Origin: Mesorhizobium tianshanense
Lineage (GTDB): Bacteria > Pseudomonadota > Alphaproteobacteria > Rhizobiales > Rhizobiaceae
NCBI RefSeq assembly: GCF_007830515.1
Contig: NZ_VLKT01000011.1
Coordinates: forward strand, 74,590 to 138,589
Direction: 5' to 3'
Length of the DNA: 64,000 nt
Under the pieces are notes generated by a model. It ran no database searches and had not been told where the DNA came from. It saw only the letters and a list, made by a program, of their open reading frames with translations. How positions within the stretch are numbered: the stretch's first letter is position 1; each line of letters opens with the position of its first letter. A program made the position numbers and the translations under genes. Shown here in pieces: positions 1 to 64,000 of this stretch.

Positions 1-813
1 GGCGAGTGGATCGGCTGCTTCGGCCTGACCGAGCCGGATGCCGGTTCAGACCCGGGCGGCATGAAGACGCGGGCCGAGAAGACGGCAAACGGCTACAAGA
101 TCTCCGGCTCGAAAATGTGGATTTCCAACGCACCGATCGCCGACGTCTTCGTCGTCTGGGCGAAGTTGTCCGGCGCGAGTGGGGGGGCGCATGAAAACCA
201 AATTCGCGGCTTCGTGCTGGAAAAAGGCATGAAGGGGCTGTCGGCGCCGAAGATCGGCGGCAAGCTGTCGCTGCGTGCGTCGATCACCGGCGAAGTGGTG
301 ATGGAAGGTGTTGAGGTCGGTGAAGACGCGCTGCTGCCCAACGTCTCCGGCTTGAAAGGTCCGTTCGGCTGCCTCAACCGGGCGCGTTACGGCATCTCCT
401 GGGGCGCGATGGGAGCGGCGGAGGATTGCTGGCATCGGGCTCGCCAGTATGGCCTCGACCGCAAGCAGTTCGGCAAGCCGCTGGCCGGCACGCAGCTTTT
501 CCAGAAGAAGCTCGCCGACATGCAGACCGAGATCGCGCTCGGGCTACAGGGCAGCTTGCGCGTGGGGCGGCTGATGGATGAAGGCAAGATGGCGCCGGAG
601 ATGATCTCGATCGTCAAGCGCAACAATTGTGGCAAGGCGCTCGACATTGCCCGCCAGGCGCGCGACATGCATGGCGGCAACGGCATCCAGATCAGCTACC
701 ATGTCATGCGCCACGCGCAGAACCTGGAGACGGTCAATACCTATGAGGGCACGCATGACGTGCATGCGCTGATCCTTGGACGGGCACAGACCGGGTTGCA
801 GGCCTTCTTCTAG
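1..813 (+). CDS. gcdH: Glutaryl-CoA dehydrogenase, C-terminal part (5' truncated by window)
   Basis: FAD acyl-CoA dehydrogenase that would oxidise and decarboxylate glutaryl-CoA to crotonyl-CoA in lysine/tryptophan breakdown. The frame is open from base 1, so the start lies outside the window. Visible hallmarks are [13 protein letters not shown] near the N-terminal edge (acyl-CoA/FAD binding), the [14 protein letters not shown] helix, and the GGNGI loop. The [10 protein letters not shown] segment carries the expected catalytic Glu (codon 745-747). GCDH places this Glu in YEGT just before HxLILGRAxTG, which separates it from short-chain dehydrogenases. An ALDH7 enzyme of the lysine pathway lies 10 kb downstream but not in the same operon. 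Confidence 0.9.
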
Positions 814-936
814 ACGCCGTCGGATCGTTTGGCGCTGCTTAAATTAGGTGCACCGCAACATCTCTGCTTGGAGAATGGCCAGCATTTGTGTCAGGGTTCG
901 GCGAATTCGTTTCGAAACGCCGACTTCCGGGGCACC

Positions 937-3900
937 ATGGCAATTCTGGCAGCCGTCTACCACCTGACCCATTACAAATATGACCGGCCGGTCGTTCTCG
1001 GCCCTCAGGTCATCAGGCTGCAGCCGGCGCCGCATTCCCGCACCAAGGTGCTCAGCCATTCGCTGAAGGTCGAGCCGGCGAACCATTTCGTCAACCTGCA
1101 GCAGGACCCCTACGGCAACTTCCTTGCCCGCTTCGTGTTTCCGGAACCGGTGACGGAACTGAAGATCGAGGTCGACCTCGTCGCCGACATGACGGTCTAC
1201 AATCCGTTCGATTTCTTCGTCGAGCCGTCGGCCGAAACGTTTCCCTTCGAGTATCCGGAAGAGATCAGCGACGACCTCGCCATCTACCGGACACCAGAAC
1301 CGGCCGGGCCGCTGCTGTCGGCGTTCCTGGAAACCATCGATCGAATTCCAACCAACACCGTCAATTTCGTCGTTGACCTCAATGCGCGCCTGCAACGCGA
1401 GATCGCCTATATCGTGCGCATGGAAACCGGCGTCTTTTCGCCTGAGGAAACGCTGGCCGCCGGCAAGGGATCGTGCCGGGATTCGAGCTGGCTCCTGGTG
1501 CAGATCCTGAGGAACCTCGGCATCGCCGCGCGTTTCGTCTCCGGCTACCTGATCCAGTTGAAACCCGATCTCGTCGCGCTTGACGGGCCTCCTGGCACGG
1601 CGATCGACTTCACCGACCTCCATGCCTGGTGCGAAGTCTATCTGCCGGGGGCCGGCTGGATCGGGTTCGACCCGACCTCCGGCCTGCTCACCGGCGAAAG
1701 CCATGTGCCGCTGGCGGCCACGCCGCATTTCCGCAACGCCGCGCCCATTTCCGGCATGGCGAGCTTCGCCAATGTCGAGTTCGGCTTCGACATGCGGGTC
1801 GACCGCATCGCCGAGCACCCGCGCATCACCAAGCCGTTCTCCGACGAAAGCTGGCAGGCGCTCGATGCGCTCGGCAATCAGGTCGACGCCGCGCTCGAGG
1901 CCGGGGACGTGCGGCTGACCATGGGCGGCGAGCCGACCTTCGTGTCGATCGACGATTTCGAGGCGGAGGAGTGGAACACCGCCGCCGTCGGCCCGACAAA
2001 ACGCGAAAAGGCCGATGCTTTGATCCGCCGGCTGCGTGAGCGTTTCGCGCCCGGCGGCTTCCTGCACTACGGGCAGGGCAAGTGGTATCCGGGCGAAAGC
2101 CTGCCGCGCTGGACCTTCTCGCTCTACTGGCGCACCGACGGCGACCCGGTGTGGAGCGACCCGTCGCTGATCGCACGGGAAAACAGCGAAGCGAATATTG
2201 GGCCGAAGCAGGCTGAAAGCCTGCTGACGACGATTGCCGATGAACTCGGCATCGACAAGACCATGGTCAGCGAAGCCTATGAGGACCCGGCCGAGTGGCT
2301 GCTCAAGGAAGGCAAGCTGCCGGACAATGTCGATCCGTCCAATTCCAAGCTGGAGGACCCCGAGGAGCGCAGCCGCATGGCGCGAGTGTTCGAGCGCGGC
2401 CTGACCAAGCCGTCGGGCTATGTCCTGCCTGTGCAGCGCTGGAACAGCCAGGCGTCGGGACCGCGCTGGCGTTCGGAGAAATGGAAGACGCGGCGCGGCA
2501 AGCTGTTCCTGGTGCCGGGCGATTCACCGGTCGGCTACCGCCTGCCGCTCGGCACGCTTCCCTATGTGCCGCCGGCACAATTCCCCTACATCGTGCCGGT
2601 CGATCCTTCCCTGCCGCGCGGACCATTGCCGGCGCGCGAGGCTATTGTGCCTGAGGCCGCTCCCTTGCCGGAGGCTGCCTCTTTGCCCGAGCGCACTTTG
2701 GCCGAATTGGAAGGCGCCGACGAAATGGCGCGACGCCAGCAGGCGGTGTCCTTCACCGCCGCGACCGGCCAGCAGGACCGTGTCGAACAGGAGATCACCG
2801 AGATCGGCGGCGCGGTGCGCACCGCGCTTTCGGTCGAGCCGCGCGACGGACGGCTTTGCGTGTTCATGCCGCCCGTCGAGGCGCTGGAAGATTATCTCGA
2901 ACTGGTCGCGGCGGCCGAGAACGCGGCAAAGGCGATCGGCCTGCCGGTCCATATCGAGGGCTACGGCCCGCCGCACGATCCGCGCCTCAACGTCATCCGT
3001 GTGGCTCCGGATCCCGGTGTCATCGAGGTGAACATCCACCCGGCTGCGAACTGGCAGGACTGCGTGGCGACGACCACGGCGATCTACGAGGAGGCGCGGC
3101 AGACGCGGCTTGGCGCCGACAAGTTCATGATCGACGGCCGCCATACCGGCACCGGCGGCGGCAACCATGTCGTCGTCGGCGGCGCGACACCCAATGACAG
3201 CCCGTTCCTGCGCCGCCCCGACCTCTTGAAGAGCCTGGTGCTGCAATGGCAGCGGCGCCCGTCGCTGTCCTATCTGTTCTCGGGCCTGTTCATCGGCCCG
3301 ACCAGCCAGGCGCCGCGCTTCGACGAGGCGCGCCACGATTCGCTCTACGAACTCGAGATCGCAATGGCGCAAGTGCCGCACCCGGACAAGGGCAATGTGC
3401 CATTGCCGTGGCTGGTCGACCGGCTGTTCCGCAATCTGTTGACCGATGTCACCGGCAACACGCATCGCTCGGAAATCTGCATCGACAAGCTGTTTTCGCC
3501 GGACGGCCCGACCGGCCGGCTAGGGCTGGTCGAGTTCCGCGGCTTCGAGATGCCGCCCAATGCGCGCATGAGCCTCGCGCAGCAATTGCTGGTGCGCGCC
3601 ATCATCGCCCGCGCCTGGAACGACCCGCTCGATGGCCGCTTCGTGCGTTGGGGCACGTCGCTGCATGACCGCTTCATGCTGCCGCACTACGTCTGGGCTG
3701 ACTTTCTCGACGTGCTGGACGACCTCAAGCTGAACGGCCTCGAGTTTCGCCCCGAATGGTTCGACGCGCAGCTCGAATTCCGCTTTCCGTTCTGCGGCGA
3801 GGTCCAGCATGCCGGCATCAAGCTGGAGCTGCGGCAGGCGCTGGAACCGTGGCACGTCATGGGCGAGCAGGGCGCGATCGGCGGCACCGTGCGTTTCGTC

Positions 3901-4332
3901 GATTCCTCGGTCGAGCGGTTGCAGGTGAAGACCGAAGGGCTCAACCCCGAGCGTCACGCCGTCGTCTGCAACGGCCGCATCGTGCCGATGAAGGTGACCG
4001 ATACCAGAGAGATCGCGGTGGCGGGCGTCCGCTTCAAGGCCTGGCAGCCGGCCTCGGGCCTGCATCCCGCGCTGCCGGTCAACACGCCGCTGGTCTTCGA
4101 CATCTACGACCGCTGGTCGGACCGGGCGGTCGGCGGCTGCGTCTATCATGTCGCGCATCCCGGCGGGCGCAGCTACGACACCTTTCCGGTCAACGGCAAC
4201 GAAGCGGAGGCGCGGCGGCTCGCCCGCTTCGAGCCGCGCGGCCATACGCCGTCCGGTTACGTGCTGCGCGACGAAGAAGCCGCTGAAGATTTCCCGATGA
4301 CCCTTGACCTGCGGCGGCCTGCAAGACTCTGA
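937..4332 (+). CDS. Transglutaminase-like + DUF2126 putative amidoligase fusion
   Basis: About 1131 residues. The reading frame is open upstream to a TTG at 829, but the ATG at 937 gives the usual family N-terminus ([18 protein letters not shown]). Residues 1-90 look like the bacterial transglutaminase N-terminal domain. The core triad is visible as Cys180 ([10 protein letters not shown]), His229 (DLHAWCEVY) and Asp245 (GFDPTSG). From about residue 329 ([18 protein letters not shown]) to the end the protein matches the DUF2126/COG4196 type, which Pfam describes as a putative glutamine-synthetase-like amidoligase. Conserved-looking stretches are [24 protein letters not shown] and [14 protein letters not shown]. 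It is followed by the ATP-grasp gene 6 bp later, so the three genes probably form one operon. Substrate is unknown; protein or peptide amide-bond chemistry is inference. Confidence 0.85.
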
Positions 4333-4338
4333 TCAGCC

Positions 4339-6744
4339 ATGGCAAAGGGGAATCACGAGAAAATACGCGGCAGGCCGCATAACCTGCTGGAGCATTACCA
4401 GCCGATCGATGGCGTCGTCGACGAGATGGTGGATGCATCGGGCAATCCCCGCCCGGTCTGGACGAACTTCATCGAGGCACTGGAGAACCTGGGGCCAGAA
4501 AAGCTCGCCCAGCGGTTCGCCCGCGCCGATCAGTATCTGCGCGACGCCGGTGTCTACTACCGCGTCTATGACAAGGCCGGCGCCAACGAGCGCGAATGGC
4601 CGCTGGCGCATGTTCCCCTGCTGATCGAGGAGCAGGAATGGGCCGACATCAGCGCCGGCCTCGTCCAGCGGGCCGAGCTGTTCGAGGAGACGATAGCCGA
4701 TATCTATGGGCCGAACCGGCTCATCGAGAAAGGTATCCTGCCGGCGGGGCTGATCGCGGCGAGCCCGGAATATTTGCGGCCCGTCGTCGGCATCAGGCCG
4801 GCCAGCGGCCATTTCCTGCATTTCTGCGCCTTCGAGCTCGGCCGTGGACCGGACGGCCGCTGGTGGGTGCTGGGCGACCGCACGCAGGCGCCGTCAGGTG
4901 CCGGCTTCGCGCTGGAAAACCGCGTCGCCACCACGCGTGCGCTGTCCGACATCTATGGCGAGATGCATGTGCACCGCCTTGCCGGCTTCTTCCGTCGCTT
5001 TCGCGACGCGCTGAACGGCATGGCCAAGGGATCAGGCGGCCGGGTCGCCATCCTGACGCCGGGGCCGCTCAACGAAACCTATTACGAACATGCCTATATC
5101 GCCCGCTATCTCGGCATCATGCTGCTCGAAGGCGAGGATCTGACCGTCTCCGGCGGCCGGCTTATGGTGCGCACGGTTTCGGGGCTGATGCCGGTCAGCG
5201 TGCTGTGGCGACGGCTCGACGCCGCATTCGCCGATCCGCTCGAATTGCGGCCGGATTCGCAGATCGGCACGCCGGGGCTGGTCGAGGCGATCCGCCGGGG
5301 CGCCGTTTCGGCCGTCAACGCACTCGGCTCCGGGCTGATGGAAACGCGGGCGCTGTTCGCCTTCCTGCCGAAGATTTCGCGCGAATTGCGCAATGAGGAG
5401 CTTCTTTTGCCGAGCGTCGCGACTTGGTGGTGCGGGCGGGACACGGAGCGCGCGCATGTGCTCGCCAATATCGACCGCATGGTAATCGGTCCGGCGCTGT
5501 CGACGCGGCTTGCCTTCGAGGATGACGAGTCCACCAGGCTGGGCTCGGCGCTGTCGGCCGGAGAACGGGCCGAACTGATAGCGCAGATCGAACGGGACGG
5601 CGGCGACTTTGTCGGACAGGAAGCGGTGACGCTTTCGACCACGCCGGTCTATGTCGGCGGCTGGCTGGAGCCGCGGCCGGCAAGCCTGCGCGTCTATCTG
5701 GCGCGAACGCCGGAAGGCTGGACGGTGATGCCCGGCGGTTTTGCCCGCGTCGGCTTTTCGCTTGACCCGACAGCACTCGCCATGCAGCGCGGCGGTCAGG
5801 CGGCGGATGTCTGGGTGGTCAGCGACAGGCCGGTGGAGCGCGAGACGCTGCTGCCGCAGGAGCACGACAGCTTCACCCGCAGCATGCCGGGCAGCCTGCC
5901 CAGCCGCTCGGCGGAAAACCTGACATGGCTCGGCCGCTATATCGAGCGATCGGAAGACACGGTACGCATCCTGCGCGCCTATCACGTGCGGCTGGCCGAG
6001 GCGTCCGACCCGGACATGCCGCTGCTTGCCGATATCAGGGACTATCTCGAACCGTTCGGCATCGACACCGCGACGGCGATCCCGCTGGGGCTGATCGGCA
6101 CGCTGGACAGCGCCGTCTACAGTGCCGGACAGATCCGCGACCGCTTTTCGCCCGATGGCTGGCTGGCGCTGAAGGACCTGTCGAAGACCATTCATCAATT
6201 CGCGACAACGGTGGCGCCGGGCGACGATGCGACGCGGGCGATGACGGTCATCCTGCGCAAGCTCGCCGGGTTTTCCGGCCTGCTGCATGAGAATATGTAC
6301 CGCTTCACCGGCTGGCGCTTCCTGGAGATCGGCCGGCGGCTGGAACGCGGTATCCAGATCGCCCGCACGCTCGCCCGGTTGACCAGGGCGGCTGCGCCGG
6401 ACGGCGCGCTCGACATGATGCTGGAGATCGGCGACAGCGTCATGACCCATCGGCGGCAGTATCCGGTGCAGGCCGGCCGGCGCACGGTGATCGATCTCCT
6501 GGTGCTCGATCCGCTCAACCCGCGCTCGATCCTGTTCCAGCTTGAGCGGCTGAAGGCCGAAATCGCGCTGTTGCCTTCCGTCGGCGGCGAGGGGCATATG
6601 TCGCCGGCGGCAAAAGAGATCCTGCAGCTCAACACGGCAATCGCCATCAAGGAGCCCTCGGATATGACGGCGAAAGCCTTGGACGATCTCGCCGACGAGA
6701 TCGGCGGCCTCTACAACAGCCTCGCCAAGGCCTATTTCGGGTAA
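4339..6744 (+). CDS. Circularly permuted ATP-grasp + alpha-E domain fusion
   Basis: 801 residues. The N-terminal two thirds match the circularly permuted ATP-grasp family (formerly DUF404/DUF407), with GPNRLIEKGILPAGLI, WWVLGDRTQAPSGAGFALEN, ILTPGPLNETYYEHAYIAR and SRELRNEELLLPSVATWWCG as landmarks. From about residue 514 (SMPGSLPSRSAENLTWLGRY) the protein becomes the all-helical alpha-E (DUF403) domain. The two domains are separate genes in many bacteria and are fused here. The family is predicted to form carboxylate-amine bonds using ATP; no substrate is established that I know of. It starts 6 bp after the amidoligase stop and ends 2 bp before the next transglutaminase ATG, so co-translation is likely. 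Confidence 0.88.
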   Translation: MAKGNHEKIRGRPHNLLEHYQPIDGVVDEMVDASGNPRPVWTNFIEALENLGPEKLAQRFARADQYLRDAGVYYRVYDKAGANEREWPLAHVPLLIEEQEWADISAGLVQRAELFEETIADIYGPNRLIEKGILPAGLIAASPEYLRPVVGIRPASGHFLHFCAFELGRGPDGRWWVLGDRTQAPSGAGFALENRVATTRALSDIYGEMHVHRLAGFFRRFRDALNGMAKGSGGRVAILTPGPLNETYYEHAYIARYLGIMLLEGEDLTVSGGRLMVRTVSGLMPVSVLWRRLDAAFADPLELRPDSQIGTPGLVEAIRRGAVSAVNALGSGLMETRALFAFLPKISRELRNEELLLPSVATWWCGRDTERAHVLANIDRMVIGPALSTRLAFEDDESTRLGSALSAGERAELIAQIERDGGDFVGQEAVTLSTTPVYVGGWLEPRPASLRVYLARTPEGWTVMPGGFARVGFSLDPTALAMQRGGQAADVWVVSDRPVERETLLPQEHDSFTRSMPGSLPSRSAENLTWLGRYIERSEDTVRILRAYHVRLAEASDPDMPLLADIRDYLEPFGIDTATAIPLGLIGTLDSAVYSAGQIRDRFSPDGWLALKDLSKTIHQFATTVAPGDDATRAMTVILRKLAGFSGLLHENMYRFTGWRFLEIGRRLERGIQIARTLARLTRAAAPDGALDMMLEIGDSVMTHRRQYPVQAGRRTVIDLLVLDPLNPRSILFQLERLKAEIALLPSVGGEGHMSPAAKEILQLNTAIAIKEPSDMTAKALDDLADEIGGLYNSLAKAYFG

Positions 6745-6746
6745 GT

Positions 6747-7631
6747 ATGCTCTACGACATCAGGCTCAATCTGCGTTACGACTATGATGCCGCAGCCGGC
6801 GGCGGCCGTCATCAGGTGCATGTGCTGCCGCCGACGATATCGGGGGTGCAGCGCGTGATCGCCGCTTCGCTATCCTTCGCGCCGTCGCCGAGCGAACGCT
6901 CGGACTTTTCCGACTTCTTCGGCAACAGCGTCACGTCGATCGCCTTTCGCGACGTCCACGATGCGCTCGACATCAGGATGAGCGCGCGCGTTGCGGTCTC
7001 GCGGCCGGAACCCGGGCTTGACGTATCGCCCGACATTCCCCGGCTGCGCGTGGAACTCGACGCGGTGCGGTCGCTGTCGCCCGATACACCGCATCACTTT
7101 CTGGCAGCCAGCGACCATGCAGGCGTCGATGCGGCGATCACGAGTTACGCGCAGGGCAGTGCCGGCCGTTCCGTCGTCGGCACGGCCATGGACCTGTGCA
7201 GCCGCATTCATCGCGATTTCACCTATGACGGCAAAGCGACCACCGTTCGGACCCGAGCCAGCGACGCTTTCAGCCTGAAGCGGGGTGTCTGCCAGGATTT
7301 TTCACACATCATGATCGCCGGCCTGCGCGGCCTGGGTGTTCCCGCCGGCTATGTCAGCGGGTTCCTGCGCACCATTCCGCCGCGCGGGAAACCGCGACTG
7401 GAAGGGGCCGACGCCATGCATGCCTGGGTGAAGGTGTGGTGCGGACGCGACACCGGATGGCAGGAATTCGATCCGACCAACGGCATGCGGGCAAGCAACG
7501 ACCACATCACCGTCGGCCACGGCCGCGACTATTCGGATGTAGCGCCGATCGTCGGCGTGCTGAAGACGACGGGCGGGCAGGTCGGCGAGCAAGCGGTCGA
7601 CGTCATTCCGGTCGTGCTCGAGAAGACATGA
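6747..7631 (+). CDS. Transglutaminase family protein
   Basis: 294 residues with an N-terminal beta domain of the bacterial transglutaminase type (MLYDIRLNLRYDYDAAAGGG) and a transglutaminase/protease core. The catalytic triad reads Cys182 (KRGVCQDFSH), His225 (DAMHAWVKVW) and Asp242 (QEFDPTNGM). No signal peptide is seen, so a cytoplasmic role is likely. The start lies 2 bp after the preceding stop (TAAGTATG arrangement), making it the third gene of the amidoligase/ATP-grasp unit. Known family members hydrolyse or cross-link amide bonds; in this setting it could trim or recycle a peptide made by its two neighbours, which is inference. Confidence 0.88.
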   Translation: MLYDIRLNLRYDYDAAAGGGRHQVHVLPPTISGVQRVIAASLSFAPSPSERSDFSDFFGNSVTSIAFRDVHDALDIRMSARVAVSRPEPGLDVSPDIPRLRVELDAVRSLSPDTPHHFLAASDHAGVDAAITSYAQGSAGRSVVGTAMDLCSRIHRDFTYDGKATTVRTRASDAFSLKRGVCQDFSHIMIAGLRGLGVPAGYVSGFLRTIPPRGKPRLEGADAMHAWVKVWCGRDTGWQEFDPTNGMRASNDHITVGHGRDYSDVAPIVGVLKTTGGQVGEQAVDVIPVVLEKT

Positions 7632-7710
7632 CGGCAGCGAGTCCGCAATCCATGGGGGAACCAGCTGCGGGTCCGGCGCTTATCTACGGGAAAAACTTCG
7701 TGGAGAGGAC

Positions 7711-8814
7711 ATGCTGGACAAATCCGGGTCGTCGTCTGGCCGATCGGTCGCCAGGAAGGTTGCACCAAAGAACGGGGTGCCGAAAAATGGATCGCAAGCC
7801 TGTGCCGATCGAGCCTCGCTTACCTACATCACCGATACCGAGCCCGGTATCCGCCGTTTTAGGGCCGGCAGAGGATTTTCATACAAAGGGCCTGACGGGC
7901 AGGGCGTCGATGAGGACACTATGGCCCGCATCAAGGCGCTCGCCATTCCACCGGCGTGGACGGATGTGTGGATCGCGCCGGATGCCGACGGTCACATCCA
8001 GGCGACCGGCCGGGATCAGCGTGGGCGCAAGCAGTATCGGTATCATGCGCTGTGGGCTGAGGAGCGTGACGGCGTCAAATACTCGAGCCTGGTCGCCTTT
8101 GCCGAAATCCTGCCTGAGCTGCGACGCCAGATCGACGCCGATCTGCGCCGTCGCGGTCTGTCGCTGGAGCGGGTTGTCGCCGCTGTGGTCTGGCTGCTCG
8201 ACAATACGATGATCCGCGTCGGCAATGCCGCCTATGCTCGCGACAACAACAGCTTTGGGCTGACCACGCTGCGCGACCGCCATGTCGACATCAATGGCTC
8301 GAGCCTGCGTTTCGCTTTCAAGGGCAAGTCCGGCAAGGAATGGAAGCTGAAGCTCGTCGATCGCCGGATCGCCAGGATCGTGCGCGGGGCGCAGGACCTG
8401 CCGGGCCAGAAGCTGTTCCAGTATCTCGACGAGGAAGGAAGCAGGCGACCGATCCGCTCCGACGACGTCAACCGCTACATCAGGGAGACGGCAGGGGTCG
8501 ATTTCAGCTCCAAGCATTTCCGGACCTGGGGCGGCACCATCCATGCCGCGTCGCTGTTTGCGCAAACCGAACGACCCGAAAGCCAGGCACAACAGAAGCG
8601 GGTGATGAACGGCGTCATCGACAAGGTGGCCGAGCGGCTGGGCAACACGCGCGCCATCTGCCGCAAATGCTACATCCACCCGCAAGTGTTCGATGCCTGG
8701 TCCGAAGGACGGTTGCTCAGCGAAATGGCGGATGCGAACAAGCGGAAGCGATCGATAGCCGGCCTTGATGAAGAAGCTCTCGTTCTGAGATGGCTGAAGG
8801 CGCAAGAAGGCTGA
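7711..8814 (+). CDS. DNA topoisomerase IB (poxvirus-like)
   Basis: 367 residues; relaxes DNA supercoils through a 3'-phosphotyrosyl intermediate. The tyrosine is Tyr321 in RKCYIHPQVF, the typical bacterial TopIB context. Other catalytic-pocket motifs are NTMIRVGN (Arg169), KGKSGKEW and HFRTWGGT. The first 40 residues are basic and low in complexity. The ATG at 7711 is preceded by GGAGAGGAC. It lies 80 bp after the transglutaminase gene on the same strand, so it could be read through from that operon, but no functional link is evident. Confidence 0.93.
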   Translation: MLDKSGSSSGRSVARKVAPKNGVPKNGSQACADRASLTYITDTEPGIRRFRAGRGFSYKGPDGQGVDEDTMARIKALAIPPAWTDVWIAPDADGHIQATGRDQRGRKQYRYHALWAEERDGVKYSSLVAFAEILPELRRQIDADLRRRGLSLERVVAAVVWLLDNTMIRVGNAAYARDNNSFGLTTLRDRHVDINGSSLRFAFKGKSGKEWKLKLVDRRIARIVRGAQDLPGQKLFQYLDEEGSRRPIRSDDVNRYIRETAGVDFSSKHFRTWGGTIHAASLFAQTERPESQAQQKRVMNGVIDKVAERLGNTRAICRKCYIHPQVFDAWSEGRLLSEMADANKRKRSIAGLDEEALVLRWLKAQEG

Positions 8815-8928
8815 ACCAGACAGAGCAACCGCAGACTTTCACGGCCTCGCAGGACACATTTTTTTATCGACGCTGTGTCGGGATCGGTTCTACTGTTTCG
8901 TCCTTTGACAGAAGAAAAGGACGCCCCA

Positions 8929-9303
8929 ATGCTCTACGCTATCCTCTGCTATGCCTCCGAAGACGTCGTCTGCTCGTGGAGCAAGGAGCAGGACGATGCC
9001 GTCATGGAAAAGCTCATCGGCGTGCAGGAGAAATACGCCAAGGCGGGCCGGCTTGGCCCGGTGGCGCGGTTGCTGCCGACGACCGCCGCGACGACACTGA
9101 GAAAGGTCAAGGGCGAATCGATCGTCATCGACGGTCCGTTTGCCGAAACCAAGGAACAGTTCCTCGGCTTCTACACCCTCGAATGCGCTGATCTCGACGA
9201 AGCCGTCGATTTCGCCCGCGAGCTTTCCGAGGTCAACCCGAGCGGCGGCTCCTACGAAATACGGCCGGTTTCGCTCTTCAGCCCCGCCAAGGTTCCCGCA
9301 TGA
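8929..9303 (+). CDS. YCII/DGPF domain protein
   Basis: About 124 residues from the ATG at 8929 (MLYAILCYASEDVVCSW), preceded by an AAAGGAC ribosome site. It carries the signature IDGPFAETKEQFLGFY of the DGPF (YCII-related) family, a small ferredoxin-like dimeric fold. Genes of this family are regularly found directly before ECF42-group sigma factors. Here the stop overlaps the sigma-factor start by 4 bp (ATGA), so the pair is translationally coupled. The biochemical role of DGPF proteins is not settled; a link to the sigma factor's signalling is inferred from the conserved pairing. Confidence 0.88.
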   Translation: MLYAILCYASEDVVCSWSKEQDDAVMEKLIGVQEKYAKAGRLGPVARLLPTTAATTLRKVKGESIVIDGPFAETKEQFLGFYTLECADLDEAVDFARELSEVNPSGGSYEIRPVSLFSPAKVPA

Positions 9304-10574
9304 CCGACCTTACCTGGATCAGCACGGCGATCAGCACCGCCCGTCCACAGGCGATGGGTGCGCTGCTGCGCTACTTCCGCGATCTCGATGCGGCGGAGGA
9401 AGCCTTCCAGGACGCCTGCCTGCGAGCGCTGAAGAATTGGCCGACAAACGGGCCGCCGCGCGATCCGGCAGCCTGGCTGATCTTCGTCGGCCGCAACAGC
9501 GGCATCGACGCAGTGCGCAAGCGTGCCAAGCAGGCGCCGCTGCCGGAAGAGGACCAGATCTCCGATCTGGAGGATGCCGAGACCGACATCGCCGAACGGC
9601 TGGACGGCGCGCATTACCGCGACGACATATTGCGGCTGCTGTTCATCTGCTGTCATCCCGACCTGCCGGCGACGCAGCAGATCGCCGTGGCGTTGCGTAT
9701 CGTTTCAGGCCTGAGCGTCAAGCAGATCGCCCGCGCTTTTATCGTCGGTGAAAGCGCCATGGAGCAGCGCATCACGCGTGCCAAGGCGCGCATCGCTGAT
9801 GCCGGCGTGCCGTTCGAGACGCCCGGCGCGGTCGAGCGGTCCGAACGTCTCGCCGCCGTTGCCGCCATGGTCTACCTGATCTTCAACGAAGGCTATTCGA
9901 CCAACAGCGGCGAGGCACCGGCCCGCGCGCCGCTCTGCGAAGAGGCGATCCGACTGGCCCGGCTGCTGCTCAGGCTGTTCCAGACCGAGCCGGAGATCAT
10001 GGGTTTGACGGCGCTTCTGCTTCTCCAGCATGCGCGTGCGCCGGCGCGTTTCGACGAGAATGGCGAGATCGTGCTGCTCGAAGACCAGGACCGCAGCCTG
10101 TGGAGTCGCAAGATGATCGACGAGGGGCTGGCGCTGGTCGACAAGGCGCTGCGCCACCAGAAGCCGGGTCCCTACCAGGTGCAAGCCGCGATCGCCGCCC
10201 TGCATGCGCGGGCGGAAAAGCCCGAAGATACGGACTGGAACGAGATCGACCTGCTCTACGGCCTGCTCGAGCAGATGCAGCCGTCGCCGGTGGTGACGCT
10301 CAATCGCGCCGTCGCGGTCGCCAAGGTGCGCGGGCCGGAAGCGGCACTTGCCATGATCGAGCCCCTGGAACAAAGGCTTTCCGGCTATTTCCATTTCTTC
10401 GGCCTCAAGGGCGGCCTGCTGATGCAGCTCGGTCGAAGCGAGGAGGCGCGTACTGCCTTCGACCGTGCCATCGCGCTTGCCAACACGGCAGCCGAGGCCG
10501 CCCATATCCGCATGCATATCGACCGGCTGATGAAGGAAGGCGCCACGCGGGGAGCCGCGCGGACGGCGCACTGA
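9300..10574 (+). CDS. ECF sigma factor, ECF42-like, with long C-terminal extension
   Basis: 424 residues, more than twice a minimal ECF sigma. Region sigma2 is seen around residues 15-85 (ALLRYFRDLDAAEEAFQDAC, DPAAWLIFVGRNSGIDAVRKR). Region sigma4 is near residues 125-170 (LSVKQIARAFIVGESAMEQR). The remaining 230 residues are helical and TPR-like (FNEGYSTNSGEAPARAPLC; NRAVAVAKVRGPEAALA). This layout and the upstream DGPF gene match the ECF42 group, in which the C-terminal extension is thought to replace an anti-sigma factor. No anti-sigma gene is nearby, in agreement with that idea. Confidence 0.9.
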   Translation: MTDLTWISTAISTARPQAMGALLRYFRDLDAAEEAFQDACLRALKNWPTNGPPRDPAAWLIFVGRNSGIDAVRKRAKQAPLPEEDQISDLEDAETDIAERLDGAHYRDDILRLLFICCHPDLPATQQIAVALRIVSGLSVKQIARAFIVGESAMEQRITRAKARIADAGVPFETPGAVERSERLAAVAAMVYLIFNEGYSTNSGEAPARAPLCEEAIRLARLLLRLFQTEPEIMGLTALLLLQHARAPARFDENGEIVLLEDQDRSLWSRKMIDEGLALVDKALRHQKPGPYQVQAAIAALHARAEKPEDTDWNEIDLLYGLLEQMQPSPVVTLNRAVAVAKVRGPEAALAMIEPLEQRLSGYFHFFGLKGGLLMQLGRSEEARTAFDRAIALANTAAEAAHIRMHIDRLMKEGATRGAARTAH

Positions 10575-10739
10575 ACGCTCGCCTCACTGGTTCAACGGTC
10601 TGACCTCGGCTTAGACCATGCCGGGGTGGCGATTTTTCCCTGAAACGAGTAATGCCACGTCATGACAGCGCCCCTGATGTGCCGATGAGCACACGGCGCG
10701 TGCACAGACGCTAAGCGACTGGATCTGAAAGGGACAAAG

Positions 10740-12251
10740 ATGACGATTGCGAAGGAAACGGCCGGGCTGCTGGCGAGGCTGGGGGTTGCCGGGGATACGC
10801 TTTCGGGCGGCGATCTTATCGTGCGCAGTCCGGTGACGGGTGAGCAGATCGCCGCGCTGAAGACGATCTCGCCGGCCGATGCGGCCAAGACCATCGATAG
10901 TGCCCATAAGGCCTTCCAGGCGTGGCGGCTGGTGCCGGGGCCAAGGCGCGGCGAGCTGGTTCGGCTGCTTGGCGAGGAACTGCGCGCGCACAAGGCCGAG
11001 CTTGGCCGGCTGGTATCGATCGAGGTCGGCAAGATTCCGTCCGAAGGGCTCGGCGAAGTGCAGGAGATGATCGACATCTGCGATTTTGCCGTCGGCCTCT
11101 CCCGGCAATTGTACGGCCTGACCATCGCGACCGAGCGCCCCGGCCATCGCATGATGGAAACCTGGCATCCGCTGGGAGTCGTCGGCGTCATTTCCGCTTT
11201 CAATTTCCCGGTTGCGGTGTGGTCGTGGAATGCAGCACTTGCGCTGGTCTGCGGCGACGCGGTGGTGTGGAAGCCGTCGGAAAAGACACCGCTGACGGCA
11301 CTCGCGTGCGAAGCGATCTTCAAGCGCGCGGCAAAACGTTTCGGCGATGCGCCCGAAGGATTGGCGCCGGTGCTGATCGGCGATCGCGCCGTCGGCGAAA
11401 TCCTGGTCGACCATCTGAAGGTTCCGCTGGTCTCGGCCACCGGCTCAACCCGCATGGGCAGGGACGTCGGTCCGCGGCTGGCGAAGCGCTTTGCGCGCGC
11501 GGTGCTGGAACTCGGCGGCAACAATGCCGGCATCGTCTGCCCGACGGCCGATCTCGACATGGCTTTGCGCGCCATCGCCTTCGGCGCCATGGGCACGGCC
11601 GGCCAGCGCTGCACGACGCTGAGGCGCCTGTTCGTGCACGAGAGCATCTATGATGCCCTGGTTCCGCGCCTGAAGAAGGCCTATGAAAGCGTCTCGGTCG
11701 GCAATCCGATGGAGACAAGCGCGCTGGTCGGGCCGCTGATCGACAAGGCCGCTTACGACAATATGCAGAAGGCGCTCAAGGAAGCGGCTTCGCATGACGG
11801 CAAGGTGACCGGCGGTGCGCGGGTCGAGAACGGCCATCCCGACGCCTATTACGTTCATCCAGCACTGGTCGAGATGCCCCGGCAGGTGTCGCCGGTGACG
11901 GAAGAGACCTTCGCGCCGATCCTCTATGTGATGAAATACTCGGATTTCGACGCCGTGCTCGACGAGCACAATGCGGTCGGAGCCGGGCTGTCGTCATCGA
12001 TCTTCACCCGCGACCTGCAGGAATCCGAACGCTTCCTCGGTGTCGACGGTTCGGACTGCGGCATCGCCAACGTCAATATCGGCACGTCAGGCGCCGAGAT
12101 CGGCGGCGCCTTCGGCGGCGAGAAGGAAACCGGCGGCGGCCGCGAGTCGGGCTCCGACGCCTGGAAGGCCTATATGCGGCGTGCCACCAATACGGTGAAC
12201 TATTCCAAGGCGCTGCCGCTCGCCCAGGGCGTGTCATTCGACATCGACTGA
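10740..12251 (+). CDS. amaB: ALDH7-family aldehyde dehydrogenase, probable piperideine-6-carboxylate dehydrogenase
   Basis: 503 residues; predicted to oxidise alpha-aminoadipate semialdehyde (as piperideine-6-carboxylate) to aminoadipate with NAD+ in lysine catabolism. The catalytic Cys291 lies in GTAGQRCTTLRRL and the general base Glu257 in LELGGNN. The stretch GGEKETGGGRESGSDAWK near the C-terminus is typical of antiquitin/ALDH7 enzymes, and FNFPVAVWSWNAALAL marks the coenzyme fold. It is monocistronic, 165 bp after the sigma factor. Its flanks give no partner aminotransferase, so the exact substrate rests on family resemblance. Confidence 0.85.
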   Translation: MTIAKETAGLLARLGVAGDTLSGGDLIVRSPVTGEQIAALKTISPADAAKTIDSAHKAFQAWRLVPGPRRGELVRLLGEELRAHKAELGRLVSIEVGKIPSEGLGEVQEMIDICDFAVGLSRQLYGLTIATERPGHRMMETWHPLGVVGVISAFNFPVAVWSWNAALALVCGDAVVWKPSEKTPLTALACEAIFKRAAKRFGDAPEGLAPVLIGDRAVGEILVDHLKVPLVSATGSTRMGRDVGPRLAKRFARAVLELGGNNAGIVCPTADLDMALRAIAFGAMGTAGQRCTTLRRLFVHESIYDALVPRLKKAYESVSVGNPMETSALVGPLIDKAAYDNMQKALKEAASHDGKVTGGARVENGHPDAYYVHPALVEMPRQVSPVTEETFAPILYVMKYSDFDAVLDEHNAVGAGLSSSIFTRDLQESERFLGVDGSDCGIANVNIGTSGAEIGGAFGGEKETGGGRESGSDAWKAYMRRATNTVNYSKALPLAQGVSFDID

Positions 12252-12267
12252 GCCGATGGGATCCTTG

Positions 12268-12296
12268 TCGTGGCAGATACGTCGTAGCTGCCACGA
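12268..12296 (+). terminator. Hairpin after the aldehyde dehydrogenase gene
   Basis: A perfect 9-bp inverted repeat (TCGTGGCAG / CTGCCACGA) with an 11-nt loop sits 17 bp after the stop. There is no T-run, so it may be a factor-dependent terminator or simply an RNA-stabilising hairpin. Confidence 0.35.
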
Positions 12297-12469
12297 TTGG
12301 CCCCGGTCACCGTTATTTCCCATGACCTTGCCATCTGCGGTGGAGCGATGGTGGCGAGATCGCGCTGTATGCGCGCCTGTTCGTCAGAAGCTGCCGCGGC
12401 CGGTCCGGGTTCGGACATCGGCGGCCGTAAGGGCCTCGGCCGCAAGATTGATCTCAAAAATCACACACA

Positions 12470-12498
12470 TTGACGTTAATTTAACACCATAGTATGGT
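12470..12498 (+). promoter_or_regulatory. Promoter with internal operator, copy 1 (kinase operon)
   Basis: TTGACG (12470-12475), a 17-bp spacer and TATGGT (12493-12498) make a good sigma70-type promoter. Inside the spacer lies a perfect inverted repeat GTTAA-T-TTAAC (12475-12485). About 50 bp around it is nearly repeated at 16865-16918 in front of the transporter operon. A repressor bound here would block polymerase; the DeoR regulator encoded at 14169 is the obvious candidate. Transcription would start near 12505, giving a leader of about 130 nt. Confidence 0.7.
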
Positions 12499-12636
12499 CG
12501 ATTCCGTTGGTTCGGAATTCCCATCGCTGTTCGGCTGCTGCGTCACTCGGGCAGCTTCCCTCATCCGTCGTCGAGCGCAATGCACCAAAATCCTATTCGC
12601 AACGCGTATCGGCAAGCGCTGAGCTGAGAGGTAACC

Positions 12637-14172
12637 ATGTCCAGCCTGCTAGGGATCGACAACGGTCTGACGGTGACGAAGGCGGTGATCTTCGATGCCG
12701 ACGGCTCGCAATTGTCGGTGGCGCGACGGCGGGTGCCGCAGTCGATGCCGCATGCGCGCTGGGTCGAACGCGACATGGCCGGTCTCTGGCAAGCGACCGC
12801 CGAGGCGATCCGGGAAGCCATCACCTTGAGCGGTAGGCCAGCCAGCGACATCAAGGCAGTGGCGGCGACCGCGCATGGCGATGGCCTGTACCTGCTCGAC
12901 AGGAATCGCCGGCCGCTGGGTCCCGGCATATTGTCGCTGGACAGCCGGGCGGGCGAAATTGTCGACCGATGGTCGCAAGGTTCGGTCTTCGCCGACGCGC
13001 TCGCTCTGACTGGCCAGGTACCGCATGCTTCCTCACCTTCGTCTTTGCTGGTCTGGTTGAGGGAGAACGATCCGGAACGCTTCGACCGAATAGCGCACAT
13101 ATTCGCCTGCAAGGACTGGCTGCGGTTTTGCCTGACCGGCACCATCGGTACAGACCTGACAGAGGCGAGCACCTCGTTCACCAATGTGCGCACGCAAAGC
13201 TTTGCGCCGGAGGCGATGGGCATCTTCGGTCTTGAGGGGGTGTTCGAAGCTTTGCCGGCGGTGGCGCATTCGGCCGATGTCGTCGGCTACGTCACCGCAG
13301 ATGCAGCGGCACTGACCGGGCTTGCAGAAGGCACGCCGGTCGCTTGCGGCCTGCATGATGTCACGGCTTCGGCGCTTGGCATGGGCGGCCATGAGGAGGG
13401 CGTGGTCAGCATCGTCGCCGGCACCTATTCGATCAACGAGATCGTCTCAATCGAGCCGCGCCTCGATCCGCGCTGGTTCTGCCGCAACGCCATCGACTTG
13501 GGGCGTTGGAACAACATGTCGATCTCACCAGCCTCGACGGCGAATTACGATTGGTTTCTCGACACGCTCTGCCGCCCGGAACAGGATGAAGCCAAAAGGA
13601 CCGGCGGCTCGATCCACGAGATGCTGGCGGCAGAGATCGACGTGGCGCTTGGCAAGCCTTCGACCATCTTCTTCCATCCTTATCTGTTCGGCTCGCCTTA
13701 CGGCAATGCCGCCAGCGCCAGCTTTCTCGGCCTGCATGGCTGGCATGATCGCGGCGACATGCTGAAGGCGGTGCTGGAAGGCATCGTCTTCAATCATCGC
13801 ACACACGTCGATGCGCTGCGGGGCGGCTTTGCCGTTCGCGAGGTGCGGCTCACCGGTGGCGGTTCACGCAATCCGGCGTTCGCGCAGATGTTTGCCGACG
13901 TGCTCGACGTGCCGGTCATCGTCACGTCGACCGACGAGGCGGCGGCCTTCGGCGCAGCTCTTTGCGCCGGCGCCGCGGTTGGCCTTTTTGCCTCGCCGCA
14001 ACAGGGGGCGCGGGCCGTCAGCAAGACGAGCCGCGAATATCTGCCCGACAGAGCGCGCAGCGCTGTTTTCGAGGATCGTTTTTCTCTTTACTGCCGCATT
14101 GCCGAATCGCTCAAGCCGCTATGGCCCGAGATCGAAAGACTGGCGGGGCAAAGCCCTGAGGGGGCTGCATGA
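12637..14172 (+). CDS. FGGY-family carbohydrate kinase (tetritol/pentitol kinase-like)
   Basis: 511 residues. The N-terminal phosphate-binding loop (LLGIDNGLTVTKAVIFDADG) and the C-terminal FGGY-type region (VRLTGGGSRNPAFAQMFADV followed by EAAAFGAALCAG) identify an ATP-dependent sugar/polyol kinase. A GAGAGG ribosome site precedes the ATG at 12637. It is first in a run with a DeoR regulator and a GlpD-like dehydrogenase, each overlapping the next by 4 bp. The kinase plus GlpD-like enzyme recalls EryA/EryB of the erythritol route in Brucella and rhizobia. The neighbouring tetronate genes also point to a four-carbon substrate. Erythritol, threitol or a related polyol are all possible. Confidence 0.85.
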   Translation: MSSLLGIDNGLTVTKAVIFDADGSQLSVARRRVPQSMPHARWVERDMAGLWQATAEAIREAITLSGRPASDIKAVAATAHGDGLYLLDRNRRPLGPGILSLDSRAGEIVDRWSQGSVFADALALTGQVPHASSPSSLLVWLRENDPERFDRIAHIFACKDWLRFCLTGTIGTDLTEASTSFTNVRTQSFAPEAMGIFGLEGVFEALPAVAHSADVVGYVTADAAALTGLAEGTPVACGLHDVTASALGMGGHEEGVVSIVAGTYSINEIVSIEPRLDPRWFCRNAIDLGRWNNMSISPASTANYDWFLDTLCRPEQDEAKRTGGSIHEMLAAEIDVALGKPSTIFFHPYLFGSPYGNAASASFLGLHGWHDRGDMLKAVLEGIVFNHRTHVDALRGGFAVREVRLTGGGSRNPAFAQMFADVLDVPVIVTSTDEAAAFGAALCAGAAVGLFASPQQGARAVSKTSREYLPDRARSAVFEDRFSLYCRIAESLKPLWPEIERLAGQSPEGAA

Positions 14173-14945
14173 TCAAGGCCGACGAACGGCGCGAGGAAAT
14201 CGCCGACTATGTGATCAAGTTCGGCCAGGTGCGCATCGACGATCTGGTCGAGCATTTCGGCGTGTCGCGCATGACCATCCACCGCCACATCGACCAACTG
14301 GCGCGCCAGGGCGTGCTGCGCAAGCTGCACGGCGCGGTGACCGTTCAGCCTTCCGGCCTTTATGAAAGCGCGTTTCGCTACCGGGTGACGGTCGGCAGGG
14401 CCGAGAAGGACGCGCTGGCGCACGCGGCGCTGAATTATGTTGAGGCCGGCCAGGCCGTCATGCTGGACGATTCGACGACGGCGAACGCGATCGCGCCACT
14501 GCTGCTTGACATCAAACCGCTGACCGTCATCACCAACAGTGTCGCGACCGCGGCACTCCTGACCAATGTCGACGACATCGATTTCATCTGTCTCGGCGGT
14601 CAATACCATCGCACCTACAATGCTTATATCGGCATCGTCTGCGAGAATGCCGTGGCGCAACTGCGCGCCAATCTTTTGATCTGCTCGGCTTCGGCGATCT
14701 CAGGCACCACAGCCTTTATCCAGGACCAGCATGTGGTGCGGGTCAAGCAAGCGATGTTTGCCGCCTCGGCCAAACGCATTCTTGCCGTCGACCATTCCAA
14801 GTTCGACAAGGTCGCCCTGCATGTCTTCGACGATTTGACCCGCTTCGACGCAGTGCTGACGACCGACGGCATAAGCGACGCGCAAGCGCAAAAGCTTGAA
14901 CAAGCCGGCGTGAAACTGCGCGTCGTCAACATGGCCCGATCATGA
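14169..14945 (+). CDS. DeoR-family transcriptional regulator
   Basis: 258 residues with an N-terminal winged helix (VRIDDLVEHFGVSRMTIHRH) and a DeoR-type sugar-phosphate sensor domain (MLDDSTTANAIAPLL; ITNSVATAALL; FICLGGQYHRTYNAYIG). Its ATG overlaps the kinase stop (ATGA) and its stop overlaps the dehydrogenase start. It is the only regulator in the locus and probably binds the paired operators at 12475-12485 and 16886-16896, released by a phosphorylated pathway intermediate. That assignment is inference from position and family habit. Confidence 0.9.
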   Translation: MIKADERREEIADYVIKFGQVRIDDLVEHFGVSRMTIHRHIDQLARQGVLRKLHGAVTVQPSGLYESAFRYRVTVGRAEKDALAHAALNYVEAGQAVMLDDSTTANAIAPLLLDIKPLTVITNSVATAALLTNVDDIDFICLGGQYHRTYNAYIGIVCENAVAQLRANLLICSASAISGTTAFIQDQHVVRVKQAMFAASAKRILAVDHSKFDKVALHVFDDLTRFDAVLTTDGISDAQAQKLEQAGVKLRVVNMARS

Positions 14946-16741
14946 ACCCTGCCGACGACGCCGGCCTGTCGCACTCCGCTTTACCGGACCACTCCGTACC
15001 GGACCACACTGGGCGCATCGCCACCATGGCAAGGACGGGCGACGTCGACGTCGTCATTCTTGGCGCCGGCATCAATGGCGCTGGCCTGTTTCGCGATTTG
15101 TGCGCGCAAGGCGTCAGCTGCCTGATCGTCGACAAGGGCGATTTCGGATCGGGCACCAGCGCGGCACCCTCGCGGCTGATCCATGGCGGCCTCAAGTATC
15201 TCGAAACGGGCGAGTTCGGACTGGTGGCGCAGTCGACGTTGGAGCGCAACCTGCTGTTGAGGAACGCGCCGCACTATGTCAGCCCGCTGCCGACGGTCAT
15301 CCCGATCTTTTCCTGGGCCAAGGGCATGTGGGCGGCCGTGCGCACGCTGTTGGGCTCGACCAGCGCGCCGCGCAGCCGCGGCGCCATCCTCATCAAGATC
15401 GGTCTGGCGATCTACGATTTCTATGGATCACGGCATAGGGTGATGCCACGCCACCGGCTGGTCGGACGGCGGCGGGCGCTGCGCGACATGCCGGCGCTGA
15501 CCAAGTCGATCGTCGCCACCGGCACCTATTATGACGCCAAGATCAGTCATCCCGAAAGGTTGGTGCTCGAGCTGATCACCGACGGATTGGCGGCAAATAT
15601 GCTCGCCGCGGCCGCCAACTACACGGCGCTGGTTTCGTCATCCGACGGTGTGCTGACTTTCCAGTCAAAAGACAGGGGCCAGTCAAAAGACAGGGGCCAG
15701 TCAGAAGACAGGGGCCGGTCCGAGGATGGTGGCGTGTTTTCGGTGCGGCCGAAACTGGTCGTCAATGCCGCCGGCCCGTGGATCGACGACGTCAACGCCT
15801 TGCTCGGCGCGCCGTCGAAAATGATCGGCGGCACCAAGGGCTCGCACATCCTGTTAAAGCATGACGAGTTGGTGCGAAGCCTTGCGGGCCGCATGCTTTA
15901 CTTCGAAGCCGATGACGGCCGCATCTGCCTCGTCTACGACTATCTCGGTCTGGCGCTGGTCGGCTCGACCGACATCCAGGCCGACAATCCGGACACGGTG
16001 CGTTGCGAGCCGCAAGAGATCGACTATCTGCTCGAAAGCGTTCGAGCGCTGATACCGGGCATGACCTTCGGACGCGACCAGATCGTCTATGCCTATAGCG
16101 GCATCCGACCGTTGCCCGCATCCGACGCCTCGGTTCCCGGCCTAATCAGCCGGGATCATTCGGCGCCGATCGTCGAGCCGGAAAATTCGCGGCCCTTTCC
16201 GATTATCTCGCTGGTCGGCGGCAAGTGGACGACGTTCCGCGGCTTTGCCGAAGAAGTTGCCGACACGATACTCGACCGGCTGGGGCGCGGCCGCAAAGCT
16301 ACCACGCGATCGATGCCGATCGGCGGCGGCAAGGGTTTTCCAACCGAGCCTGCGGCGCGCTCTGCCTGGTTAGCCGATGCCAAATCGGCTTCAGGCATCG
16401 ACGAACGCCGTCTCGACCAGCTTCTATCGCGATACGGAACCAAGGCGTTGCCGATCGCCCGCCACCAAAGCCCATGGAACAATGAAGATCGCCTGCCGGG
16501 GGCGAGCGACTATGGCACATCCGAAATCGACTACATCGTCCGCAACGAATTCGTCGAGCATTTGGCCGATATCGTCATGCGGCGTACGACGCTCGCCATT
16601 GGCGGTTCGCTAACCATAAGCGACTTGAAGCAGATCGCCGCCATTGCGGGCCGGGCGCGCAACTGGGATCCGCAACGGATATCCGAGGAGCTCGACGCCG
16701 CTGTCACGCAGCTCAGCGACAAAAATCTAGTGCGATTGTAA
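14942..16741 (+). CDS. GlpD-like FAD-dependent polyol-phosphate dehydrogenase
   Basis: 599 residues. It carries an FAD Rossmann motif near residue 36 (VVILGAGINGAGLFRD) and the family block SAAPSRLIHGGLKYLETGEF. GTKGSHILL and YAYSGIRPLP are also typical of glycerol-3-phosphate dehydrogenase, GlpD type. In a tetritol locus the likely substrate is the kinase product, as for EryB (erythritol-4-phosphate dehydrogenase), with electrons passed to the quinone pool. An unusual 24-residue hydrophilic insertion built from 6-residue repeats occurs at residues 240-264. The preceding regulator stop overlaps the ATG by 4 bp. True glycerol-3-phosphate specificity cannot be excluded. Confidence 0.85.
   Translation: MNPADDAGLSHSALPDHSVPDHTGRIATMARTGDVDVVILGAGINGAGLFRDLCAQGVSCLIVDKGDFGSGTSAAPSRLIHGGLKYLETGEFGLVAQSTLERNLLLRNAPHYVSPLPTVIPIFSWAKGMWAAVRTLLGSTSAPRSRGAILIKIGLAIYDFYGSRHRVMPRHRLVGRRRALRDMPALTKSIVATGTYYDAKISHPERLVLELITDGLAANMLAAAANYTALVSSSDGVLTFQSKDRGQSKDRGQSEDRGRSEDGGVFSVRPKLVVNAAGPWIDDVNALLGAPSKMIGGTKGSHILLKHDELVRSLAGRMLYFEADDGRICLVYDYLGLALVGSTDIQADNPDTVRCEPQEIDYLLESVRALIPGMTFGRDQIVYAYSGIRPLPASDASVPGLISRDHSAPIVEPENSRPFPIISLVGGKWTTFRGFAEEVADTILDRLGRGRKATTRSMPIGGGKGFPTEPAARSAWLADAKSASGIDERRLDQLLSRYGTKALPIARHQSPWNNEDRLPGASDYGTSEIDYIVRNEFVEHLADIVMRRTTLAIGGSLTISDLKQIAAIAGRARNWDPQRISEELDAAVTQLSDKNLVRL
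15661..15732 (+). repeat. In-frame 18-bp tandem repeat (four units) inside the GlpD-like gene
   Basis: Units begin at 15661, 15679, 15697 and 15715. The first two are identical (CCAGTCAAAAGACAGGGG), the third differs by one base and the fourth is degenerate. The repeat encodes QSKDRG-type hexapeptides, so copy-number change would keep the frame. Confidence 0.95.
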
Positions 16742-16880
16742 TGGACTTACTGATTGCAGCGGAGCGTCGCCGGAACGTCCTGCCTTTCAAAAAAATATCA
16801 CGTGAAAACAGCATGCTAAGCCTTGTTCACACATGTCGGTTCTCTAAGTGTGCCGGAGAACGGTCAAAATATCACATATG

Positions 16881-16909
16881 TTGACGTGAACTTAACACTA
16901 ATGTATGGT
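16881..16909 (+). promoter_or_regulatory. Promoter with internal operator, copy 2 (transporter operon)
   Basis: TTGACG (16881-16886), a 17-bp spacer and TATGGT (16904-16909). The spacer contains GTGAACTTAAC (16886-16896), a one-mismatch version of the perfect inverted repeat in copy 1. The flanks TCAAAA...ATCACA upstream and CGATT-CGT downstream are also shared with 12454-12506. The transcript would have a leader of roughly 280-340 nt before the transporter genes, in which no other convincing gene but the short peptide at 17193 is seen. Confidence 0.72.
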
Positions 16910-17192
16910 CGATTTCGTGCTTGGGCCGGACCGTTGCGAAAGGCTTCGGCGCGTGAGGAATTTCTCGCTCAAGGCAGTTGGCTGACGAACCAGCACACGC
17001 GATCGCGTCACACCATCGTGCAGCCGCCGAACAGCGGCTGTTGGTTCTCGGTCGCAATCAACTGCCACACGGCAAGGGTCTTCTCCATGGCGCCTGTTGC
17101 ACGCTGGTCCCTGTGGAGGCGAATTGACAACGACACGAACGCGTGAAAAATTTTTCAACTGAAGATAATAATATCATCTCGGGAGGAGATGG

Positions 17193-17261
17193 ATGAAATC
17201 CAGCAGCGCCGCCAGTCGTGATCGTGATCTGATCGGTGTCACGCCACAGGTCCTCGCGTGA
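17193..17261 (+). CDS. Possible 22-residue leader peptide coupled to the transporter operon
   Basis: An ATG at 17193 follows a strong GGGAGGAG ribosome site (17181-17188) and opens a 22-codon frame (MKSSSAASRDRDLIGVTPQV, then LA). Its TGA overlaps the ATG of the DUF2291 gene (TGATG at 17259-17263). The ribosome site in front of the DUF2291 gene itself is weak, so this small frame could deliver ribosomes to it. No conserved family is recognised. Confidence 0.45.
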   Translation: MKSSSAASRDRDLIGVTPQVLA

Positions 17262-17917
17262 TGAGTTCACAGCCTGTCACCACGATCAATCGGCGGGTCA
17301 CCCCCGGCGTTCGTTGGATTATCGCCGCGGCCGCGATCATAATCTTGCTCGGCGCGATGGCTCTCGACACCAAGGTCGTTGTAATCGGTTCGGCGGAAGA
17401 TGCGCGAAAGGTTGCGTTTTCGCCGGAGGCATTCGGCAAGTCCGAGTTTCCGAATGTCCAGTCCGCCGTGGACCAGCGCGCGGTGGCCGCCGGCGTCCTG
17501 GCGTCGGCAATCGCCAAGGACAAGGCCGCGGCGGAAAAGCAATATGGCGTGCCAGCCAATGTCGGGACGGAGTTTTCCGTCAAGTTCACCGGCGTGGTCG
17601 GCGAAGGGAAGTCCGGCATTTATAACGTCAAGGTTGACGACGTTCCCAGCACCCTGGTTATTCGGGTGCAGACCGGGCCGGCGATCAACGGAACCGACCT
17701 GCGCGATGCCACGGGTACGATCACCTTCGGGCAATTCACCAACCAGATCGAGTACCAGAACGCCGGATCGGCTCTGAACAACGAGATGAAGAAGCAGGTT
17801 CTGTCGACCATCGACAACACCAAGCTCATCGGCAAGACGATCTCGGTCGTCGGCGTCTTCAAGTTGATCAACCCCAAAGGCTGGCTCGTCACGCCCGTGA
17901 AGCTGAGCGTTCAATGA
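17261..17917 (+). CDS. DUF2291 family protein of a sugar ABC operon
   Basis: About 218 residues from ATG 17261 (a GTG at 17258 is an alternative). One N-terminal hydrophobic segment (residues 18-38, GVRWIIAAAAIIILLGAMAL) anchors a periplasmic domain that ends ...KGWLVTPVKLSVQ. The sequence pattern is that of DUF2291 proteins, which sit at the head of RbsABC-like transporter operons in Rhizobiales, including those for tetritols. Its stop overlaps the next ATG by 4 bp. The molecular role is unknown; help in substrate delivery or permease assembly is a guess. Confidence 0.8.
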   Translation: MSSQPVTTINRRVTPGVRWIIAAAAIIILLGAMALDTKVVVIGSAEDARKVAFSPEAFGKSEFPNVQSAVDQRAVAAGVLASAIAKDKAAAEKQYGVPANVGTEFSVKFTGVVGEGKSGIYNVKVDDVPSTLVIRVQTGPAINGTDLRDATGTITFGQFTNQIEYQNAGSALNNEMKKQVLSTIDNTKLIGKTISVVGVFKLINPKGWLVTPVKLSVQ

Positions 17918-19455
17918 ATGCGGCACCTCAATTCGAGCCGGCTCCAGCGGACACCGTGCTCGCAGCGCGCAACATCGTAAAATCCTATGGTGGCACGCAT
18001 GCCCTCAAAGGGGTCAATTTCGACATCCGCCGTGGCGAGGTCACCACGCTGTTCGGAGAAAATGGTGCCGGCAAGTCGACGCTGATGAAGATCCTCTCCG
18101 GTGTCGAGACGCCGACATCGGGAAGCATCGAACTCGATGGCCGTCCCGTCGCTTTCTCGTCTACCGTCGACGCTCGGAACCGCGGCATCTCGATAATCCA
18201 TCAGGAATTGAGCCTCGCACCCAATCTCAGCGTGCGCGACAACATCTTCATGGGCCGTGAGCTGCGTGGCGCCACCGGCCTCGATTTCGCGGAGGAGGCT
18301 CGTCAGACGCGACTGTTGATGGCCGATCTCGAGGAAGACATCGATCCGATGACCCTGGTGCAGGATCTGCGTCTGGGCCAGCAGCAGATCGTCGAGATCG
18401 CACGCGCGCTGTCGGTGGATTCGCGTATCCTGATCATGGACGAACCGACGTCCGCGCTGAGCGCGACCGAGGTCGAGGTGCTGTTCCGCGTGATCCGGGA
18501 CCTGACCGCCCGCGGCGTCTCGATCGTCTACATCTCTCATCACCTCGAGGAGGCGCTGCAGATCACCGACCACGCCGTGGTGCTCCGCGACGGAGCGATC
18601 ACGGCGACGGCCAATGCGAAGAATATCGATCTCGAATGGATCGTCCGCAACATGGTGGGCGAGAACTTCGACCTGGGATCTCCACCCACGGGTTACGCAT
18701 TCGGCGAGGTTGCCCTGTCGATCGATGAATTGAGCATCGCCGATGTTTCGGGTTCGGATCGCCTGGTCGTCGACCGGCTGTCGCTTGAAGTGCGCGCGGG
18801 CGAGATCGTCTGTATTTACGGGCTGATGGGCGCCGGGCGCACGGAATTGCTGGAGTCCGTCGCCGGACGCCTGCCGATGACGGGCGGACGGGTCTTGCTG
18901 GAGGGCAAGGACATCTCCCGCCTCAGCATTGCCGAGCGGATAGACAGGGGGCTTGTGCTGGTACCCGAGGACCGCCAACGCGACGGGCTGGTTCAGACGA
19001 TGTCTGTGGGTGCAAATCTGTCGCTCGCCAGCATCGGTGCCTTCGTCAAGGGGATGATGCTGTCGCGGTCGCGGGAGCGGTCGCTGATCGACGGAACCAT
19101 CCGCGATGTGCGCGTCAAGACCGCGGGCGGAGGCGCGCCCATCGGATCGCTGTCCGGCGGCAATCAGCAGAAGGTCGTCATCGGCAAAATGCTGACCACC
19201 AACCCCAAGGTCATGCTGCTGGACGAGCCTAGTCGCGGGATCGACGTCGGCGCCAAGGCGGAGGTGTTCCGGCTGATCGGCGAGCGGGCCGCGCAGGGGC
19301 TCGCGGTCGTGTTCTCGACCTCGGAAGTTGCCGAGTGCCTGAGCATCGCGCACCGGATCATCGTCATGCGTCGAGGCAGGATTTCGGCTCAGTTCAGCGC
19401 CGATGTCACGAAAGAGCAGATCATGGCCGCCTCGGGCGAGGCCGTGCTTGTCTGA
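17914..19455 (+). CDS. Sugar ABC transporter ATPase, RbsA-type double NBD
   Basis: 513 residues with two nucleotide-binding domains, as in RbsA/XylG/MglA. The first has a canonical Walker A near residue 48 (GENGAGKSTLMK) and Walker B RILIMDEPTSALS. The second, near residue 302, has the degenerate GLMGAGRTELLES and the signature LSGGNQQKVVIGK followed by MLLDEPSRGIDVGAKAE. It energises import of a sugar or polyol together with the permease and binding protein that follow. Confidence 0.93.
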   Translation: MNAAPQFEPAPADTVLAARNIVKSYGGTHALKGVNFDIRRGEVTTLFGENGAGKSTLMKILSGVETPTSGSIELDGRPVAFSSTVDARNRGISIIHQELSLAPNLSVRDNIFMGRELRGATGLDFAEEARQTRLLMADLEEDIDPMTLVQDLRLGQQQIVEIARALSVDSRILIMDEPTSALSATEVEVLFRVIRDLTARGVSIVYISHHLEEALQITDHAVVLRDGAITATANAKNIDLEWIVRNMVGENFDLGSPPTGYAFGEVALSIDELSIADVSGSDRLVVDRLSLEVRAGEIVCIYGLMGAGRTELLESVAGRLPMTGGRVLLEGKDISRLSIAERIDRGLVLVPEDRQRDGLVQTMSVGANLSLASIGAFVKGMMLSRSRERSLIDGTIRDVRVKTAGGGAPIGSLSGGNQQKVVIGKMLTTNPKVMLLDEPSRGIDVGAKAEVFRLIGERAAQGLAVVFSTSEVAECLSIAHRIIVMRRGRISAQFSADVTKEQIMAASGEAVLV

Positions 19456-19480
19456 TCATGAAAAATACAGGAGCCAGACC

Positions 19481-20617
19481 GTGACCAACGCCAGTCAGAA
19501 TCGCAGCCGCTCCGGCCCGAGGACATCGAGCGGTGGCTTCAGTGTGGCCAAGCTGTTGCTCGAGGGCCGGGCGTTCCTGGCGCTGATCGTGATCATCGTC
19601 GTCTTCTCGATGCTGTCTCCCTATTACTTCTCGCTTGGCAATTTCCTCACCATGGCGTCGCATGTCGCCATTTTCGGCATCCTTGCGGTCGGCATGCTGC
19701 TGGTCATCCTCAACGGCGGCATCGATCTGTCGGTGGGGTCGACGCTCGGGCTGTCGGGGGTCGTCGCGGGATTCCTGATGCAGGGTGTGCAGTTGCAAAT
19801 GCTCGGCGTCGTGCTGTTCCCCCCGGTCTGGGTCGTTGTGGTGCTGGTGTGCGCGCTGGGCGCACTGGTCGGCCTAGTCAACGGTGTCCTCATCGCCTGG
19901 CTGAAGGTGCCTGCCTTCGTTGCTACGCTGGGCATGCTGTATGTGGTGCGCGGCGCCGCGCTGCTGATGACAAACGGCCTGACCTACAACGACCTCGGCG
20001 GCAAGCCGGAACTGGGCAATACCGGCTTCGACTGGCTGGGCTTCAACCGGCTGTTCGGCATTCCCGTCGGCGTGCTGGTCATGATGGTCATCGCGATCAT
20101 CGGCAGCATCATCCTCAACCGCACGGCCTTCGGTCGGTGGCTCTATGCCTCGGGCGGCAACGAGCGCGCGGCGGAACTCTCCGGCGTGCCGGTGAAGAAA
20201 GTGCAGGTGTCGGTGTACATGCTGTCCGGCATCTGCGCCTCGGTGGCCGGTCTCATCCTGTCCTCCGAGCTGACCTCGGCAGGACCGACCGCCGGCAATT
20301 CCTACGAATTGACCGCCATTGCGGCCGTCGTCATCGGCGGCGCGGCGCTCACCGGTGGTCGAGGCAACATCCGCGGAACGCTGGTCGGGGCCTTCGTCAT
20401 CGGCTTCCTCTCCGATGGCCTCGTGATCATTGGCGTCTCCGCCTATTGGCAAACAGTGTTCACCGGCGCGGTCATCGTGTTGGCGGTGCTGCTCAACGCC
20501 ATTCAGTATCGCCGTCGCGTCAAGCTCCCGGGCTCGACCGACGGCCCTTCGACTTCTCCGCAACAAGGCGGCAAGGCCCAGACGGCCGCTCCCGCTCACG
20601 AGAAGATTGCCGGCTGA
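19481..20617 (+). CDS. Sugar ABC transporter permease, RbsC-type
   Basis: 378 residues from the GTG at 19481, preceded by CAGGAG (19468-19473); an upstream in-frame start would overlap the ATPase by 50 bp and is unlikely. Many hydrophobic helices follow from ARAFLALIVIIVVFSM onward. The RbsC-family block NGGIDLSVGSTLGLSGVVAG and the C-terminal ALTGGRGNIRGTLVGAFVIG are clear. It forms the membrane channel of the importer. Confidence 0.92.
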   Translation: MTNASQNRSRSGPRTSSGGFSVAKLLLEGRAFLALIVIIVVFSMLSPYYFSLGNFLTMASHVAIFGILAVGMLLVILNGGIDLSVGSTLGLSGVVAGFLMQGVQLQMLGVVLFPPVWVVVVLVCALGALVGLVNGVLIAWLKVPAFVATLGMLYVVRGAALLMTNGLTYNDLGGKPELGNTGFDWLGFNRLFGIPVGVLVMMVIAIIGSIILNRTAFGRWLYASGGNERAAELSGVPVKKVQVSVYMLSGICASVAGLILSSELTSAGPTAGNSYELTAIAAVVIGGAALTGGRGNIRGTLVGAFVIGFLSDGLVIIGVSAYWQTVFTGAVIVLAVLLNAIQYRRRVKLPGSTDGPSTSPQQGGKAQTAAPAHEKIAG

Positions 20618-20649
20618 CCGGTACCATCGCTAACCAAGGAGGAAATTTC

Positions 20650-21609
20650 ATGTATGGCAAGGCAAGAATTCTGATGCTCACGGCCTTTGCGCTGGCCGCT
20701 CCGGTCCTCGCAGGGTCGGTAACCGTAGCGTCGGCCGAAGGCCTCATCTCGATCATCGTCATCGATCCCGCCAACCCGTACTGGCTCACCGAAGGCAATG
20801 TGGCCAAGGCCGAGGCCGAAAAACTCGGCTACACCGCGACTGTCGGTGCATCGAAAGCCGACACGAATACGGAAAGCAGACTGATCGACACCGCGATCAC
20901 CAACAAATCCGTGGCGATCATCCTCGATCCCGCTGATGCGAGCGGATCCATCGGCGCCGTGAAGAAGGCCATTGCCGCGAACATCCCGGTCTTCCTCGTC
21001 AATGCCGAGATCAACCAGGAGGGCCTGGCCAAGGCACAGCTCGTTTCCAACAACGCCCAGGGCGCCGCTCTGGGGGCACAGCAGTGGGTGACGAACATCG
21101 GCGAGACGGGCAACTACGTCGAACTTCTAGGCGCTCCGTCCGACAACAACGCCGCCACCCGGTCAAACGGATATGAAACCGTGATCAGCCAGTATCCGGA
21201 CCTCAAGAAGGTCGGCTCGGAAGTCGCCAACTGGGACCGTACCCAGGGCCACGACAAGATGCAGAGCCTGCTTCAAGCCCACCCCGATATCATCGGCGTG
21301 ACGAGCGGCAATGACGAGATGGCGCTCGGCGCGATCGCAGCGCTGAAAGAAGCCGGAAAACTGTCGAGCATCAAGGTCGGCGGCTTCGATGGCTCCCCGG
21401 ATGCCGTCGCCGCGATCAAGGCGGGCGACTTGCAGTACACCGTGCTCCAGCCGGTCGCCGTCTACTCGGCGAAGGCCGTACAACAGGCCGATTCGTTTAT
21501 AAGGACCGGCAAGACTGGGGCGCCGACCGAGAAGCAGCTGTTCGACTGCCTTCTCATCACCAAGGACAATGTCGACAAATACACGGCACCCTTCACGCTT
21601 TCGGAGTAA
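20650..21609 (+). CDS. Sugar ABC transporter periplasmic binding protein, RbsB-like
   Basis: 319 residues with an excellent AAGGAGG site (20636-20642) before the ATG. An N-terminal signal peptide ends around SVTVASAEG. The mature protein is of the ribose-binding (peripla_BP_4) class: IDPANPYWLTEGNVAKAEAE, ILDPADASGSIGAVKKA, VTSGNDEMALGAIAAL and VGGFDGSPDAV. It delivers the substrate to the permease. Specificity cannot be read directly; the surrounding kinase, dehydrogenase and tetronate genes favour a C4 polyol or acid. Confidence 0.92.
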   Translation: MYGKARILMLTAFALAAPVLAGSVTVASAEGLISIIVIDPANPYWLTEGNVAKAEAEKLGYTATVGASKADTNTESRLIDTAITNKSVAIILDPADASGSIGAVKKAIAANIPVFLVNAEINQEGLAKAQLVSNNAQGAALGAQQWVTNIGETGNYVELLGAPSDNNAATRSNGYETVISQYPDLKKVGSEVANWDRTQGHDKMQSLLQAHPDIIGVTSGNDEMALGAIAALKEAGKLSSIKVGGFDGSPDAVAAIKAGDLQYTVLQPVAVYSAKAVQQADSFIRTGKTGAPTEKQLFDCLLITKDNVDKYTAPFTLSE

Positions 21610-21615
21610 AAACGG

Positions 21616-21645
21616 GCGAGGAGTGTTCCTCGGGACACTCCTCGC
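21616..21645. terminator. Convergent-gene terminator hairpin
   Basis: Perfect 11-bp stem GCGAGGAGTGT / ACACTCCTCGC with an 8-nt loop, placed between the convergent ends of the transporter operon and otnI. On the minus strand it is followed by CCGTTTTT, making it a proper intrinsic terminator for the otn operon; on the plus strand the T-run is missing. Confidence 0.8.
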
Positions 21646-21654
21646 CTCGCTCGT

Positions 21655-22449
21655 CTAACAGAGCGATTTCCGGGTCATCAGGACCTGGAGCGTCTTCATC
21701 CAGCGCAATCCCTCGTGGGTGCCGGCGCGCGGCCTGTATTCGCAGCCGACCCAGCCGGCATAGCCAAGCCGGTCCAACCCCGCGAATATGGCGCAATAGG
21801 CGATCTCGCCTTCGTCCGGCTCGGCGCGGCTGGGAACGGCGGCGATCTGCACATGGCCGATCATCGGCAAGTGTCGTTCGAGGCGTTTGAGGATGTCGCC
21901 TTCGCTGACGCCGACATGATAGACGTCGAACATGATCCGGATGTTGGACGCGCCGACGCGCTCGATCAATGCCGCCGCCTCGGCGATCGTCGAATAGAAA
22001 TATCCCGGTTTGTCGCGCTGGTTGATCGGTTCCAGAAGCAGGGTCAGATCCGGGGCGGCAGCTGCCGCGAAGGCGAGATTGCGCGCGAAGACTTCGGTGG
22101 CTTCCGGCTTGGCCGCCGGTACGACGACACCGGCCATGACATGGACCGACGAAGCGCCGCTCTGGCGCGCATAGGCCGCGGCCTCGTGGAAGGTCTTGGC
22201 GAAATCCGACTGCCGGCCCGGCAGCGCACCGAGGCCGAAATCGCCCTTGGCGGCATCGCCGACAGGCGTGTTGATGTCGAGCAATCCCACGCCGTGCTTT
22301 TCACAAGCCTGCTTCACAAGCCCGGCCGGGACGTCATAGGGCCAATGCAGTTCAACCGCCTTGAAACCCGCCGATGCGGCTGCGGCGATGCGGTCCAGCA
22401 AGGGCCGGTCGGTCCAAAGGAAACCGAGATTCGCGGAAAATTTCGGCAT
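21655..22449 (-). CDS. otnI: 2-oxo-tetronate isomerase (hydroxypyruvate-isomerase family)
   Basis: 264 residues, starting MPKFSANLGFLWTDRPLLDR. The TIM-barrel sugar-isomerase pattern of the Hyi/OtnI family is evident: FKAVELHWPYD, LLEPINQRDKPGYF (metal-binding Glu), IMFDVYHVG, HVQIAAVPSRAEPDEGE and YAGWVGCEYRP. OtnI interconverts 2-oxo- and 3-oxo-tetronate in threonate/erythronate breakdown. It is the last gene of the otnK-otnC-otnI operon, 2 bp after otnC. Hydroxypyruvate isomerase is the alternative annotation, but the two partners make OtnI more likely. Confidence 0.85.
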   Translation of the reverse strand: MPKFSANLGFLWTDRPLLDRIAAAASAGFKAVELHWPYDVPAGLVKQACEKHGVGLLDINTPVGDAAKGDFGLGALPGRQSDFAKTFHEAAAYARQSGASSVHVMAGVVVPAAKPEATEVFARNLAFAAAAAPDLTLLLEPINQRDKPGYFYSTIAEAAALIERVGASNIRIMFDVYHVGVSEGDILKRLERHLPMIGHVQIAAVPSRAEPDEGEIAYCAIFAGLDRLGYAGWVGCEYRPRAGTHEGLRWMKTLQVLMTRKSLC

Positions 22450-22451
22450 GG

Positions 22452-23087
22452 TCACTTCAGCTTGAAATGCTGGTTGAGCTCGGCGATGGCGCCGGCCTCG
22501 AGATGGCGGACGCTCATGCCTCGCAAGATGACGGCAAGTTTTGCCGCCTCCTCGAGCTCCTCGATGGCGAAGACCGCCGCATCGAGCGAGGCGGCGGCTA
22601 CCACAGGCCCATGGTTCTGCAAGAGGACGGCGGGATGACGCGCGGCAAGCGCGTCGATCAGCGGCTTGACCGCCTCCGAACCGGGGCGGGTGTAAGGCAC
22701 CACCGGCACCTGTCCGACACGCATCACGACATAGGGCGTGATCGGCGGGATGGCGTCGGCCGGATCGACGTCGGAGAGACAGGAGAGCGCGGTCGCATAG
22801 GTCGAATGAAGATGAACCACGGCGCACGCCGCGGGCCGCTGGTCGTAAAAGCCGAAATGCAGCGGCAATTCCTTGGTCGGTGCGTCGCCCGAGACATGCT
22901 TGCCCGAGGCGTCGAGTTTCGACAGCCTGTCCGCGTCGAGGAAACCGAGGCAGGAATTGGTCGGCGTGAACAGGAACCCGTCGTCTAATCTCGCCGACAT
23001 GTTGCCCGACGAGCCGGCGGTGAGGCCGCGCTCGAACAGCGATTTGCCCCATTTGACCAGATTGTCGCGGACTGCCTGTTCGCTCAT
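22452..23087 (-). CDS. otnC: 3-oxo-tetronate 4-phosphate decarboxylase (class II aldolase family)
   Basis: 211 residues of the L-fuculose-phosphate aldolase fold. Zinc-site histidines His92 and His94 (VVHLHSTY) and His159 (LLQNHGPV) and the catalytic Glu73 (PTKELPLH) are in place; GSSGNMSARLDDG binds phosphate. In the otn pathway it decarboxylates 3-oxo-tetronate 4-phosphate to dihydroxyacetone phosphate. Its start overlaps the otnK stop by 4 bp. Confidence 0.87.
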   Translation of the reverse strand: MSEQAVRDNLVKWGKSLFERGLTAGSSGNMSARLDDGFLFTPTNSCLGFLDADRLSKLDASGKHVSGDAPTKELPLHFGFYDQRPAACAVVHLHSTYATALSCLSDVDPADAIPPITPYVVMRVGQVPVVPYTRPGSEAVKPLIDALAARHPAVLLQNHGPVVAAASLDAAVFAIEELEEAAKLAVILRGMSVRHLEAGAIAELNQHFKLK

Positions 23088-24337
23088 GGCGTACCGATCC
23101 TTTGTACCGCTTTCTCGAAGAAATCATTGGCGCCGAAATTGCCGCTCTTGAGCGCGAGGCCAAGCGGGTCGCCGCGATCTGCCAGCAACGCCGGTACACC
23201 CGGGTCGATCTCTTCGCCAATTTGCAGGCTGCTGACGCCGAGCGCCTCGACCACGGCGCCGGATGTCTCGCCGCCGCCGACCACCACGCGGCGCACCCCG
23301 CCGTCGACGAGCCGGCGCACGAGCGTTGCGAAGAAACCCTCTACGGCCTCCGCCACCTCGGCGCGCCCGTAGCGCGCCTGGGCACCGGAAACGGCGGCGG
23401 CGTCGGCTGTCGAATAGATGATCGGCACCTGTTTTTGCCGCCAGAACCAATCGGCCGCGCGGTCGACGGTCATGGTTTTGTCCATGAGCGCGGCCGGATC
23501 GAGAGCGAGGCCTGGATGGGCGGCGAGATAGGCGGCGACCTGCGCCTGCGAAGCCTTCGAACAGGAGCCACACAGCACGACGGCCGGTCCGGCGGCGCTT
23601 GCGGCGGCGTGCGCTCTTCGCGAAAGCCGGCCTGCCTTGCGGAAATTCTCCGGCAGCCCCATCGCAATGCCGGAGCCGCCAGTCACGAGCCTGTGGTCGG
23701 CAAGCGCCTGACCGAGCAGTAGAAGATCGCCGTCCGCGACCGCATCGGCGACGACAAGCCGCCGTCCTTGTGCCTGCTGCTCAGCGAAGGCCTGCCCGAT
23801 GGCCGACACACCGCCACGGACCGTATGCAGCGGCACCAACCCCACTTCGCCACGGGTCTGGAGCCGAAGCCAGCGGCGGATATCGGGGTCGGTCATCGGC
23901 GTCAGCGGATGGTTCTCCATGCCGGATTCGTTCAACAGCCCGTCGCCGACGAACAGATGGCCCATGAACAGCCGCCGCCCGGTCGCGGGAAAGGCCGGGC
24001 AGACGACCGCCACGTCCGCTTCGAGAAGGTCGAGCAGGGCTTCGGCGACCGGACCGATATTGCCTTTCGGGGTGGAATCGAATGTCGAGCAGTATTTGAA
24101 GACGATCTGTTCGCAGCCTTGCGCGAGCAGCCAGCGCGCGGCCTCAAGCGACTGGCGCACCGCTTCCTCGGCGGCGATCGATCGTGTCTTCAAGGCGACA
24201 ACGCCTGCCTCGCAGCCGAACGGCGCCGGATCGGCTGTAATGCCGACGAATTGCGTCGTCGCCATGCCGCCCTTGGCAAGCGTATTGGCGAGATCGCTCG
24301 CACCGGTGAAATCGTCGGCGATGGCTCCCAGAAGCAT
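23084..24337 (-). CDS. otnK: 3-oxo-tetronate kinase, DUF1537/OtnK family
   Basis: 417 residues. N-terminal MLLGAIADDFTGASDLANTL is the diagnostic substrate-binding motif of the four-carbon acid sugar kinase family. The C-terminal nucleotide-binding part shows RRVVVGGGETSGAVVEAL and GLALKSGNFG. It phosphorylates 3-oxo-tetronate at C4. It is the first gene of a minus-strand operon with otnC and otnI, convergent to the RbsABC-like transporter. No tetronate dehydrogenase is present beside it, which is odd for this pathway. Confidence 0.9.
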   Translation of the reverse strand: MLLGAIADDFTGASDLANTLAKGGMATTQFVGITADPAPFGCEAGVVALKTRSIAAEEAVRQSLEAARWLLAQGCEQIVFKYCSTFDSTPKGNIGPVAEALLDLLEADVAVVCPAFPATGRRLFMGHLFVGDGLLNESGMENHPLTPMTDPDIRRWLRLQTRGEVGLVPLHTVRGGVSAIGQAFAEQQAQGRRLVVADAVADGDLLLLGQALADHRLVTGGSGIAMGLPENFRKAGRLSRRAHAAASAAGPAVVLCGSCSKASQAQVAAYLAAHPGLALDPAALMDKTMTVDRAADWFWRQKQVPIIYSTADAAAVSGAQARYGRAEVAEAVEGFFATLVRRLVDGGVRRVVVGGGETSGAVVEALGVSSLQIGEEIDPGVPALLADRGDPLGLALKSGNFGANDFFEKAVQRIGTP

Positions 24338-24568
24338 GGTGGATCCCTAGAGCGGGGGGGTGCCGAGTGCAGCCGGCATTCCGGTCTCGCCGACAACGAT
24401 GACGTTCTTGCTATGGGGAGGCGGCATCATATCACCGACAACTGGACCGTTAAGCAGTGCAGTAAAACCGTTCTCACATGGCTGTCACGCTAAAACTGAA
24501 ACATGGGTCGTGATGATCGAATCCGCACGTGGCTCTACGGAGCGGCCGATGTGGCCCACCACATGTCG
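24338..24568. other. Leader/promoter region of the otn operon
   Basis: No gene seen. The region must hold the minus-strand promoter of otnK and the upstream flank of the sRNA candidate. No copy of the paired operator found upstream of the kinase and transporter operons is visible here, so otn control may differ. Confidence 0.4.
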
Positions 24569-24603
24569 TTGAAACGCCACCTGGGCTAACCCATATATGC
24601 CTT

Positions 24604-24699
24604 GCGTCGGATGTTTCCTCCCATTGCGTCCGGCGCGTTCCCCTCTGGAGGTTTTGAACCTTCATGCTTGGCCGGACTTTAACAGTCCGGCCTTTTTTC
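24604..24699 (+). ncRNA. Candidate trans-acting sRNA with anti-Shine-Dalgarno loop (AbcR/alpha-r15- or alpha-r14-like)
   Basis: A promoter-like TTGAAA (24569-24574), 17-bp spacer and CATATA (24592-24597) precede a roughly 95-nt stretch with no reading frame. Hairpin 1 pairs GCGTCGGA (24604-24611) with TCCGGCGC (24629-24636, one G-U) and presents a 17-nt loop containing TTTCCTCCCATTG. A second CCCCTCT stretch follows. The 3' end is a textbook intrinsic terminator, stem GGCCGGACT / AGTCCGGCC with TTTTTT. Loops exposing CCUCCC are typical of Rhizobiales sRNAs that block ribosome sites of transporter mRNAs. The family assignment is tentative. Confidence 0.5.
24670..24698 (+). terminator. Intrinsic terminator (9-bp stem, T6)
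   Basis: GGCCGGACT (24670-24678), loop TTAAC, AGTCCGGCC (24684-24692), then six T. No protein gene on this strand ends just before it, which is the main reason to propose the sRNA. Confidence 0.88.
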
Positions 24700-24836
24700 T
24701 ATTGGCCCGTGCGCGGCCTTGAACGATGACTGCAAGACCGGTGTCCACGAGCAAGCCATGGAACCGCACTTGGGCAAAGCGATGGGCAGCATCCAACCGG
24801 CATAACCTGCCCAAAGAGCGAGAAATGTCGGGTCAT

Positions 24837-24850
24837 TTGATTTAGATCAA
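24837..24850 (+). promoter_or_regulatory. FixK/FNR box 1
   Basis: TTGAT-TTAG-ATCAA, a perfect match to the TTGAT-N4-ATCAA consensus. If centred at -41.5, transcription starts near 24885, placing the ATG at 24914 about 30 nt downstream with AGAGG in between. Confidence 0.8.
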
Positions 24851-24913
24851 ATGCAGGCGGTCGCGATCATAGGATGCGTTGAGAATCAGCAGTTTATCGA
24901 AGAGGTCGCGCCG

Positions 24914-25129
24914 ATGGCGAACATCGTCTCCAGGCTTGTCAAGGAGTGCAATTTGACGCGAAGCAAGGGCGTGGACTTCCCCACGATCTGGCAGACCACA
25001 CTGAAGGGACACGCATACGTTGCGGGCCCGCCGATGCAGGACCGAAATCAGGAGGGCCCGATCCTCAAGATTCCCCTGATTACGGGGCGCTATCTCATAT
25101 TTGATGCTTCAGGCTTTCGACTTGACTGA
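24914..25129 (+). CDS. Small conserved-looking protein under a FixK/FNR box
   Basis: 71 residues beginning MANIVSRLVKECNLTRSKGV. The ATG at 24914 is preferred over an in-frame ATG at 24851 because the latter directly abuts the FixK box and would lie upstream of the transcript start. AGAGG lies 8 nt before 24914. The protein is soluble, with PTIWQTTLKGHAYVAGPP in the middle, and no cysteine or metal motif stands out. Not recognised. The box predicts expression at low oxygen. Confidence 0.55.
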   Translation: MANIVSRLVKECNLTRSKGVDFPTIWQTTLKGHAYVAGPPMQDRNQEGPILKIPLITGRYLIFDASGFRLD

Positions 25130-25257
25130 ATTCTGGCGCGATTTTTCGCACCTGGCAGGCGACGCGATTCATCGAAAGAGGCATAGCCCAGCACAGCCAT
25201 GAAAAATGCAAAGACGACCAAGACGGCGATAGTGACCAGCAAGCTGTCCGTTGGCAC
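25090..25257 (-). CDS. Small single-span membrane protein under a FixK/FNR box
   Basis: 55 residues from a GTG at 25257, with GGGGAG five nt upstream. The N-terminal part is one hydrophobic helix (SLLVTIAVLVVFAFFMAVLG) followed by a basic, polar tail (ASFDESRRLPGAKNRARIQS). The size and layout recall small accessory proteins of respiratory complexes, but no family is recognised. Its 3' end overlaps the opposite small gene by 40 bp. A perfect FixK box lies 57-70 bp upstream of the start. Confidence 0.55.
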   Translation of the reverse strand: MPTDSLLVTIAVLVVFAFFMAVLGYASFDESRRLPGAKNRARIQSSRKPEASNMR

Positions 25258-25313
25258 GTTTGTTCTCCCCTTTAAAGACTGACTGAGGAGACTGCGCGAA
25301 AGGCCGAAACGCG

Positions 25314-25327
25314 TTGATCTGGATCAA
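25314..25327 (-). promoter_or_regulatory. FixK/FNR box 2
   Basis: TTGAT-CTGG-ATCAA, a perfect palindrome-type match. Because of its distance it most likely serves the minus-strand membrane peptide at 25090-25257; it could also act on the plus strand toward the stress protein gene. Confidence 0.75.
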
Positions 25328-25485
25328 TCGAAGACAACGATCGATTGGCCGGTAGATGCCCGGCGACCAGATTTTGACGATTCCGGATTCCTGCTCAGGG
25401 ACCGGATGTCGCCGGAACGCCGGGCCGAAACGCCGGTTTGGCGAAAGCATGGCGTGTTGCTTCTTGCGCAGTGCCGCTGCTCGAT

Positions 25486-25499
25486 TTGAGCCACATCAA
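25486..25499 (+). promoter_or_regulatory. FixK/FNR box 3 (one mismatch)
   Basis: TTGAG-CCAC-ATCAA, a one-base deviation from consensus, 92 bp upstream of the universal stress protein start. Position fits activation of that gene. Confidence 0.6.
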
Positions 25500-25590
25500 A
25501 GCGTCGCGGCCGGTTCGCGTCAATTATACCCTCGGCGTCGCCACCCAATCGGTGTTTGGCGATGGTCGTTTCAACTAGGGGTGTCGACCC

Positions 25591-26427
25591 GTGAAATCGC
25601 AGGCATTTCTCCCTCTTGCCACCTATCCCGACAGCAACTCGGATGTGATCGCATCCAATGCGACGGCGATTGCAGCATATCTGGACGCCGACCTTCATGC
25701 CGAAGTCATCAACGCCCATATTCCAGACGTTTCGAACGTCATGTCGCGGCTACTGCTCAAATTGCCGGAACTCATTCGCGAAGCCGAAGCCGCGAGCCGC
25801 CAGCGCGGCGAGCACCTGCTTGAGAGGATTCGTGAGGAAGCCGCAAGGAGGCCGGTGAGCCTGACGACCGGCGTATCGTCGGCCACGCTGGCGCTGATTG
25901 GCGAAGCCGCGGCGATAGAGGCACGTTATTTCGATATCTCGCTGCTCGGATGGGAGACCGACAATCCGACTTCGCGGGCTACCGCGGAAGCCGTCATGTT
26001 CGGATCCGGCCGCCCGGCCATCCTGTTGCCGGAGACCCCGGCCTTCGAGCCGATCGACCATGTTGCGATCGCCTGGGATGGGAGCCGGGTCGCGGCGCGC
26101 GCCGTTGCTGACGCCAAGCCATTCCTTGAGCGGGCATCCAAGATCACCGTGCTCACCATCGTCGGTGAGAAGCCCATCATGGAAGGCAATGGCGCCGAGC
26201 GCCTGGCAGCGGGCCTTGGGAAGAGGGGGCTGACGGCTGAGGCTGCCTCTATCGACGCTGACGAGCGCCCGGTTGGCATCGGTCTGCAATCGCATGCCAT
26301 CGAGCGGGGAGCCAATCTGTTGGTGATGGGCGGTTACGGCCACTCCGTCGTTCGCGATTTTGTGCTGGGCGGGGCAACCGAGGATGTGCTCGATGACCTC
26401 AGGTTGCCGGTGCTGTTCTCACACTGA
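25591..26427 (+). CDS. Universal stress protein (UspA family)
   Basis: 278 residues, GTG start at 25591. The C-terminal half has the clear UspA features FEPIDHVAIAWDGSRVAARAV and the nucleotide-binding tail GANLLVMGGYGHSVVRDFVLGG (GxGG...S type, slightly varied). The N-terminal half is a weaker Usp-like domain (FLPLATYPDSNSDVIASNAT), so this is a tandem form. A FixK-like box upstream suggests induction in microaerobic conditions, as seen for Usp genes in other Rhizobiales. Confidence 0.85.
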   Translation: MKSQAFLPLATYPDSNSDVIASNATAIAAYLDADLHAEVINAHIPDVSNVMSRLLLKLPELIREAEAASRQRGEHLLERIREEAARRPVSLTTGVSSATLALIGEAAAIEARYFDISLLGWETDNPTSRATAEAVMFGSGRPAILLPETPAFEPIDHVAIAWDGSRVAARAVADAKPFLERASKITVLTIVGEKPIMEGNGAERLAAGLGKRGLTAEAASIDADERPVGIGLQSHAIERGANLLVMGGYGHSVVRDFVLGGATEDVLDDLRLPVLFSH

Positions 26428-26578
26428 ACCGCGTGTCCCGATGTGGAAATTGCCGGTGAACCCGTTGATGTGCTTGCCCGTGCGGGCCGACAGCGCCTTC
26501 ACCGTAAGGGCACGGCAACGGTAGCTGCCCTTTTTCCGGGAACCGATTAGGCTTGCCTGGCTTGTGAAACGACGACAG

Positions 26579-27658
26579 ATGCCTGACCTGAAACAAATGC
26601 CGGACTTGAAACAACTGAGATTGCTTGGCGTCCTGGCGGCGACAGCGCTCGGTCTGTATGTCTGCTATCTGCTGGCGCTGCCGTTTCTACCGGCTTTGAC
26701 TTGGGCCCTCGTGTTGGCAATCGTCCTTTATCCGGCTCATCGGTGGGTCGAGGGAAGGCTCGGAAATCGAAATCTGGCGGCCCTGATATCGGTTGGCGTC
26801 GCGGCGATCGCCGTCGGCCTGCCGCTGGTATTCGTTGCACAGCAGCTCGTTCGCGAGGCGGTAAACGGAGCGACCTATCTGGAGGGGGTCATCCGGGGTT
26901 CGGACGCGGATGGTTTCATGTCGAACTATCCCACACTTTCGGCCGTTGCCCTGTGGATCGAGGACCAACTCGATCCGGCGGGCTCGGTCGCCGCACTTGT
27001 ACAATGGCTGACGGGACAAAGCACGTCGCTGTTGCGCGTCTCGATCAATCAGGCCGTGATGTTCGTGCTGACATTCTACCTGCTGTTCTACTTCCTGCGG
27101 GACCGCGAACCCGCCCTGCGGGGGATCGAGGGTCTTTCGCCCCTGCGTGCTCCGGAGACGGCATACATGCTGTCCCGCTTTGCGGAGACGGTGCATGCGA
27201 TCCTGATGGGTACCGTGCTCGTCGCCGCCGTGCAGGGAACGCTGGGCGGCCTGATGTTCTGGTGGCTCGGCCTGCCCACTCCGGTCTTCTGGGGGCTGGT
27301 GATGGGACTTCTGGCCATCGTGCCAGTGCTCGGCGCCTTCGTGATCTGGGTGCCGGCAGCGATCTATCTCGCATTGGAAGGGGCGTGGGTGAGCGCGGCG
27401 ATACTGACGATCTGGGGCGGCGTCGTCGTCGCCGGCATCGACAATTTGCTCTATCCGATGCTTGTCGGGAGCCGGCTGCGGCTCCACACGTTGGTGGCCT
27501 TTATCGGCGCGGTCGGTGGCATCATCCTCTTCGGAGCATCAGGGCTCGTCCTCGGCCCTGCGGTGATCGCGGTCACCATCAGCCTCATCGATATCCTCAA
27601 GAACCGATTGAACGATCAACCCGAGGCGGCGCATTCGCCTGTTTGGCGCGCGACCTAG
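26579..27658 (+). CDS. AI-2E family transporter
   Basis: About 359 residues with multiple membrane helices (LLGVLAATALGLYVCYLLAL; FVLTFYLLFYFLRDREPALRG; LGGLMFWWLGLPTPVFWGLV; VPVLGAFVIWVPAAIYLAL). The block IDNLLYPMLVGSRLRLHTL is characteristic of the PerM/YdiK/TqsA family (formerly UPF0118). The start is uncertain: GTG at 26564, ATG at 26579 and ATG at 26597 are in frame. The last two arise from an 18-bp direct repeat encoding MPDLKQ twice, and no good ribosome site favours any of them. Function in export of small molecules or ions is known only for a few members. Confidence 0.85.
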   Translation: MPDLKQMPDLKQLRLLGVLAATALGLYVCYLLALPFLPALTWALVLAIVLYPAHRWVEGRLGNRNLAALISVGVAAIAVGLPLVFVAQQLVREAVNGATYLEGVIRGSDADGFMSNYPTLSAVALWIEDQLDPAGSVAALVQWLTGQSTSLLRVSINQAVMFVLTFYLLFYFLRDREPALRGIEGLSPLRAPETAYMLSRFAETVHAILMGTVLVAAVQGTLGGLMFWWLGLPTPVFWGLVMGLLAIVPVLGAFVIWVPAAIYLALEGAWVSAAILTIWGGVVVAGIDNLLYPMLVGSRLRLHTLVAFIGAVGGIILFGASGLVLGPAVIAVTISLIDILKNRLNDQPEAAHSPVWRAT

Positions 27659-27704
27659 GCCATCTTCGCGAGAATGCGATTGGCGCGGTGCCGTGAAACG
27701 ACAG

Positions 27705-27850
27705 GGCGCCAGTGCTTCGCTGGCGCCGGATGAGAACCGGCAAGGCCGCCGACATCATCGCGGTCGACGGCATTTGCTCGACATCACGACCCTCAAGAAG
27801 CCGATCCTGGTGATCAAGAAGGGGCGCTCGTTTTTGAACGCAAGAACCCT
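27705..27850 (+). pseudogene. Fragment of an amidohydrolase C-terminus
   Basis: The codons from 27731 read RTGKAADIIAVDG and, after a shift of frame, LLDITTLKKPILVIKKGRS. Together they resemble the metal-amidohydrolase tail (PGKxADxxxVDGxPLxDITxLxxxxxVxKxG). No upstream part is present. It begins with an 8-bp stem hairpin GGCGCCAG / CTGGCGCC (27705-27727). Confidence 0.5.
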
Positions 27851-28065
27851 GATCGTCTGTCTCGTTCACATGTATAGGTACGAGTGGTTTTCATAAAGCG
27901 AACGCGGTGTGAGAGCCAAATGGCATGCCGACGAAAACCTACGTCATGGTCCGCAGTCGGGTGATGTAGCACTGCCGCGCCATCGATAGCGTCGGCGATG
28001 TGGTTGAATTCCGATCCAGCGCGCAACCGGATTTTCGGAGTCGGGCGGAAATGTCCTGGGGAGGC

Positions 28066-28302
28066 TCAAAACGCCTTGAAGGTCAGCGTCGTCAGCGAAC
28101 GGACGATGCCCGGCACATTGGCGACATTCTCGTTGATGAATTTGCCGATATCGACGCCATCTTCGATGTAGACCTTCATCAGCAGGTCGTAATCACCGCT
28201 GGTCGAATAGAGTTCCGACGCGACCTCGCGCTCGAACAGCTCGTCGGCAACCTCGTAGGTCTTGCCAGGCGAACATTGAAGCTGCACGAAAACCGGTCTC
28301 AT
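28066..28302 (-). CDS. Stand-alone Lrp/AsnC ligand-binding (RAM) domain protein
   Basis: 78 residues, with a GAGGAATACG ribosome site. It consists only of the dimeric alpha/beta-barrel sensor domain of Lrp/AsnC regulators (PVFVQLQCSPGKTYEVADEL; LYSTSGDYDLLMKVYIED; VPGIVRSLTTLTFKAF) with no DNA-binding helix-turn-helix. Such proteins can form decamers and may sense amino acids or modulate full-length Lrp proteins. It follows the formamidase-like gene by 75 bp on the same strand. Confidence 0.85.
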   Translation of the reverse strand: MRPVFVQLQCSPGKTYEVADELFEREVASELYSTSGDYDLLMKVYIEDGVDIGKFINENVANVPGIVRSLTTLTFKAF

Positions 28303-28377
28303 CGTATTCCTCGCACTGCAGTCCGGCCCTTCAGGCTACTGCCTCAGCAAATCCCCGGCCAGAGTCGGGCGTCGCCT

Positions 28378-29208
28378 TCAGCCTGTCAACAAGGTTCTCG
28401 TCAGGGCGTGGTCGGAATCGGCAAGCCCGTCGATGACGTTGAAATGGTGCCGGTCTGGCTCTTCGATAGCTGACGTCCATGCACCGAAGCCGGTCCAGAT
28501 GTTGGCGAGCAGGGCGTTCTGACGGATGAATTCGGCACGCTCGCCCGCGCCGACCCAGCAGGCCAATCGCGCTCCCGCCATGGGCTCGAGCAGCGCCGGG
28601 CTTTCCGCCATTGCTTCTTCCCGGTCGATCTTGAGATCCGCATTGGCAGCGATGTTCATCAGCGGCCGCAGATCGTGGAGCCCGGAAATCGACACCGTGG
28701 ATACAATCCGCCGCTGCACGTCCTGCGAAAGCGGCGCGGACGTCGTAATCATCCGCGACACGAGATGGCCGCCCGCGGAATGGCCGGCAAGGTGGATCGG
28801 CCCTCCTATCATCCTCGCGGCAGTCTCGATTGCCGCCGCGACTTCCGTCACTATGCCGGAGATGCGGATATCGGGACAGAGCGTGTAGGAGGGCATCGCG
28901 ACTGCATGGCCGCGTGCGAGGCTGCCTCCCGCCAGATGCGACCAGAGACTTTTGTCGAGACGTACCCAGTAGCCACCATGAACGAACACGACGAGCCCTT
29001 TTGGCTCGCCTTCCGGCAGGAACAGGTCGAAGCGGTTGCGCGGCAGGTCGCCATAGGGAAGATCGAGCTTCATTCTTCCCTTAGCAGAGAGCTTGTCGCG
29101 AAATGCCTTGGCCTGCTCCGCCCACAGGCCGGGCCAGCGGTCGCCGCCCGGGATGTTGGGACCGTTCGCATAGGCGTCGTCCCAGTCTTCAACGCGACGA
29201 TAGATCAT
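28378..29208 (-). CDS. Alpha/beta hydrolase, arylformamidase (kynurenine formamidase)-like
   Basis: 276 residues from the ATG at 29208, chosen because GGGAG lies 6 nt upstream. The oxyanion motif HGGYW (residues 77-81) and nucleophile GHSAGG (Ser144) are those of the kynurenine formamidase/esterase group. The His near the C-terminus lies in DRHHFNVIDGL, and an acidic residue should precede it. The expected reaction is N-formylkynurenine to kynurenine. The divergent acid-CoA ligase resembles benzoate/2-aminobenzoate-CoA ligases, so a tryptophan/anthranilate theme is plausible, though no other kynurenine gene is present. Confidence 0.72.
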   Translation of the reverse strand: MIYRRVEDWDDAYANGPNIPGGDRWPGLWAEQAKAFRDKLSAKGRMKLDLPYGDLPRNRFDLFLPEGEPKGLVVFVHGGYWVRLDKSLWSHLAGGSLARGHAVAMPSYTLCPDIRISGIVTEVAAAIETAARMIGGPIHLAGHSAGGHLVSRMITTSAPLSQDVQRRIVSTVSISGLHDLRPLMNIAANADLKIDREEAMAESPALLEPMAGARLACWVGAGERAEFIRQNALLANIWTGFGAWTSAIEEPDRHHFNVIDGLADSDHALTRTLLTG

Positions 29209-29622
29209 TGCCATCTCCCGGTCGATGTCGGCCTTAATTGCCCGGCAGTGCCAACCTGTCCAGATACAGGAATATTTCAATCATGAAAGTTCATGCTTGA
29301 ATAAAACCGGTTCGATGTCATCCTGCCGTCAAAACCAAGGGATTCCGGTGCCGCGCGGGTTACGAGAGAAGCTGCGATGGCAGGCTTTCCACCACCGGCC
29401 GGGCGCAGGCGATGGTCGACAGAGCGGTGTAGGCGGCGACGGCGTGCGCAAGGAGCACATCGTCGATCGCGAAATCCGCGGGCCTTGCAAATTACGAGGG
29501 CGCGTCGGAAGTCCGAGAAGTGATCGCGCGCCAGACAATGGGAGCATGAAGAACATGGATTGTCGCTTGTCGATTCAGCACCCTCACTCCAGGGTGGTTT
29601 GCGCAATCGTGGGAGTGGCGGC
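29209..29622. other. Intergenic region between divergent hydrolase and CoA ligase
   Basis: Holds the two divergent promoters. A 40-codon stop-free minus-strand stretch near 29370-29490 reads like protein (ADFAIDDVLLAHAVAAYTAL) but has no start and no recognised family; it may be a relic. Confidence 0.35.
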
Positions 29623-31248
29623 ATGAAACTCGGACCAACCGCCTATACCGACACCTTCTGTCGTGACCACCTGCCGCCGCAGGACGAGTGGCCGGACCTG
29701 CCGCAGGATGGCTTCGACTATCCCGACTACCTGAATTGCGCGGTCGAACTGACCGACCGCATGGTGGAGAGGGGCTTCGGCGACCACACCGCGCTGATCG
29801 GCAATGGCCGCCGACGCACCTACAAGGAACTGACGGACTGGACCAACCGGCTTGCCCGCACACTGGTCGAAAACTATGGCGTCAAGCCCGGCAATCGCAT
29901 CCTGATCCGCTCGCCCAACAACCCGGCGATGGTCGCATGCTGGCTGGCCGCAACCAAGGCTGGCGCGGTGGTGGTCAACACCATGCCGATGCTGCGCGCC
30001 GGCGAGTTGGCAAAGATCGTCGACAAGGCTGAGATCACACTTGCGCTTTGCGACACGCGCATCAAGGACGAGATCATCGCCTGCGCAAAGGATAGCCGCT
30101 TCCTGAAGCAGGTGGTCGGCTTCGACGGCACCGCCAACCATGACGCCGAACTCGACCGCGTTGCGCTCGACAAGCAGGTCAGGTTCGAGGCGGTGAAGAC
30201 CGGCCGGGACGATGTTGCACTGCTTGGCTTCACCTCGGGCACCACCGGCGTGCCCAAGGCAACGATGCATTTCCATCGCGACATCCTGATCATCGCCGAC
30301 GGCTATGCGAAGGAAATTCTGGGCGTCACGCCAGACGACGTCTTCGTCGGCTCGCCGCCGCTCGCCTTCACCTTCGGGCTCGGCGGGCTCGCGGTCTTCC
30401 CGCTGCGCTTCGGCGCTGCGGCGACGCTTCTGGAAAACGCGACGCCACCCAACATGGTCGAGATCATCGAGACGTATTACGCGACGATCTCGTTCACCGC
30501 ACCGAGCGCCTATCGCGCCATGATGAAGGCAATGGACGAGGGCGCCAATCTCTCCTCGCTGCGCATCGCGGTCTCTGCCGGCGAGACGTTGCCCGCGCCT
30601 GTCTACGAGGAGTGGACGCAGAAGACTGGCAAGCCGATCCTCGATGGTATCGGCGCCACCGAAATGCTGCACATCTTCATCACCAATCGGCTCGACGATC
30701 GCATGCCGGGAGTGACCGGAAGGCCGGTAACCGGTTACGAGGCGAAGATCGTCGACGACCAGATGAACGAGATACCGCGCGGTACGATCGGCAAGCTCGC
30801 CGTGCGCGGTCCGACAGGCTGCCGCTACCTCTCCGACGAGCGCCAGCGGGAGTATGTCCGAGACGGCTGGAATCTGACCGGCGACGCCTTCATTCAGGAT
30901 GAGGACGGACGCTTCCGCTTCGCCGCCCGCGCCGACGACATGATCCTGTCGTCTGGCTACAATATCGCGGGTCCGGAGGTGGAGGCCGCGCTGCTGGCTC
31001 ACGACCTTGTGCTCGAATGCGCGGTCATCGGCGCGGCGGACGAGGAACGCGGCCAGATCGTCGAAGCGCATGTCGTGCTCGTCGAAGGCGCTTCGGCCGA
31101 CGACGAGACGGCGCGGCTCCTGCAGGAGCACGTCAAGGCGGTCATCGCGCCGTACAAATATCCGCGCTCGGTCAAGTTCGTCACCACACTGCCGAAGACG
31201 CAGACAGGAAAGATCCAGCGCTTTCGCCTGCGCGATGAGCAAGGCTGA
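29623..31248 (+). CDS. Aromatic acid-CoA ligase, benzoate/2-aminobenzoate-CoA ligase-like
   Basis: 541 residues from ATG 29623 (GGGAG 7 nt upstream). ANL-family adenylating enzyme: P-loop GFTSGTTGVPKATMHFHRD, A5 block GIGATEMLHIF, GDAFIQDEDGRFRF, hinge ADDMILSSGYNIAGPEVE and the C-terminal KTQTGKIQRF lysine. The GATEMLHIF and SGYNIAGPEVE forms resemble the benzoate and anthranilate CoA ligases. It activates a carboxylic acid with ATP and CoA. A full branched-chain-type (HAAT) transporter follows, a set-up common for uptake and activation of aromatic acids. Precise substrate not readable. Confidence 0.78.
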   Translation: MKLGPTAYTDTFCRDHLPPQDEWPDLPQDGFDYPDYLNCAVELTDRMVERGFGDHTALIGNGRRRTYKELTDWTNRLARTLVENYGVKPGNRILIRSPNNPAMVACWLAATKAGAVVVNTMPMLRAGELAKIVDKAEITLALCDTRIKDEIIACAKDSRFLKQVVGFDGTANHDAELDRVALDKQVRFEAVKTGRDDVALLGFTSGTTGVPKATMHFHRDILIIADGYAKEILGVTPDDVFVGSPPLAFTFGLGGLAVFPLRFGAAATLLENATPPNMVEIIETYYATISFTAPSAYRAMMKAMDEGANLSSLRIAVSAGETLPAPVYEEWTQKTGKPILDGIGATEMLHIFITNRLDDRMPGVTGRPVTGYEAKIVDDQMNEIPRGTIGKLAVRGPTGCRYLSDERQREYVRDGWNLTGDAFIQDEDGRFRFAARADDMILSSGYNIAGPEVEAALLAHDLVLECAVIGAADEERGQIVEAHVVLVEGASADDETARLLQEHVKAVIAPYKYPRSVKFVTTLPKTQTGKIQRFRLRDEQG

Positions 31249-31505
31249 TGGCAAGAACAGCGCAGGACAACGGCATCGATCATGTCATCGACGTCGGCAC
31301 AGCGGGGGGTCATACCCCCAGCGAATACTGGAAGTGGAGCTTTTCCCAGGCCCTGGACAGCGAGGACGGAGTTCTGAACCATCGGCCGCACGGCGACCCA
31401 ATAACAAAAACATTTCGTCCGGGCTGGCAAAGCCGCGGGGATTCTTTCATCGTGAAGGTCCCAGAGGGTCCAGACAACGATACAGATAACAACGGGAGTA
31501 ACACT

Positions 31506-32645
31506 ATGAAGAAACTGATTGCAGCAAGCCTCGTGGCGCTTTCCCTGGGCGTATCCGGTCTCGCGTCGGCCGAGCCGATCAAGGTCGGCATGATCACGAC
31601 GCTTTCGGGCGGCGGCGCGGGCCTTGGCATCGATGTCCGCGACGGCTTCATGCTGGCGCTCAAAAAGGCCGGCAACAGCGAGATCGAGGTCGTGATCGAG
31701 GATGACGGCCAGAAGCCGGAACTCGCGGTGCAGATCGCCGACAAGATGATCCAGTCCGACCAGGTCGATATCCTGACCGGGATCATCTGGTCGAATCTAG
31801 CCATGGCCGTTGTTCCGAGCGCGGTTGCGCAGGGCAAATTCTACCTGTCGCCGAATGCCGGACCCTCGGCGCTGGCCGGCGCGCAGTGCCACGAGAATTA
31901 TTTCAACGTCGCCTGGCAAAACGACAATCTGCACGAGGCCATGGGCCAGTACGCCAACCAGGATTACAAGAAGACTTTCATCATGGCGCCGAACTATCCC
32001 GCCGGGACAGACGCCCTGACCGGCTTCAAGCGCTTCTACAAGGGCGAGCTTGCCGGCGAAATCTACACTCAGGTCGGCCAGACGGATTATGCCGCGGAGA
32101 TCGCGCAGATCCGCGCCTCCGGCGCCGACTCCGTGTTCTTCTTCCTGCCGGGCGGCATGGGCATCGCCTTCATGAAGCAGTATGCCCAGTCCGACGTCGG
32201 CATCCCGATCATGGGTCCCGGCTTCTCGCTCAGCCAGGACATCCTCGCCGCGGTTGGTGATGCTGCCTTGGGCGTCAAAAACTCCTCACAGTGGAACAAG
32301 GACATCGACAATGAAGCCAACAAGGCCTTCGTCGCGGCCTTTCAGGCCGAATACGGGCGTCTGCCCTCGCTCTACGCCAGCCAGGGCTACGACACGGCGA
32401 ACCTTATCCTCTCGGCCGCAGCCAAGGCGAGCGTCAAGGATGCCGACGCCTTTCGCGCCGCGCTGAAGGAAGCCGATTTCGAGTCGGTGCGCGGAGACTT
32501 CGAGTTCGGCAACAACAACCATCCGATCCAGACCATCTATGTGCGCGAGGTGATTAAGGATAACGGCGGCCTCACCAACAAGATTATCGGCACCGCCTTC
32601 GAGAAACACCAGGACGCCTACGCGGCCGACTGCGGGATGAAATGA
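31506..32645 (+). CDS. HAAT-family ABC transporter substrate-binding protein
   Basis: 379 residues from ATG 31506, with GGGAG upstream. Signal peptide MKKLIAASLVALSLGVSGLA cleaved after ASA. The mature part is LivJ-like (IKVGMITTLSGGGAGLGIDV; EVVIEDDGQKPELAVQIADK; DILTGIIWSNLAMAVVP; YPAGTDALTGFKRFYKGELA). The group includes binding proteins for benzoate derivatives and urea as well as amino acids. It heads a five-gene importer set directly after the CoA ligase. Confidence 0.9.
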   Translation: MKKLIAASLVALSLGVSGLASAEPIKVGMITTLSGGGAGLGIDVRDGFMLALKKAGNSEIEVVIEDDGQKPELAVQIADKMIQSDQVDILTGIIWSNLAMAVVPSAVAQGKFYLSPNAGPSALAGAQCHENYFNVAWQNDNLHEAMGQYANQDYKKTFIMAPNYPAGTDALTGFKRFYKGELAGEIYTQVGQTDYAAEIAQIRASGADSVFFFLPGGMGIAFMKQYAQSDVGIPIMGPGFSLSQDILAAVGDAALGVKNSSQWNKDIDNEANKAFVAAFQAEYGRLPSLYASQGYDTANLILSAAAKASVKDADAFRAALKEADFESVRGDFEFGNNNHPIQTIYVREVIKDNGGLTNKIIGTAFEKHQDAYAADCGMK

Positions 32646-32648
32646 TCA

Positions 32649-32696
32649 TGCCTTCTCTCCGCTTGCGGGGAGACGGTACCGGCAGGGGATGATGAG
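32649..32696 (+). repeat. Rhizobial-type intergenic palindromic element
   Basis: CTTCTCTCCGC-TT-GCGGGGAGACGG forms an imperfect hairpin and is followed by TACCGGCAGGGGATGATGAG. It matches the short mobile palindromes scattered between genes in rhizobia. It lies between the binding-protein and permease genes and may tune relative expression. Confidence 0.55.
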
Positions 32697-32808
32697 CCGT
32701 ATCTCCTGCCGGCTTCCCTGTGGCCTCCAACCCTCGCCCTCTGCCGCACGGCAGCGACTTGGTCTGCCCGTGTTGCGGCCCAATTTGACCAGAAGAGCCT
32801 GACCGACC

Positions 32809-33729
32809 TTGCAAACCGCTCTTTTCATCGAACAGGTCCTCAACGGGCTGCAGCTCGGCGTGATGCTGTTCCTCATGGCCGCCGGCCTGACTCTCATCTT
32901 CGGCGTCATGGGGCTGATCAACCTTGCCCATGGATCGCTCTACATGGTCGGCGCCTTCGCGTGCGCCACAGTCGCGGCCGCCACCGGCTCGTTCTGGCTC
33001 GGGCTCGCCGCCAGCCTCGCGGCGGCGGCTGCCGCCGGCGCGATCATCGAGATCCTTGTCATTCGTCGTCTCTACGAGCGCGACCATCTCGACCAGGTGC
33101 TGGCGACCTTCGCATTGATCCTGATCTTTTCCGAAGGTACGCGCTGGCTGTTCGGCTCTTTTCCGCTCTATCTCGACATTCCGCCACTGCTTCGGGGCAC
33201 CGTGCCAATCCCCGGCGGTTCGCGGTATCAGCTCTACCGCCTCGCGATCATCGGCGTCGGCGTCGCGGTGGCGGTTGGGCTTTTCCTGCTGATCTCCAAG
33301 ACGCGGCTCGGCATGCGAATCCGCGCCGGTGAATCCGATCGCGAAATGATCGGTGCGCTCGGCGTCGACATCCGTACGCTCTATACCGTCGTCTTTGCGC
33401 TCGGAGCGGCGCTGGCCGGGCTCGCCGGCGCGCTGGTCGGCGCGCTGCAGTCGGTGCAGGTCGGCATGGGCGAGCCGGTGCTCATCCTTGCCTTCGTCGT
33501 CATAGTGATCGGCGGCATCGGCTCGATCAAGGGCGCGCTCGTGGGAGCACTCCTCGTCGGCCTCGTCGACACGATGGGGCGCTTCCTGCTGCCACAACTC
33601 TTCGGCCTCCTCATGAACCCATCGCAGGCCGGCCTCGTCGGCGGCGCGTTGGCCTCGATGCTAATCTACATCGTCATGGCGGTCATCCTCTGGGTGCGGC
33701 CACAGGGCCTGTTCGCGGCGAGGGGATGA
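32809..33729 (+). CDS. HAAT ABC transporter permease, LivH-like
   Basis: 306 residues from a TTG at 32809 (reads MQTALFIEQVLNGLQLGVML, the typical LivH opening). Hydrophobic throughout, with GVMGLINLAHGSLYMVGAF and FVVIVIGGIGSIKGALVGAL as family blocks. No strong ribosome site is seen before the TTG. The next permease starts 4 bp after the stop. Confidence 0.9.
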   Translation: MQTALFIEQVLNGLQLGVMLFLMAAGLTLIFGVMGLINLAHGSLYMVGAFACATVAAATGSFWLGLAASLAAAAAAGAIIEILVIRRLYERDHLDQVLATFALILIFSEGTRWLFGSFPLYLDIPPLLRGTVPIPGGSRYQLYRLAIIGVGVAVAVGLFLLISKTRLGMRIRAGESDREMIGALGVDIRTLYTVVFALGAALAGLAGALVGALQSVQVGMGEPVLILAFVVIVIGGIGSIKGALVGALLVGLVDTMGRFLLPQLFGLLMNPSQAGLVGGALASMLIYIVMAVILWVRPQGLFAARG

Positions 33730-33733
33730 ACCG

Positions 33734-34720
33734 ATGACGATCTCCCGCGAAACCGCGATCAACGTAACGCTGGCCCTGATCCTGCTGGCGATGCCTTTTT
33801 TGGCGCTCCAGCTCGGCAAGCCTTTCTATGTAACGCTGGCCACTCGGATGGCGATCCTCGGTCTCGCCGCGGTCGGGCTTAACCTGGCGCTTGGCCTAGG
33901 CGGGCTGGTCTCGTTCGGCCATGCCGCCTTCTTCGGCGTCGGCGGTTACGCGGCTGGCATTCTCGCGAGCCACGCCTTTGCCGGCCAGCCGCTCAACCTT
34001 GGCCTGTTCGCCCTGCCGGGCACCAACCAGATGCTGGTGGTCTGGTCGGTGGCGGTTCTCGCGGGCGGGCTGCTGGCGGCCGCCATCGGCGTGATCAGCC
34101 TGCGCACCTCCGGCGTCTACTTCATCATGATCACGTTGGCCTTCGCACAGATGACCTACTATTTCGCGATCTCCTGGCCCGCCTATGGCGGCGAGGATGG
34201 ACTGTCGATCACTATCCGCAATGTGGTGCCGGGCATAAACACGCTCATACCGATCAACTATTTCCTCGTCTGCTACGCTTTGCTTCTGACGGCGCTCCTG
34301 ATCTTCGCGCTGATCAGGGGTTCGCGCTTCGGTGCCGCGCTCCAGGCATCCCGTCAGAACAAACTGCGCGTTGCGTCGATCGGCATCGCGCCGTTTCGGA
34401 TAGGGCTCGTCGCCTTCATTATCTCCGGCATGATCACGGCGCTCTCCGGTGCGCTTTATGCCGACCTCAACCGCTTCGTGAGCCCGTCGATGCTGTCCTG
34501 GCACATGTCGGGCGAACTCATCATCATCGTCGTTCTCGGGGGCGTCGGCCGGCTGTGGGGACCGGTGGCGGGCGCGATGCTGTTCGTGGTGTTCGAATTC
34601 GTCCTCGGCGGGCTGACCGAACGCTGGCAGTTCTTCCTCGGCCTCGCTCTCCTGGCCGTCGTGCTGTTCGCCCGTGGCGGACTTGTCGGATTTCTCGCGG
34701 GGAGAATGCGTCATGGCTGA
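33734..34720 (+). CDS. HAAT ABC transporter permease, LivM-like
   Basis: 328 residues. LivM-type blocks: GLNLALGLGGLVSFGHAAFFG, RTSGVYFIMITLAFAQMTYY and VLGGVGRLWGPVAGAMLFVV. Its stop overlaps the start of the ATPase gene by 8 bp (ATGGCTGA), pointing to coupled translation. Confidence 0.92.
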   Translation: MTISRETAINVTLALILLAMPFLALQLGKPFYVTLATRMAILGLAAVGLNLALGLGGLVSFGHAAFFGVGGYAAGILASHAFAGQPLNLGLFALPGTNQMLVVWSVAVLAGGLLAAAIGVISLRTSGVYFIMITLAFAQMTYYFAISWPAYGGEDGLSITIRNVVPGINTLIPINYFLVCYALLLTALLIFALIRGSRFGAALQASRQNKLRVASIGIAPFRIGLVAFIISGMITALSGALYADLNRFVSPSMLSWHMSGELIIIVVLGGVGRLWGPVAGAMLFVVFEFVLGGLTERWQFFLGLALLAVVLFARGGLVGFLAGRMRHG

Positions 34721-35462
34721 TGCCGTCCTCGCTGTCCGCAACCTGTGCAAGAGCTTCGGCGCGTTGAAGGCCACCGAGAATGTGAGCCTCGACCTGAAGC
34801 CGGGCGAGATCCATGCATTGATCGGCCCTAACGGGGCGGGCAAGTCGACCCTTATCCATCAGATCGCAGGCACGCTGGCGCCCGACAGCGGCGACATCGA
34901 CTTTCTCGGCCGGCCGGTCGGCCATCTCGGCGTTGTCGAACGCGCCCGGATGGGATTAGGACGATCCTTCCAGGTCTCGTCGCTGGCGCCGGAATTCTCC
35001 GCTTTGCGCAACGTCATGCTCGCCGTCCAGTCGCGACAGGGCTCGTCCTTCCGTTTCTTCCGGCCGGTGATGGGCGATGCGTCGCTCATCGAGCCCGCAA
35101 TGGCGTCGCTCGAGCGGGTTGGGCTGGCGACGCGCGCACGCGTTCCGGCCGCCGAGCTTTCGCACGGCGAGCGGCGCCAGCTCGAGATCGCCATCGCGCT
35201 GGCGCTCGGCTCGCAAGCCTTCCTGCTCGATGAGCCGATGGCTGGCATGGGGCCGGAAGGCTCGCGCTCGCTGACGGGCTTTCTCGACAGGCTGCGCGAG
35301 GAAGCGCCGATCCTCCTGGTCGAGCACGACATGGATGCGGTCTTCGCGCTTGCCGACCGGGTCTCCGTTCTCGTCTACGGGCGCATCATCGCTTCCGGCA
35401 CGGTCGATCAGGTCCGTACCGATCCGGAAGTGCGGCGCGCCTATCTGGGAGATCCGGCATGA
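34713..35462 (+). CDS. HAAT ABC transporter ATPase, LivG-like
   Basis: 249 residues from ATG 34713, with GGGGAG 10 nt upstream. Walker A GPNGAGKSTLIHQ, the LivG-type SSLAPEFSALRNVMLAV, signature LSHGERRQLEIAIAL, Walker B AFLLDEPMAGMGPEG and the His switch VEHDMDAVFA. Partners with LivF and the two permeases. Confidence 0.93.
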   Translation: MADAVLAVRNLCKSFGALKATENVSLDLKPGEIHALIGPNGAGKSTLIHQIAGTLAPDSGDIDFLGRPVGHLGVVERARMGLGRSFQVSSLAPEFSALRNVMLAVQSRQGSSFRFFRPVMGDASLIEPAMASLERVGLATRARVPAAELSHGERRQLEIAIALALGSQAFLLDEPMAGMGPEGSRSLTGFLDRLREEAPILLVEHDMDAVFALADRVSVLVYGRIIASGTVDQVRTDPEVRRAYLGDPA

Positions 35463-36145
35463 GCCTCCTCGAGATCGCCGGACTGGAAACCTTCTACGGT
35501 GCGAGCCAGGCTCTATTCAGTGTCGAACTCGACGTCGCCGAGGGCGAGGTCGTGGCGCTGATGGGCCGTAACGGCATGGGCAAGACGACCACGATCCGTT
35601 CGATCCTGGCGCTCAATCCGGCGCGATCCGGAACAATCCATTTCGCCGGAAGGGAGACCCAGGCGATGCGTCCGCACCGCATTGCGCGGCTCGGCATCGG
35701 GCTGGTGCCGGAGGGGCGGCGCTGCTTTCCCAACCTCACCGTTGCGGAAAATCTCTCCGCGGCCGCGCGCCCCGGCCGCTGGTCGCTTGCGGAGATCAAC
35801 GGACTGTTTCCGCGGCTCGCCGAACGGCGCGACCAGATGGCACGGACGCTTTCCGGCGGTGAGCAGCAGATGCTGGCGATCGGCCGCGCACTGATGACCA
35901 ATCCGCGCCTGCTTATCCTCGATGAGGCGACCGAGGGATTGGCGCCGGTGATCCGACACGACATCTGGACGGTCATCCGTACGCTCAAGGCGGAAGGGCA
36001 GTCGATCCTGATCGTCGACAAGACGCTTGCCGAATTGCTGCCATCCACCGACCGCTGTTTTGTGCTCGAAAAGGGAACGACGGTTTGGACCGGCCGTCCC
36101 GCCGACCTCACGCCTGAACTGCAGGATCGCTATCTCGGCGTCTGA
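35459..36145 (+). CDS. HAAT ABC transporter ATPase, LivF-like
   Basis: 228 residues. Walker A GRNGMGKTTTIRS, LVPEGRRCFPNLTVAENL (diagnostic of LivF), signature LSGGEQQMLAIGRAL, Walker B LLILDEATEGLAPV; the switch region reads IVDKTLAELLP with Asp-Lys instead of the usual Glu-His/Gln, as seen in some HAAT ATPases. The ATG overlaps the LivG stop by 4 bp. It closes the importer operon. Confidence 0.92.
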   Translation: MSLLEIAGLETFYGASQALFSVELDVAEGEVVALMGRNGMGKTTTIRSILALNPARSGTIHFAGRETQAMRPHRIARLGIGLVPEGRRCFPNLTVAENLSAAARPGRWSLAEINGLFPRLAERRDQMARTLSGGEQQMLAIGRALMTNPRLLILDEATEGLAPVIRHDIWTVIRTLKAEGQSILIVDKTLAELLPSTDRCFVLEKGTTVWTGRPADLTPELQDRYLGV

Positions 36146-36182
36146 TTGCGCATGGATGCGCAGCCGTCACGGGAGGACTCTC

Positions 36183-36646
36183 ATGGTGGCATCGAACAAG
36201 AAATTGCGTCGTAGGGTGTCGGCGAGAGACCCGAAGCTGATGCTGGGCGGTCTTGATTGCGTGAAGACCGACGTCATCTCGGTGCCGTTGATCCACGATT
36301 CCAAGATCGACGGCTATTTTCTGACCAAGCTCGTCTACACGGTCGAGCCGGAGCAGATAAAAAAGCTGTCGATACCGGCCGCTTATGACCGATCAGGTCT
36401 ACTCCTATCCCTATTCCAATCGTCGGATCGACTTCACCAAGAAGGAAACGATCGACCTCGACGCCTTCCGCAAAGCCATCCGCGATACTATCAACACTCG
36501 CGTAGGCGCCGATCTGGTGCATGAGGTGCTGATCGACCAGGTCAACTTTCCTGTCCAAGGACGAAATCCGCGACAACGCCATTCGCCGTCGCCGAGACGC
36601 ACGCCCGACGGCAACGGAACCGACCAAGACATTGAAGGGACACTAA
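36183..36646 (+). pseudogene. Twice-frameshifted small gene (weakly FliL-like)
   Basis: A strong GGGAGGA site precedes ATG 36183. Three consecutive frames read as one protein: ...YFLTKLVYTVEPEQIKKLSI (frame 1), then TDQVYSYPYSNRRIDFTKKE (from 36385, shifted by one), then FLSKDEIRDNAIRRRR (from about 36552, shifted again) to TAA at 36644. The pattern of a late, short C-terminal domain with alternating strand and helix recalls FliL-like proteins, but this is weak. Recent decay or two sequencing errors are the alternatives. Confidence 0.6.
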
Positions 36647-36688
36647 CCACGCCATAGGTTGGGCTGCCGCAAGTAGTCTGTCGGTGAG

Positions 36689-36860
36689 GTGATTCGTTCG
36701 CCCGGTAGCAAGCGAGGCGAGGTCATCGCCGCGCTACGCGGCGAACTGATCGGCATCCTTGACTTGGCCAATCCTCAGCAAAACCGATCGGATCGGAGAA
36801 AGTTGGACAAAGGTCGAAGCCAGTCATCGCAACCAGCGCCGTTGAACCGCAGTCTTCTAC
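36689..36860 (+). pseudogene. Possible recombinase tail fragment
   Basis: The frame from 36689 reads GSKRGEVIAALRGELIGILD, similar to the C-terminal tails common in phage-type and serine recombinases. No catalytic domain is attached. Low certainty. Confidence 0.3.
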
Positions 36861-36929
36861 GGTCTTTGATCTTCAGGGATCTGCCAATCGGCGTCGATTT
36901 GCGCACGGGACCGCAATCAACGACGCTCA

Positions 36930-37262
36930 ATGGGCATTGTGGCCGAACTGGACCAGGTACCCGCGGCGACCGGTGTGATCGCGCTGCATCCCGCGGTGCT
37001 GGCACGCTACGAGGAACAACTAAACCAACTTCAAACGGGGCTTGCCAAAGGCATTGTGGGTGGCGATTCCGAATCCGCCGAGGCGATGCGGGACTTAGTC
37101 GAAACCGTTACTGTGTTTCGAGATCCATCGAGGATCGGCATCAAGGAAGTCGACGACGGCATTTGGCTCGTCTCCTTCATGCACTATGATTTGGGATATA
37201 TCGACCTGGAACAGAGGACCTTGCAAGCAATCGACAACCCGTTCGGCACGAGGTTGTCACCC
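36930..37262 (+). pseudogene. Chimera of serine-recombinase and IS transposase C-terminal fragments
   Basis: The first 60 codons (HPAVLARYEEQLNQL...EAMRDLVETVTVFRDP) match the C-terminal helical region of large serine recombinases. The frame then continues without a break into GIWLVSFMHYDLGYIDLEQ and NPFGTRLSPI, the characteristic C-terminus of an unrelated IS transposase group. No catalytic residues remain from either. The junction near 37114 looks like a rearrangement point. Confidence 0.55.
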
Positions 37263-37293
37263 ATTGGACTGCACCCCTTCGGTGAGACAGTAA

Positions 37294-37818
37294 TCAGTAA
37301 CAGTTCTCCTTGTTGTGGATTGCGTTTGGTGTCTTTTGCCGTAGTTGCATGAGACTGGTCTCGTGTGCGTCCGGCGAGAGATAGTCGAGAGCAGAGTGCA
37401 GGCGCTGCCGGTTGTAGACCACCTCGATGAACTCGCCGATCCTTGTCGTTGCATCGTCTATGTCGCGATATAGACTTGGCCATCCACCTTCTCTTCCTTC
37501 AGGGTCCTCATGAATCTTTCGGCCTTGGCATCGTCATAAGGATTGCCGATGCGGCTCATGCTCGGCTGGATGTCGTGGCTTGCAAGTCGTGCCGCGTAGT
37601 CAGCGCAGGCGTATTGGACGCCGCGATCGCTATGGTGAATGACACTTCCCGGTGCCGGCCGACGTGCCGCAATCGCCTTGTCGAGCGCCTCAATGGCAAG
37701 TTCCGCTTTCAGGTGGGTCGCAATCGCCCAGCCGATGACCTTGCGGCTGAAGGCGCCGAGGAGCTTGCTGAGACCAGGCGCGGTTACCCCGCCTGCTGAC
37801 ACTCGAGCGGCTGTGAGC
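37294..37818 (-). mobile_element. IS3-family transposase (orfB) remnant
   Basis: The DDE integrase core is readable on the minus strand: LGAFSRKVIGWAIATHLKAE, VIHHSDRGVQYACADY (second Asp), NPYDDAKAERFMRTLKEEKV (Glu). It is broken by a 2-bp insertion (TATATCGCG for TATCGCG) after GQVY. The final part continues in another frame as EFIEVVYNRQRLHSALDYLS to a TGA at 37294. The N-terminal part carrying the first Asp is scrambled, so it is inactive. The insertion's outer ends cannot be fixed. Confidence 0.75.
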
Positions 37819-38052
37819 GCCGGGGTCAAAAACCAATCACTCTGAACGACCGAGTTCGGACCCTTCTCGCAGATTTGACGCCCAGAGCCGGCACGACGCA
37901 AGTTGACCCCGAAGCGGCGTTCCATCAATGCGGATTTTTTCAGAACCTCCCATTCGAGTTGGCCGGGGCCTCAGGCAGGATTTGAAGTGTCGCGGCCAAA
38001 CGGGCGCCATTCAGACATTCCGGTACCATCATTGTTCACGAGGCCCGGTATC

Positions 38053-39918
38053 CTACAGCGTCTGCGAACTCTGCCACAGCCAGATTGCGAGCGAGCCTGA
38101 ACGCCCGCGGACCTGTGCTTCCACAGGTCCTCTTAGAGCACCAGATTTGAAGAACTCGCAGTCGCGGCCGGCGACTTGCAGCATTTTGTCGCTCACCGCG
38201 ACTTCGGCATTTTGGTCGGCCGCGATCTCCATCAAGCGACTGGCGACGTTAACCGTATCACCCGTAGTCGCGATGTGCTGACGGCCTTTGCCACCGAGTC
38301 TCGACGCAACGATTGTTCCGTAATGCGCTCCGATTTTGAAGCCGAGCCTAGATGCAGTTGATGCGGGCAACGAGACGAGCCAGTTGTTGGTACGGCTGGA
38401 GAGCGCTGCGCAGCAGCGGGCAGCATTGAAGGCATCATCTGTCGCTGCTTCCGGTAGACCGAACAGGATCATGGCTCCGTCACCCATGAAATTCGTGACA
38501 ACGCCACCGCAGCTTGTCACCTCTTCGTCCACCAACGCATGGAACGTGTTCAAAAGTTCGCGTGTGGCGTTCGGCCCCAATGTTTCGCTCAGTCCGGTGA
38601 AACCGGACAGGTCAATGAATATGATGGCGGCGTCCCTCCGGACAGGTTCCAGGAGAAAGTCGCCATGCTTCGCGAGCCACCCCGCAAAGCCCGGGGCCTG
38701 AACTCGTTGAAGCAATTCGCTCTGCGTGGCGAAAAACTGGGCCTGGTTCCTGCCCAACCAAAGCTGCGCGGCCCCGAACAAAATAGCTGGCGGAACGGCG
38801 GCGGCCATCGGCAACGCCGCGCTCAGCCAGATATGGTGTGAGAATGCGGTCATATTGACCACGAACCAGATCACAACCACGCCGACGATCGCTGCAAGGC
38901 CGATGGCGTTGCGACGCCATGCCAACAGCCCCACAAGAACCACTGGCAGCACCACTGCAAAGCCGGCATCTGCAAGGCGAACGTACTGATCTCGCACTAT
39001 GCCGTCGCCGGTCATCAGATGGGCAATGGCCGTCGACATGACCTCGACGCCTGGGAGCACGGGATCAAACGGTGTCGGGAAAACATCGCCGGCGCCGGTT
39101 GCAGTTGCTCCGATCACAACAATTCGATCCCGAATAATGCCGCCATCGACTTGGCCGCCCAGCACCGTCGTGGCGCTGATCGTGTGGATCGTGCCGCGGG
39201 GGCCATAGAATGTCAGAGGGAGTATGTGACCAATGTCCGTCCGAATCCGCTGTCCGCCCAGAGATAGATAGTCGGGCGCAATTCCCGGATCCTCTCCCAC
39301 CGCCATGGCGGCAACGCGCAGGGAGAAAGACGCTTCCGTCCGATCTCCGGCCCGAAACAGCAACGGCACGAACCGAGGCGTTCCCGTCCAGTCGGTAACC
39401 ACGTTCACGACGCCGACAGCGGCGATATCCGAGAACGCTTTCAGGGGCCACAGAAACCGCTTGGCATTCGGCACTCGGGCGAGAGGGCCATCGCCCTCGG
39501 CTACAATCGATTGTTTACCTCCCGAGTAGACCGCTGCAGCAGCGATTACGCTTGAAGTCCCACGCAGCGAACGCGCGAGCGCCTCATCATCCCCTTTTTT
39601 CCCGGGATCGACCAGCAGCAGGTCGACCGCAATGGCTTTCGGTCCAAAGCGAGCTATCGTATCGACAATCCGGGCAAGCGTGGCGCGGCTGAGGGGATAG
39701 CGGCCCTCGTTTCGGACCGCTTCATCGTCTATTGCGACAATGGTAATCAGCTCCGGCGGCTTTGCCGTTCCCCGAACAAGCGTTCGAAGATCCGTCATCG
39801 TTGCTTCGACGCGATCGAGGGACCACATGTTGCCGCGCCAGTGCGCAAAGCCAAGGCCGGCCCCCCAAAGACCCGCCAGAACGAGCGCGATCAGCGTCTG
39901 AAGCGCTCGCCCGCTCAT
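38053..39918 (-). CDS. CHASE2-domain adenylate/guanylate cyclase
   Basis: 621 residues. An N-terminal membrane helix (LQTLIALVLAGLWGAGLGFA), an extracytoplasmic CHASE2 sensor (residues about 30-300; ELITIVAIDDEAVRNEGRYP), then three membrane helices (to about residue 385). It ends in a class III nucleotide cyclase domain. There the metal-binding aspartates are seen in IIFIDLSGFTGLSETLG and NFMGDGAMILFGLP, and GKGRQHIATTGDTVNVASRL holds the transition-state residues. It makes cAMP or cGMP in response to an envelope signal. It is encoded 5 bp after a FecR-domain gene, a recurrent pairing. Confidence 0.93.
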   Translation of the reverse strand: MSGRALQTLIALVLAGLWGAGLGFAHWRGNMWSLDRVEATMTDLRTLVRGTAKPPELITIVAIDDEAVRNEGRYPLSRATLARIVDTIARFGPKAIAVDLLLVDPGKKGDDEALARSLRGTSSVIAAAAVYSGGKQSIVAEGDGPLARVPNAKRFLWPLKAFSDIAAVGVVNVVTDWTGTPRFVPLLFRAGDRTEASFSLRVAAMAVGEDPGIAPDYLSLGGQRIRTDIGHILPLTFYGPRGTIHTISATTVLGGQVDGGIIRDRIVVIGATATGAGDVFPTPFDPVLPGVEVMSTAIAHLMTGDGIVRDQYVRLADAGFAVVLPVVLVGLLAWRRNAIGLAAIVGVVVIWFVVNMTAFSHHIWLSAALPMAAAVPPAILFGAAQLWLGRNQAQFFATQSELLQRVQAPGFAGWLAKHGDFLLEPVRRDAAIIFIDLSGFTGLSETLGPNATRELLNTFHALVDEEVTSCGGVVTNFMGDGAMILFGLPEAATDDAFNAARCCAALSSRTNNWLVSLPASTASRLGFKIGAHYGTIVASRLGGKGRQHIATTGDTVNVASRLMEIAADQNAEVAVSDKMLQVAGRDCEFFKSGALRGPVEAQVRGRSGSLAIWLWQSSQTL

Positions 39919-39923
39919 TTAGC

Positions 39924-40460
39924 TTACCGACCGAAACGGGCCATCAAAGCCGAAACACGTGCGGCGGGCCAGCGCTTGACCGTCAGTGTGCCTGTTCCGG
40001 CTTCCACATCGACGCCTTCGCCCGGCCCGAGGACTACGCCAGCATTGGACGCCGGCCTTTGCACGGCGACGCGACCTTTGACGACGAAAACAGACGTCTT
40101 GCCTCGGGCAACGTCGACTGCCCATTTTGTACCTCGCACCGCGGCGATGGCCTGCGGGGTGACGACAGCGAAGCCACCCCGGACCCTGCCGGCTGGAGCA
40201 TCGAGCAACAGCGCCTTGCGCCGTAATCTGACCGCATCGGCACTACCATTTCGATCACGGTCCACCAGTGCAAAACGAGCGCCATCTTCCGCAATGATGG
40301 TAAGGCCTTCCCGGCATCTCAGAATTTGCCGGGACGTACCTGCTACCAGTTCGAACGTACAGCCGGCGTTATTCGACTGCGCTGAAGCGGTATCCACCCA
40401 GAAGACACAGGCAAGCATGCATGCCACCAGGCTCCGGAGATATCGGCCACTTGCGCTCAT
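39924..40460 (-). CDS. FecR-domain periplasmic protein
   Basis: 178 residues with a signal peptide (cleavage after VDTASA). The FecR fold is evident in GGFAVVTPQAIAAVRGTKWA followed by VDVARGKTSVFVVKGRVAV and VVLGPGEGVDVEAG. Upstream partner of the CHASE2 cyclase in one operon; such FecR proteins probably sense or scaffold at the envelope and influence the CHASE2 protein. The exact ligand is unknown. Confidence 0.88.
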   Translation of the reverse strand: MSASGRYLRSLVACMLACVFWVDTASAQSNNAGCTFELVAGTSRQILRCREGLTIIAEDGARFALVDRDRNGSADAVRLRRKALLLDAPAGRVRGGFAVVTPQAIAAVRGTKWAVDVARGKTSVFVVKGRVAVQRPASNAGVVLGPGEGVDVEAGTGTLTVKRWPAARVSALMARFGR

Positions 40461-41177
40461 GAACGTCTCCTTGCTTTTGCGAAAATCTGCGGCAAGAAAA
40501 TCTTTGCATTGTCTTCTGCGGTCAGCTTGGCAGTATACTCATGCGTACGAACCGGCACTTGCAGCCGCGTTGCCCTAAAGGTAGCACGGTGCCGACCAGC
40601 GATCTTAACACGATAGCTTGCTCCAACACCAAATAAGGCGACATCAAGCCGTTTGAAGCGGCCGCGATGCGAATGTCGCGAACGTCACGCGGCGACGCTG
40701 CCGTTCGGCTCATCTGCCAGAACGAGCAGGTCGCGCCAGAAGCGGACGGCGATCGTACCTCTGCTGAGCGACCGGTTTGGCGCTCTGTGCTCTTTCCCGC
40801 CAAGCAATTCAAACGGCAAGGTTCGACCCTAAGCGGAAGCTCGTTCGCGCTCGGCCGAATTCACGCCCATGACCCATTGCTGTCGTTCTGCGGAATCACT
40901 TTGGAAGGCCTGATCGGGGCGAATCGCGACCTTCGATGCGTCTCGTGCAAAGAGTTCACCCAACCTGCTGACTGCTGGCGCACTGCAAATAATTGAAACT
41001 GTTCGGATTGAAAGCTGAGAACCAAAAATGCGAAGTTGAGAGCTTCAGAGAATGTTGTGCCAGAGCACGCCCATTCAGCCCGGGAGGCCGGCAGCGCAGT
41101 TGGCAGCTTAAATTGAAAAGCCCCGCGGTTCTGCGCGGTTCGTGCGCATCGGGCCGAGACAGAGAATGTTGGGGCAT
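40461..41177. other. Gene-poor stretch
   Basis: No convincing gene on either strand; the open frames lack ribosome sites, families and coding-like composition. It should hold the promoter of the FecR/cyclase operon at its left edge. Confidence 0.4.
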
Positions 41178-41267
41178 TGGCGGATGGGGTGGGATTCGAA
41201 CCCACGGTAGAGTCGCCGCTACGCTGGTTTTCAAGACCAGAGCCTTAAACCACTCGGCCACCGATCC
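41178..41267 (-). tRNA. tRNA-Ser(UGA)
   Basis: A 90-nt class II tRNA with encoded CCA. Anticodon stem CTGGT / ACCAG encloses loop CTTGAAA, anticodon TGA (complement of 41231-41233). D arm GCCGAGTGGTTTAAGGC, long variable arm GTAG...CTAC and T arm GTGGG-TTCGAAT-CCCAC are all good. The acceptor stem GGATCGG / CCCATCC has a C-C mismatch at pair 5-68, unusual for an essential tRNA. Confidence 0.93.
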
Positions 41268-41835
41268 TTGGGCTTGCGCCCGTTTCGGCATTGGTCAAGG
41301 CGCAAATGCCGAAATCATGCCGAAATTCATGTCTTTCTGACGATATTTTCTTTATATTTCAACCCGTTATGCCAATATCAATCTTAATTTTCAAGAAAGG
41401 TGTCCCAAGTTTGGGAGCCGTCCACATCCATGTCGCGTGTACCCGCTGATAGTCGCAGGAAACCGTTGGAAATCAACGGTAGTGATTTGCAACATGCGCG
41501 ACATGAAAATCAGCCGCCCCATGCGCATTAAACTGCACCTAAGCGGCTGATTTCATTTGAAGAAACTTTGGCAGTGGGAGAGGGATACCGCCAATACAGT
41601 GCTGTGACCGAGTTCGTTTGCTGACGGGGCTTCTTAATCAGCGCAAATAAGTCCGACTCCGACCTCCGCAACCAGTTCCAGCATAAATCACTAATAGTCG
41701 CGATCTGATCAAAGCCCCGCCGGAAAAAACGGCAAGGCCTTTTCCACGGCAGTTTGGCGAAGCGCGGAAGGGCACTCTGCCGCCCAGAGTAACCGGCCTG
41801 CACGGTGAAGACGAGAAGGACGCTCTTCCAAGCGC

Positions 41836-41861
41836 GGAGTTCGAATCCTCCCTCTCCGCCA
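41836..41861 (+). pseudogene. 3'-end tRNA fragment (T arm + acceptor, serine-like)
   Basis: GGAG-TTCGAAT-CCTCC, CTCTCCG and CCA form a complete T arm and 3' acceptor strand. No matching 5' half lies upstream. Such 3' pieces are left when an element integrates at a tRNA gene and recreates its end. Confidence 0.65.
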
Positions 41862-42498
41862 TACGACATTGTTTACATTGATAAAAATCCAAGAATAGGT
41901 TGCGCGCCCGCCATAAAGCCTGCCTACCGAAAACGGCGTATTCGCGGCACGTCAGCTTACGACACAAATATGCGGGGTTGATGCTTCGACCTGGTAGATG
42001 GCAGAGATCAACTTCGGCCTCGCTAAGCGAAGTCGTGGGGTTCATGCGACAGCGGAATCAGGATACGCGACTAGCACCCCGTGCCGGGTCAACCTCGCCG
42101 TCGGGAAGTACCGATCGGTGCGGAACCAAGCGGATTCACGCTTGTCGGCAGCGGACGCCGGCGGTGGCGGTCAGCACCCGAGCAGGCTCCCCATTAGCGA
42201 GACAAACGTCCAGAGCGGAGGCCAATCTTGGCACGCGACTGCGCCAGCCTGAACGACCGCTCTCCTCGGCTTAGTACGGAATGATGCGCCTGGCCGGCGA
42301 CAAATGAATCTCTGCTGGACCGCCGATGATATGGGGAGGCGCTCGCAAATCGCGCCCTACGCGCGGGTTGATCGGTTGATCAACATCAAAGCTTGAATAT
42401 GAGAAATGCGCTAACTGTGACGGCGGTGGTCACCGTGGCTCGAGTGTCAGCAGATGTGGTAAGGTTGAGTGTCGGCGAGTAGCAGAGGTGCAACAACA
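41862..42498. other. Gene-poor stretch
   Basis: Nothing recognisable on either strand apart from the promoter region of the pentapeptide gene at the right end. Confidence 0.4.
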
Positions 42499-43215
42499 AT
42501 GACTTTGAGGCGAACCAGAGCTTACGGCGCATCCGGCTTGGTTCTAGTGGTTTGCACTGTGTTTGCTTGGCAGAACGCCACTGCTGCTCACAATTGCCAC
42601 GCAGCCGCGACGCCTGGCGTCAATTGGCACGAGTGTGACAAGAAGCTTCTCATCCTAGAAGGACAGGACCTGAGCGGGGCGAACCTGTTCGGTGTTGATT
42701 TCACTTCGACCGACCTCAGGAACAGCAATCTCCTTGCGGCAAATCTTGAGAAGGCAACGCTTGTGCGTGCTTCCCTGGCCGACTCGACCGCCAAAGGCGC
42801 CCGGTTCGACAGAATCGAGGCCTACAGGACCGACTTCAGCCGTATGGACGCGCAGGGCGCTGTGTTTGCGAGCGCGGAAATGCAGCGCTCGAATTTCCAG
42901 GACGCCAATCTGACCAATGTTGATTTCACAAAGGCAGAATTGGGGCGTGCGCAGTTCCATGACGCCGATATCAGCGGCAGCCGCTTCTCGTTTGCCAATC
43001 TCGCACGGGCGGACTTCCGAGGAGCGACGTTCACCGCGCCGATAGACTTTGACCGCGCCTTTTTCTTTCTGACCCGTATCGAGGGCGTCGACCTTTCCAA
43101 TTCGGCGGGTCTGTCCCAGTGGCAGCTCAACATGGCTTGCGGAGACGCCCGGACCGAGTTGCCTTCTGGCTTGACGAGGCCTGAAGATTGGCCCTGTCAA
43201 TTCCAGCAGGAATAG
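42499..43215 (+). CDS. Exported pentapeptide-repeat protein
   Basis: 238 residues from ATG 42499 (AGAGG 10 nt upstream). A signal peptide (residues 1-30, ending around NATAAH) precedes about 20 tandem pentapeptide units (LSGANLFGVDFTSTDLRNSN; SNFQDANLTNVDFTKAELGR) that would form a right-handed quadrilateral beta helix. Cysteines near both ends (HNCH, EC, MACG, WPC) could form disulfides in the periplasm. Function unknown; cytosolic relatives can mimic DNA, but export makes that unlikely here. Confidence 0.85.
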   Translation: MTLRRTRAYGASGLVLVVCTVFAWQNATAAHNCHAAATPGVNWHECDKKLLILEGQDLSGANLFGVDFTSTDLRNSNLLAANLEKATLVRASLADSTAKGARFDRIEAYRTDFSRMDAQGAVFASAEMQRSNFQDANLTNVDFTKAELGRAQFHDADISGSRFSFANLARADFRGATFTAPIDFDRAFFFLTRIEGVDLSNSAGLSQWQLNMACGDARTELPSGLTRPEDWPCQFQQE

Positions 43216-43239
43216 TTGTCGGCAAGCGAACTGCGGCAA

Positions 43240-43287
43240 TGCTGCACCCGACAGATTCGAACCTGTAACTTCTGCCCTCGGAGGGCG
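43240..43287 (-). pseudogene. 3'-half fragment of tRNA-Arg(CCG)
   Basis: Read on the minus strand, CCCTCCGAGGG (anticodon stem-loop, CCG) is followed by a variable region and the T arm ACAG-GTTCGAAT-CTGT and GGGTGCAGCA. The D arm and 5' acceptor strand are absent, one T-arm base is deleted and the CCA has become GCA, so it is dead. Confidence 0.65.
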
Positions 43288-43802
43288 CACATCCTCCGCC
43301 AAAGTGGCACGTTTCTGCGGTATTGCTATTGGCGAAATCGCGGCCGAAGGGTGTTTGTGCCCTTTCCGTTCACCGCTACCCGGTTCAATCGAACCGGTAG
43401 CTCCTGTCCGAATAAATGGCAGCACTCTTGTATCGTCGAGAATGACTACCATCGTCGTGATTATCAGTTCAGAAGCCTGGCACCAACGCATCGATCATAC
43501 TCGCCTCGCGGTCGAGGGGGGCGACCCGAAGCAGTGGGCCGCGCACTGTCGGCTGTTCAGCTTCCTTCGCTTTGATCCGCCCCTGTCGCAATTCGTGCAG
43601 AGCAGCGCTCTCGACCGTGCTGAACAGCGCGCCTTTGCGATACCGGATCAGGCCGACTTTACCTCGGCATAATGAAGACTGCGCTGGCAAAGCTTCGCCT
43701 GCTTTACCGACGCGGCGGATGGCAACGCTTCGATGATCATCAAAGTCCGCGCTCTCATGAAGAACAGAAAGCGCTGATAAGCTGGCGCAGTATGGGGCGT
43801 TG

Positions 43803-44060
43803 CTATAGGTCGAACAGATCGTCCCGCACCTCATCGAGCAGATCGGGCCGATTGTTGCGCGGGTTGCCGACATTCCGGCCAATCTTCCACATGGTCATCA
43901 GATCCTCTGGAAACGGCTTCATCAGGTGTTCCGGGTCGGGATCGGTCAGCCACGTCATGGAGTCTTCAGGCGCCAGAACGACCGGCATTTGGCGAATGCG
44001 CTCAGGGTGAGATTGGAATCGATGTTCGACGGCACCGCGCCGATCCTCCACGTAAACCAC
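43803..44060 (-). pseudogene. C-terminal fragment of an SOS-response-associated peptidase (SRAP/YedK)
   Basis: The minus-strand frame reads HPERIRQMPVVLAPEDSMTW then LTDPDPEHLMKPFPEDLMTM, the expected C-terminal HxRMPVIL...WL block of SRAP (HMCES/YedK) proteins. The catalytic N-terminal Cys2 region is missing. The upstream boundary is cut by the glutaredoxin gene region. Confidence 0.65.
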
Positions 44061-44075
44061 TGAGGGGCGTTGTCC

Positions 44076-44306
44076 ATGATCAATATCGAAATCTTTACCG
44101 GCCCCGGATGCAGTTACTGCACGGCTGCCAAGAACCTTCTGAAAGCGCGCAACCTGCCTTTTGTCGACCACGACGTGTCGGGGCCCGAAGTGCTGCAAGA
44201 GTTGCGGCGACGCGTGCCGCACGCACGGACAGTCCCGCAGATCTTCGCGGGTGATGAACATGTCGGCGGCTTCGACGATCTGAGCCACAGGCTTTCTGGT
44301 CATTGA
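44076..44306 (+). CDS. Glutaredoxin, GrxC-like
   Basis: 76 residues from ATG 44076. Dithiol active site Cys12-Ser-Tyr-Cys15 (GPGCSYCTAAK), cis-proline motif RTVPQIFAGDEHVGGFDDL and a compact thioredoxin fold. It reduces disulfides using glutathione. Slightly shorter than usual (about 82-85) and ends abruptly at LSGH. The preceding minus-strand SRAP fragment is divergent to it. Confidence 0.9.
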   Translation: MINIEIFTGPGCSYCTAAKNLLKARNLPFVDHDVSGPEVLQELRRRVPHARTVPQIFAGDEHVGGFDDLSHRLSGH

Positions 44307-44389
44307 AATTACCCCGGGGGTGACACCCGCCCCGGGCCACCAATCCGGGCGCCGCCCGGTGGCAGCCCGGCTGTCTCATTGCACCCGGC

Positions 44390-44407
44390 CTGGAACGATC
44401 GTTCCAG
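44390..44407 (+). promoter_or_regulatory. 18-bp perfect palindrome, TetR-type operator candidate
   Basis: CTGGAACGATCGTTCCAG is self-complementary over all 18 bases, a form typical of TetR-family operators. It ends 25 bp before the start of the AhpD-like gene, in the 5' untranslated or core promoter region. No TetR gene is present in the window. Confidence 0.65.
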
Positions 44408-44432
44408 AACGGCAGAGATCGAGGAGAACTTC

Positions 44433-44984
44433 GTGAACTACCCTGTCAACACCATCGAAACCGCCCCGGAGGCCGCGAGGCCGACGCTGGCGGCGGCGCA
44501 GAAGGGGTTCGGCTTTCTGCCCAACCTTCTGGCCGTCATGTCCACCGCCCCTGCGCTGCTGGAGGGCTATCTGACACTGTCGAAGATTTTCGACGCTTCG
44601 TCGCTGTCGGCGGCGGAACGCCAAGTCGTCCTTCTCGCCGTCAGCCGCGAAAATGGCTGCGCCTACTGCATGTCGGTGCACACGGCGATTGCCGGGATGC
44701 AGAAGGTTCCGGTCGATGCGGTCAACGCCATCCGCGATGACGCCACCATCCCCGATCCGAAGCTTGAGGCGCTGCGCCGCTTTGCCGCCGCCGTAACTCG
44801 CGCACGGGGCTGGGTGTCCGAGGAAGACAGCGCCGCGTTCCTCGCCGCCGGCTATGGCCCGCAGCAGGTGCTGGAGGTCGTTCTCGGCGTCGGGCTCAAG
44901 ACCATCTCGAACTACACCACGCATATCGCCAAGACGCCGCTCGACGCCGCCTTCAAACCCCTCGAGTGGTCGGAAGCGGCCTGA
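44433..44984 (+). CDS. AhpD-like (carboxymuconolactone decarboxylase family) peroxidase-related protein
   Basis: 183 residues from a GTG at 44433, chosen because GAGGAG lies 7 nt upstream. The redox motif GCAYCMSVH (Cys76, Cys79, His83) is preceded by a conserved acidic residue (SREN), as in alkylhydroperoxidase D-type proteins. GLKTISNYTTHIAKTPLD near the C-terminus supports the uncharacterised peroxidase-related subfamily. Likely a thiol-dependent peroxidase or disulfide reductase. A decayed tautomerase gene follows at 27 bp; a perfect palindrome precedes it. Confidence 0.87.
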   Translation: MNYPVNTIETAPEAARPTLAAAQKGFGFLPNLLAVMSTAPALLEGYLTLSKIFDASSLSAAERQVVLLAVSRENGCAYCMSVHTAIAGMQKVPVDAVNAIRDDATIPDPKLEALRRFAAAVTRARGWVSEEDSAAFLAAGYGPQQVLEVVLGVGLKTISNYTTHIAKTPLDAAFKPLEWSEAA

Positions 44985-45010
44985 TCCTACTCAAGCAAAA
45001 GGAGACCACA

Positions 45011-45230
45011 ATGCCGCTCGTCAGATCACCGGGGTTGGTGACTATCTGACCCTCAAACAGAAACAGGAAATCATTCGAAAGGTCACGGATGCCGTCTTCT
45101 CCGTCGAGGGCGAGGGTCTTCACCAGGTCACCTGGGTGACGATCCAAGATATTCAGCCCGGTGCCTTGGCGTTGGCGGAAGCGCTGTTACCGCCGACGAT
45201 TTGAGGGCCTCGCCAAAGCGGATGGGAATA
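45011..45230 (+). pseudogene. 4-oxalocrotonate tautomerase-family gene with two frameshifts
   Basis: AAAAGGAG precedes ATG 45011 and the start MPLV keeps the catalytic Pro1. After codon 4 a missing base shifts the frame. The family sequence then continues as QITGVGDYLTLKQKQEIIRK, VTDAVFSVEGEG and HQVTWVTIQDIQPG. A second one-base change near 45165 puts the expected tail GVGGSAVTADDLRA in yet another frame. Unless both are sequencing errors, no functional enzyme is made. Confidence 0.7.
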
Positions 45231-45306
45231 CTTTACGGACCTGAACTTTCCGAGGCGGCACCAATTGCCGCCTCGGCCCCTCAATTTGACCACAGAACCA
45301 TCGATC

Positions 45307-45722
45307 TCAAGACGAGATGTGCTCGGGACGGCGATCCTGGACATCCTGAGCAAACGGATGCGCATCTCTAGCGGTGCTTAAGCCGGTGAGGTCCTCGACA
45401 TGGGCCGCAAAGTCATTGAGACGCGCTGCAAGCTCGTCGAGCTCAATATTTGCGCGCCGGTCCGGAAAATGGGTGACGGCGTCGAACTGGTGTTCGATCG
45501 ACTTCGCCGCGATGCTCGCGGCGAAGCCTCCAACCGAGACGACGAGCGACCGGTTTTCGATAGGCGACTGTCATAACGCCTCTCCTTCGACAATGGTAGG
45601 AGCGCGGCGCTCGATGCGAACCTGCAAGCCCGTCAACACGCCTGCGATGATCAGGCCTCCCGCCGTCACTTCGTCGCCGGTTACAAACACCCCGTCCAGT
45701 ACCGGGCGACAGCACTTGAAAT
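45307..45722 (-). pseudogene. Split coding-like region of unknown family
   Basis: On the minus strand one frame reads RPVLDGVFVTGDEVTAGGLI and RRAPTIVEGEAL, a TGA (45571-45573), then SLVVSVGGFAASIAAKSIEH and ANIELDELAARLNDFAAHVE to a TGA at 45307. Both halves have protein-like composition and share a frame. An ATG at 45574 overlaps the internal TGA but opens a different, unlikely frame. This suggests one or two broken small genes. Not recognised. Confidence 0.4.
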
Positions 45723-45764
45723 AGGCCGCGGCATCTTGGGGGGCTTAAGCTTTCGTCGGTCAAA

Positions 45765-46111
45765 CGTCTGTCGAATGCATCTAGAGCGGTTCATTCAGCA
45801 GCTTGGTGAGTCCGTTGGACCGGCGTGTACTCGTTTGTCGAAGGTTCAGGAATACAGTCGCAACGGCCTCACTATGTGATCTAGAAGGTCAACTGCTGAT
45901 CCTCCCGCTCAACTCCTAATGAACCAGCGGATGCCGGGCGAATGGCGCTCCAGGCCGCTACTTGGGCGACGAATGGAGGCATTCACTCACGACCGCTGCG
46001 GGTTCTTCGACGACCCGCTGTCGTATGACTTACCTTGCGTAGACACAGCTTGTGAAAACGCGCGATAAGGTCGGCCTGCGCTAGATTCAAAGATGGCCGG
46101 GGCACCAGAAG
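45765..46111. other. Gene-poor stretch
   Basis: No supported gene or clear structure; includes the promoter region of the lipoprotein gene. Confidence 0.4.
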
Positions 46112-46621
46112 ATGGCACACCGAATGTGCAACGCAATGCTTGGCTTCGCGGCACTTGCCCTAGCCGCGTGCCAATCGGCTCCTGAAACGTTGCAACCGGC
46201 CACTCTCGAACCTGCGTTAGAACCTGGTGCCATTCCTCCCCAACCTGCCTTGGTTCCTTCCGGCTCAGCAATCATGCATCAATCCGTGGCGGTCATTTCT
46301 CCTGGCAAGGGCGTTCCAACAAAGTACGCTGCTTTTTCGGGTCTATGGGCCGGACGATTGGATGGGATGTATGACGCCAAACTTGCTGTTCAGACGATTT
46401 CTTCCGATGGGAAGGTGACGGTCACCTATGCGTGGGGAAATCTGGGCGACAACTATCCGGGAGAGGCCGCCGGCGCTGGAAGAATTGTGGGGACTACGTT
46501 GAAGCTTGAGCGCCTACCGAATGGCGCGGAGGTCAGTTTTGTTATGCTGTCCGACGAAGCCCTCGCCGGAACCGTTAGGCTTGCTGGCCAGACCTACACG
46601 GGCGCGTTCCTCAGGCAATGA
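46112..46621 (+). CDS. Putative outer-membrane or periplasmic lipoprotein
   Basis: 169 residues. A lipoprotein signal ends in the lipobox LALAAC (Cys20), followed by a Pro/Glu-rich linker (residues 21-60). The C-terminal domain shows GLWAGRLDGMYDAKLAVQTI and KVTVTYAWGNLGDNYPGEA and ends in alternating strands, resembling the small beta domains of rhizobial exported proteins. An ATG at 46124 is a possible alternative start. No family name can be given with confidence. Confidence 0.65.
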   Translation: MAHRMCNAMLGFAALALAACQSAPETLQPATLEPALEPGAIPPQPALVPSGSAIMHQSVAVISPGKGVPTKYAAFSGLWAGRLDGMYDAKLAVQTISSDGKVTVTYAWGNLGDNYPGEAAGAGRIVGTTLKLERLPNGAEVSFVMLSDEALAGTVRLAGQTYTGAFLRQ

Positions 46622-46769
46622 TCAAAGACGCGTCTGAAGGGCTGTGGAGAGGGCCAAACGACTGTTCCAATTTTGCAGCCTGTTGTTACCGGAGTGGGGC
46701 CGTGCAGGTCGTGATCCCCAGATGTGAGCCACAACTCGATGCAAATGATCGTCGAACTTCTTGCCCGCC

Positions 46770-46961
46770 GCCGACGGCAAGCGTGGCCTGATCACCCTTC
46801 GCCTCACGAATGACGGCCTCGATGCTCTGGTGGTTGATATGCGAGAAATAGCTGTCGCCGGTCGGCTCGAACCATTTCGCCATTTTCACCTCAAGAGCCT
46901 TTCCAAGCCGGTCTGCGTGCTCCAAAGCGCCTTTACGGTCATAGCAATGAGGCTTCCGCAC
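46770..46961 (-). pseudogene. ParB-family C-terminal fragment
   Basis: The minus-strand sequence EHADRLGKALEVKMAKWFEP then TGDSYFSHINHQSIEAVIRE matches the C-terminal region of the large ParB-like partition proteins found on plasmids and integrative elements of Rhizobiales. The ParB nuclease/HTH part is missing and the tail is out of frame. Confidence 0.5.
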
Positions 46962-47122
46962 AGCGTTGACGGAATGAGCCGCCGCAAAAGGGGCGGCGCC
47001 GATCCGCGGATGCGGATCCGCGTCGATCCAGCACGGAGCGCGGCGCTAGCAGCGCGGAGGAAGGACGGGGAGACCGATTTTCGCCTTGCTGGCGCTAATG
47101 AAGCCGCGGCTGGGACGGCGCC

Positions 47123-48067
47123 TCACTTGGCGGAGACGGTGCGGATCACGACCAGCCGGTCGGCCCCGGATTCTGGCAGCCAAACCTCTCCGCGGCGGCC
47201 ATTGATCTGACGGACATCCGCGTTTTCCGTCGACTTGGGGTACGTCGTAAACTTGTCTGTCTGCGGATCGAACGCGTGCACGGCATTCCCTCCGAAATCG
47301 GAGAGCCAGACAATGTCGCGCTCGTCCACATAGACCGCATAGGTGCGAGGAAGGTCGCCGGGCAAACGCCAAGCGTTCCAGCCGCCGTCATGGGGGTCGT
47401 AGACCGATACCTGTCCCGCGTTCCATTCCGAAACCCAAAGCCGTCCCCGGCTGTCCGACCACACGCGGCGCGCCCCCTGGTCCGGGGTCGGAGGCTCGAT
47501 CACTCGAGGTTCACCGCTCTTGCGGTCGATGCTTGCCAGATAGCTGCCGGCGAGCGACACGAAGTAGACGTCTCCGTTGGGGGTCGCAGTAATCCCGTAG
47601 GGGCCGCGGCCCTCTGGAGCGTGGAAAATTTTCATGTCGCCCGTCTCAGGGTCGAGCCTTCCGTAGATTCCGCTCTGCCCGGTGAACCAGAGGAGACCGT
47701 CGCCGTCGAAGGCGGCAGTATTGAGATTGGCGTAGCCGACGTCCTGCGGAAGCGCCCACACCTTGATTTCCTCGGTTGTCGAGTCGAAGCGCACGATCGC
47801 GTTGAGCCCGCCATCGGTTATCCACGCGTCACCGTCCGGACCCTGGATGACACCGTGAGGGCTGGATCCTTCGTTGCCGGTCTCGGGATCGAGAATACCC
47901 AGTGCCCCCTGTCGCTGGGCCGTGTACCAGATGTCTCCGTCGGGCGCGGGCGCGACGTCATGGGGATGCGCGCCCTGCGGGAGACTGTAGACCTGACGTT
48001 CCTGCGCGTAGGCCGGGAAGGCGGCAAGGCTGGCGGCGAGTGCGATAAAGCGGAAGAGGCGGCGCAT
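47123..48067 (-). CDS. Exported beta-propeller protein, virginiamycin B lyase (Vgb)-like
   Basis: 314 residues from ATG 48067, with GGAGAG upstream. A signal peptide (MRRLFRFIALAASLAAFPAY, cleaved after AYA) precedes seven blade-like repeats with the W-Y/F-T and G-x-I motifs of Vgb/SMP-30-type propellers (APDGDIWYTAQRQGALGILD; DGLLWFTGQSGIYGRLDPE; WLSDFGGNAVHAFDPQTDKF). Periplasmic. True streptogramin lyases are cytoplasmic and need specific His/Glu residues, so antibiotic inactivation should not be assumed; many such propellers are lactonase-like or binding proteins. Confidence 0.8.
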   Translation of the reverse strand: MRRLFRFIALAASLAAFPAYAQERQVYSLPQGAHPHDVAPAPDGDIWYTAQRQGALGILDPETGNEGSSPHGVIQGPDGDAWITDGGLNAIVRFDSTTEEIKVWALPQDVGYANLNTAAFDGDGLLWFTGQSGIYGRLDPETGDMKIFHAPEGRGPYGITATPNGDVYFVSLAGSYLASIDRKSGEPRVIEPPTPDQGARRVWSDSRGRLWVSEWNAGQVSVYDPHDGGWNAWRLPGDLPRTYAVYVDERDIVWLSDFGGNAVHAFDPQTDKFTTYPKSTENADVRQINGRRGEVWLPESGADRLVVIRTVSAK

Positions 48068-48249
48068 GAGAACTCTCCATGCTGCGGCATGTGCCACTAC
48101 TCTAGGCGCAAAGTTCGTCGCGGCAATGACGGATCGGGAAAATCACGGCGCCCTGCACTGCGTTTCACCGCCCCGCGGATCGACCAATCCAGCCCTGCTG
48201 TTGGGGCACCCTTGGGGTTCGACTGACGCGCTTATGGAACCCAATCCGG

Positions 48250-48458
48250 CTTGGCAAGGATGCGTATTCAACAGGCGCAATGCGCCAAAAGCTTTGGCGC
48301 GAAGGGCAAGCATCTTGCCGATATGGCCATAGCCGAGGATGCCAATGCTGAATCAATTTCGGCGACGTCAGGTGGGAGAAATAGTCTCGGCAGACGTCAT
48401 CGATCGGGATGATGGCCTTACCACCATACTGAGCCATCAAAAGCAGTGCCGTGTTCAT
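48250..48458 (-). pseudogene. Chimera: PrtN-like N-terminus joined to 2-hydroxyacid dehydrogenase fragment
   Basis: From ATG 48458, with GGAGGTGG upstream, the frame reads MNTALLLMAQYGGKAIIPID then DVCRDYFSHLT, the N-terminus of pyocin-activator PrtN proteins. The following DNA, in another frame from about 48342, reads IGILGYGHIGKMLALRAKAF. That is the NAD-binding GxGxxG motif of D-isomer 2-hydroxyacid dehydrogenases. Neither gene is complete. Confidence 0.65.
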
Positions 48459-48654
48459 GTCGGGTTACCACCTCCAGTCTGGAACCTAGCAAGCCGCCCG
48501 ACGGGTTCAACCTTCCGTCACTGCCGGGCAGGGGAGGGCGTGCAAAACTGTAGGCGCGACCTAAGAAACGGTCGGGCTCGAGTCAGTAGACCGCTACATC
48601 GCTACACCCACTATCGAAAACGCCTTCTTCCACTATCGCCGGCATGCGGCGTAA

Positions 48655-48706
48655 CTGCAAACTACGAATCTGGGGGTCAGGAGTTCGAATCTCTTCGGGC
48701 GCGCCA
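48655..48706 (+). pseudogene. 3'-half fragment of tRNA-Arg(ACG)
   Basis: ACTACGAAT (anticodon loop, ACG) is followed by GGGGGTCAGG, T arm GAG-TTCGAAT-CTC, TTCGGGCGCG and CCA. The 5' acceptor strand and D arm are not found upstream, so only the 3' half is present, as at an integration scar. Confidence 0.65.
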
Positions 48707-49126
48707 TTCTAACCAATTGAAATTGATTATCTTTTCGGTCTTTCGCGCTAGGGCGTACCGGCTTAGTTTCTGGAATTAAGCCGGTTTTGGAAGAAGGGAT
48801 ACTCCCGCGAACCGAATAGTAGCGTAGGCGCAAAAAGCCGTCCCTGTTGTAATTGTAGACAAGCGGCGAGCCGCAGTCTGGTGAGCCACGGTCGGCGTTC
48901 GGCGCGGTTCGGAAAATGGAGGGAGGAGCACCGACCCAATACAGATTGGCCTGTCACTCGCGAACGAGGACTGCAAAAGGCTGCCGGTCGCTTTCTCACA
49001 TATGCCGAGTAGCAGTGCTCTACCGCCAACGGCTCCCATCGAAGTGAACAGCGCCTGCGGTGTTCAGCAAGAACAGTCGAGCGCGCACTCTCGCAAGCTG
49101 GCAGATTGCTCTCACCACAGGAGAAC
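48707..49126. other. Gene-poor stretch
   Basis: No supported gene; it precedes the AraC pseudogene and probably contained its promoter. Confidence 0.4.
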
Positions 49127-50003
49127 ATGATGACGACGCGGCAAGATCCCTACCACTCGCGTATGAAACGGGTCTTGAACTACATCGACCGACATCTTGA
49201 GGATGACCTTAGCCTAGACACGCTTAGTGCCGTTGCGGTCCAAGTACCATTTCCACCGCCAATTCAGGGGACACTTCGGCATATCAGTGCATCGCTACGT
49301 CCAACTCGTTCGTATGAAACGGGCGGGACAGGTGCTTGCGTTCAAGGACGAGGCGAGCGTGACCGAAACCGCACTGGATGTCGGTTACGATGCGCCCGAT
49401 GCCTTCGCCCGCGCGTTTCGGAAGAGCTTTGGGCAATTGCCTTCGGCATTTCGGGACACGCCCGACTGGGAGGTGTGGTTTGCCCGCCTGTGGCCATTGA
49501 CCAACGCGCGGAGCAAGCTCATGAAAACGGCGTACTCTTTGAATGACGTCACCATCCTGGACGTGCCGGAAACACCCGTTGCCGTCTTGCAGCACCGAGG
49601 CAATCCGGCCCTGGTCGGCGAGACTATTCAGAAATTCATCGCCTGGCGAAGGGCGGAAGGTTTGGGCGCGGCGTCTAGTGCGACCTACAATGTGTTTCAT
49701 TCGGATTCCGAGATGATGCCGCCGGACGAATTCCGCGTCGACATATGTGCAGCGACCGATCGGAAAATAGAGATGAACGAGCAGGGCGTGGAAGCCGGTG
49801 TTCTTCGGGCCGGACGATGTGCGGTGCTTCGAGTAATCGGGGCAGAAGATGTCGAGCTCGCGATTGAATTTTTGTATCGCGACTGATTGCCGTCAAGCGG
49901 TGAGGCTCTTCGGGATTTTCCTCTCTACTGTCAGCGGGTGAGTTTTGTTCCGATCGTCCCAGAGCACGAGGCCATCACCGACATCTTCCTCCCATTGGTG
50001 TGA
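49127..50003 (+). pseudogene. AraC/GyrI-type regulator with a frameshift and a nonsense codon
   Basis: CAGGAG precedes ATG 49127. The first AraC helix-turn-helix starts MKRVLNYIDRHLEDDLSLDT. Near 49238 the frame shifts by one base and the protein resumes as SKYHFHRQFRGHFGISVHRY with the second helix-turn-helix (SVTETALDVGYDAPDAFARA). The GyrI-like effector domain follows (ILDVPETPVAVLQHRG). It is interrupted by TGA at 49884 where relatives have Trp (YRD-W-LP). Behind the TGA the frame continues with LPSSGEALRDFPLYCQRVSF and ends EHEAITDIFLPLV at 50001. Confidence 0.8.
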
Positions 50004-50287
50004 TTGCTGACCTTCCAGTGGCCGTCATCTCCGCTGCAATCGAACGTGGGTTAAATCACCACTGGTGACAGCCAAATTCCGCGCCACGCTAATGTCTGCT
50101 TGGTCCGCACCGCGACCTCCAGAATGGTTCGCCAACAAACTCGGGCTGTTGCACAGTGGAGACAGGCGCTTTCAGGACTCCAAATCAGCGGTATCGTCAG
50201 TCGCTAAACAAGAAGCCCTGTAGAGCCTGGCATTACGCATATGGATTGGGGTGGTCATCACCGCGATCGCCTCAGTAAGGAGACAAA

Positions 50288-50662
50288 ATGGAAAAGGTGC
50301 TCGGCATCGGTGGCTTCTTCTTCCGAGCGAAGGAGCCCGGTGCGCTCGCTCGATGGTATGCCGACCATCTCGGCGTGGCGCTGCCTCCAGAAAGCTATGA
50401 CCGCTCGTGGGAGCAACAGCAGGGCGCCACCGTTTTTGCTCCCTTTGCCGCAACTAGTGACTATTTAGGTCGGGTCGATCAGCAGTGGATGATCAATTTC
50501 CGGGTGCGCGACCTCCAGGCCATGGTCGCACAACTCACCGCGGCCGGATTAGAGGTTGAGGTCGGCCCCGAACACTACCCAAACGGTCGGTTCGCCCGGC
50601 TTGCCGATCCAGAGGGCAACCCGATCCAGCTCTGGCACGCGGAGGGGGCCGACCGCGACTGA
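50288..50662 (+). CDS. VOC/glyoxalase-fold protein
   Basis: 124 residues with AAGGAGAC upstream of the ATG. Paired beta-alpha-beta-beta-beta modules of the vicinal oxygen chelate fold: GIGGFFFRAKEPGALARWYA and NFRVRDLQAMVAQLTAAGLE, ending RFARLADPEGNPIQLWHAE. The terminal Glu of the metal site is replaced by Gln-Leu-Trp context (PIQLWH), so metal binding and catalysis are uncertain; bleomycin-binding-like or lyase roles are both possible. Confidence 0.85.
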   Translation: MEKVLGIGGFFFRAKEPGALARWYADHLGVALPPESYDRSWEQQQGATVFAPFAATSDYLGRVDQQWMINFRVRDLQAMVAQLTAAGLEVEVGPEHYPNGRFARLADPEGNPIQLWHAEGADRD

Positions 50663-50785
50663 AGGCACTCGAGCAGGCGGAAACGCAGCGCCGAACCTAG
50701 GCTTCGGTTGAGCCCCTTCTAGAGCATCTTCCTTGAACGCGGAGTCGGCTCGAGGAGTTGTGCTACAGAGAGCCGCTTTGCGGCC

Positions 50786-51718
50786 TCAGTTTCCAACGTC
50801 AATCGCCGATGACATATCCGCCGCCGCCGCGACAATAGCGCGCCTTAGCCAGATGTGCCTGGGGGTGTCCTGCTGACGCGCATGCCATGCGAGACTCATC
50901 GTGAAGCTCCCAAGATCGAGGGGCGGCGGCAACGATACCAGGCGCTTCATACTGGCGGCGGCGCGTGCCAGGCTCGACGGCAGGGTCATGATGAGGTCGG
51001 AGCGGGCGGCTATCTCCACCGCTGCAAAGAAGTTCGGCACGCGCAGCTTCACCCGTCGCGTTCGCCCCATGCGCGCAAGCACCTCATCGACGGGCGCAGG
51101 CCCGACGCCGGTGACGCTCACTACGATGTGCTCAAGCGCCAGAAAGCGGTCAAGCGTGAGTTTTCCGACAGCGGCCGGATGATCCGTGCGCACTAATGTC
51201 ACAAGTTTTTCGTCATAGAGGCGGCGGCGGCGGATACCGGCGGGTGCTTCGTCGATCAGCGCCACCATCGCATCCGCGTCATCGTCCTCCAGCGCTTTGA
51301 TTCCGTTCGCGCCCGGCGCGACAATGTCAAGATCAAGGGACGGTGCCTCTCGTGCGAGGCGAGCGAGCAAATGCGGCGCGAGCGCGGCGGCCTGAAGATC
51401 GGGCATCAGAAGCCGAACTTGACCCTTCGCCGTCGCGGGATCGAACGGGTTCGCCTCCAGCATCTCGCCGATGCCGGCCAGTATCCGGCGCAGAACGGGG
51501 CGCACCTCCTCAGCGCGGGCGCTGAGAACGTAACCGCCCGGCCCATCGACCAGCAGCGTATCCGAAAACAGCGCGCGCAATCTCCCGAGTGCACGGCTCG
51601 CGGCCGGCTGGCTCATGCCGAGCCGGTTTGCGGCACGGGTGACGTTCTTCTCGTCCAACAGCGCCTCGAGCGCCACCAGCAGGTTGAGGTCGATCCGGCG
51701 TAAATTCACTTCGCGCAT
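50786..51718 (-). CDS. LysR-family transcriptional regulator
   Basis: 310 residues from ATG 51718 (MREVNLRRIDLNLLVALEAL). Standard N-terminal winged helix (NVTRAANRLGMSQPAASRAL) and a periplasmic-binding-like effector domain. Divergent from an NmrA-like oxidoreductase gene, 84 bp apart, with a T-N11-A palindrome in between, so it probably controls that gene and itself. Confidence 0.92.
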   Translation of the reverse strand: MREVNLRRIDLNLLVALEALLDEKNVTRAANRLGMSQPAASRALGRLRALFSDTLLVDGPGGYVLSARAEEVRPVLRRILAGIGEMLEANPFDPATAKGQVRLLMPDLQAAALAPHLLARLAREAPSLDLDIVAPGANGIKALEDDDADAMVALIDEAPAGIRRRRLYDEKLVTLVRTDHPAAVGKLTLDRFLALEHIVVSVTGVGPAPVDEVLARMGRTRRVKLRVPNFFAAVEIAARSDLIMTLPSSLARAAASMKRLVSLPPPLDLGSFTMSLAWHARQQDTPRHIWLRRAIVAAAADMSSAIDVGN

Positions 51719-51725
51719 GATGGCT

Positions 51726-51740
51726 ATACATACCATGTAT
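51726..51740 (+). promoter_or_regulatory. LysR-type binding site candidate
   Basis: ATACAT-ACC-ATGTAT is a perfect inverted repeat containing T-N11-A, placed between the divergent regulator and its likely target gene. Confidence 0.65.
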
Positions 51741-51802
51741 TAGACGCATGACAACCTAGCACCTATCCTTCCTCCATCGAGCAAACCGAAGGAGCAGCAA
51801 TC

Positions 51803-52681
51803 ATGTATATTGTACTTGGAGCAAACGGACGGGCAGGCGGCGAAGCAGCGCGCGCGCTCATCGAACGCGGCGAGGCTGTTCGTGTCGTCCTGCGTCGCAA
51901 GGAACAGAGCGAAAAATGGACAACCCTCGGCGCCGAGGTGGCAGTCGCGAGCATCGAGGATCCCGGTGCGATGGCCGATGCGCTGAAGGGCGCGCAGGCC
52001 GCGTTCCTGCTCAATCCGCCGCCGGTGAGCGGTGATCCCTACGCGCGCACGGAAGAACTCGGCGCGGCGCTGGCCGATGCGGCACGGCGGGCGCGGCTCC
52101 CCAAGGCCGTCGTCCTGTCGTCCATCGGAGCGCAACATGTCTCCGGCACCGGGGTCATCGCCACCCTCAACCGGTTTGAGGCGCTGCTTGACGGGGTGGC
52201 GCCGGCGACCGCCTTTCTGCGGTCGGGCTATTTTGTCGAGACCTGGAGCGAGGTGGCGGAACCAGTTCTGTCGGAAAGCGTGCTGCCGACCTTTATCGAG
52301 CCCTCTCAGCAAATCCCGATGGTGAGCACGATCGATGTCGGCCGCACGGCGGCAGCCCTCCTTCGTGAGGAATGGATCGGCAAGCGGGTCGTGGAACTGG
52401 GCGGACCGGAGGACTGGAGCGCCGGCGACGTGGCGTCGGCATTCGAGGAAATTCTCGGCCGGCCGGTGGAGTCGGTGCTTGTTCCGCCGGAGCAGCGTGC
52501 CGCGCTGCTTGCCGAGGAAGGCGTGCCCGGCGAGGTGTCGAGCGCGCTCCTCGGCATGTATGAGGGAATCGCCAATGGGCTGTTCGTGCGCCAGAACGAC
52601 AGCGAGCACCGGCGCGGAACGACTTCTCTGACGGCAGCGATAGAGCGCGTTGTCGCAGCGGTCGGACAAGCAGGCCGCTGA
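51803..52681 (+). CDS. NmrA-like NAD(P)-binding protein
   Basis: 292 residues, AAGGAGCAG upstream of the ATG. The Rossmann motif at the very N-terminus (MYIVLGANGRAGGEAARALI) and the atypical-SDR pattern (VVLSSIGAQHVSGTG; TAFLRSGYFVETW; IPMVSTIDVGRTAAALLREE) fit the NmrA/quinone-oxidoreductase-2 group. No YxxxK catalytic pair is visible, so it may sense the redox state or reduce quinones rather than act as a classical SDR. Divergent LysR gene is its probable regulator. Confidence 0.85.
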   Translation: MYIVLGANGRAGGEAARALIERGEAVRVVLRRKEQSEKWTTLGAEVAVASIEDPGAMADALKGAQAAFLLNPPPVSGDPYARTEELGAALADAARRARLPKAVVLSSIGAQHVSGTGVIATLNRFEALLDGVAPATAFLRSGYFVETWSEVAEPVLSESVLPTFIEPSQQIPMVSTIDVGRTAAALLREEWIGKRVVELGGPEDWSAGDVASAFEEILGRPVESVLVPPEQRAALLAEEGVPGEVSSALLGMYEGIANGLFVRQNDSEHRRGTTSLTAAIERVVAAVGQAGR

Positions 52682-52869
52682 TCCTCAGCCGAGTAGCGAC
52701 GGCCGAATCCGAAACAGGAGTGGATCACGGAGTTTCCAGCCGCTTGTAGGAAAGTTTTCGGCCGCAATGCTCGCGCGTCTCGCCGGCCAAACGCTCTCGG
52801 CGACATCCGGAACTCGCGCCACTCGTTTGAATTTAACTCCATTTCCAGACGGCAAAAAGGAATCTTGAC

Positions 52870-53785
52870 ATGAAGCTGCCTGCCCCACGCCAAATGCGTC
52901 TCTCCGGTGGAACCGAGCTTGCCTACGTCACTGCGGGCGATCCATCCAACCCGCTTTGCTTCTCCTGCATGGGTTTCCCAGCTCCGCACGTGCATTCCGC
53001 GAGGTGATTCCCGAACTGGCGGGCGCAGCCTATGTGATCGCGCCCGACCTCCCAGGCCATGGCCAGTCCGACGTTCCGCCGACACTCTCCTTCGCCGCGA
53101 TCAGCGAGGCAATTTCCGAATTGCTGGCTCACCTCGAGATTGGTCGCCGCTTCATCCACATTCATGGCTGGGGCGCCGCCGTGGGTCTGCAGATTGCCAC
53201 GCAAGCGCCCGAGCTGGTTTCGGGACTCATCATCCAGAACGCAAACGCGCATCGAACCGGCTTCGGCCCCGTTTGGGACGCCGTGTTAAAATTCTGGTCA
53301 GAACCGACAAAAGAGAACGAAGCAGCCACGACCCCCGACCTGACCTTTGAATTCACGCGCGAGCAATACACGGCCGGGCTGCCAGAGGAGGTCGCCGCGA
53401 CGATCAGGGGCGAACCCTGGGTCGAGGACTGGAGGGTGATGAATCTTCACGGCCGCATGGAGACACACCTCGCGCTCATCGGCGACTACAAAAGCCATGC
53501 CGCGCGTTTCGATACGATCGCGGCGTATTTGAAGAGATGGCAACCGCCTGCGCTCATGCTGTGGGGCCGTCACGACCCCATTTCGATATCGCCGAAACGC
53601 TGTCCTGGATGCAGGATCTGCCGCGCACGGAAGCGCATATTTTCGACGGCGGACATTTCCTGCTTGAGACCCACGCCGAACCAGCACTCTCCCTCATGAT
53701 CGAGTTCATCAAGCGAACACAGGAGATGCACCCTAATCGGCGCCTCCACTCATCGTGTACGTGGGAATTCTGTCCTCACGATTAA
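52870..53785 (+). pseudogene. Alpha/beta hydrolase gene with two frameshifts and lost nucleophile
   Basis: Three frames join into one epoxide-hydrolase/dehalogenase-like protein: MRLSGGTELAYVTAGDPSNP (from 52870), LLLHGFPSSARAFREVIPEL (from about 52956) and SWMQDLPRTEAHIFDGGHFL (from about 53585, with the catalytic His). The nucleophile elbow reads HIHGWGAAVG, where HDWGG or HSxGG is expected, so Asp/Ser has become Gly. The 3' end overlaps the histidine kinase gene on the other strand by 36 bp. Confidence 0.75.
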
Positions 53786-55108
53786 GCCGGGACTATTGTC
53801 GTCCAGGGAAATTGTCGCGCCGTGCATGTCCGATATGGCCTTGACCAGGCTGAGGCCGAGCCCTGTCCCTTCGGTGGTCCTGCTCTTTTCCAAGCGATAG
53901 AAGCGCTTGAACACTTTCTGCCGCTCCTCCGCCGGGATGCCCGGTCCGTTGTCGCTGACGACGATGGAGTAGCGATTCGCCTGCGTCGTGACACCGATCG
54001 CAATCCGGGCCTCTCGTTGTGTGTGGCGCATTGCGTTGACAATAAGGTTCACGCACATCTGCTTCAGCAGATCGGCATCGCCGCATATGAATGAGGCCGT
54101 GTTTCGGCCGTCACTGGACAGAACCAGCGAACGCTCGGCGTCTTCCACGATGTGACTATAGATATCGTAGATTTCGGCGACCAACTCTGAAAGGTTCACC
54201 TTTGCAAATCGCGAACGGCGTGCGCCGGACTCGATCTGCGAGATGCGCAGCAAGCCCTCGAACGTGCCGGCTATATGCGAGACTTCGCCCATCGCCTTTT
54301 CGATGAGGGATCTCGTGGCCGTTTGGTCTTTGCTTTCGGAAGCGGCCTCAAGCGTTAGAAACAGCCGACCGACCGGCGTCTTGAGGTCGTGCGCGATGTC
54401 GGTCGTTACCTGCGTCATCGCCGCGACGCTAGCCTGCAGTTGTGCCAGCGCGACATTGACCTCAGTTGCCAGCATGTCGATGTCATCGCCGCGCAAGGAG
54501 ATCGGCAGGCGGGCAGCGAGTTCGCCGGCGCCGACGGCCTTCATGGCACCCGAGAGTCCAGCGATACGCCGTCGTGTGCGGAACGCCAACACTGCACCCG
54601 CGCCGAGGCCTCCGGCAAGTACGATCGCCGTTCCCCAGCCGAAGCTGACAAGCGCGATGCCGCGCAAGCGATTGGTGTCGTCATAGCTTACGCCGACGGT
54701 CAGGTCGTAGCCGTCCAGGTTCTTCCGGTAGAGCCGGTAGTTGTTGAGCGCCGCGTCGTGGCTTGTCGGTGAGCGCGTGGAAAATCCCGGCGGCACGGCG
54801 GAAATATCAATGTTGCCAGCCAGGAAGTCGCCGTTGGGATCCTTCAGTGTGTAAAGCGTCTCCTGTCCCCTGATCGCCGGACCATGGCTTCGGATCATGG
54901 CGGCAGCGCCATCGACACCGTTCCCCTTATAGGCGGAAGAAATCTCCCGGAACCGCTCCATCACATTGGAATCCAGCCGCTCGTACAGATAGGAGGCGAC
55001 CATGTTGTAAGCGACGAAATTGGCTCCAAGGAACGAAAGCAGAAACAGGGAGATGTAGAACGCGGCAAGGCGGATCGACGTGCTTCTGGCGATACTAGCG
55101 TCGGCCAT
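53750..55108 (-). CDS. Sensor histidine kinase (probable metal/copper sensor)
   Basis: 452 residues from ATG 55108. TM1 (RLAAFYISLFLLSFLGANFV), a periplasmic loop of about 115 residues, TM2 (GIALVSFGWGTAIVLAGGLG), HAMP, a HisKA domain with His240 (TTDIAHDLKTPVGRL) and HATPase boxes (NLIVNAMRHT; VVSDNGPGIPAEE; GTGLGLSLVKAI). The start overlaps the response-regulator stop by 14 bp. Nearby copper genes suggest copper or envelope stress as the signal; this is inference. Confidence 0.92.
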   Translation of the reverse strand: MADASIARSTSIRLAAFYISLFLLSFLGANFVAYNMVASYLYERLDSNVMERFREISSAYKGNGVDGAAAMIRSHGPAIRGQETLYTLKDPNGDFLAGNIDISAVPPGFSTRSPTSHDAALNNYRLYRKNLDGYDLTVGVSYDDTNRLRGIALVSFGWGTAIVLAGGLGAGAVLAFRTRRRIAGLSGAMKAVGAGELAARLPISLRGDDIDMLATEVNVALAQLQASVAAMTQVTTDIAHDLKTPVGRLFLTLEAASESKDQTATRSLIEKAMGEVSHIAGTFEGLLRISQIESGARRSRFAKVNLSELVAEIYDIYSHIVEDAERSLVLSSDGRNTASFICGDADLLKQMCVNLIVNAMRHTQREARIAIGVTTQANRYSIVVSDNGPGIPAEERQKVFKRFYRLEKSRTTEGTGLGLSLVKAISDMHGATISLDDNSPGLIVRTEFPRTR

Positions 55109-55772
55109 GAATGGTGTAGCCGGTATTGCGTGTATTATGCAGGAGCGGAACATCGAATGGTTTGTCGATCTTCGCCCGCAGTCGGCTGATATGGGTTTCC
55201 ACCACGGTGCTTTGTGGGTCGAAGTTGAAGTTCCAGATCCGCTCCAGGAGCATGGTCTTGGTCAGTATGCGGCCCTCGTTACGCATCAGGAGTTCAAGCA
55301 GCGCGAATTCCCGAGGGAGCAATTCGATCGTAGTTCCGCTGCGGGTGGCGAGGCGGCTGAAGAGATCGAGTTCCAGATCAGCCACCTTCAGCTTTGCCTT
55401 TTCGGCGGTGATCGGAGGGCGCCTTCGCAGAGCATTGACGCGGGCCAGGAGTTCGGAGAAGGCAAAGGGCTTGATCAAGTAATCGTCAGCACCTGCCTCC
55501 AATCCCTCAACTCGATCGTTGACGCCGCCCACCGCCGTCAGGAAGATCACTGGCACCTTTCCGCCGGCGCCTCGAAGACCCCGCACGAGCGACAAGCCAT
55601 CGAGGCCTGGCAGCATCCGATCCACAATTGCAACGTCATAGGGTTCACGCAGTCCGACAAGCAAAGCATCGCGCCCGTCTGTCAGGACATCGACCACATG
55701 GCCGCAAGAGTTCAGTCCATTTTCGATGTAGCGGCTGATTTGTTCGTCGTCTTCGACCAAGAGAATTTTCAT
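55095..55772 (-). CDS. OmpR-family response regulator
   Basis: 225 residues. Receiver domain with acidic pair EDD near residue 8, phospho-acceptor Asp51 (VAIVDRMLPGLDG), Thr and Lys switch residues (VIFLTAVGG; DYLIKPFAF), and a C-terminal winged helix (LELLPREFALLELLMRNEGR; VVETHISRLRAKID). First gene of the two-component operon. The receiver resembles the CopR/IrlR type. Confidence 0.93.
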   Translation of the reverse strand: MKILLVEDDEQISRYIENGLNSCGHVVDVLTDGRDALLVGLREPYDVAIVDRMLPGLDGLSLVRGLRGAGGKVPVIFLTAVGGVNDRVEGLEAGADDYLIKPFAFSELLARVNALRRRPPITAEKAKLKVADLELDLFSRLATRSGTTIELLPREFALLELLMRNEGRILTKTMLLERIWNFNFDPQSTVVETHISRLRAKIDKPFDVPLLHNTRNTGYTIHGRR

Positions 55773-56309
55773 AATGGTAATCTCTCATCTGGCTTGGCGC
55801 GCCAAGCGTTGATGACCTTTTATTCAGTTTTCTTCTGCCAGCGATGGCGTACGAAGCGATGTCTCAGTGAGGCGTTGCTCGGCGGGTTTTCCGGCACAAT
55901 GCCATTAGTCGGTGACGCGGCCTTTCCACCAGCCAGGTACTGGGTTTTGATGTCTCAACATCCATGAACTGGATCGACAACTCGGTTTGCAAGCGAAAGC
56001 GCCTTGCAACTTTCGCGACAATTGATCACTCGTATCGTCATTTTGGCGTATCCCTTCATTGTGCCGCAAGTCCAACATAGGGCTCACCTTTTTCTATTTC
56101 CGGGCAATGGCTAGGTGATTCCGACGATGACTACGGATTCTCTCACAACTGTGTTCAATATGGGCCCGTAGCTTGGCGGATCGTGGCCGGTGATTACAGC
56201 ATCGTGACGCGTCGCTTGGATAAGCGGCGACCATCCCGGAGGTGCGTGGAGAGTATTTTCGCTGCACTGGAGCAAGGTTTGAGTCAGACTCGTTAGCGAA
56301 GCGGTTGAA
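55773..56309. other. Gene-poor stretch upstream of the two-component operon
   Basis: Contains the minus-strand promoter of the response regulator. No gene is supported on either strand. Confidence 0.4.
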
Positions 56310-56347
56310 GGGCAAACCAGCCGGCGGTGCTGCCGGCTGGTTTGCCC
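56310..56347 (-). terminator. Strong hairpin after the small secreted protein gene
   Basis: A perfect 16-bp stem (GGGCAAACCAGCCGGC / GCCGGCTGGTTTGCCC) with a 6-nt loop, 46 bp past the stop of the minus-strand gene at 56393. Only a short pyrimidine tract (CCCTTC) follows, so efficiency as an intrinsic terminator is uncertain. Confidence 0.6.
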
Positions 56348-56392
56348 TGCATTGGATCCGTGGGAGGATGCGGAGCTGCGGTGTTGGTCCTG

Positions 56393-56683
56393 CTATCGGC
56401 CCGCCCAGCTATCGCGCTGGCGGGTACTCATGCCCTGCCACCATGACGGGCTCACGACTTCAACTCGATCATAGGCGGAATTGGTCTTCTGGATTTCGCC
56501 ATTGTCGAGCACTCGGTAAGATATGTCGGGGTTGGATGCCGATTTCGCGGTTTCGCCCGCCGATCCATGACCCTGCAATACCCTGTCGATGCCGGAGCTT
56601 GTCGGGTTCGTGCCGCTGCTGGCGACACTGGTCGAGGTCATTGCCGCGAAGACTATCAATGCATATCCGATGGTGTGTTTCAT
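56393..56683 (-). CDS. Small secreted protein of unknown function
   Basis: 96 residues with AAAGGACTG upstream of the ATG. A signal peptide (MKHTIGYALIVFAAMTSTSV, cleaved after VAS) is followed by a polar 70-residue chain (NPDISYRVLDNGEIQKTNSA; SPSWWQGMSTRQRDSW) without cysteines. Not recognised. It lies between a copper-type two-component system and copper-protein genes. Confidence 0.65.
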   Translation of the reverse strand: MKHTIGYALIVFAAMTSTSVASSGTNPTSSGIDRVLQGHGSAGETAKSASNPDISYRVLDNGEIQKTNSAYDRVEVVSPSWWQGMSTRQRDSWAGR

Positions 56684-57209
56684 GGTTCAGTCCTTTTGTC
56701 GAAAGCGAGCGTTCGAACGCTCAGCAACAACAGGCTGCCGGGTCGAATTCACGGGTACCTTCCCTCGGATTTACATTTTTGTGATTCTCATGCGTCGCCG
56801 CGACTGAAGCCGAAGTCGGGAAGATCAGCTTCTGAAATGCCATATGTTGAACGGCTGTCGCAGTTTCTCTTGCGCCGATGCATGGCCATCCAATGCGGCT
56901 TCAAAGGCAAAAGAGCGCGCGTGCAAGCAGACGTCATGAAAAACGGAGTCTGACTGTCGCGTCTGCTTGAGGCGCCGAGATCGTCGCACAGGGGTTGCGT
57001 CGGCCGTCCGCTATTCCATTCCTGATTCAGGAGTTCTGCAGCGAGGTTGACGACCACTCGCAGGTGGCCACGAGCCATACACAAGCCTTACAAAAATGTA
57101 TGAAAAATGTTGTGGCGGATGGCGGCTTCGAGCAATACCGTTCTTGCAACGGCCTTCGTTGACCCGTGCTCGAATCTCGGTATTGAAGCAATATCCTTGG
57201 ATCGTCGGA

Positions 57210-57225
57210 GGTGTCGATCGACACC
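57210..57225. repeat. 16-bp perfect palindrome
   Basis: GGTGTCGATCGACACC is fully self-complementary. It directly abuts the multicopper-oxidase fragment and may mark the truncation point or act as an operator. Confidence 0.6.
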
Positions 57226-57226
57226 C

Positions 57227-57470
57227 CCCGCCGGTGCAATGCGGGCATATGAGTTCGAAGCCAGATACGATGGCGACTGGGCGATCCATTGCCATAAGTC
57301 GCACCACACAATGAACGCCATGGGCCACGACGTGCCCACGTTCATCGGCGTCGACAACTCGAAGGTCACCGACAAGGTCGGCCGGTCCAGCCCGAATACA
57401 TCGCCCGGCAACGCACGGCGGTCACGGCAAACAGGGATGAGAACCCGAAACCCTCAACCTCAACAATGAG
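57227..57470 (+). pseudogene. C-terminal fragment of a multicopper oxidase (CopA-type)
   Basis: The frame reads RAYEFEARYDGDWAIHCHKS HH and TMNAMGHDVPTFIGVDNSK. HCHxxxHxxxxM-type spacing is the type 1/trinuclear copper-ligand block at the C-terminus of periplasmic multicopper oxidases. The three upstream cupredoxin domains are missing. After about 57375 the likely native tail (QPEYIARQRTAVTANRDENP) continues in another frame. It is a relic placed directly ahead of the cupredoxin gene. Confidence 0.75.
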
Positions 57471-57482
57471 AGAAAGTGCAGC

Positions 57483-57971
57483 ATGAAACGTATAATCGCA
57501 GCGGCCGTTTTGATGGCGGTCAGTTCCGGAGCAGCTCTTGCCGGTGGAACCCACGCCGGAGGCCATGGCGACAAAGCCGCCGCAATGCCGATTGGCAACC
57601 CTGGCGAGGCTGGCAAGGCAAAGCGGACCGTCAACATCTCGATGTCGGAGAAGGACGACGGGACGATGTTGTTCCAACCGGCCGTGCTCAAGGTGAAGAA
57701 GGGTGAGACCGTTCGCCTGAAGTTCGCCAACAAGGGCCAAGTCGACCACGAATTCGTCATGGACGTCCATGACGGGATCATGGAGCACAAGGCGCTGATG
57801 GAGAAGTTCCCCGAAATGGAACACGCCGATCCCAACTCGATCCGGCTGGCTCCCGGCGCCAGAGGCGAGATCATTTGGACCTTCGCCAATGCCGGCGAAT
57901 TCGGTTTCGCCTGTCTGATACCGGGTCACTACGATTCCGGCATGAAGGGCGACATCAGCGTCGCCAACTGA
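57483..57971 (+). CDS. Periplasmic cupredoxin
   Basis: 162 residues; signal peptide MKRIIAAAVLMAVSSGAALA. The mature N-terminus is His/Gly-rich (GGTHAGGHGD), then a plastocyanin/azurin-like domain. Type 1 copper ligands are apparent as His89 (VDHEFVMD), Cys144, His149 and Met154 (FACLIPGHYDSGM). Probably binds copper in the periplasm for detoxification or delivery. A CusF-like gene follows at 26 bp; the two are likely one transcript. Confidence 0.88.
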   Translation: MKRIIAAAVLMAVSSGAALAGGTHAGGHGDKAAAMPIGNPGEAGKAKRTVNISMSEKDDGTMLFQPAVLKVKKGETVRLKFANKGQVDHEFVMDVHDGIMEHKALMEKFPEMEHADPNSIRLAPGARGEIIWTFANAGEFGFACLIPGHYDSGMKGDISVAN

Positions 57972-57997
57972 TCGCCAAAACCGCAAAGGAAACAATC

Positions 57998-58282
57998 ATG
58001 ACACCATTGATAAAGGCACTCTCGACACTCGCGCTCGTGCTCGTGCTCGGCGGCAGCGCGCTTGCGCAGGAATACGTGAAGGGCGAAGTCGTCAAGGTCG
58101 ACGCCAAACAGCAGAAGCTGACGATCAAGCATGAGCCGCTGACCAATCTAGACATGCCCGCGATGACGATGGTGTTCGTCGTCGCGGAGCAGGGCCTGCT
58201 CGATAAAGTCAAAACGGGCCAGGCGATCGAGTTCAGAGCCGACCGCGTCAACGGACGCATCACGGTCACCGGTATCAAGTGA
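57998..58282 (+). CDS. CusF-like periplasmic copper-binding protein
   Basis: 94 residues, AAAGGA upstream. Signal peptide ends GGSALA. The small beta-barrel domain contains the CusF metal site: His45, Met56 and Met58 align with His36, Met47 and Met49 of E. coli CusF. The position of its Trp44 is occupied by Met53 (DMPAMTMVF). It should bind Cu(I) as a chaperone. No CusA/CusB efflux genes are in the window. Confidence 0.85.
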   Translation: MTPLIKALSTLALVLVLGGSALAQEYVKGEVVKVDAKQQKLTIKHEPLTNLDMPAMTMVFVVAEQGLLDKVKTGQAIEFRADRVNGRITVTGIK

Positions 58283-58462
58283 TCCGGCATCAGTGCCGCG
58301 CCATCTGCGGACCTTCCTAGACGCTACAGCTAACGTCGGGATTCGCAGAATCCAGACCTACATCGCCTCGTTGACAAAGTCTCCTCTCGGTCTCGAGGAA
58401 TTCGTTTTATCTCATGCTGGACAGGTATTGGCCTGCCTCGCCTCTGGACCGTGCTTCCTTGC

Positions 58463-59359
58463 CTACTCTTCGGCCGACAGCACATTGCGCGCGGCATAGA
58501 GTTCCGCCGTGAAATCGGTGATCAGAGCCGCGTTGATGCCGTCTGGCGGTCGCAGGATCAGCGCTCGGAAATGGACCGCCGGCTCGAATGGTGTCGCGAT
58601 AATGCCAGCGATCATGCGGTCGGCGATAACGGACGGATTAACCAGGCCGATTCCCATGCCTCTTGCAGCAAGAATGGCGATCGTCAGGCCATAGGGGGTC
58701 TCGATCAGGATGCGCGGGCGCACGCCATGCGCGGCGAAGACCTTGTCCATCGCAACCCGCACCGTGTCCTCCGGTGACAGTGCCAGGAACGCCTCGTCGG
58801 CGAGATCGGTTGGCGTGATCACCGCTTTCTCCGCCAGTCGATGGTTCTTCGGCATCACGCAAACCGCGCGCGGCGTGTTGAAGACGCTGTGGAGCACACC
58901 GCTCGTGTCCACCTCGTCAGCGGCGAGCCCGATGTCGAAACTGCCTGAAGCCACCAGATCGCGCACCACATTTGAGGTGCGCACCTGATAGCTGATGCGC
59001 ACCTGCGGATGCTTGCGCGAAAAGGCCACGATGGCGCGCGGCACTAGCCCATGCCCCAGTGCCGACAGGCTGGCGACACGGATCGTCCCCGTGCCCACTT
59101 CCTTGATCTGGGCCGCGCGCAGCTTCAGCCGGTCGAGACCGACCAGATTAGCCTTCACTTCTGCATGGAAAAGTTCGCCTTCGCGCGTGGCTACCAGCCT
59201 GCCGCGGATGCGGTCGAACAACTTGAAGCCGAGTTCGGCCTCTAACTTCGCGAGCGAGCGGCTGATCGCTGGCTGCGAGGTGTCGAGCAGCGTTGCGGCA
59301 GCGCCAGCGCCGCGTGTGATCATGATTGCGTTGAAGACATCGACGTCGTGCAGGTTCAT
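58463..59359 (-). CDS. LysR-family transcriptional regulator
   Basis: 298 residues. N-terminal helix-turn-helix (GAGAAATLLDTSQPAISRSL) and a LysR effector domain (GTIRVASLSALGHGLVPRAI). Divergent, 79 bp apart, from the cystathionine beta-lyase-like gene and its amino-acid transporter. It therefore probably controls them in response to a sulfur or basic amino acid, as relatives of the OccR/CysB groups do. Confidence 0.92.
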   Translation of the reverse strand: MNLHDVDVFNAIMITRGAGAAATLLDTSQPAISRSLAKLEAELGFKLFDRIRGRLVATREGELFHAEVKANLVGLDRLKLRAAQIKEVGTGTIRVASLSALGHGLVPRAIVAFSRKHPQVRISYQVRTSNVVRDLVASGSFDIGLAADEVDTSGVLHSVFNTPRAVCVMPKNHRLAEKAVITPTDLADEAFLALSPEDTVRVAMDKVFAAHGVRPRILIETPYGLTIAILAARGMGIGLVNPSVIADRMIAGIIATPFEPAVHFRALILRPPDGINAALITDFTAELYAARNVLSAEE

Positions 59360-59412
59360 GGATAAGCCATATCAAAAACGGATGAACTTTATCGTTGCGG
59401 TCATAGATAGCA

Positions 59413-59442
59413 ATGGGCGAGATGGCTATGGTTTGCCTATGA
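59413..59442 (+). CDS. Possible Met/Cys-containing leader peptide
   Basis: A nine-codon frame, MGEMAMVCL, whose TGA overlaps the ATG of the PLP-enzyme gene (ATGA at 59439). Three Met and one Cys in nine codons ahead of a sulfur-amino-acid gene are suggestive, but no clear ribosome site precedes it. Confidence 0.25.
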   Translation: MGEMAMVCL

Positions 59443-60653
59443 CCCAGCGCGACGACACCTCCCATGTCCATCCTCCCAAGCGTTCGCAAGAGCCATTCCA
59501 GTCGTTGGCGATGCCTGTTGAGCGTGCGTCGACCGTCATCTTCGACGATCTGGAATCCTTCGAACGTCGCGTCGCGCGTCTGTATGACGGCTTCAGCTAC
59601 GGGCTCTACGGCACGCCGACCAGCCGTCAGTTGGAGGATCATATCGCCATGCTGGAGCACGCGACGCGCGCGCTTATCGTCCCTTCTGGCATGGCAGCCA
59701 TCGTGCTGGCGACCATGGCCACCTGCCGCGGCGGCGACCGGGTGCTGATGCCTGAAACACTTTACGGTCCGGCGCGCGACATGATGGCCCGTTTTCTGGG
59801 GCCGCTCGGCATCCACGCCGTTTCCTATGATCCCCGGCTCGACGCTGGAATAGCTGCGCTGCTTGACGACACGACACGGCTGGTGTGGGTGGAATCGCCG
59901 GGCTCGACCACCTTGGAGGTGCAGGACGTGCCGGCCATCGTGGCAGTAGCTCACAAGGCCGGCGCATTGGTGGCGGCGGACAATACCTGGGCTTCGCACC
60001 TGCTGTTCAAGCCGCTCGACTACAACGTCGACATCTCTATGCAGGCGCTTTCCAAACATGCCGGCGGCCATGGCGATCTGCTAATGGGTTCGCTCGCCGT
60101 GCGTGATGAGGCTCTGTTCCGGCGCCTCAAGGATACGGCGCGATTTCTCGGTTACGGCGTTTCGCCAGAAGACTGCGCGCTATGCGAGCGCGGCTTGATG
60201 ACCATGCCGGTGCGCATGCGACACGCCGACGCCACGGCCCGCAGCATCATGGAGTGGCTGTCAGGGCGGACCGAAATCGCCCAGCTCCTTCACCCGTGCC
60301 TGCCGGACCACCCCGGCCACGCTGTCTGGAAACGCGACTTCGCCGGTTCGGCGGGTGTGTTCTCCTTCGTGCTACGGCCGGAACTGGCCCCGCTCCAATC
60401 GAAAGTTCTCGCTCGCATGCGCCTGTTCAGGCTGGGCGCGAGCTGGGGCGGTGTGCATTCGTTGATCTCGGTCAGCGATCCGCGAAGAGACCGGCCCGCC
60501 CCCGATTGGCTGAAGCGTGGTCCGGTCTGGCGCCTGTCGATCGGCCTCGAGGCACCCGACGACCTGCTGGCCGATCTTTCCCAAGCCTTCGACCTTTTTG
60601 CCGAAGGCCGGCGGAACGGAGCTGCCTTGGCCGATGCCAAGGCTGCCGAGTGA
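59439..60653 (+). CDS. PLP-dependent Cys/Met-metabolism enzyme, cystathionine beta-lyase-like
   Basis: 404 residues. The active-site Lys206 lies in SMQALSKHAGGHGDLLMGS and the PLP-binding Asp181 in VAADNTWAS. YDGFSYGLYGTPTSRQLEDH and SPGSTTLEVQDVPAI are typical of the bacterial cystathionine beta-lyase/gamma-family group. The reaction would be beta-elimination of cystathionine or cystine to pyruvate, ammonia and a thiol; gamma-lyase activity is possible. Co-directional Aap-like transporter genes start 30 bp downstream, so substrate uptake and cleavage appear linked. Confidence 0.87.
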   Translation: MTQRDDTSHVHPPKRSQEPFQSLAMPVERASTVIFDDLESFERRVARLYDGFSYGLYGTPTSRQLEDHIAMLEHATRALIVPSGMAAIVLATMATCRGGDRVLMPETLYGPARDMMARFLGPLGIHAVSYDPRLDAGIAALLDDTTRLVWVESPGSTTLEVQDVPAIVAVAHKAGALVAADNTWASHLLFKPLDYNVDISMQALSKHAGGHGDLLMGSLAVRDEALFRRLKDTARFLGYGVSPEDCALCERGLMTMPVRMRHADATARSIMEWLSGRTEIAQLLHPCLPDHPGHAVWKRDFAGSAGVFSFVLRPELAPLQSKVLARMRLFRLGASWGGVHSLISVSDPRRDRPAPDWLKRGPVWRLSIGLEAPDDLLADLSQAFDLFAEGRRNGAALADAKAAE

Positions 60654-60683
60654 CAAGAAACTCAACAAACAAGGGGAATAACG

Positions 60684-61718
60684 ATGAAAACCAGAAGTTT
60701 GAAATGGATCACCGGTATCGCGATCGGGCTAGTGGGTCTGGCCACCGGCGTCGGCGACGTGTCGGCGCAGGCCGTCGTCAACAAGATCAAGGAGCGCGGT
60801 TATGTGAGCTGCGGCGCCAGCCAAGGCGTGCCAGGTCTCTCGCGCCCCGACGAGAAAGGCTATTATCGCGGCTTCGATTCCGACATCTGCCGCGCGTTCG
60901 CGGTCGCTATCCTCGGCGACAAGGATAAGATCCGCTATGTGCCCCTCAACGCCGGCCAACGTTTCCCGGCCCTGCAGACGGGCGAGATCGACATTCTATC
61001 GCGCACATCCACCATCACGTTTACACGGGACACGGTTGTCCGTTTTGTCTGGATCAACCTCTACGACACGGACGGTGTGCTGGTGCGCAAGGCCGACAAC
61101 ATCACTGAGCCGAAACTGCTCGACGGCAAGACCGTCTGCCTGCAGGGCGGCGGCTCCCTGACCGAAAAGGCCATTGAGGAGACCGAGGAGGAATTCGGGA
61201 TTTCCATGAAGAAGGTCTACTACGACTCGACCATTCAGGCGCGTGACGCCTTCTTCGGTGGTCGTTGCGACTCCTACGTAACCGACGGCACCGCCGCGGC
61301 AGGCCAGCGTGCCTCCGTGGCCAAGAATCCGGACGACTACGACATCCTCAAGGTCGGCCACGCCGCTGAACCCAATGGCGTCGCTGTCGCGCGCGGCGAC
61401 GACCAGCTCTTCGACGTGGTGCGCTGGACGATGAACGCCCTGTTCTGGGCCGAGGCCAACGGCATCACCGCGCAGAACGTCGATGAAAAGCTCGCTGCGG
61501 GCAATCCGGAGATCAAACGGGTGCTTGGCGAAGAGCCCGGCTTTGGCGCGCCGCTCGGGCTGGACGACAAATGGGCCTACAACGTCATCAAGCAGATGGG
61601 CAACTATGCCGAAATCTGGGACCAGAACCTGGGCAAGGACAGCACGCTCAAGGTCGAACGCGGCATGAATGCGCTGTGGAAAGACGGCGGTCTCAACTAT
61701 CCCTTCCCATGGGATTGA
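60684..61718 (+). CDS. aapJ: Amino-acid ABC transporter binding protein, AapJ-like
   Basis: 344 residues with AAGGGG before the ATG and a signal peptide (cleaved after DVSA). AapJ-class blocks: VSCGASQGVPGLSRPDEKGY, GFDSDICRAFAVAILGD, DILSRTSTITFTRDT, CLQGGGSLTEKAIE and FGGRCDSYVTDGTAAAGQRA. Periplasmic receptor for L-amino acids; the neighbouring lyase suggests sulfur amino acids here. Confidence 0.88.
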   Translation: MKTRSLKWITGIAIGLVGLATGVGDVSAQAVVNKIKERGYVSCGASQGVPGLSRPDEKGYYRGFDSDICRAFAVAILGDKDKIRYVPLNAGQRFPALQTGEIDILSRTSTITFTRDTVVRFVWINLYDTDGVLVRKADNITEPKLLDGKTVCLQGGGSLTEKAIEETEEEFGISMKKVYYDSTIQARDAFFGGRCDSYVTDGTAAAGQRASVAKNPDDYDILKVGHAAEPNGVAVARGDDQLFDVVRWTMNALFWAEANGITAQNVDEKLAAGNPEIKRVLGEEPGFGAPLGLDDKWAYNVIKQMGNYAEIWDQNLGKDSTLKVERGMNALWKDGGLNYPFPWD

Positions 61719-61779
61719 GCCTTGGTCGGGGCGTGCCGGGCGCGCGCCCCTTCCCTTCAATCGATGAACCGAGGCCGGC

Positions 61780-62895
61780 ATGTTAAGCGACGCCAAGACC
61801 AGATCGATCATCATTCAAGGCATGTTGGTGACGGCTGTCATCGCTTTCGCCGCGCTGCTGGTCTCCACCACCTTCGCCAATCTAAAGGCGCGCGGTATCC
61901 CGATTGGCTTCGATTTCCTGACGATGCCGTCCAGGATCATCATTTCCGAGGCCATCCTCACCTATAAATCGCGCGATCCCTACTTTTGGGCGATCGTTGT
62001 CGGGCTGGCCAACACGGTCTTCATTTCCGCTCTTGTCATCTTCTTCTCCTCCGTCCTTGGCCTCGTCGTCGGCATCACCCGGCTGAGCAGCAATCCCCTG
62101 GCAGCCGGTACCTGCCGTGTCTGGGTTGAAATAGCCCGCAACTCACCGCCGATCGTCCTTCTGATTTTCCTCTATTCGTTGTGGTGGAAGGTTCTGCCGC
62201 CGGTCGGCGAAGCGCTGAATCCGCTGCCCGGTGTTTACGCATCCATGCGCGGCTTCGTCGTGCCGGCGATCAGCATCGACATCGGCATGACAGGCGCGCT
62301 GATCATCCTGTTCGCCCTGACGCTCGCCGCGCTCGGCTACGGTCTCGCCCGGAGTGGTCGCTTGCCGCCTTTGGTTGTGCCGGCAATCCTGGCTGCCGGC
62401 GTCGTGGGACTGTGGCTCGCCGATATTCGCTTCGCCGTCGATTTCCCGGTCTTCACGGGTTCGAACTTCCGGGGCGGCAGTGAACTGACGCCCGAGCTCA
62501 GCACCATCCTCGTCGGCCTCACGATCTACACCACCGGTTTCGTGGCCGAGATCGTACGCGGCGGTGTTCTGTCGGTCGGCCGCGGCCAGTGGGACGCCGG
62601 CCATTCGCTCGGCCTGTCACGTGGCAAGATCCTGCGGCTGGTCGTCATCCCGCAGATGCTGCGGGTGATCGTCCCGCCGCTCAACAGCCAGTACATCAAT
62701 GTCGTCAAGAATTCGACGCTGGCGATCGCCGTCGGCTACCCGGACTTCCTCGCGGTGATGAATACCATCATCAGCAAGTCCAGCCATTCGATCGAAGGCG
62801 TCTTCATCATCCTCGGCGCCTATCTCGCCCTCAATCTTACCCTGTCGAGCGCGGCCAACTGGTACAACCGCCGCATCGCCATCGTGGAGCGGTGA
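61780..62895 (+). CDS. aapQ: Amino-acid ABC transporter permease, AapQ-like
   Basis: 371 residues; GAGG precedes the ATG. The long N-terminal half with several helices and the C-terminal EAA loop (GQWDAGHSLGLSRGKILRLV) followed by PPLNSQYINVVKNSTLAIA match AapQ-type permeases, which are larger than HisQ. The next permease starts 2 bp after the stop. Confidence 0.9.
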   Translation: MLSDAKTRSIIIQGMLVTAVIAFAALLVSTTFANLKARGIPIGFDFLTMPSRIIISEAILTYKSRDPYFWAIVVGLANTVFISALVIFFSSVLGLVVGITRLSSNPLAAGTCRVWVEIARNSPPIVLLIFLYSLWWKVLPPVGEALNPLPGVYASMRGFVVPAISIDIGMTGALIILFALTLAALGYGLARSGRLPPLVVPAILAAGVVGLWLADIRFAVDFPVFTGSNFRGGSELTPELSTILVGLTIYTTGFVAEIVRGGVLSVGRGQWDAGHSLGLSRGKILRLVVIPQMLRVIVPPLNSQYINVVKNSTLAIAVGYPDFLAVMNTIISKSSHSIEGVFIILGAYLALNLTLSSAANWYNRRIAIVER

Positions 62896-62897
62896 CC

Positions 62898-63986
62898 ATG
62901 GCCATGTCCCTTCCCATGTCCTCCGAGGCAACGCCGGGCCATTTCCGGTTCATCGGCCTGCGGCGCCTCGCCAAGCTGTTGTTCGGCACACCGCTCAACG
63001 CCGCGCTCACGCTGCTGTTCGGCGCGCTGCTCGTCGTCACCGTACCGCCCATGCTGCGCTGGCTGGTAATCGATGCGGTGCTCTTCGACCCCGACCCGAA
63101 TGCCTGCCGAGCAGCCACCGGCGCCTGCTGGAGCTTCATTTATGCCAAATCCGGCCAACTTCTGTTCGGCATCTATCCGTTCGACGAACGCTGGCGCCCA
63201 GCCATTGTTTGCCTGCTCATTCTGGCGCTGCTCGGCTGGTCGGTGCGTCCGGCGAGTTGGACGTCACGACTGCTGGCGCTCTGGGTGGCGGCGTTCGCTT
63301 TGATCTTCTGGCTGATGGGGGGAGGCTTCGGACTGGCCGAAGTGCCGACTTCATCCTGGGGCGGTCTGCCGGTGACGCTGATCTTGACCGTCGTCGCCAT
63401 CGGCATCGCCTTTCCGGTCGGCATCCTGCTCGCGCTGGCAAGGCGCTCGACCCTGCCGGCCGTCCGGGTCGGCGCGGTGGTGCTGATCGAATCCGTGCGC
63501 GGACTGCCATTGCTGTCCATCCTATTCGTGGCGTCGATCATGATGCCGCTGTTCTTGCCCGAGGCGCTACTGCCCGACAAATTCGTGCGCGCGCTTGTCG
63601 CGCTCACCATCTTCGCGGCTGCCTATCTCGCCGAAGTGATCCGCGGCGGCCTGCAGGCCATCCCGAACGGGCAGTATGAGGCGGCGGCGGCGCTCGGCCT
63701 GCCCTTTTGGCACACACAACGTCTGGTCATCCTGCCGCAGGCCATTCGGGTGGTGATCCCTGCGCTCGCCAACACCATCATCGTCATGATCAAGAATACG
63801 AGCCTTGTCCTGGTCATCGGGCTGTTCGACCTGATCAGTTCAGGCAAGGCTGCACTGGCCGACCCCGAATGGCCGTCGCCGGCGGCCGAGACCTTTCTCT
63901 TCATTGGCGCGATCTTCTTTGCGCTGTCCTTCTCCTTCGCCCGCTTCGCCGATTTCCTGGAGCGGCGGGGCCCGGCCGCTCACTAG
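62898..63986 (+). CDS. aapM: Amino-acid ABC transporter permease, AapM-like
   Basis: 362 residues. N-terminal extension with YAKSGQLLFGIYPFDERWRP, then permease core with ESVRGLPLLSILFVASIMMP and the EAA loop NGQYEAAAALGLPFWHTQRL, ending SFARFADFLERRG. Pairs with AapQ. The ATPase gene aapP is expected immediately to the right of the window. Confidence 0.9.
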   Translation: MAMSLPMSSEATPGHFRFIGLRRLAKLLFGTPLNAALTLLFGALLVVTVPPMLRWLVIDAVLFDPDPNACRAATGACWSFIYAKSGQLLFGIYPFDERWRPAIVCLLILALLGWSVRPASWTSRLLALWVAAFALIFWLMGGGFGLAEVPTSSWGGLPVTLILTVVAIGIAFPVGILLALARRSTLPAVRVGAVVLIESVRGLPLLSILFVASIMMPLFLPEALLPDKFVRALVALTIFAAAYLAEVIRGGLQAIPNGQYEAAAALGLPFWHTQRLVILPQAIRVVIPALANTIIVMIKNTSLVLVIGLFDLISSGKAALADPEWPSPAAETFLFIGAIFFALSFSFARFADFLERRGPAAH

Positions 63987-64000
63987 GAATGCTACAATGT

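Follow-up and report, generated by a model that had tools for sequence, protein, structure and literature searches.

An operon of Mesorhizobium tianshanense with a candidate amidoligase and a degenerate ATP-grasp, possibly one half of a two-operon amide-bond system

The operon studied here belongs to a widespread system that Iyer et al. in 2009 reportedly predicted as potential peptide tagging, and that is said to comprise a circularly permuted ATP-grasp, a glutamine synthetase (GS)-like ligase, an Ntn peptidase and an alpha-helical domain. The same domain set is found in Mesorhizobium tianshanense once the two operons discussed below are pooled. Three later papers cite this prediction for ATP-grasp/alpha-E/transglutaminase peptide synthesis or tagging (PMC5666114, PMC6376114, PMC3597751). 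The Anbu operon (e.g. Pseudomonas putida PP_2685-2688) contains homologous ATP-grasp, alpha-E and transglutaminase genes and has sigma-54 boxes upstream in many genomes; in contrast, the three-gene unit described here (P1-P3) is without Anbu, carries a transglutaminase-DUF2126 protein, and has its ATP-grasp fused to alpha-E and degenerate in its site. Papers on Anbu report that pull-downs in Y. bercovieri gave no specific complex of Anbu with other operon proteins and that no peptidase activity of Anbu was found (PMC6376114), and describe Anbu as not associated with an AAA+ partner (PMC5666114).

Three further systems invite comparison. Pupylation (PafA, Pup and the proteasome), described as important in nitrogen starvation (PMC8223512), resembles the present set only in how it works, through a GS-like ligase and a proteasome-type peptidase, whereas for our set no Pup-like conserved small gene was found beside 62 loci (ORFs of at least 40 aa) and there are an extra ATP-grasp and transglutaminases. 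Gss and YgiC/YjfC share the circularly permuted ATP-grasp fold of P2 (Z 20-23), and Gss is annotated as a ligase paired with an amidase; unlike them, P2 has neither E-x-N nor the lysine, and in our set a transglutaminase-like fold stands in the place of the presumed amidase and DUF2126 in that of the presumed ligase. The rlo operon of Pseudomonas (PMC12239564) also combines an ATP-grasp (RloC) and a transglutaminase with one inactive partner and includes the retropepsin RloA, but its ATP-grasp is RimK-like, its peptidase aspartic, and the inactive part is the membrane transglutaminase RloB; the rlo papers deal with other transglutaminases and were set aside.

The window, a stretch of 64,000 nucleotides of M. 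tianshanense DNA, contains the following features.

834-936, plus strand: leader conserved across Mesorhizobium, probable promoter or 5' region (DNA alignment)
937-4332, plus strand: P1, transglutaminase-like plus DUF2126, 1131 aa from the ATG at 937 (ORF, Pfam)
937-1683, plus strand: transglutaminase-like part of P1 (Pfam, alignment)
1474-1476, 1621-1623 and 1669-1671, plus strand: P1 triad C180, H229 and D245 (alignment)
1768-4314, plus strand: DUF2126, predicted GS-like fold (Pfam, structure model, fold comparison, alignment)
4339-6744, plus strand: P2, fusion of a circularly permuted ATP-grasp with alpha-E, 801 aa (ORF, Pfam, model)
4615-5751, plus strand: ATP-grasp domain of P2, degenerate active site (comparison with unfused paralogues)
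4873-4881, plus strand: G179-D-R181 in place of the E-x-N of unfused paralogues (alignment)
5896-6738, plus strand: alpha-E domain of P2 (Pfam, alignment)
6747-7631, plus strand: P3, second transglutaminase-like protein, 294 aa (ORF, Pfam)
7290-7292, 7419-7421 and 7470-7472, plus strand: P3 triad C182, H225 and D242 (alignment)

The ORF reading and Pfam agree with the initial annotation on the domains and on an operon of three genes on one strand, separated by 6 and 2 bp; the frame of P1 is open upstream of the ATG at 937 as far as a TTG at 829, and an NCBIfam scan of five window proteins assigned none of them to a family. This three-gene unit is far from a chance arrangement, because 33 of 40 DUF2126 loci and 70 of 80 named loci have the genes in this order on one strand, the named loci being near relatives (the best 80 of at least 593 stretches). 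Loci L197 and L201 are without a class name. P1 is 52-73% identical to 18 relatives from diverse genomes.

Pfam finds Bact_transglu_N and Transglut_core in both P1 (89 and 61 bits) and P3 (63 and 61 bits), and alignments confirm the intact C-H-D triads first noticed in the two proteins. Of 41 sequences aligned from diverse genomes, 40 have the P1 triad (the exception, L090, is a split, divergent gene gapped at the triad), as do all 80 of the best 80 named loci of at least 593 stretches; that of P3 is present in 40 of 40 sequences from diverse genomes and, in the P3 sequences from that same best 80, has C, H and D in 70, 70 and 69 of 70, with one gap. Searched against solved structures, the P1 sequence matched a single transglutaminase-like sequence (E 0.005). 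The remainder of P1 matches DUF2126 (PF09899) over profile positions 3-826 of 826, with 1337 bits at a cut-off of 27, and E697, N699, H744, E846, K851, E866, R868 and E871 are invariant in 41 of 41 aligned sequences. In a VIA structure comparison of the DUF2126 model (pLDDT 74.5), rows 1-42 were all GS, GmaS, YbdK or GCL (Z 8.7-11.0, rmsd 3.5-5.4, 207-286 aligned; next row Z 6.7), with two amine ligases, GmaS and 1-naphthylamine GS, among the best matches. Foldseek alone gave no match to the model at E < 0.001, its GS rows lying at E of at least 0.18, behind a superoxide dismutase; E697 and H744 pair with E220 and H269 of E. coli GlnA in an hhalign alignment that is non-significant and thus only a hint. 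The GS-like fold of the model and the invariant polar residues make DUF2126 a plausible amidoligase, as initially proposed. Pfam's own name for the domain is 'putative amidoligase' and the literature refers to Iyer et al. 2009 for the system, so the description of the locus as an undescribed system does not hold, even if the literature searched yielded no product of the DUF2126/ATP-grasp/alpha-E system.

The ATP-grasp half of the operon is a different matter. Pfam assigns P2 to CP_ATPgrasp_2 (459 bits, residues 93-471) and Alpha-E (192 bits, residues 520-800), and its model (pLDDT 89) matches 3n6x (Z 44.1), homoglutathione synthetase (Z 26.2), and Cp1B, YgiC and Gss (Z about 20-26). All 73 unfused ATP-grasps have E-x-N, whereas none of the 125 that are fused to alpha-E does (E in 2, N in 0 of 125), and lysine 358 is found in all 73 of the former and in 12 of the 125 latter; the lysines and glycine-rich loop of the unfused type are likewise gone from the fused proteins. 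These site residues are identified by motif and fold rather than from a ligand structure: the profile of the unfused ATP-grasps matched only 3n6x significantly among solved structures, its alignment with Gss/YgiC is non-significant, and the mapping of E-x-N and the lysine also leans on fold similarity. In the fungal Cp1B, changing each of R139, D141, E163 and N165 to Ala abolished or attenuated activity (PMC12568646). We list 46 positions conserved in unfused ATP-grasps and changed in the fused type; all 15 of a hand-picked subset are kept in 71 of 73 unfused proteins and 0-5 of them in fused ones, a total that is partly circular because the positions were picked, so that the motifs carry the argument. 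The sequence comparison suggests that the ATP-grasp of P2 is catalytically dead, and the protein is probably silent in vitro. Since P2 has lost E-x-N, the lysines and the glycine-rich loop, which unfused paralogues keep, only one ligase is expected in the P1-P3 operon, and not the two different amide-forming enzymes first read from it. No degenerate ATP-grasp of the P2 type was recognised in the open-licence literature searched.

On another contig, the same genome has an Anbu operon with an intact ATP-grasp paralogue, alpha-E, a transglutaminase and Anbu; a family match search of the window's first 14 kb found no Anbu there. Among 299 genomes drawn from the phylum, DUF2126 is present in 84 and the ATP-grasp/alpha-E pair in 156, the genomes with alpha-E and those with a strong ATP-grasp match being the same 156. 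All 84 DUF2126 genomes have such a match (43.8 expected by chance), and frame length (407-616 aa) marks the best one in each as unfused, with the one exception of G341, whose frame of 1368 aa is still of the unfused type; an unfused-type paralogue is also present in 9 of 9 further genomes searched. The control genome, that of Synechococcus elongatus, gave matches for all three families searched. An unfused-type ATP-grasp and/or Anbu lies within the same 14-20 kb stretch in 18 of 40 DUF2126 loci, and in 16 of 22 outside Alphaproteobacteria. P2-P3 occurs without DUF2126 in two Mesorhizobium genomes, and transglutaminase-DUF2126 with only an unfused ATP-grasp in four genomes. The loss of the ATP-grasp site in P2 and the intact paralogue in the Anbu operon are among what is new here.

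A probable link to nitrogen comes from the upstream regions. Between about 834 and the ATG, the window and seven Mesorhizobium loci share long stretches without a difference, even where the DNA just upstream differs (L123, L124, L128). No sigma-54 -24/-12 box with at most one mismatch was found upstream of either operon in M. tianshanense, and DUF2126-led operons have the box in 1 of 78 cases in the named loci (from the best 80 of at least 593 stretches). In proteobacteria outside Alphaproteobacteria, 24 of 59 held-out operons have it (1.73 expected from random windows; controls with wrong spacers gave 0-1, the reverse strand 6 of 59). An NtrC-like palindrome occurred upstream of 8/34, 16/50, 31/79 and 23/59 operons (0.24, 0.32, 0.39 and 0.39; random windows for the same four sets 0.20, 0.24, 0.17 and 0.26) and was not used because the 79-operon set is closely related. 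The NtrC/sigma-54 regulon of B. cenocepacia includes ATP-grasp, alpha-E and two transglutaminase genes (PMC5491218). Expression values in PMC7801951 put P. putida PP_2686-2688 up 11-15 fold under nitrogen limitation, but an rpoN mutant also showed a rise, of 14-20 fold, and in the wild type the Anbu gene PP_2685 changed by no more than 1.1 fold. We set aside, as too indirect, a regulatory region beside a COG2308 ATP-grasp gene of S. meliloti in a nodule-competition association study (PMC8407117). A Caulobacter NtrC study deals with other transglutaminases and was also set aside.

Our best reading, to which we give a probability of about 0.5, is that one active GS-like ligase and a silent ATP-grasp partner take part in a nitrogen-linked system spread over two operons. 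The P1-P3 operon would form one half of this cytosolic amide-bond system, the two gene sets making up a single pathway. DUF2126 would be the active ligase, catalysing ATP-dependent amide formation, probably on a glutamate-type carboxylate, and the transglutaminase-like domain of P1, together with P3, would cleave or transfer amides of this kind. As a silent ATP-grasp, P2 would most likely serve to bind or dock the intact ATP-grasp/alpha-E pair that the Anbu operon encodes, and the substrate is probably encoded away from the operon genes. Use under nitrogen shortage is probable because many proteobacteria outside Alphaproteobacteria have sigma-54 promoters in front of operons like this one. Counting against this reading are the genomes in which P2 and DUF2126 occur apart, the lack of a sigma-54 box at both operons of M. 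tianshanense, the rise of PP_2686-2688 in the rpoN mutant and the negative Anbu pull-downs.

A real, if rather unlikely, contender is amine or peptide metabolism, in which DUF2126 and the intact ATP-grasp would make small gamma-glutamyl or peptidyl amides (cf. GmaS, PuuA, YgiC) that the transglutaminases hydrolyse, unusual amines being a nitrogen source or store and no protein being tagged. It would suit the likeness of DUF2126 to GS-type enzymes that act on amines, and that of the ATP-grasp to Gss and to YgiC/YjfC, the latter being peptide-spermidine ligases (Pederick 2023, as cited in PMC12568646), as well as the co-abundance with urea-metabolism domains noted for marine metagenomes in PMC3597751. 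An aromatic-amino-acid-decarboxylase-like gene follows the Anbu operon of M. tianshanense and follows P3 in locus L149, which also favours this contender; however, the gene adjoins only 3 of 142 annotated loci and was rejected as a standing partner. Against it too, no neighbour cluster extends beyond 12 of 62 loci, the larger ones include no oxidase, and a proteasome-like peptidase would be odd in such a pathway.

That P2 is altered rather than silent, its new conserved residues binding a nucleotide or another compound for a different chemistry, seems unlikely to us. This possibility gains support because the conservation within the fused type (R181 in 109/125, E335 in 123/125, W364 and G366 at 0.99, E302 at 0.96 and Q183 at 0.84) exceeds what is expected of a dead site, but E-x-N, the lysines and the glycine-rich loop were lost together. 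P2 may still bind a ligand, because 35 ATP-grasp positions are conserved in both types (the charged ones including R111, D121, R169, R195, E250, D267, R291 and D299) and a first acidic residue is retained as D or E. P2 is under selection, because its alpha-E domain keeps 14 positions in both paralogue types; W530, R533, E536, R537, E669 and R670 are kept in both. Structural relatives of alpha-E were assorted helical proteins only (best Z about 10), which is uninformative for helix bundles.

We regard as quite improbable a pupylation-like nitrogen-shortage system of Gram-negatives, in which the intact ATP-grasp/alpha-E pair would make or activate a small tag, DUF2126 would attach it, the transglutaminases would trim or remove it, Anbu would degrade the tagged protein, and P2 would be a pseudoenzyme joining the ligases. 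Looking for a conserved small substrate gene, we found none among the 40 largest clusters listed of unassigned ORFs beside the 62 loci, clustered from ORFs of at least 40 aa at E < 1e-8, a value that conserved peptides of 40-60 aa may miss. These clusters consisted of antisense frames, of signalling and ABC ATPases, or of genes that adjoin the loci in close relatives, and a tag gene may lie elsewhere. The complete small-peptide cycle of the initial annotation, in which a single operon would supply two active ligases as well as two amidases, fits the domain content and operon structure but is very improbable, given the ATP-grasp motifs lost from P2 and 124 aligned relatives, the intact paralogue and Anbu on another contig, the presence of an unfused-type paralogue in every DUF2126 genome drawn and in the 9 further genomes, and the failure to find a small gene in those clusters.

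The proteins of interest for activity would thus be DUF2126 and the intact ATP-grasp rather than P2, and both operons would matter, under nitrogen shortage. The old question of the role of Anbu-linked amidoligases becomes a small set of tests, and P2 may offer an example of a conserved pseudoenzyme alongside its active paralogue.

Our analysis indicates that the ATP-grasp site of the fused protein in the window is degenerate, and that genomes with the operon's DUF2126 domain constantly carry an unfused paralogue of this protein. The three genes of the operon are open reading frames on one strand with gaps of 6 and 2 bp, in agreement with the initial annotation, and all of their Pfam matches lie well above the curated cut-offs. 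The features are:

937-4332, same strand as P2 and P3: P1, transglutaminase (TG) fold plus DUF2126 (Bact_transglu_N, Transglut_core, DUF2126)
4339-6744, same strand as P1 and P3: P2, circularly permuted ATP-grasp plus alpha-E (CP_ATPgrasp_2, Alpha-E)
6747-7631, same strand as P1 and P2: P3, second TG (Bact_transglu_N, Transglut_core)
7711-8814, operon's strand, directly 3' of it: topoisomerase IB gene
8875-9303: YCII-domain gene, overlapping the next
9300-10574: ECF-type sigma factor-like gene, read by eye

The Cys-His-Asp triads, noted earlier as intact, are present in 40 of 41 aligned P1 sequences (locus L090 is gapped there) and in 40/40 for P3. Mesorhizobium prunaredense supplies the closest named relative of P1 among the matches listed, with 96% identity. 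About 100 bp ahead of P1 (834-936) are strongly conserved in Mesorhizobium, even where the adjoining upstream DNA differs. Of the best 80 named loci, 6, all Mesorhizobium, have a topoisomerase IB match behind the operon.

The same 7.86 Mb genome carries on contig 2 (the window lies on contig 11) a set of unfused ATP-grasp, alpha-E, TG and the proteasome-like peptidase Anbu, which we call type A, the P1-P2-P3 unit being type B. We aligned 73 type-A domains, 125 fused type-B domains and 3n6x, a solved structure with the fold of P2, the class being assigned by the best-matching query. Every type-A match is unfused and 126/129 type-B matches are fused to alpha-E; the other three lie where their stretches end. 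Conservation across both types holds at 35 positions of the alignment, and a further 46 that are conserved in type A differ in type B. Fifteen of the latter were hand-picked as motifs expected of an ATP/Mg site; among the type-A sequences 71 retain all 15 and two retain 14, and type B retains 0 to 5, a total that is partly built in because the positions were picked. More telling are E-x-N (E in 2/125 and N in 0/125 type-B domains; G179-D-R181 in the window's P2), D-D-K at 309-311 (1/125, 0/125 and 2/125, respectively), K358 (12/125) and the loss of the glycine-rich loop. In the fungal Cp1B, a relative of P2 by structure comparison, R139, D141, E163 and N165 are described around adenosine, and alanine at any one of these positions weakened or eliminated activity (PMC12568646). 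For glutathione synthetases, the phosphates are expected to be bound by two lysines and the magnesium by acidic residues (PMC2845819). The type-A E-x-N pairs with E330-x-N332 of E. coli glutathionylspermidine synthetase/amidase in a profile alignment that is not significant, so that the mapping of residues rests on fold and motif. Since other type-B positions are conserved, strongly so for R181, E335, W364 and G366, and alpha-E keeps 14 positions common to both types (66 and 83 sequences), P2 is, by these patterns of conservation, a protein under selection whose site has changed, and not a decaying gene.

DUF2126 was found in 63/150 genomes drawn from the order and 84/299 drawn from the phylum. 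CP_ATPgrasp_2 occurs in 161/299 genomes of the phylum draw, five of them weak matches (E 1e-7 to 1e-3), and the 156 with strong matches are the very 156/299 that have Alpha-E. All 84 DUF2126 genomes fall within these 156 against 43.8 expected by chance, the P value of this overlap not to be taken at face value because the genomes are related. Fused and unfused forms were told apart by frame length, because scores alone fail to separate the types (the fused domain of genome G265 reaches 532 bits). In the 84 DUF2126 genomes the best ATP-grasp frame is 407-616 aa, too short for an alpha-E fusion, except in G341, whose long frame is nevertheless type A; lengths came from the phylum-wide search for 82 genomes and from a further search for G181 and G346, and the site state of unfused proteins was assessed in the 73 aligned. 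G284 (74% complete, without DUF2126) has only a fused ATP-grasp.

The window and contig 2 proteins served to annotate 40 DUF2126 loci and 20 ATP-grasp loci that we retrieved. TG-DUF2126, ATP-grasp-alpha-E and TG follow one another in this order on a single strand in 33/40 DUF2126 loci by our count, and in 70 of the best 80 named loci among the matches listed, whose titles are alphaproteobacterial apart from L197 and L201 (no class given); of the remaining ten, three are truncated by a contig end, and seven show TG-DUF2126 as the sole part of the unit in the stretch, some of them at contig ends. The stretch also holds type-A genes or Anbu in 18/40 DUF2126 loci (16/22 outside Alphaproteobacteria, our count) and in 1 of the best 80 named loci; the sets split in this genome are thus neighbours elsewhere. 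They are also separable: two Mesorhizobium genomes (G328 and G331; loci L272, L273 and L120) retain P2-P3 with no DUF2126 match, and six genomes have a lone TG-DUF2126, two with a fused ATP-grasp elsewhere and four with only an unfused one. L120 (G328) holds a type-A operon without an Anbu match. In L090 (6628-9733, G399) TG and DUF2126 form a pair that is divergent and split, and a fused ATP-grasp is absent; the sole ATP-grasp match of G399 is type A. The contig 2 set is followed by a decarboxylase gene closest to aromatic-amino-acid decarboxylases; such genes immediately follow the type-A operon in Mesorhizobium (L008 9970-11463, L120 3132-4574) and P3 in Pseudooceanicola (L149 15946-17409). 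ABC ATPase genes similar to each other lie near seven loci (L008, L066, L093, L106, L109, L110, L120), six of these loci having type-A genes; this may be chance because ABC ATPases are common. One of the ATPases, read by eye, resembles that of a polyamine transporter.

DUF2126 is likely the ligase of the operon. For its predicted model (pLDDT 74.5), Foldseek gave no match with E <0.001 in the PDB library, glutamine synthetase (GS)-type chains standing at ranks 2-5, 7 and 9 (E 0.18-0.65), below a superoxide dismutase. When Foldseek's best 1000 were realigned with VIA-align, rows 1-42 were glutamine synthetases, GmaS, YbdK and glutamate-cysteine ligase (Z 8.7-11.0; Z 7-8 is common even for models that lack a clear match), and row 43 dropped to Z 6.7. 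E697, N699, H744, R794, E797, N841, H843, R844, E846, K851, E866, R868 and E871 are invariant in 41/41 sequences. Towards the C-terminus, positions 672-796 of the model are similar to beta-sandwich domains.

The initial annotation saw in the operon the best candidate for an undescribed system, a view that falls since Iyer et al. (2009) reportedly predicted the gene set as a peptide synthesis/tagging system. What appears new is the site loss in the fused ATP-grasp and the constant company of its unfused paralogue, descriptions of which we did not find in the open-licence literature. The Y. bercovieri ATP-grasp is reported to free phosphate from ATP (PMC6376114), which favours an active type-A ligase. 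One possible role of the system is small-amide metabolism, which would parallel GmaS or YgiC. Another is protein tagging followed by degradation by Anbu, which would parallel pupylation, a process described as important in M. smegmatis under nitrogen starvation (PMC8223512). Against tagging, neither a tag gene nor the conserved small substrate gene suggested earlier was found beside the loci (ORFs of at least 40 aa, E <1e-8; very short genes may be missed), Anbu is reported to have cleaved none of the substrates offered and to have shown no complexes (PMC5666114 and PMC6376114), and PMC5666114 prefers protein degradation to peptide synthesis.

The NtrC/sigma-54 regulon of B. cenocepacia is listed as including I35_5080-83, encoding DUF404/407 (ATP-grasp), DUF403 (alpha-E), a TG and a large TG (PMC5491218). 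P. putida PP_2686-2688 are given as 11-15 fold up in nitrogen limitation and also 14-20 fold up in an rpoN mutant, with PP_2685 (Anbu) only 1.1 fold in wild type (PMC7801951); judging from the Anbu operon, PP_2687 and PP_2688 would be alpha-E and ATP-grasp. Given this published nitrogen response of type-A-like genes, we scanned 350 bp upstream of the approximate gene starts for TGGCAC-N5-TTGC with ≤1 mismatch. The box was found in 21/164 operons of a first set (1.54 expected from mononucleotide shuffles) and in 24/59 operons of 40 further, held-out loci outside Alphaproteobacteria (1.73 expected from random windows of the same loci; wrong spacers 0-1, reverse strand 6), the latter not phylogenetically independent because genomes and families overlap the first set. 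By leading gene, the held-out boxes precede 19/32 type-A-led, 5/16 DUF2126-led and 0/11 other operons. In Alphaproteobacteria the box occurs in 4/12 type-A-led operons (one inside the first codons) and 0/18 DUF2126-led ones, plus 1/78 in the best 80 named loci; the window's operon has no box (≤1 mismatch) upstream.

Taken together, DUF2126 would be a single GS-like ligase with a fused cysteine-triad domain, P3 a second cysteine-triad protein, and P2 a presumably silent ATP-grasp/alpha-E protein paired with an intact paralogue. The two operons may form one system, which in many relatives would sit behind sigma-54 promoters.
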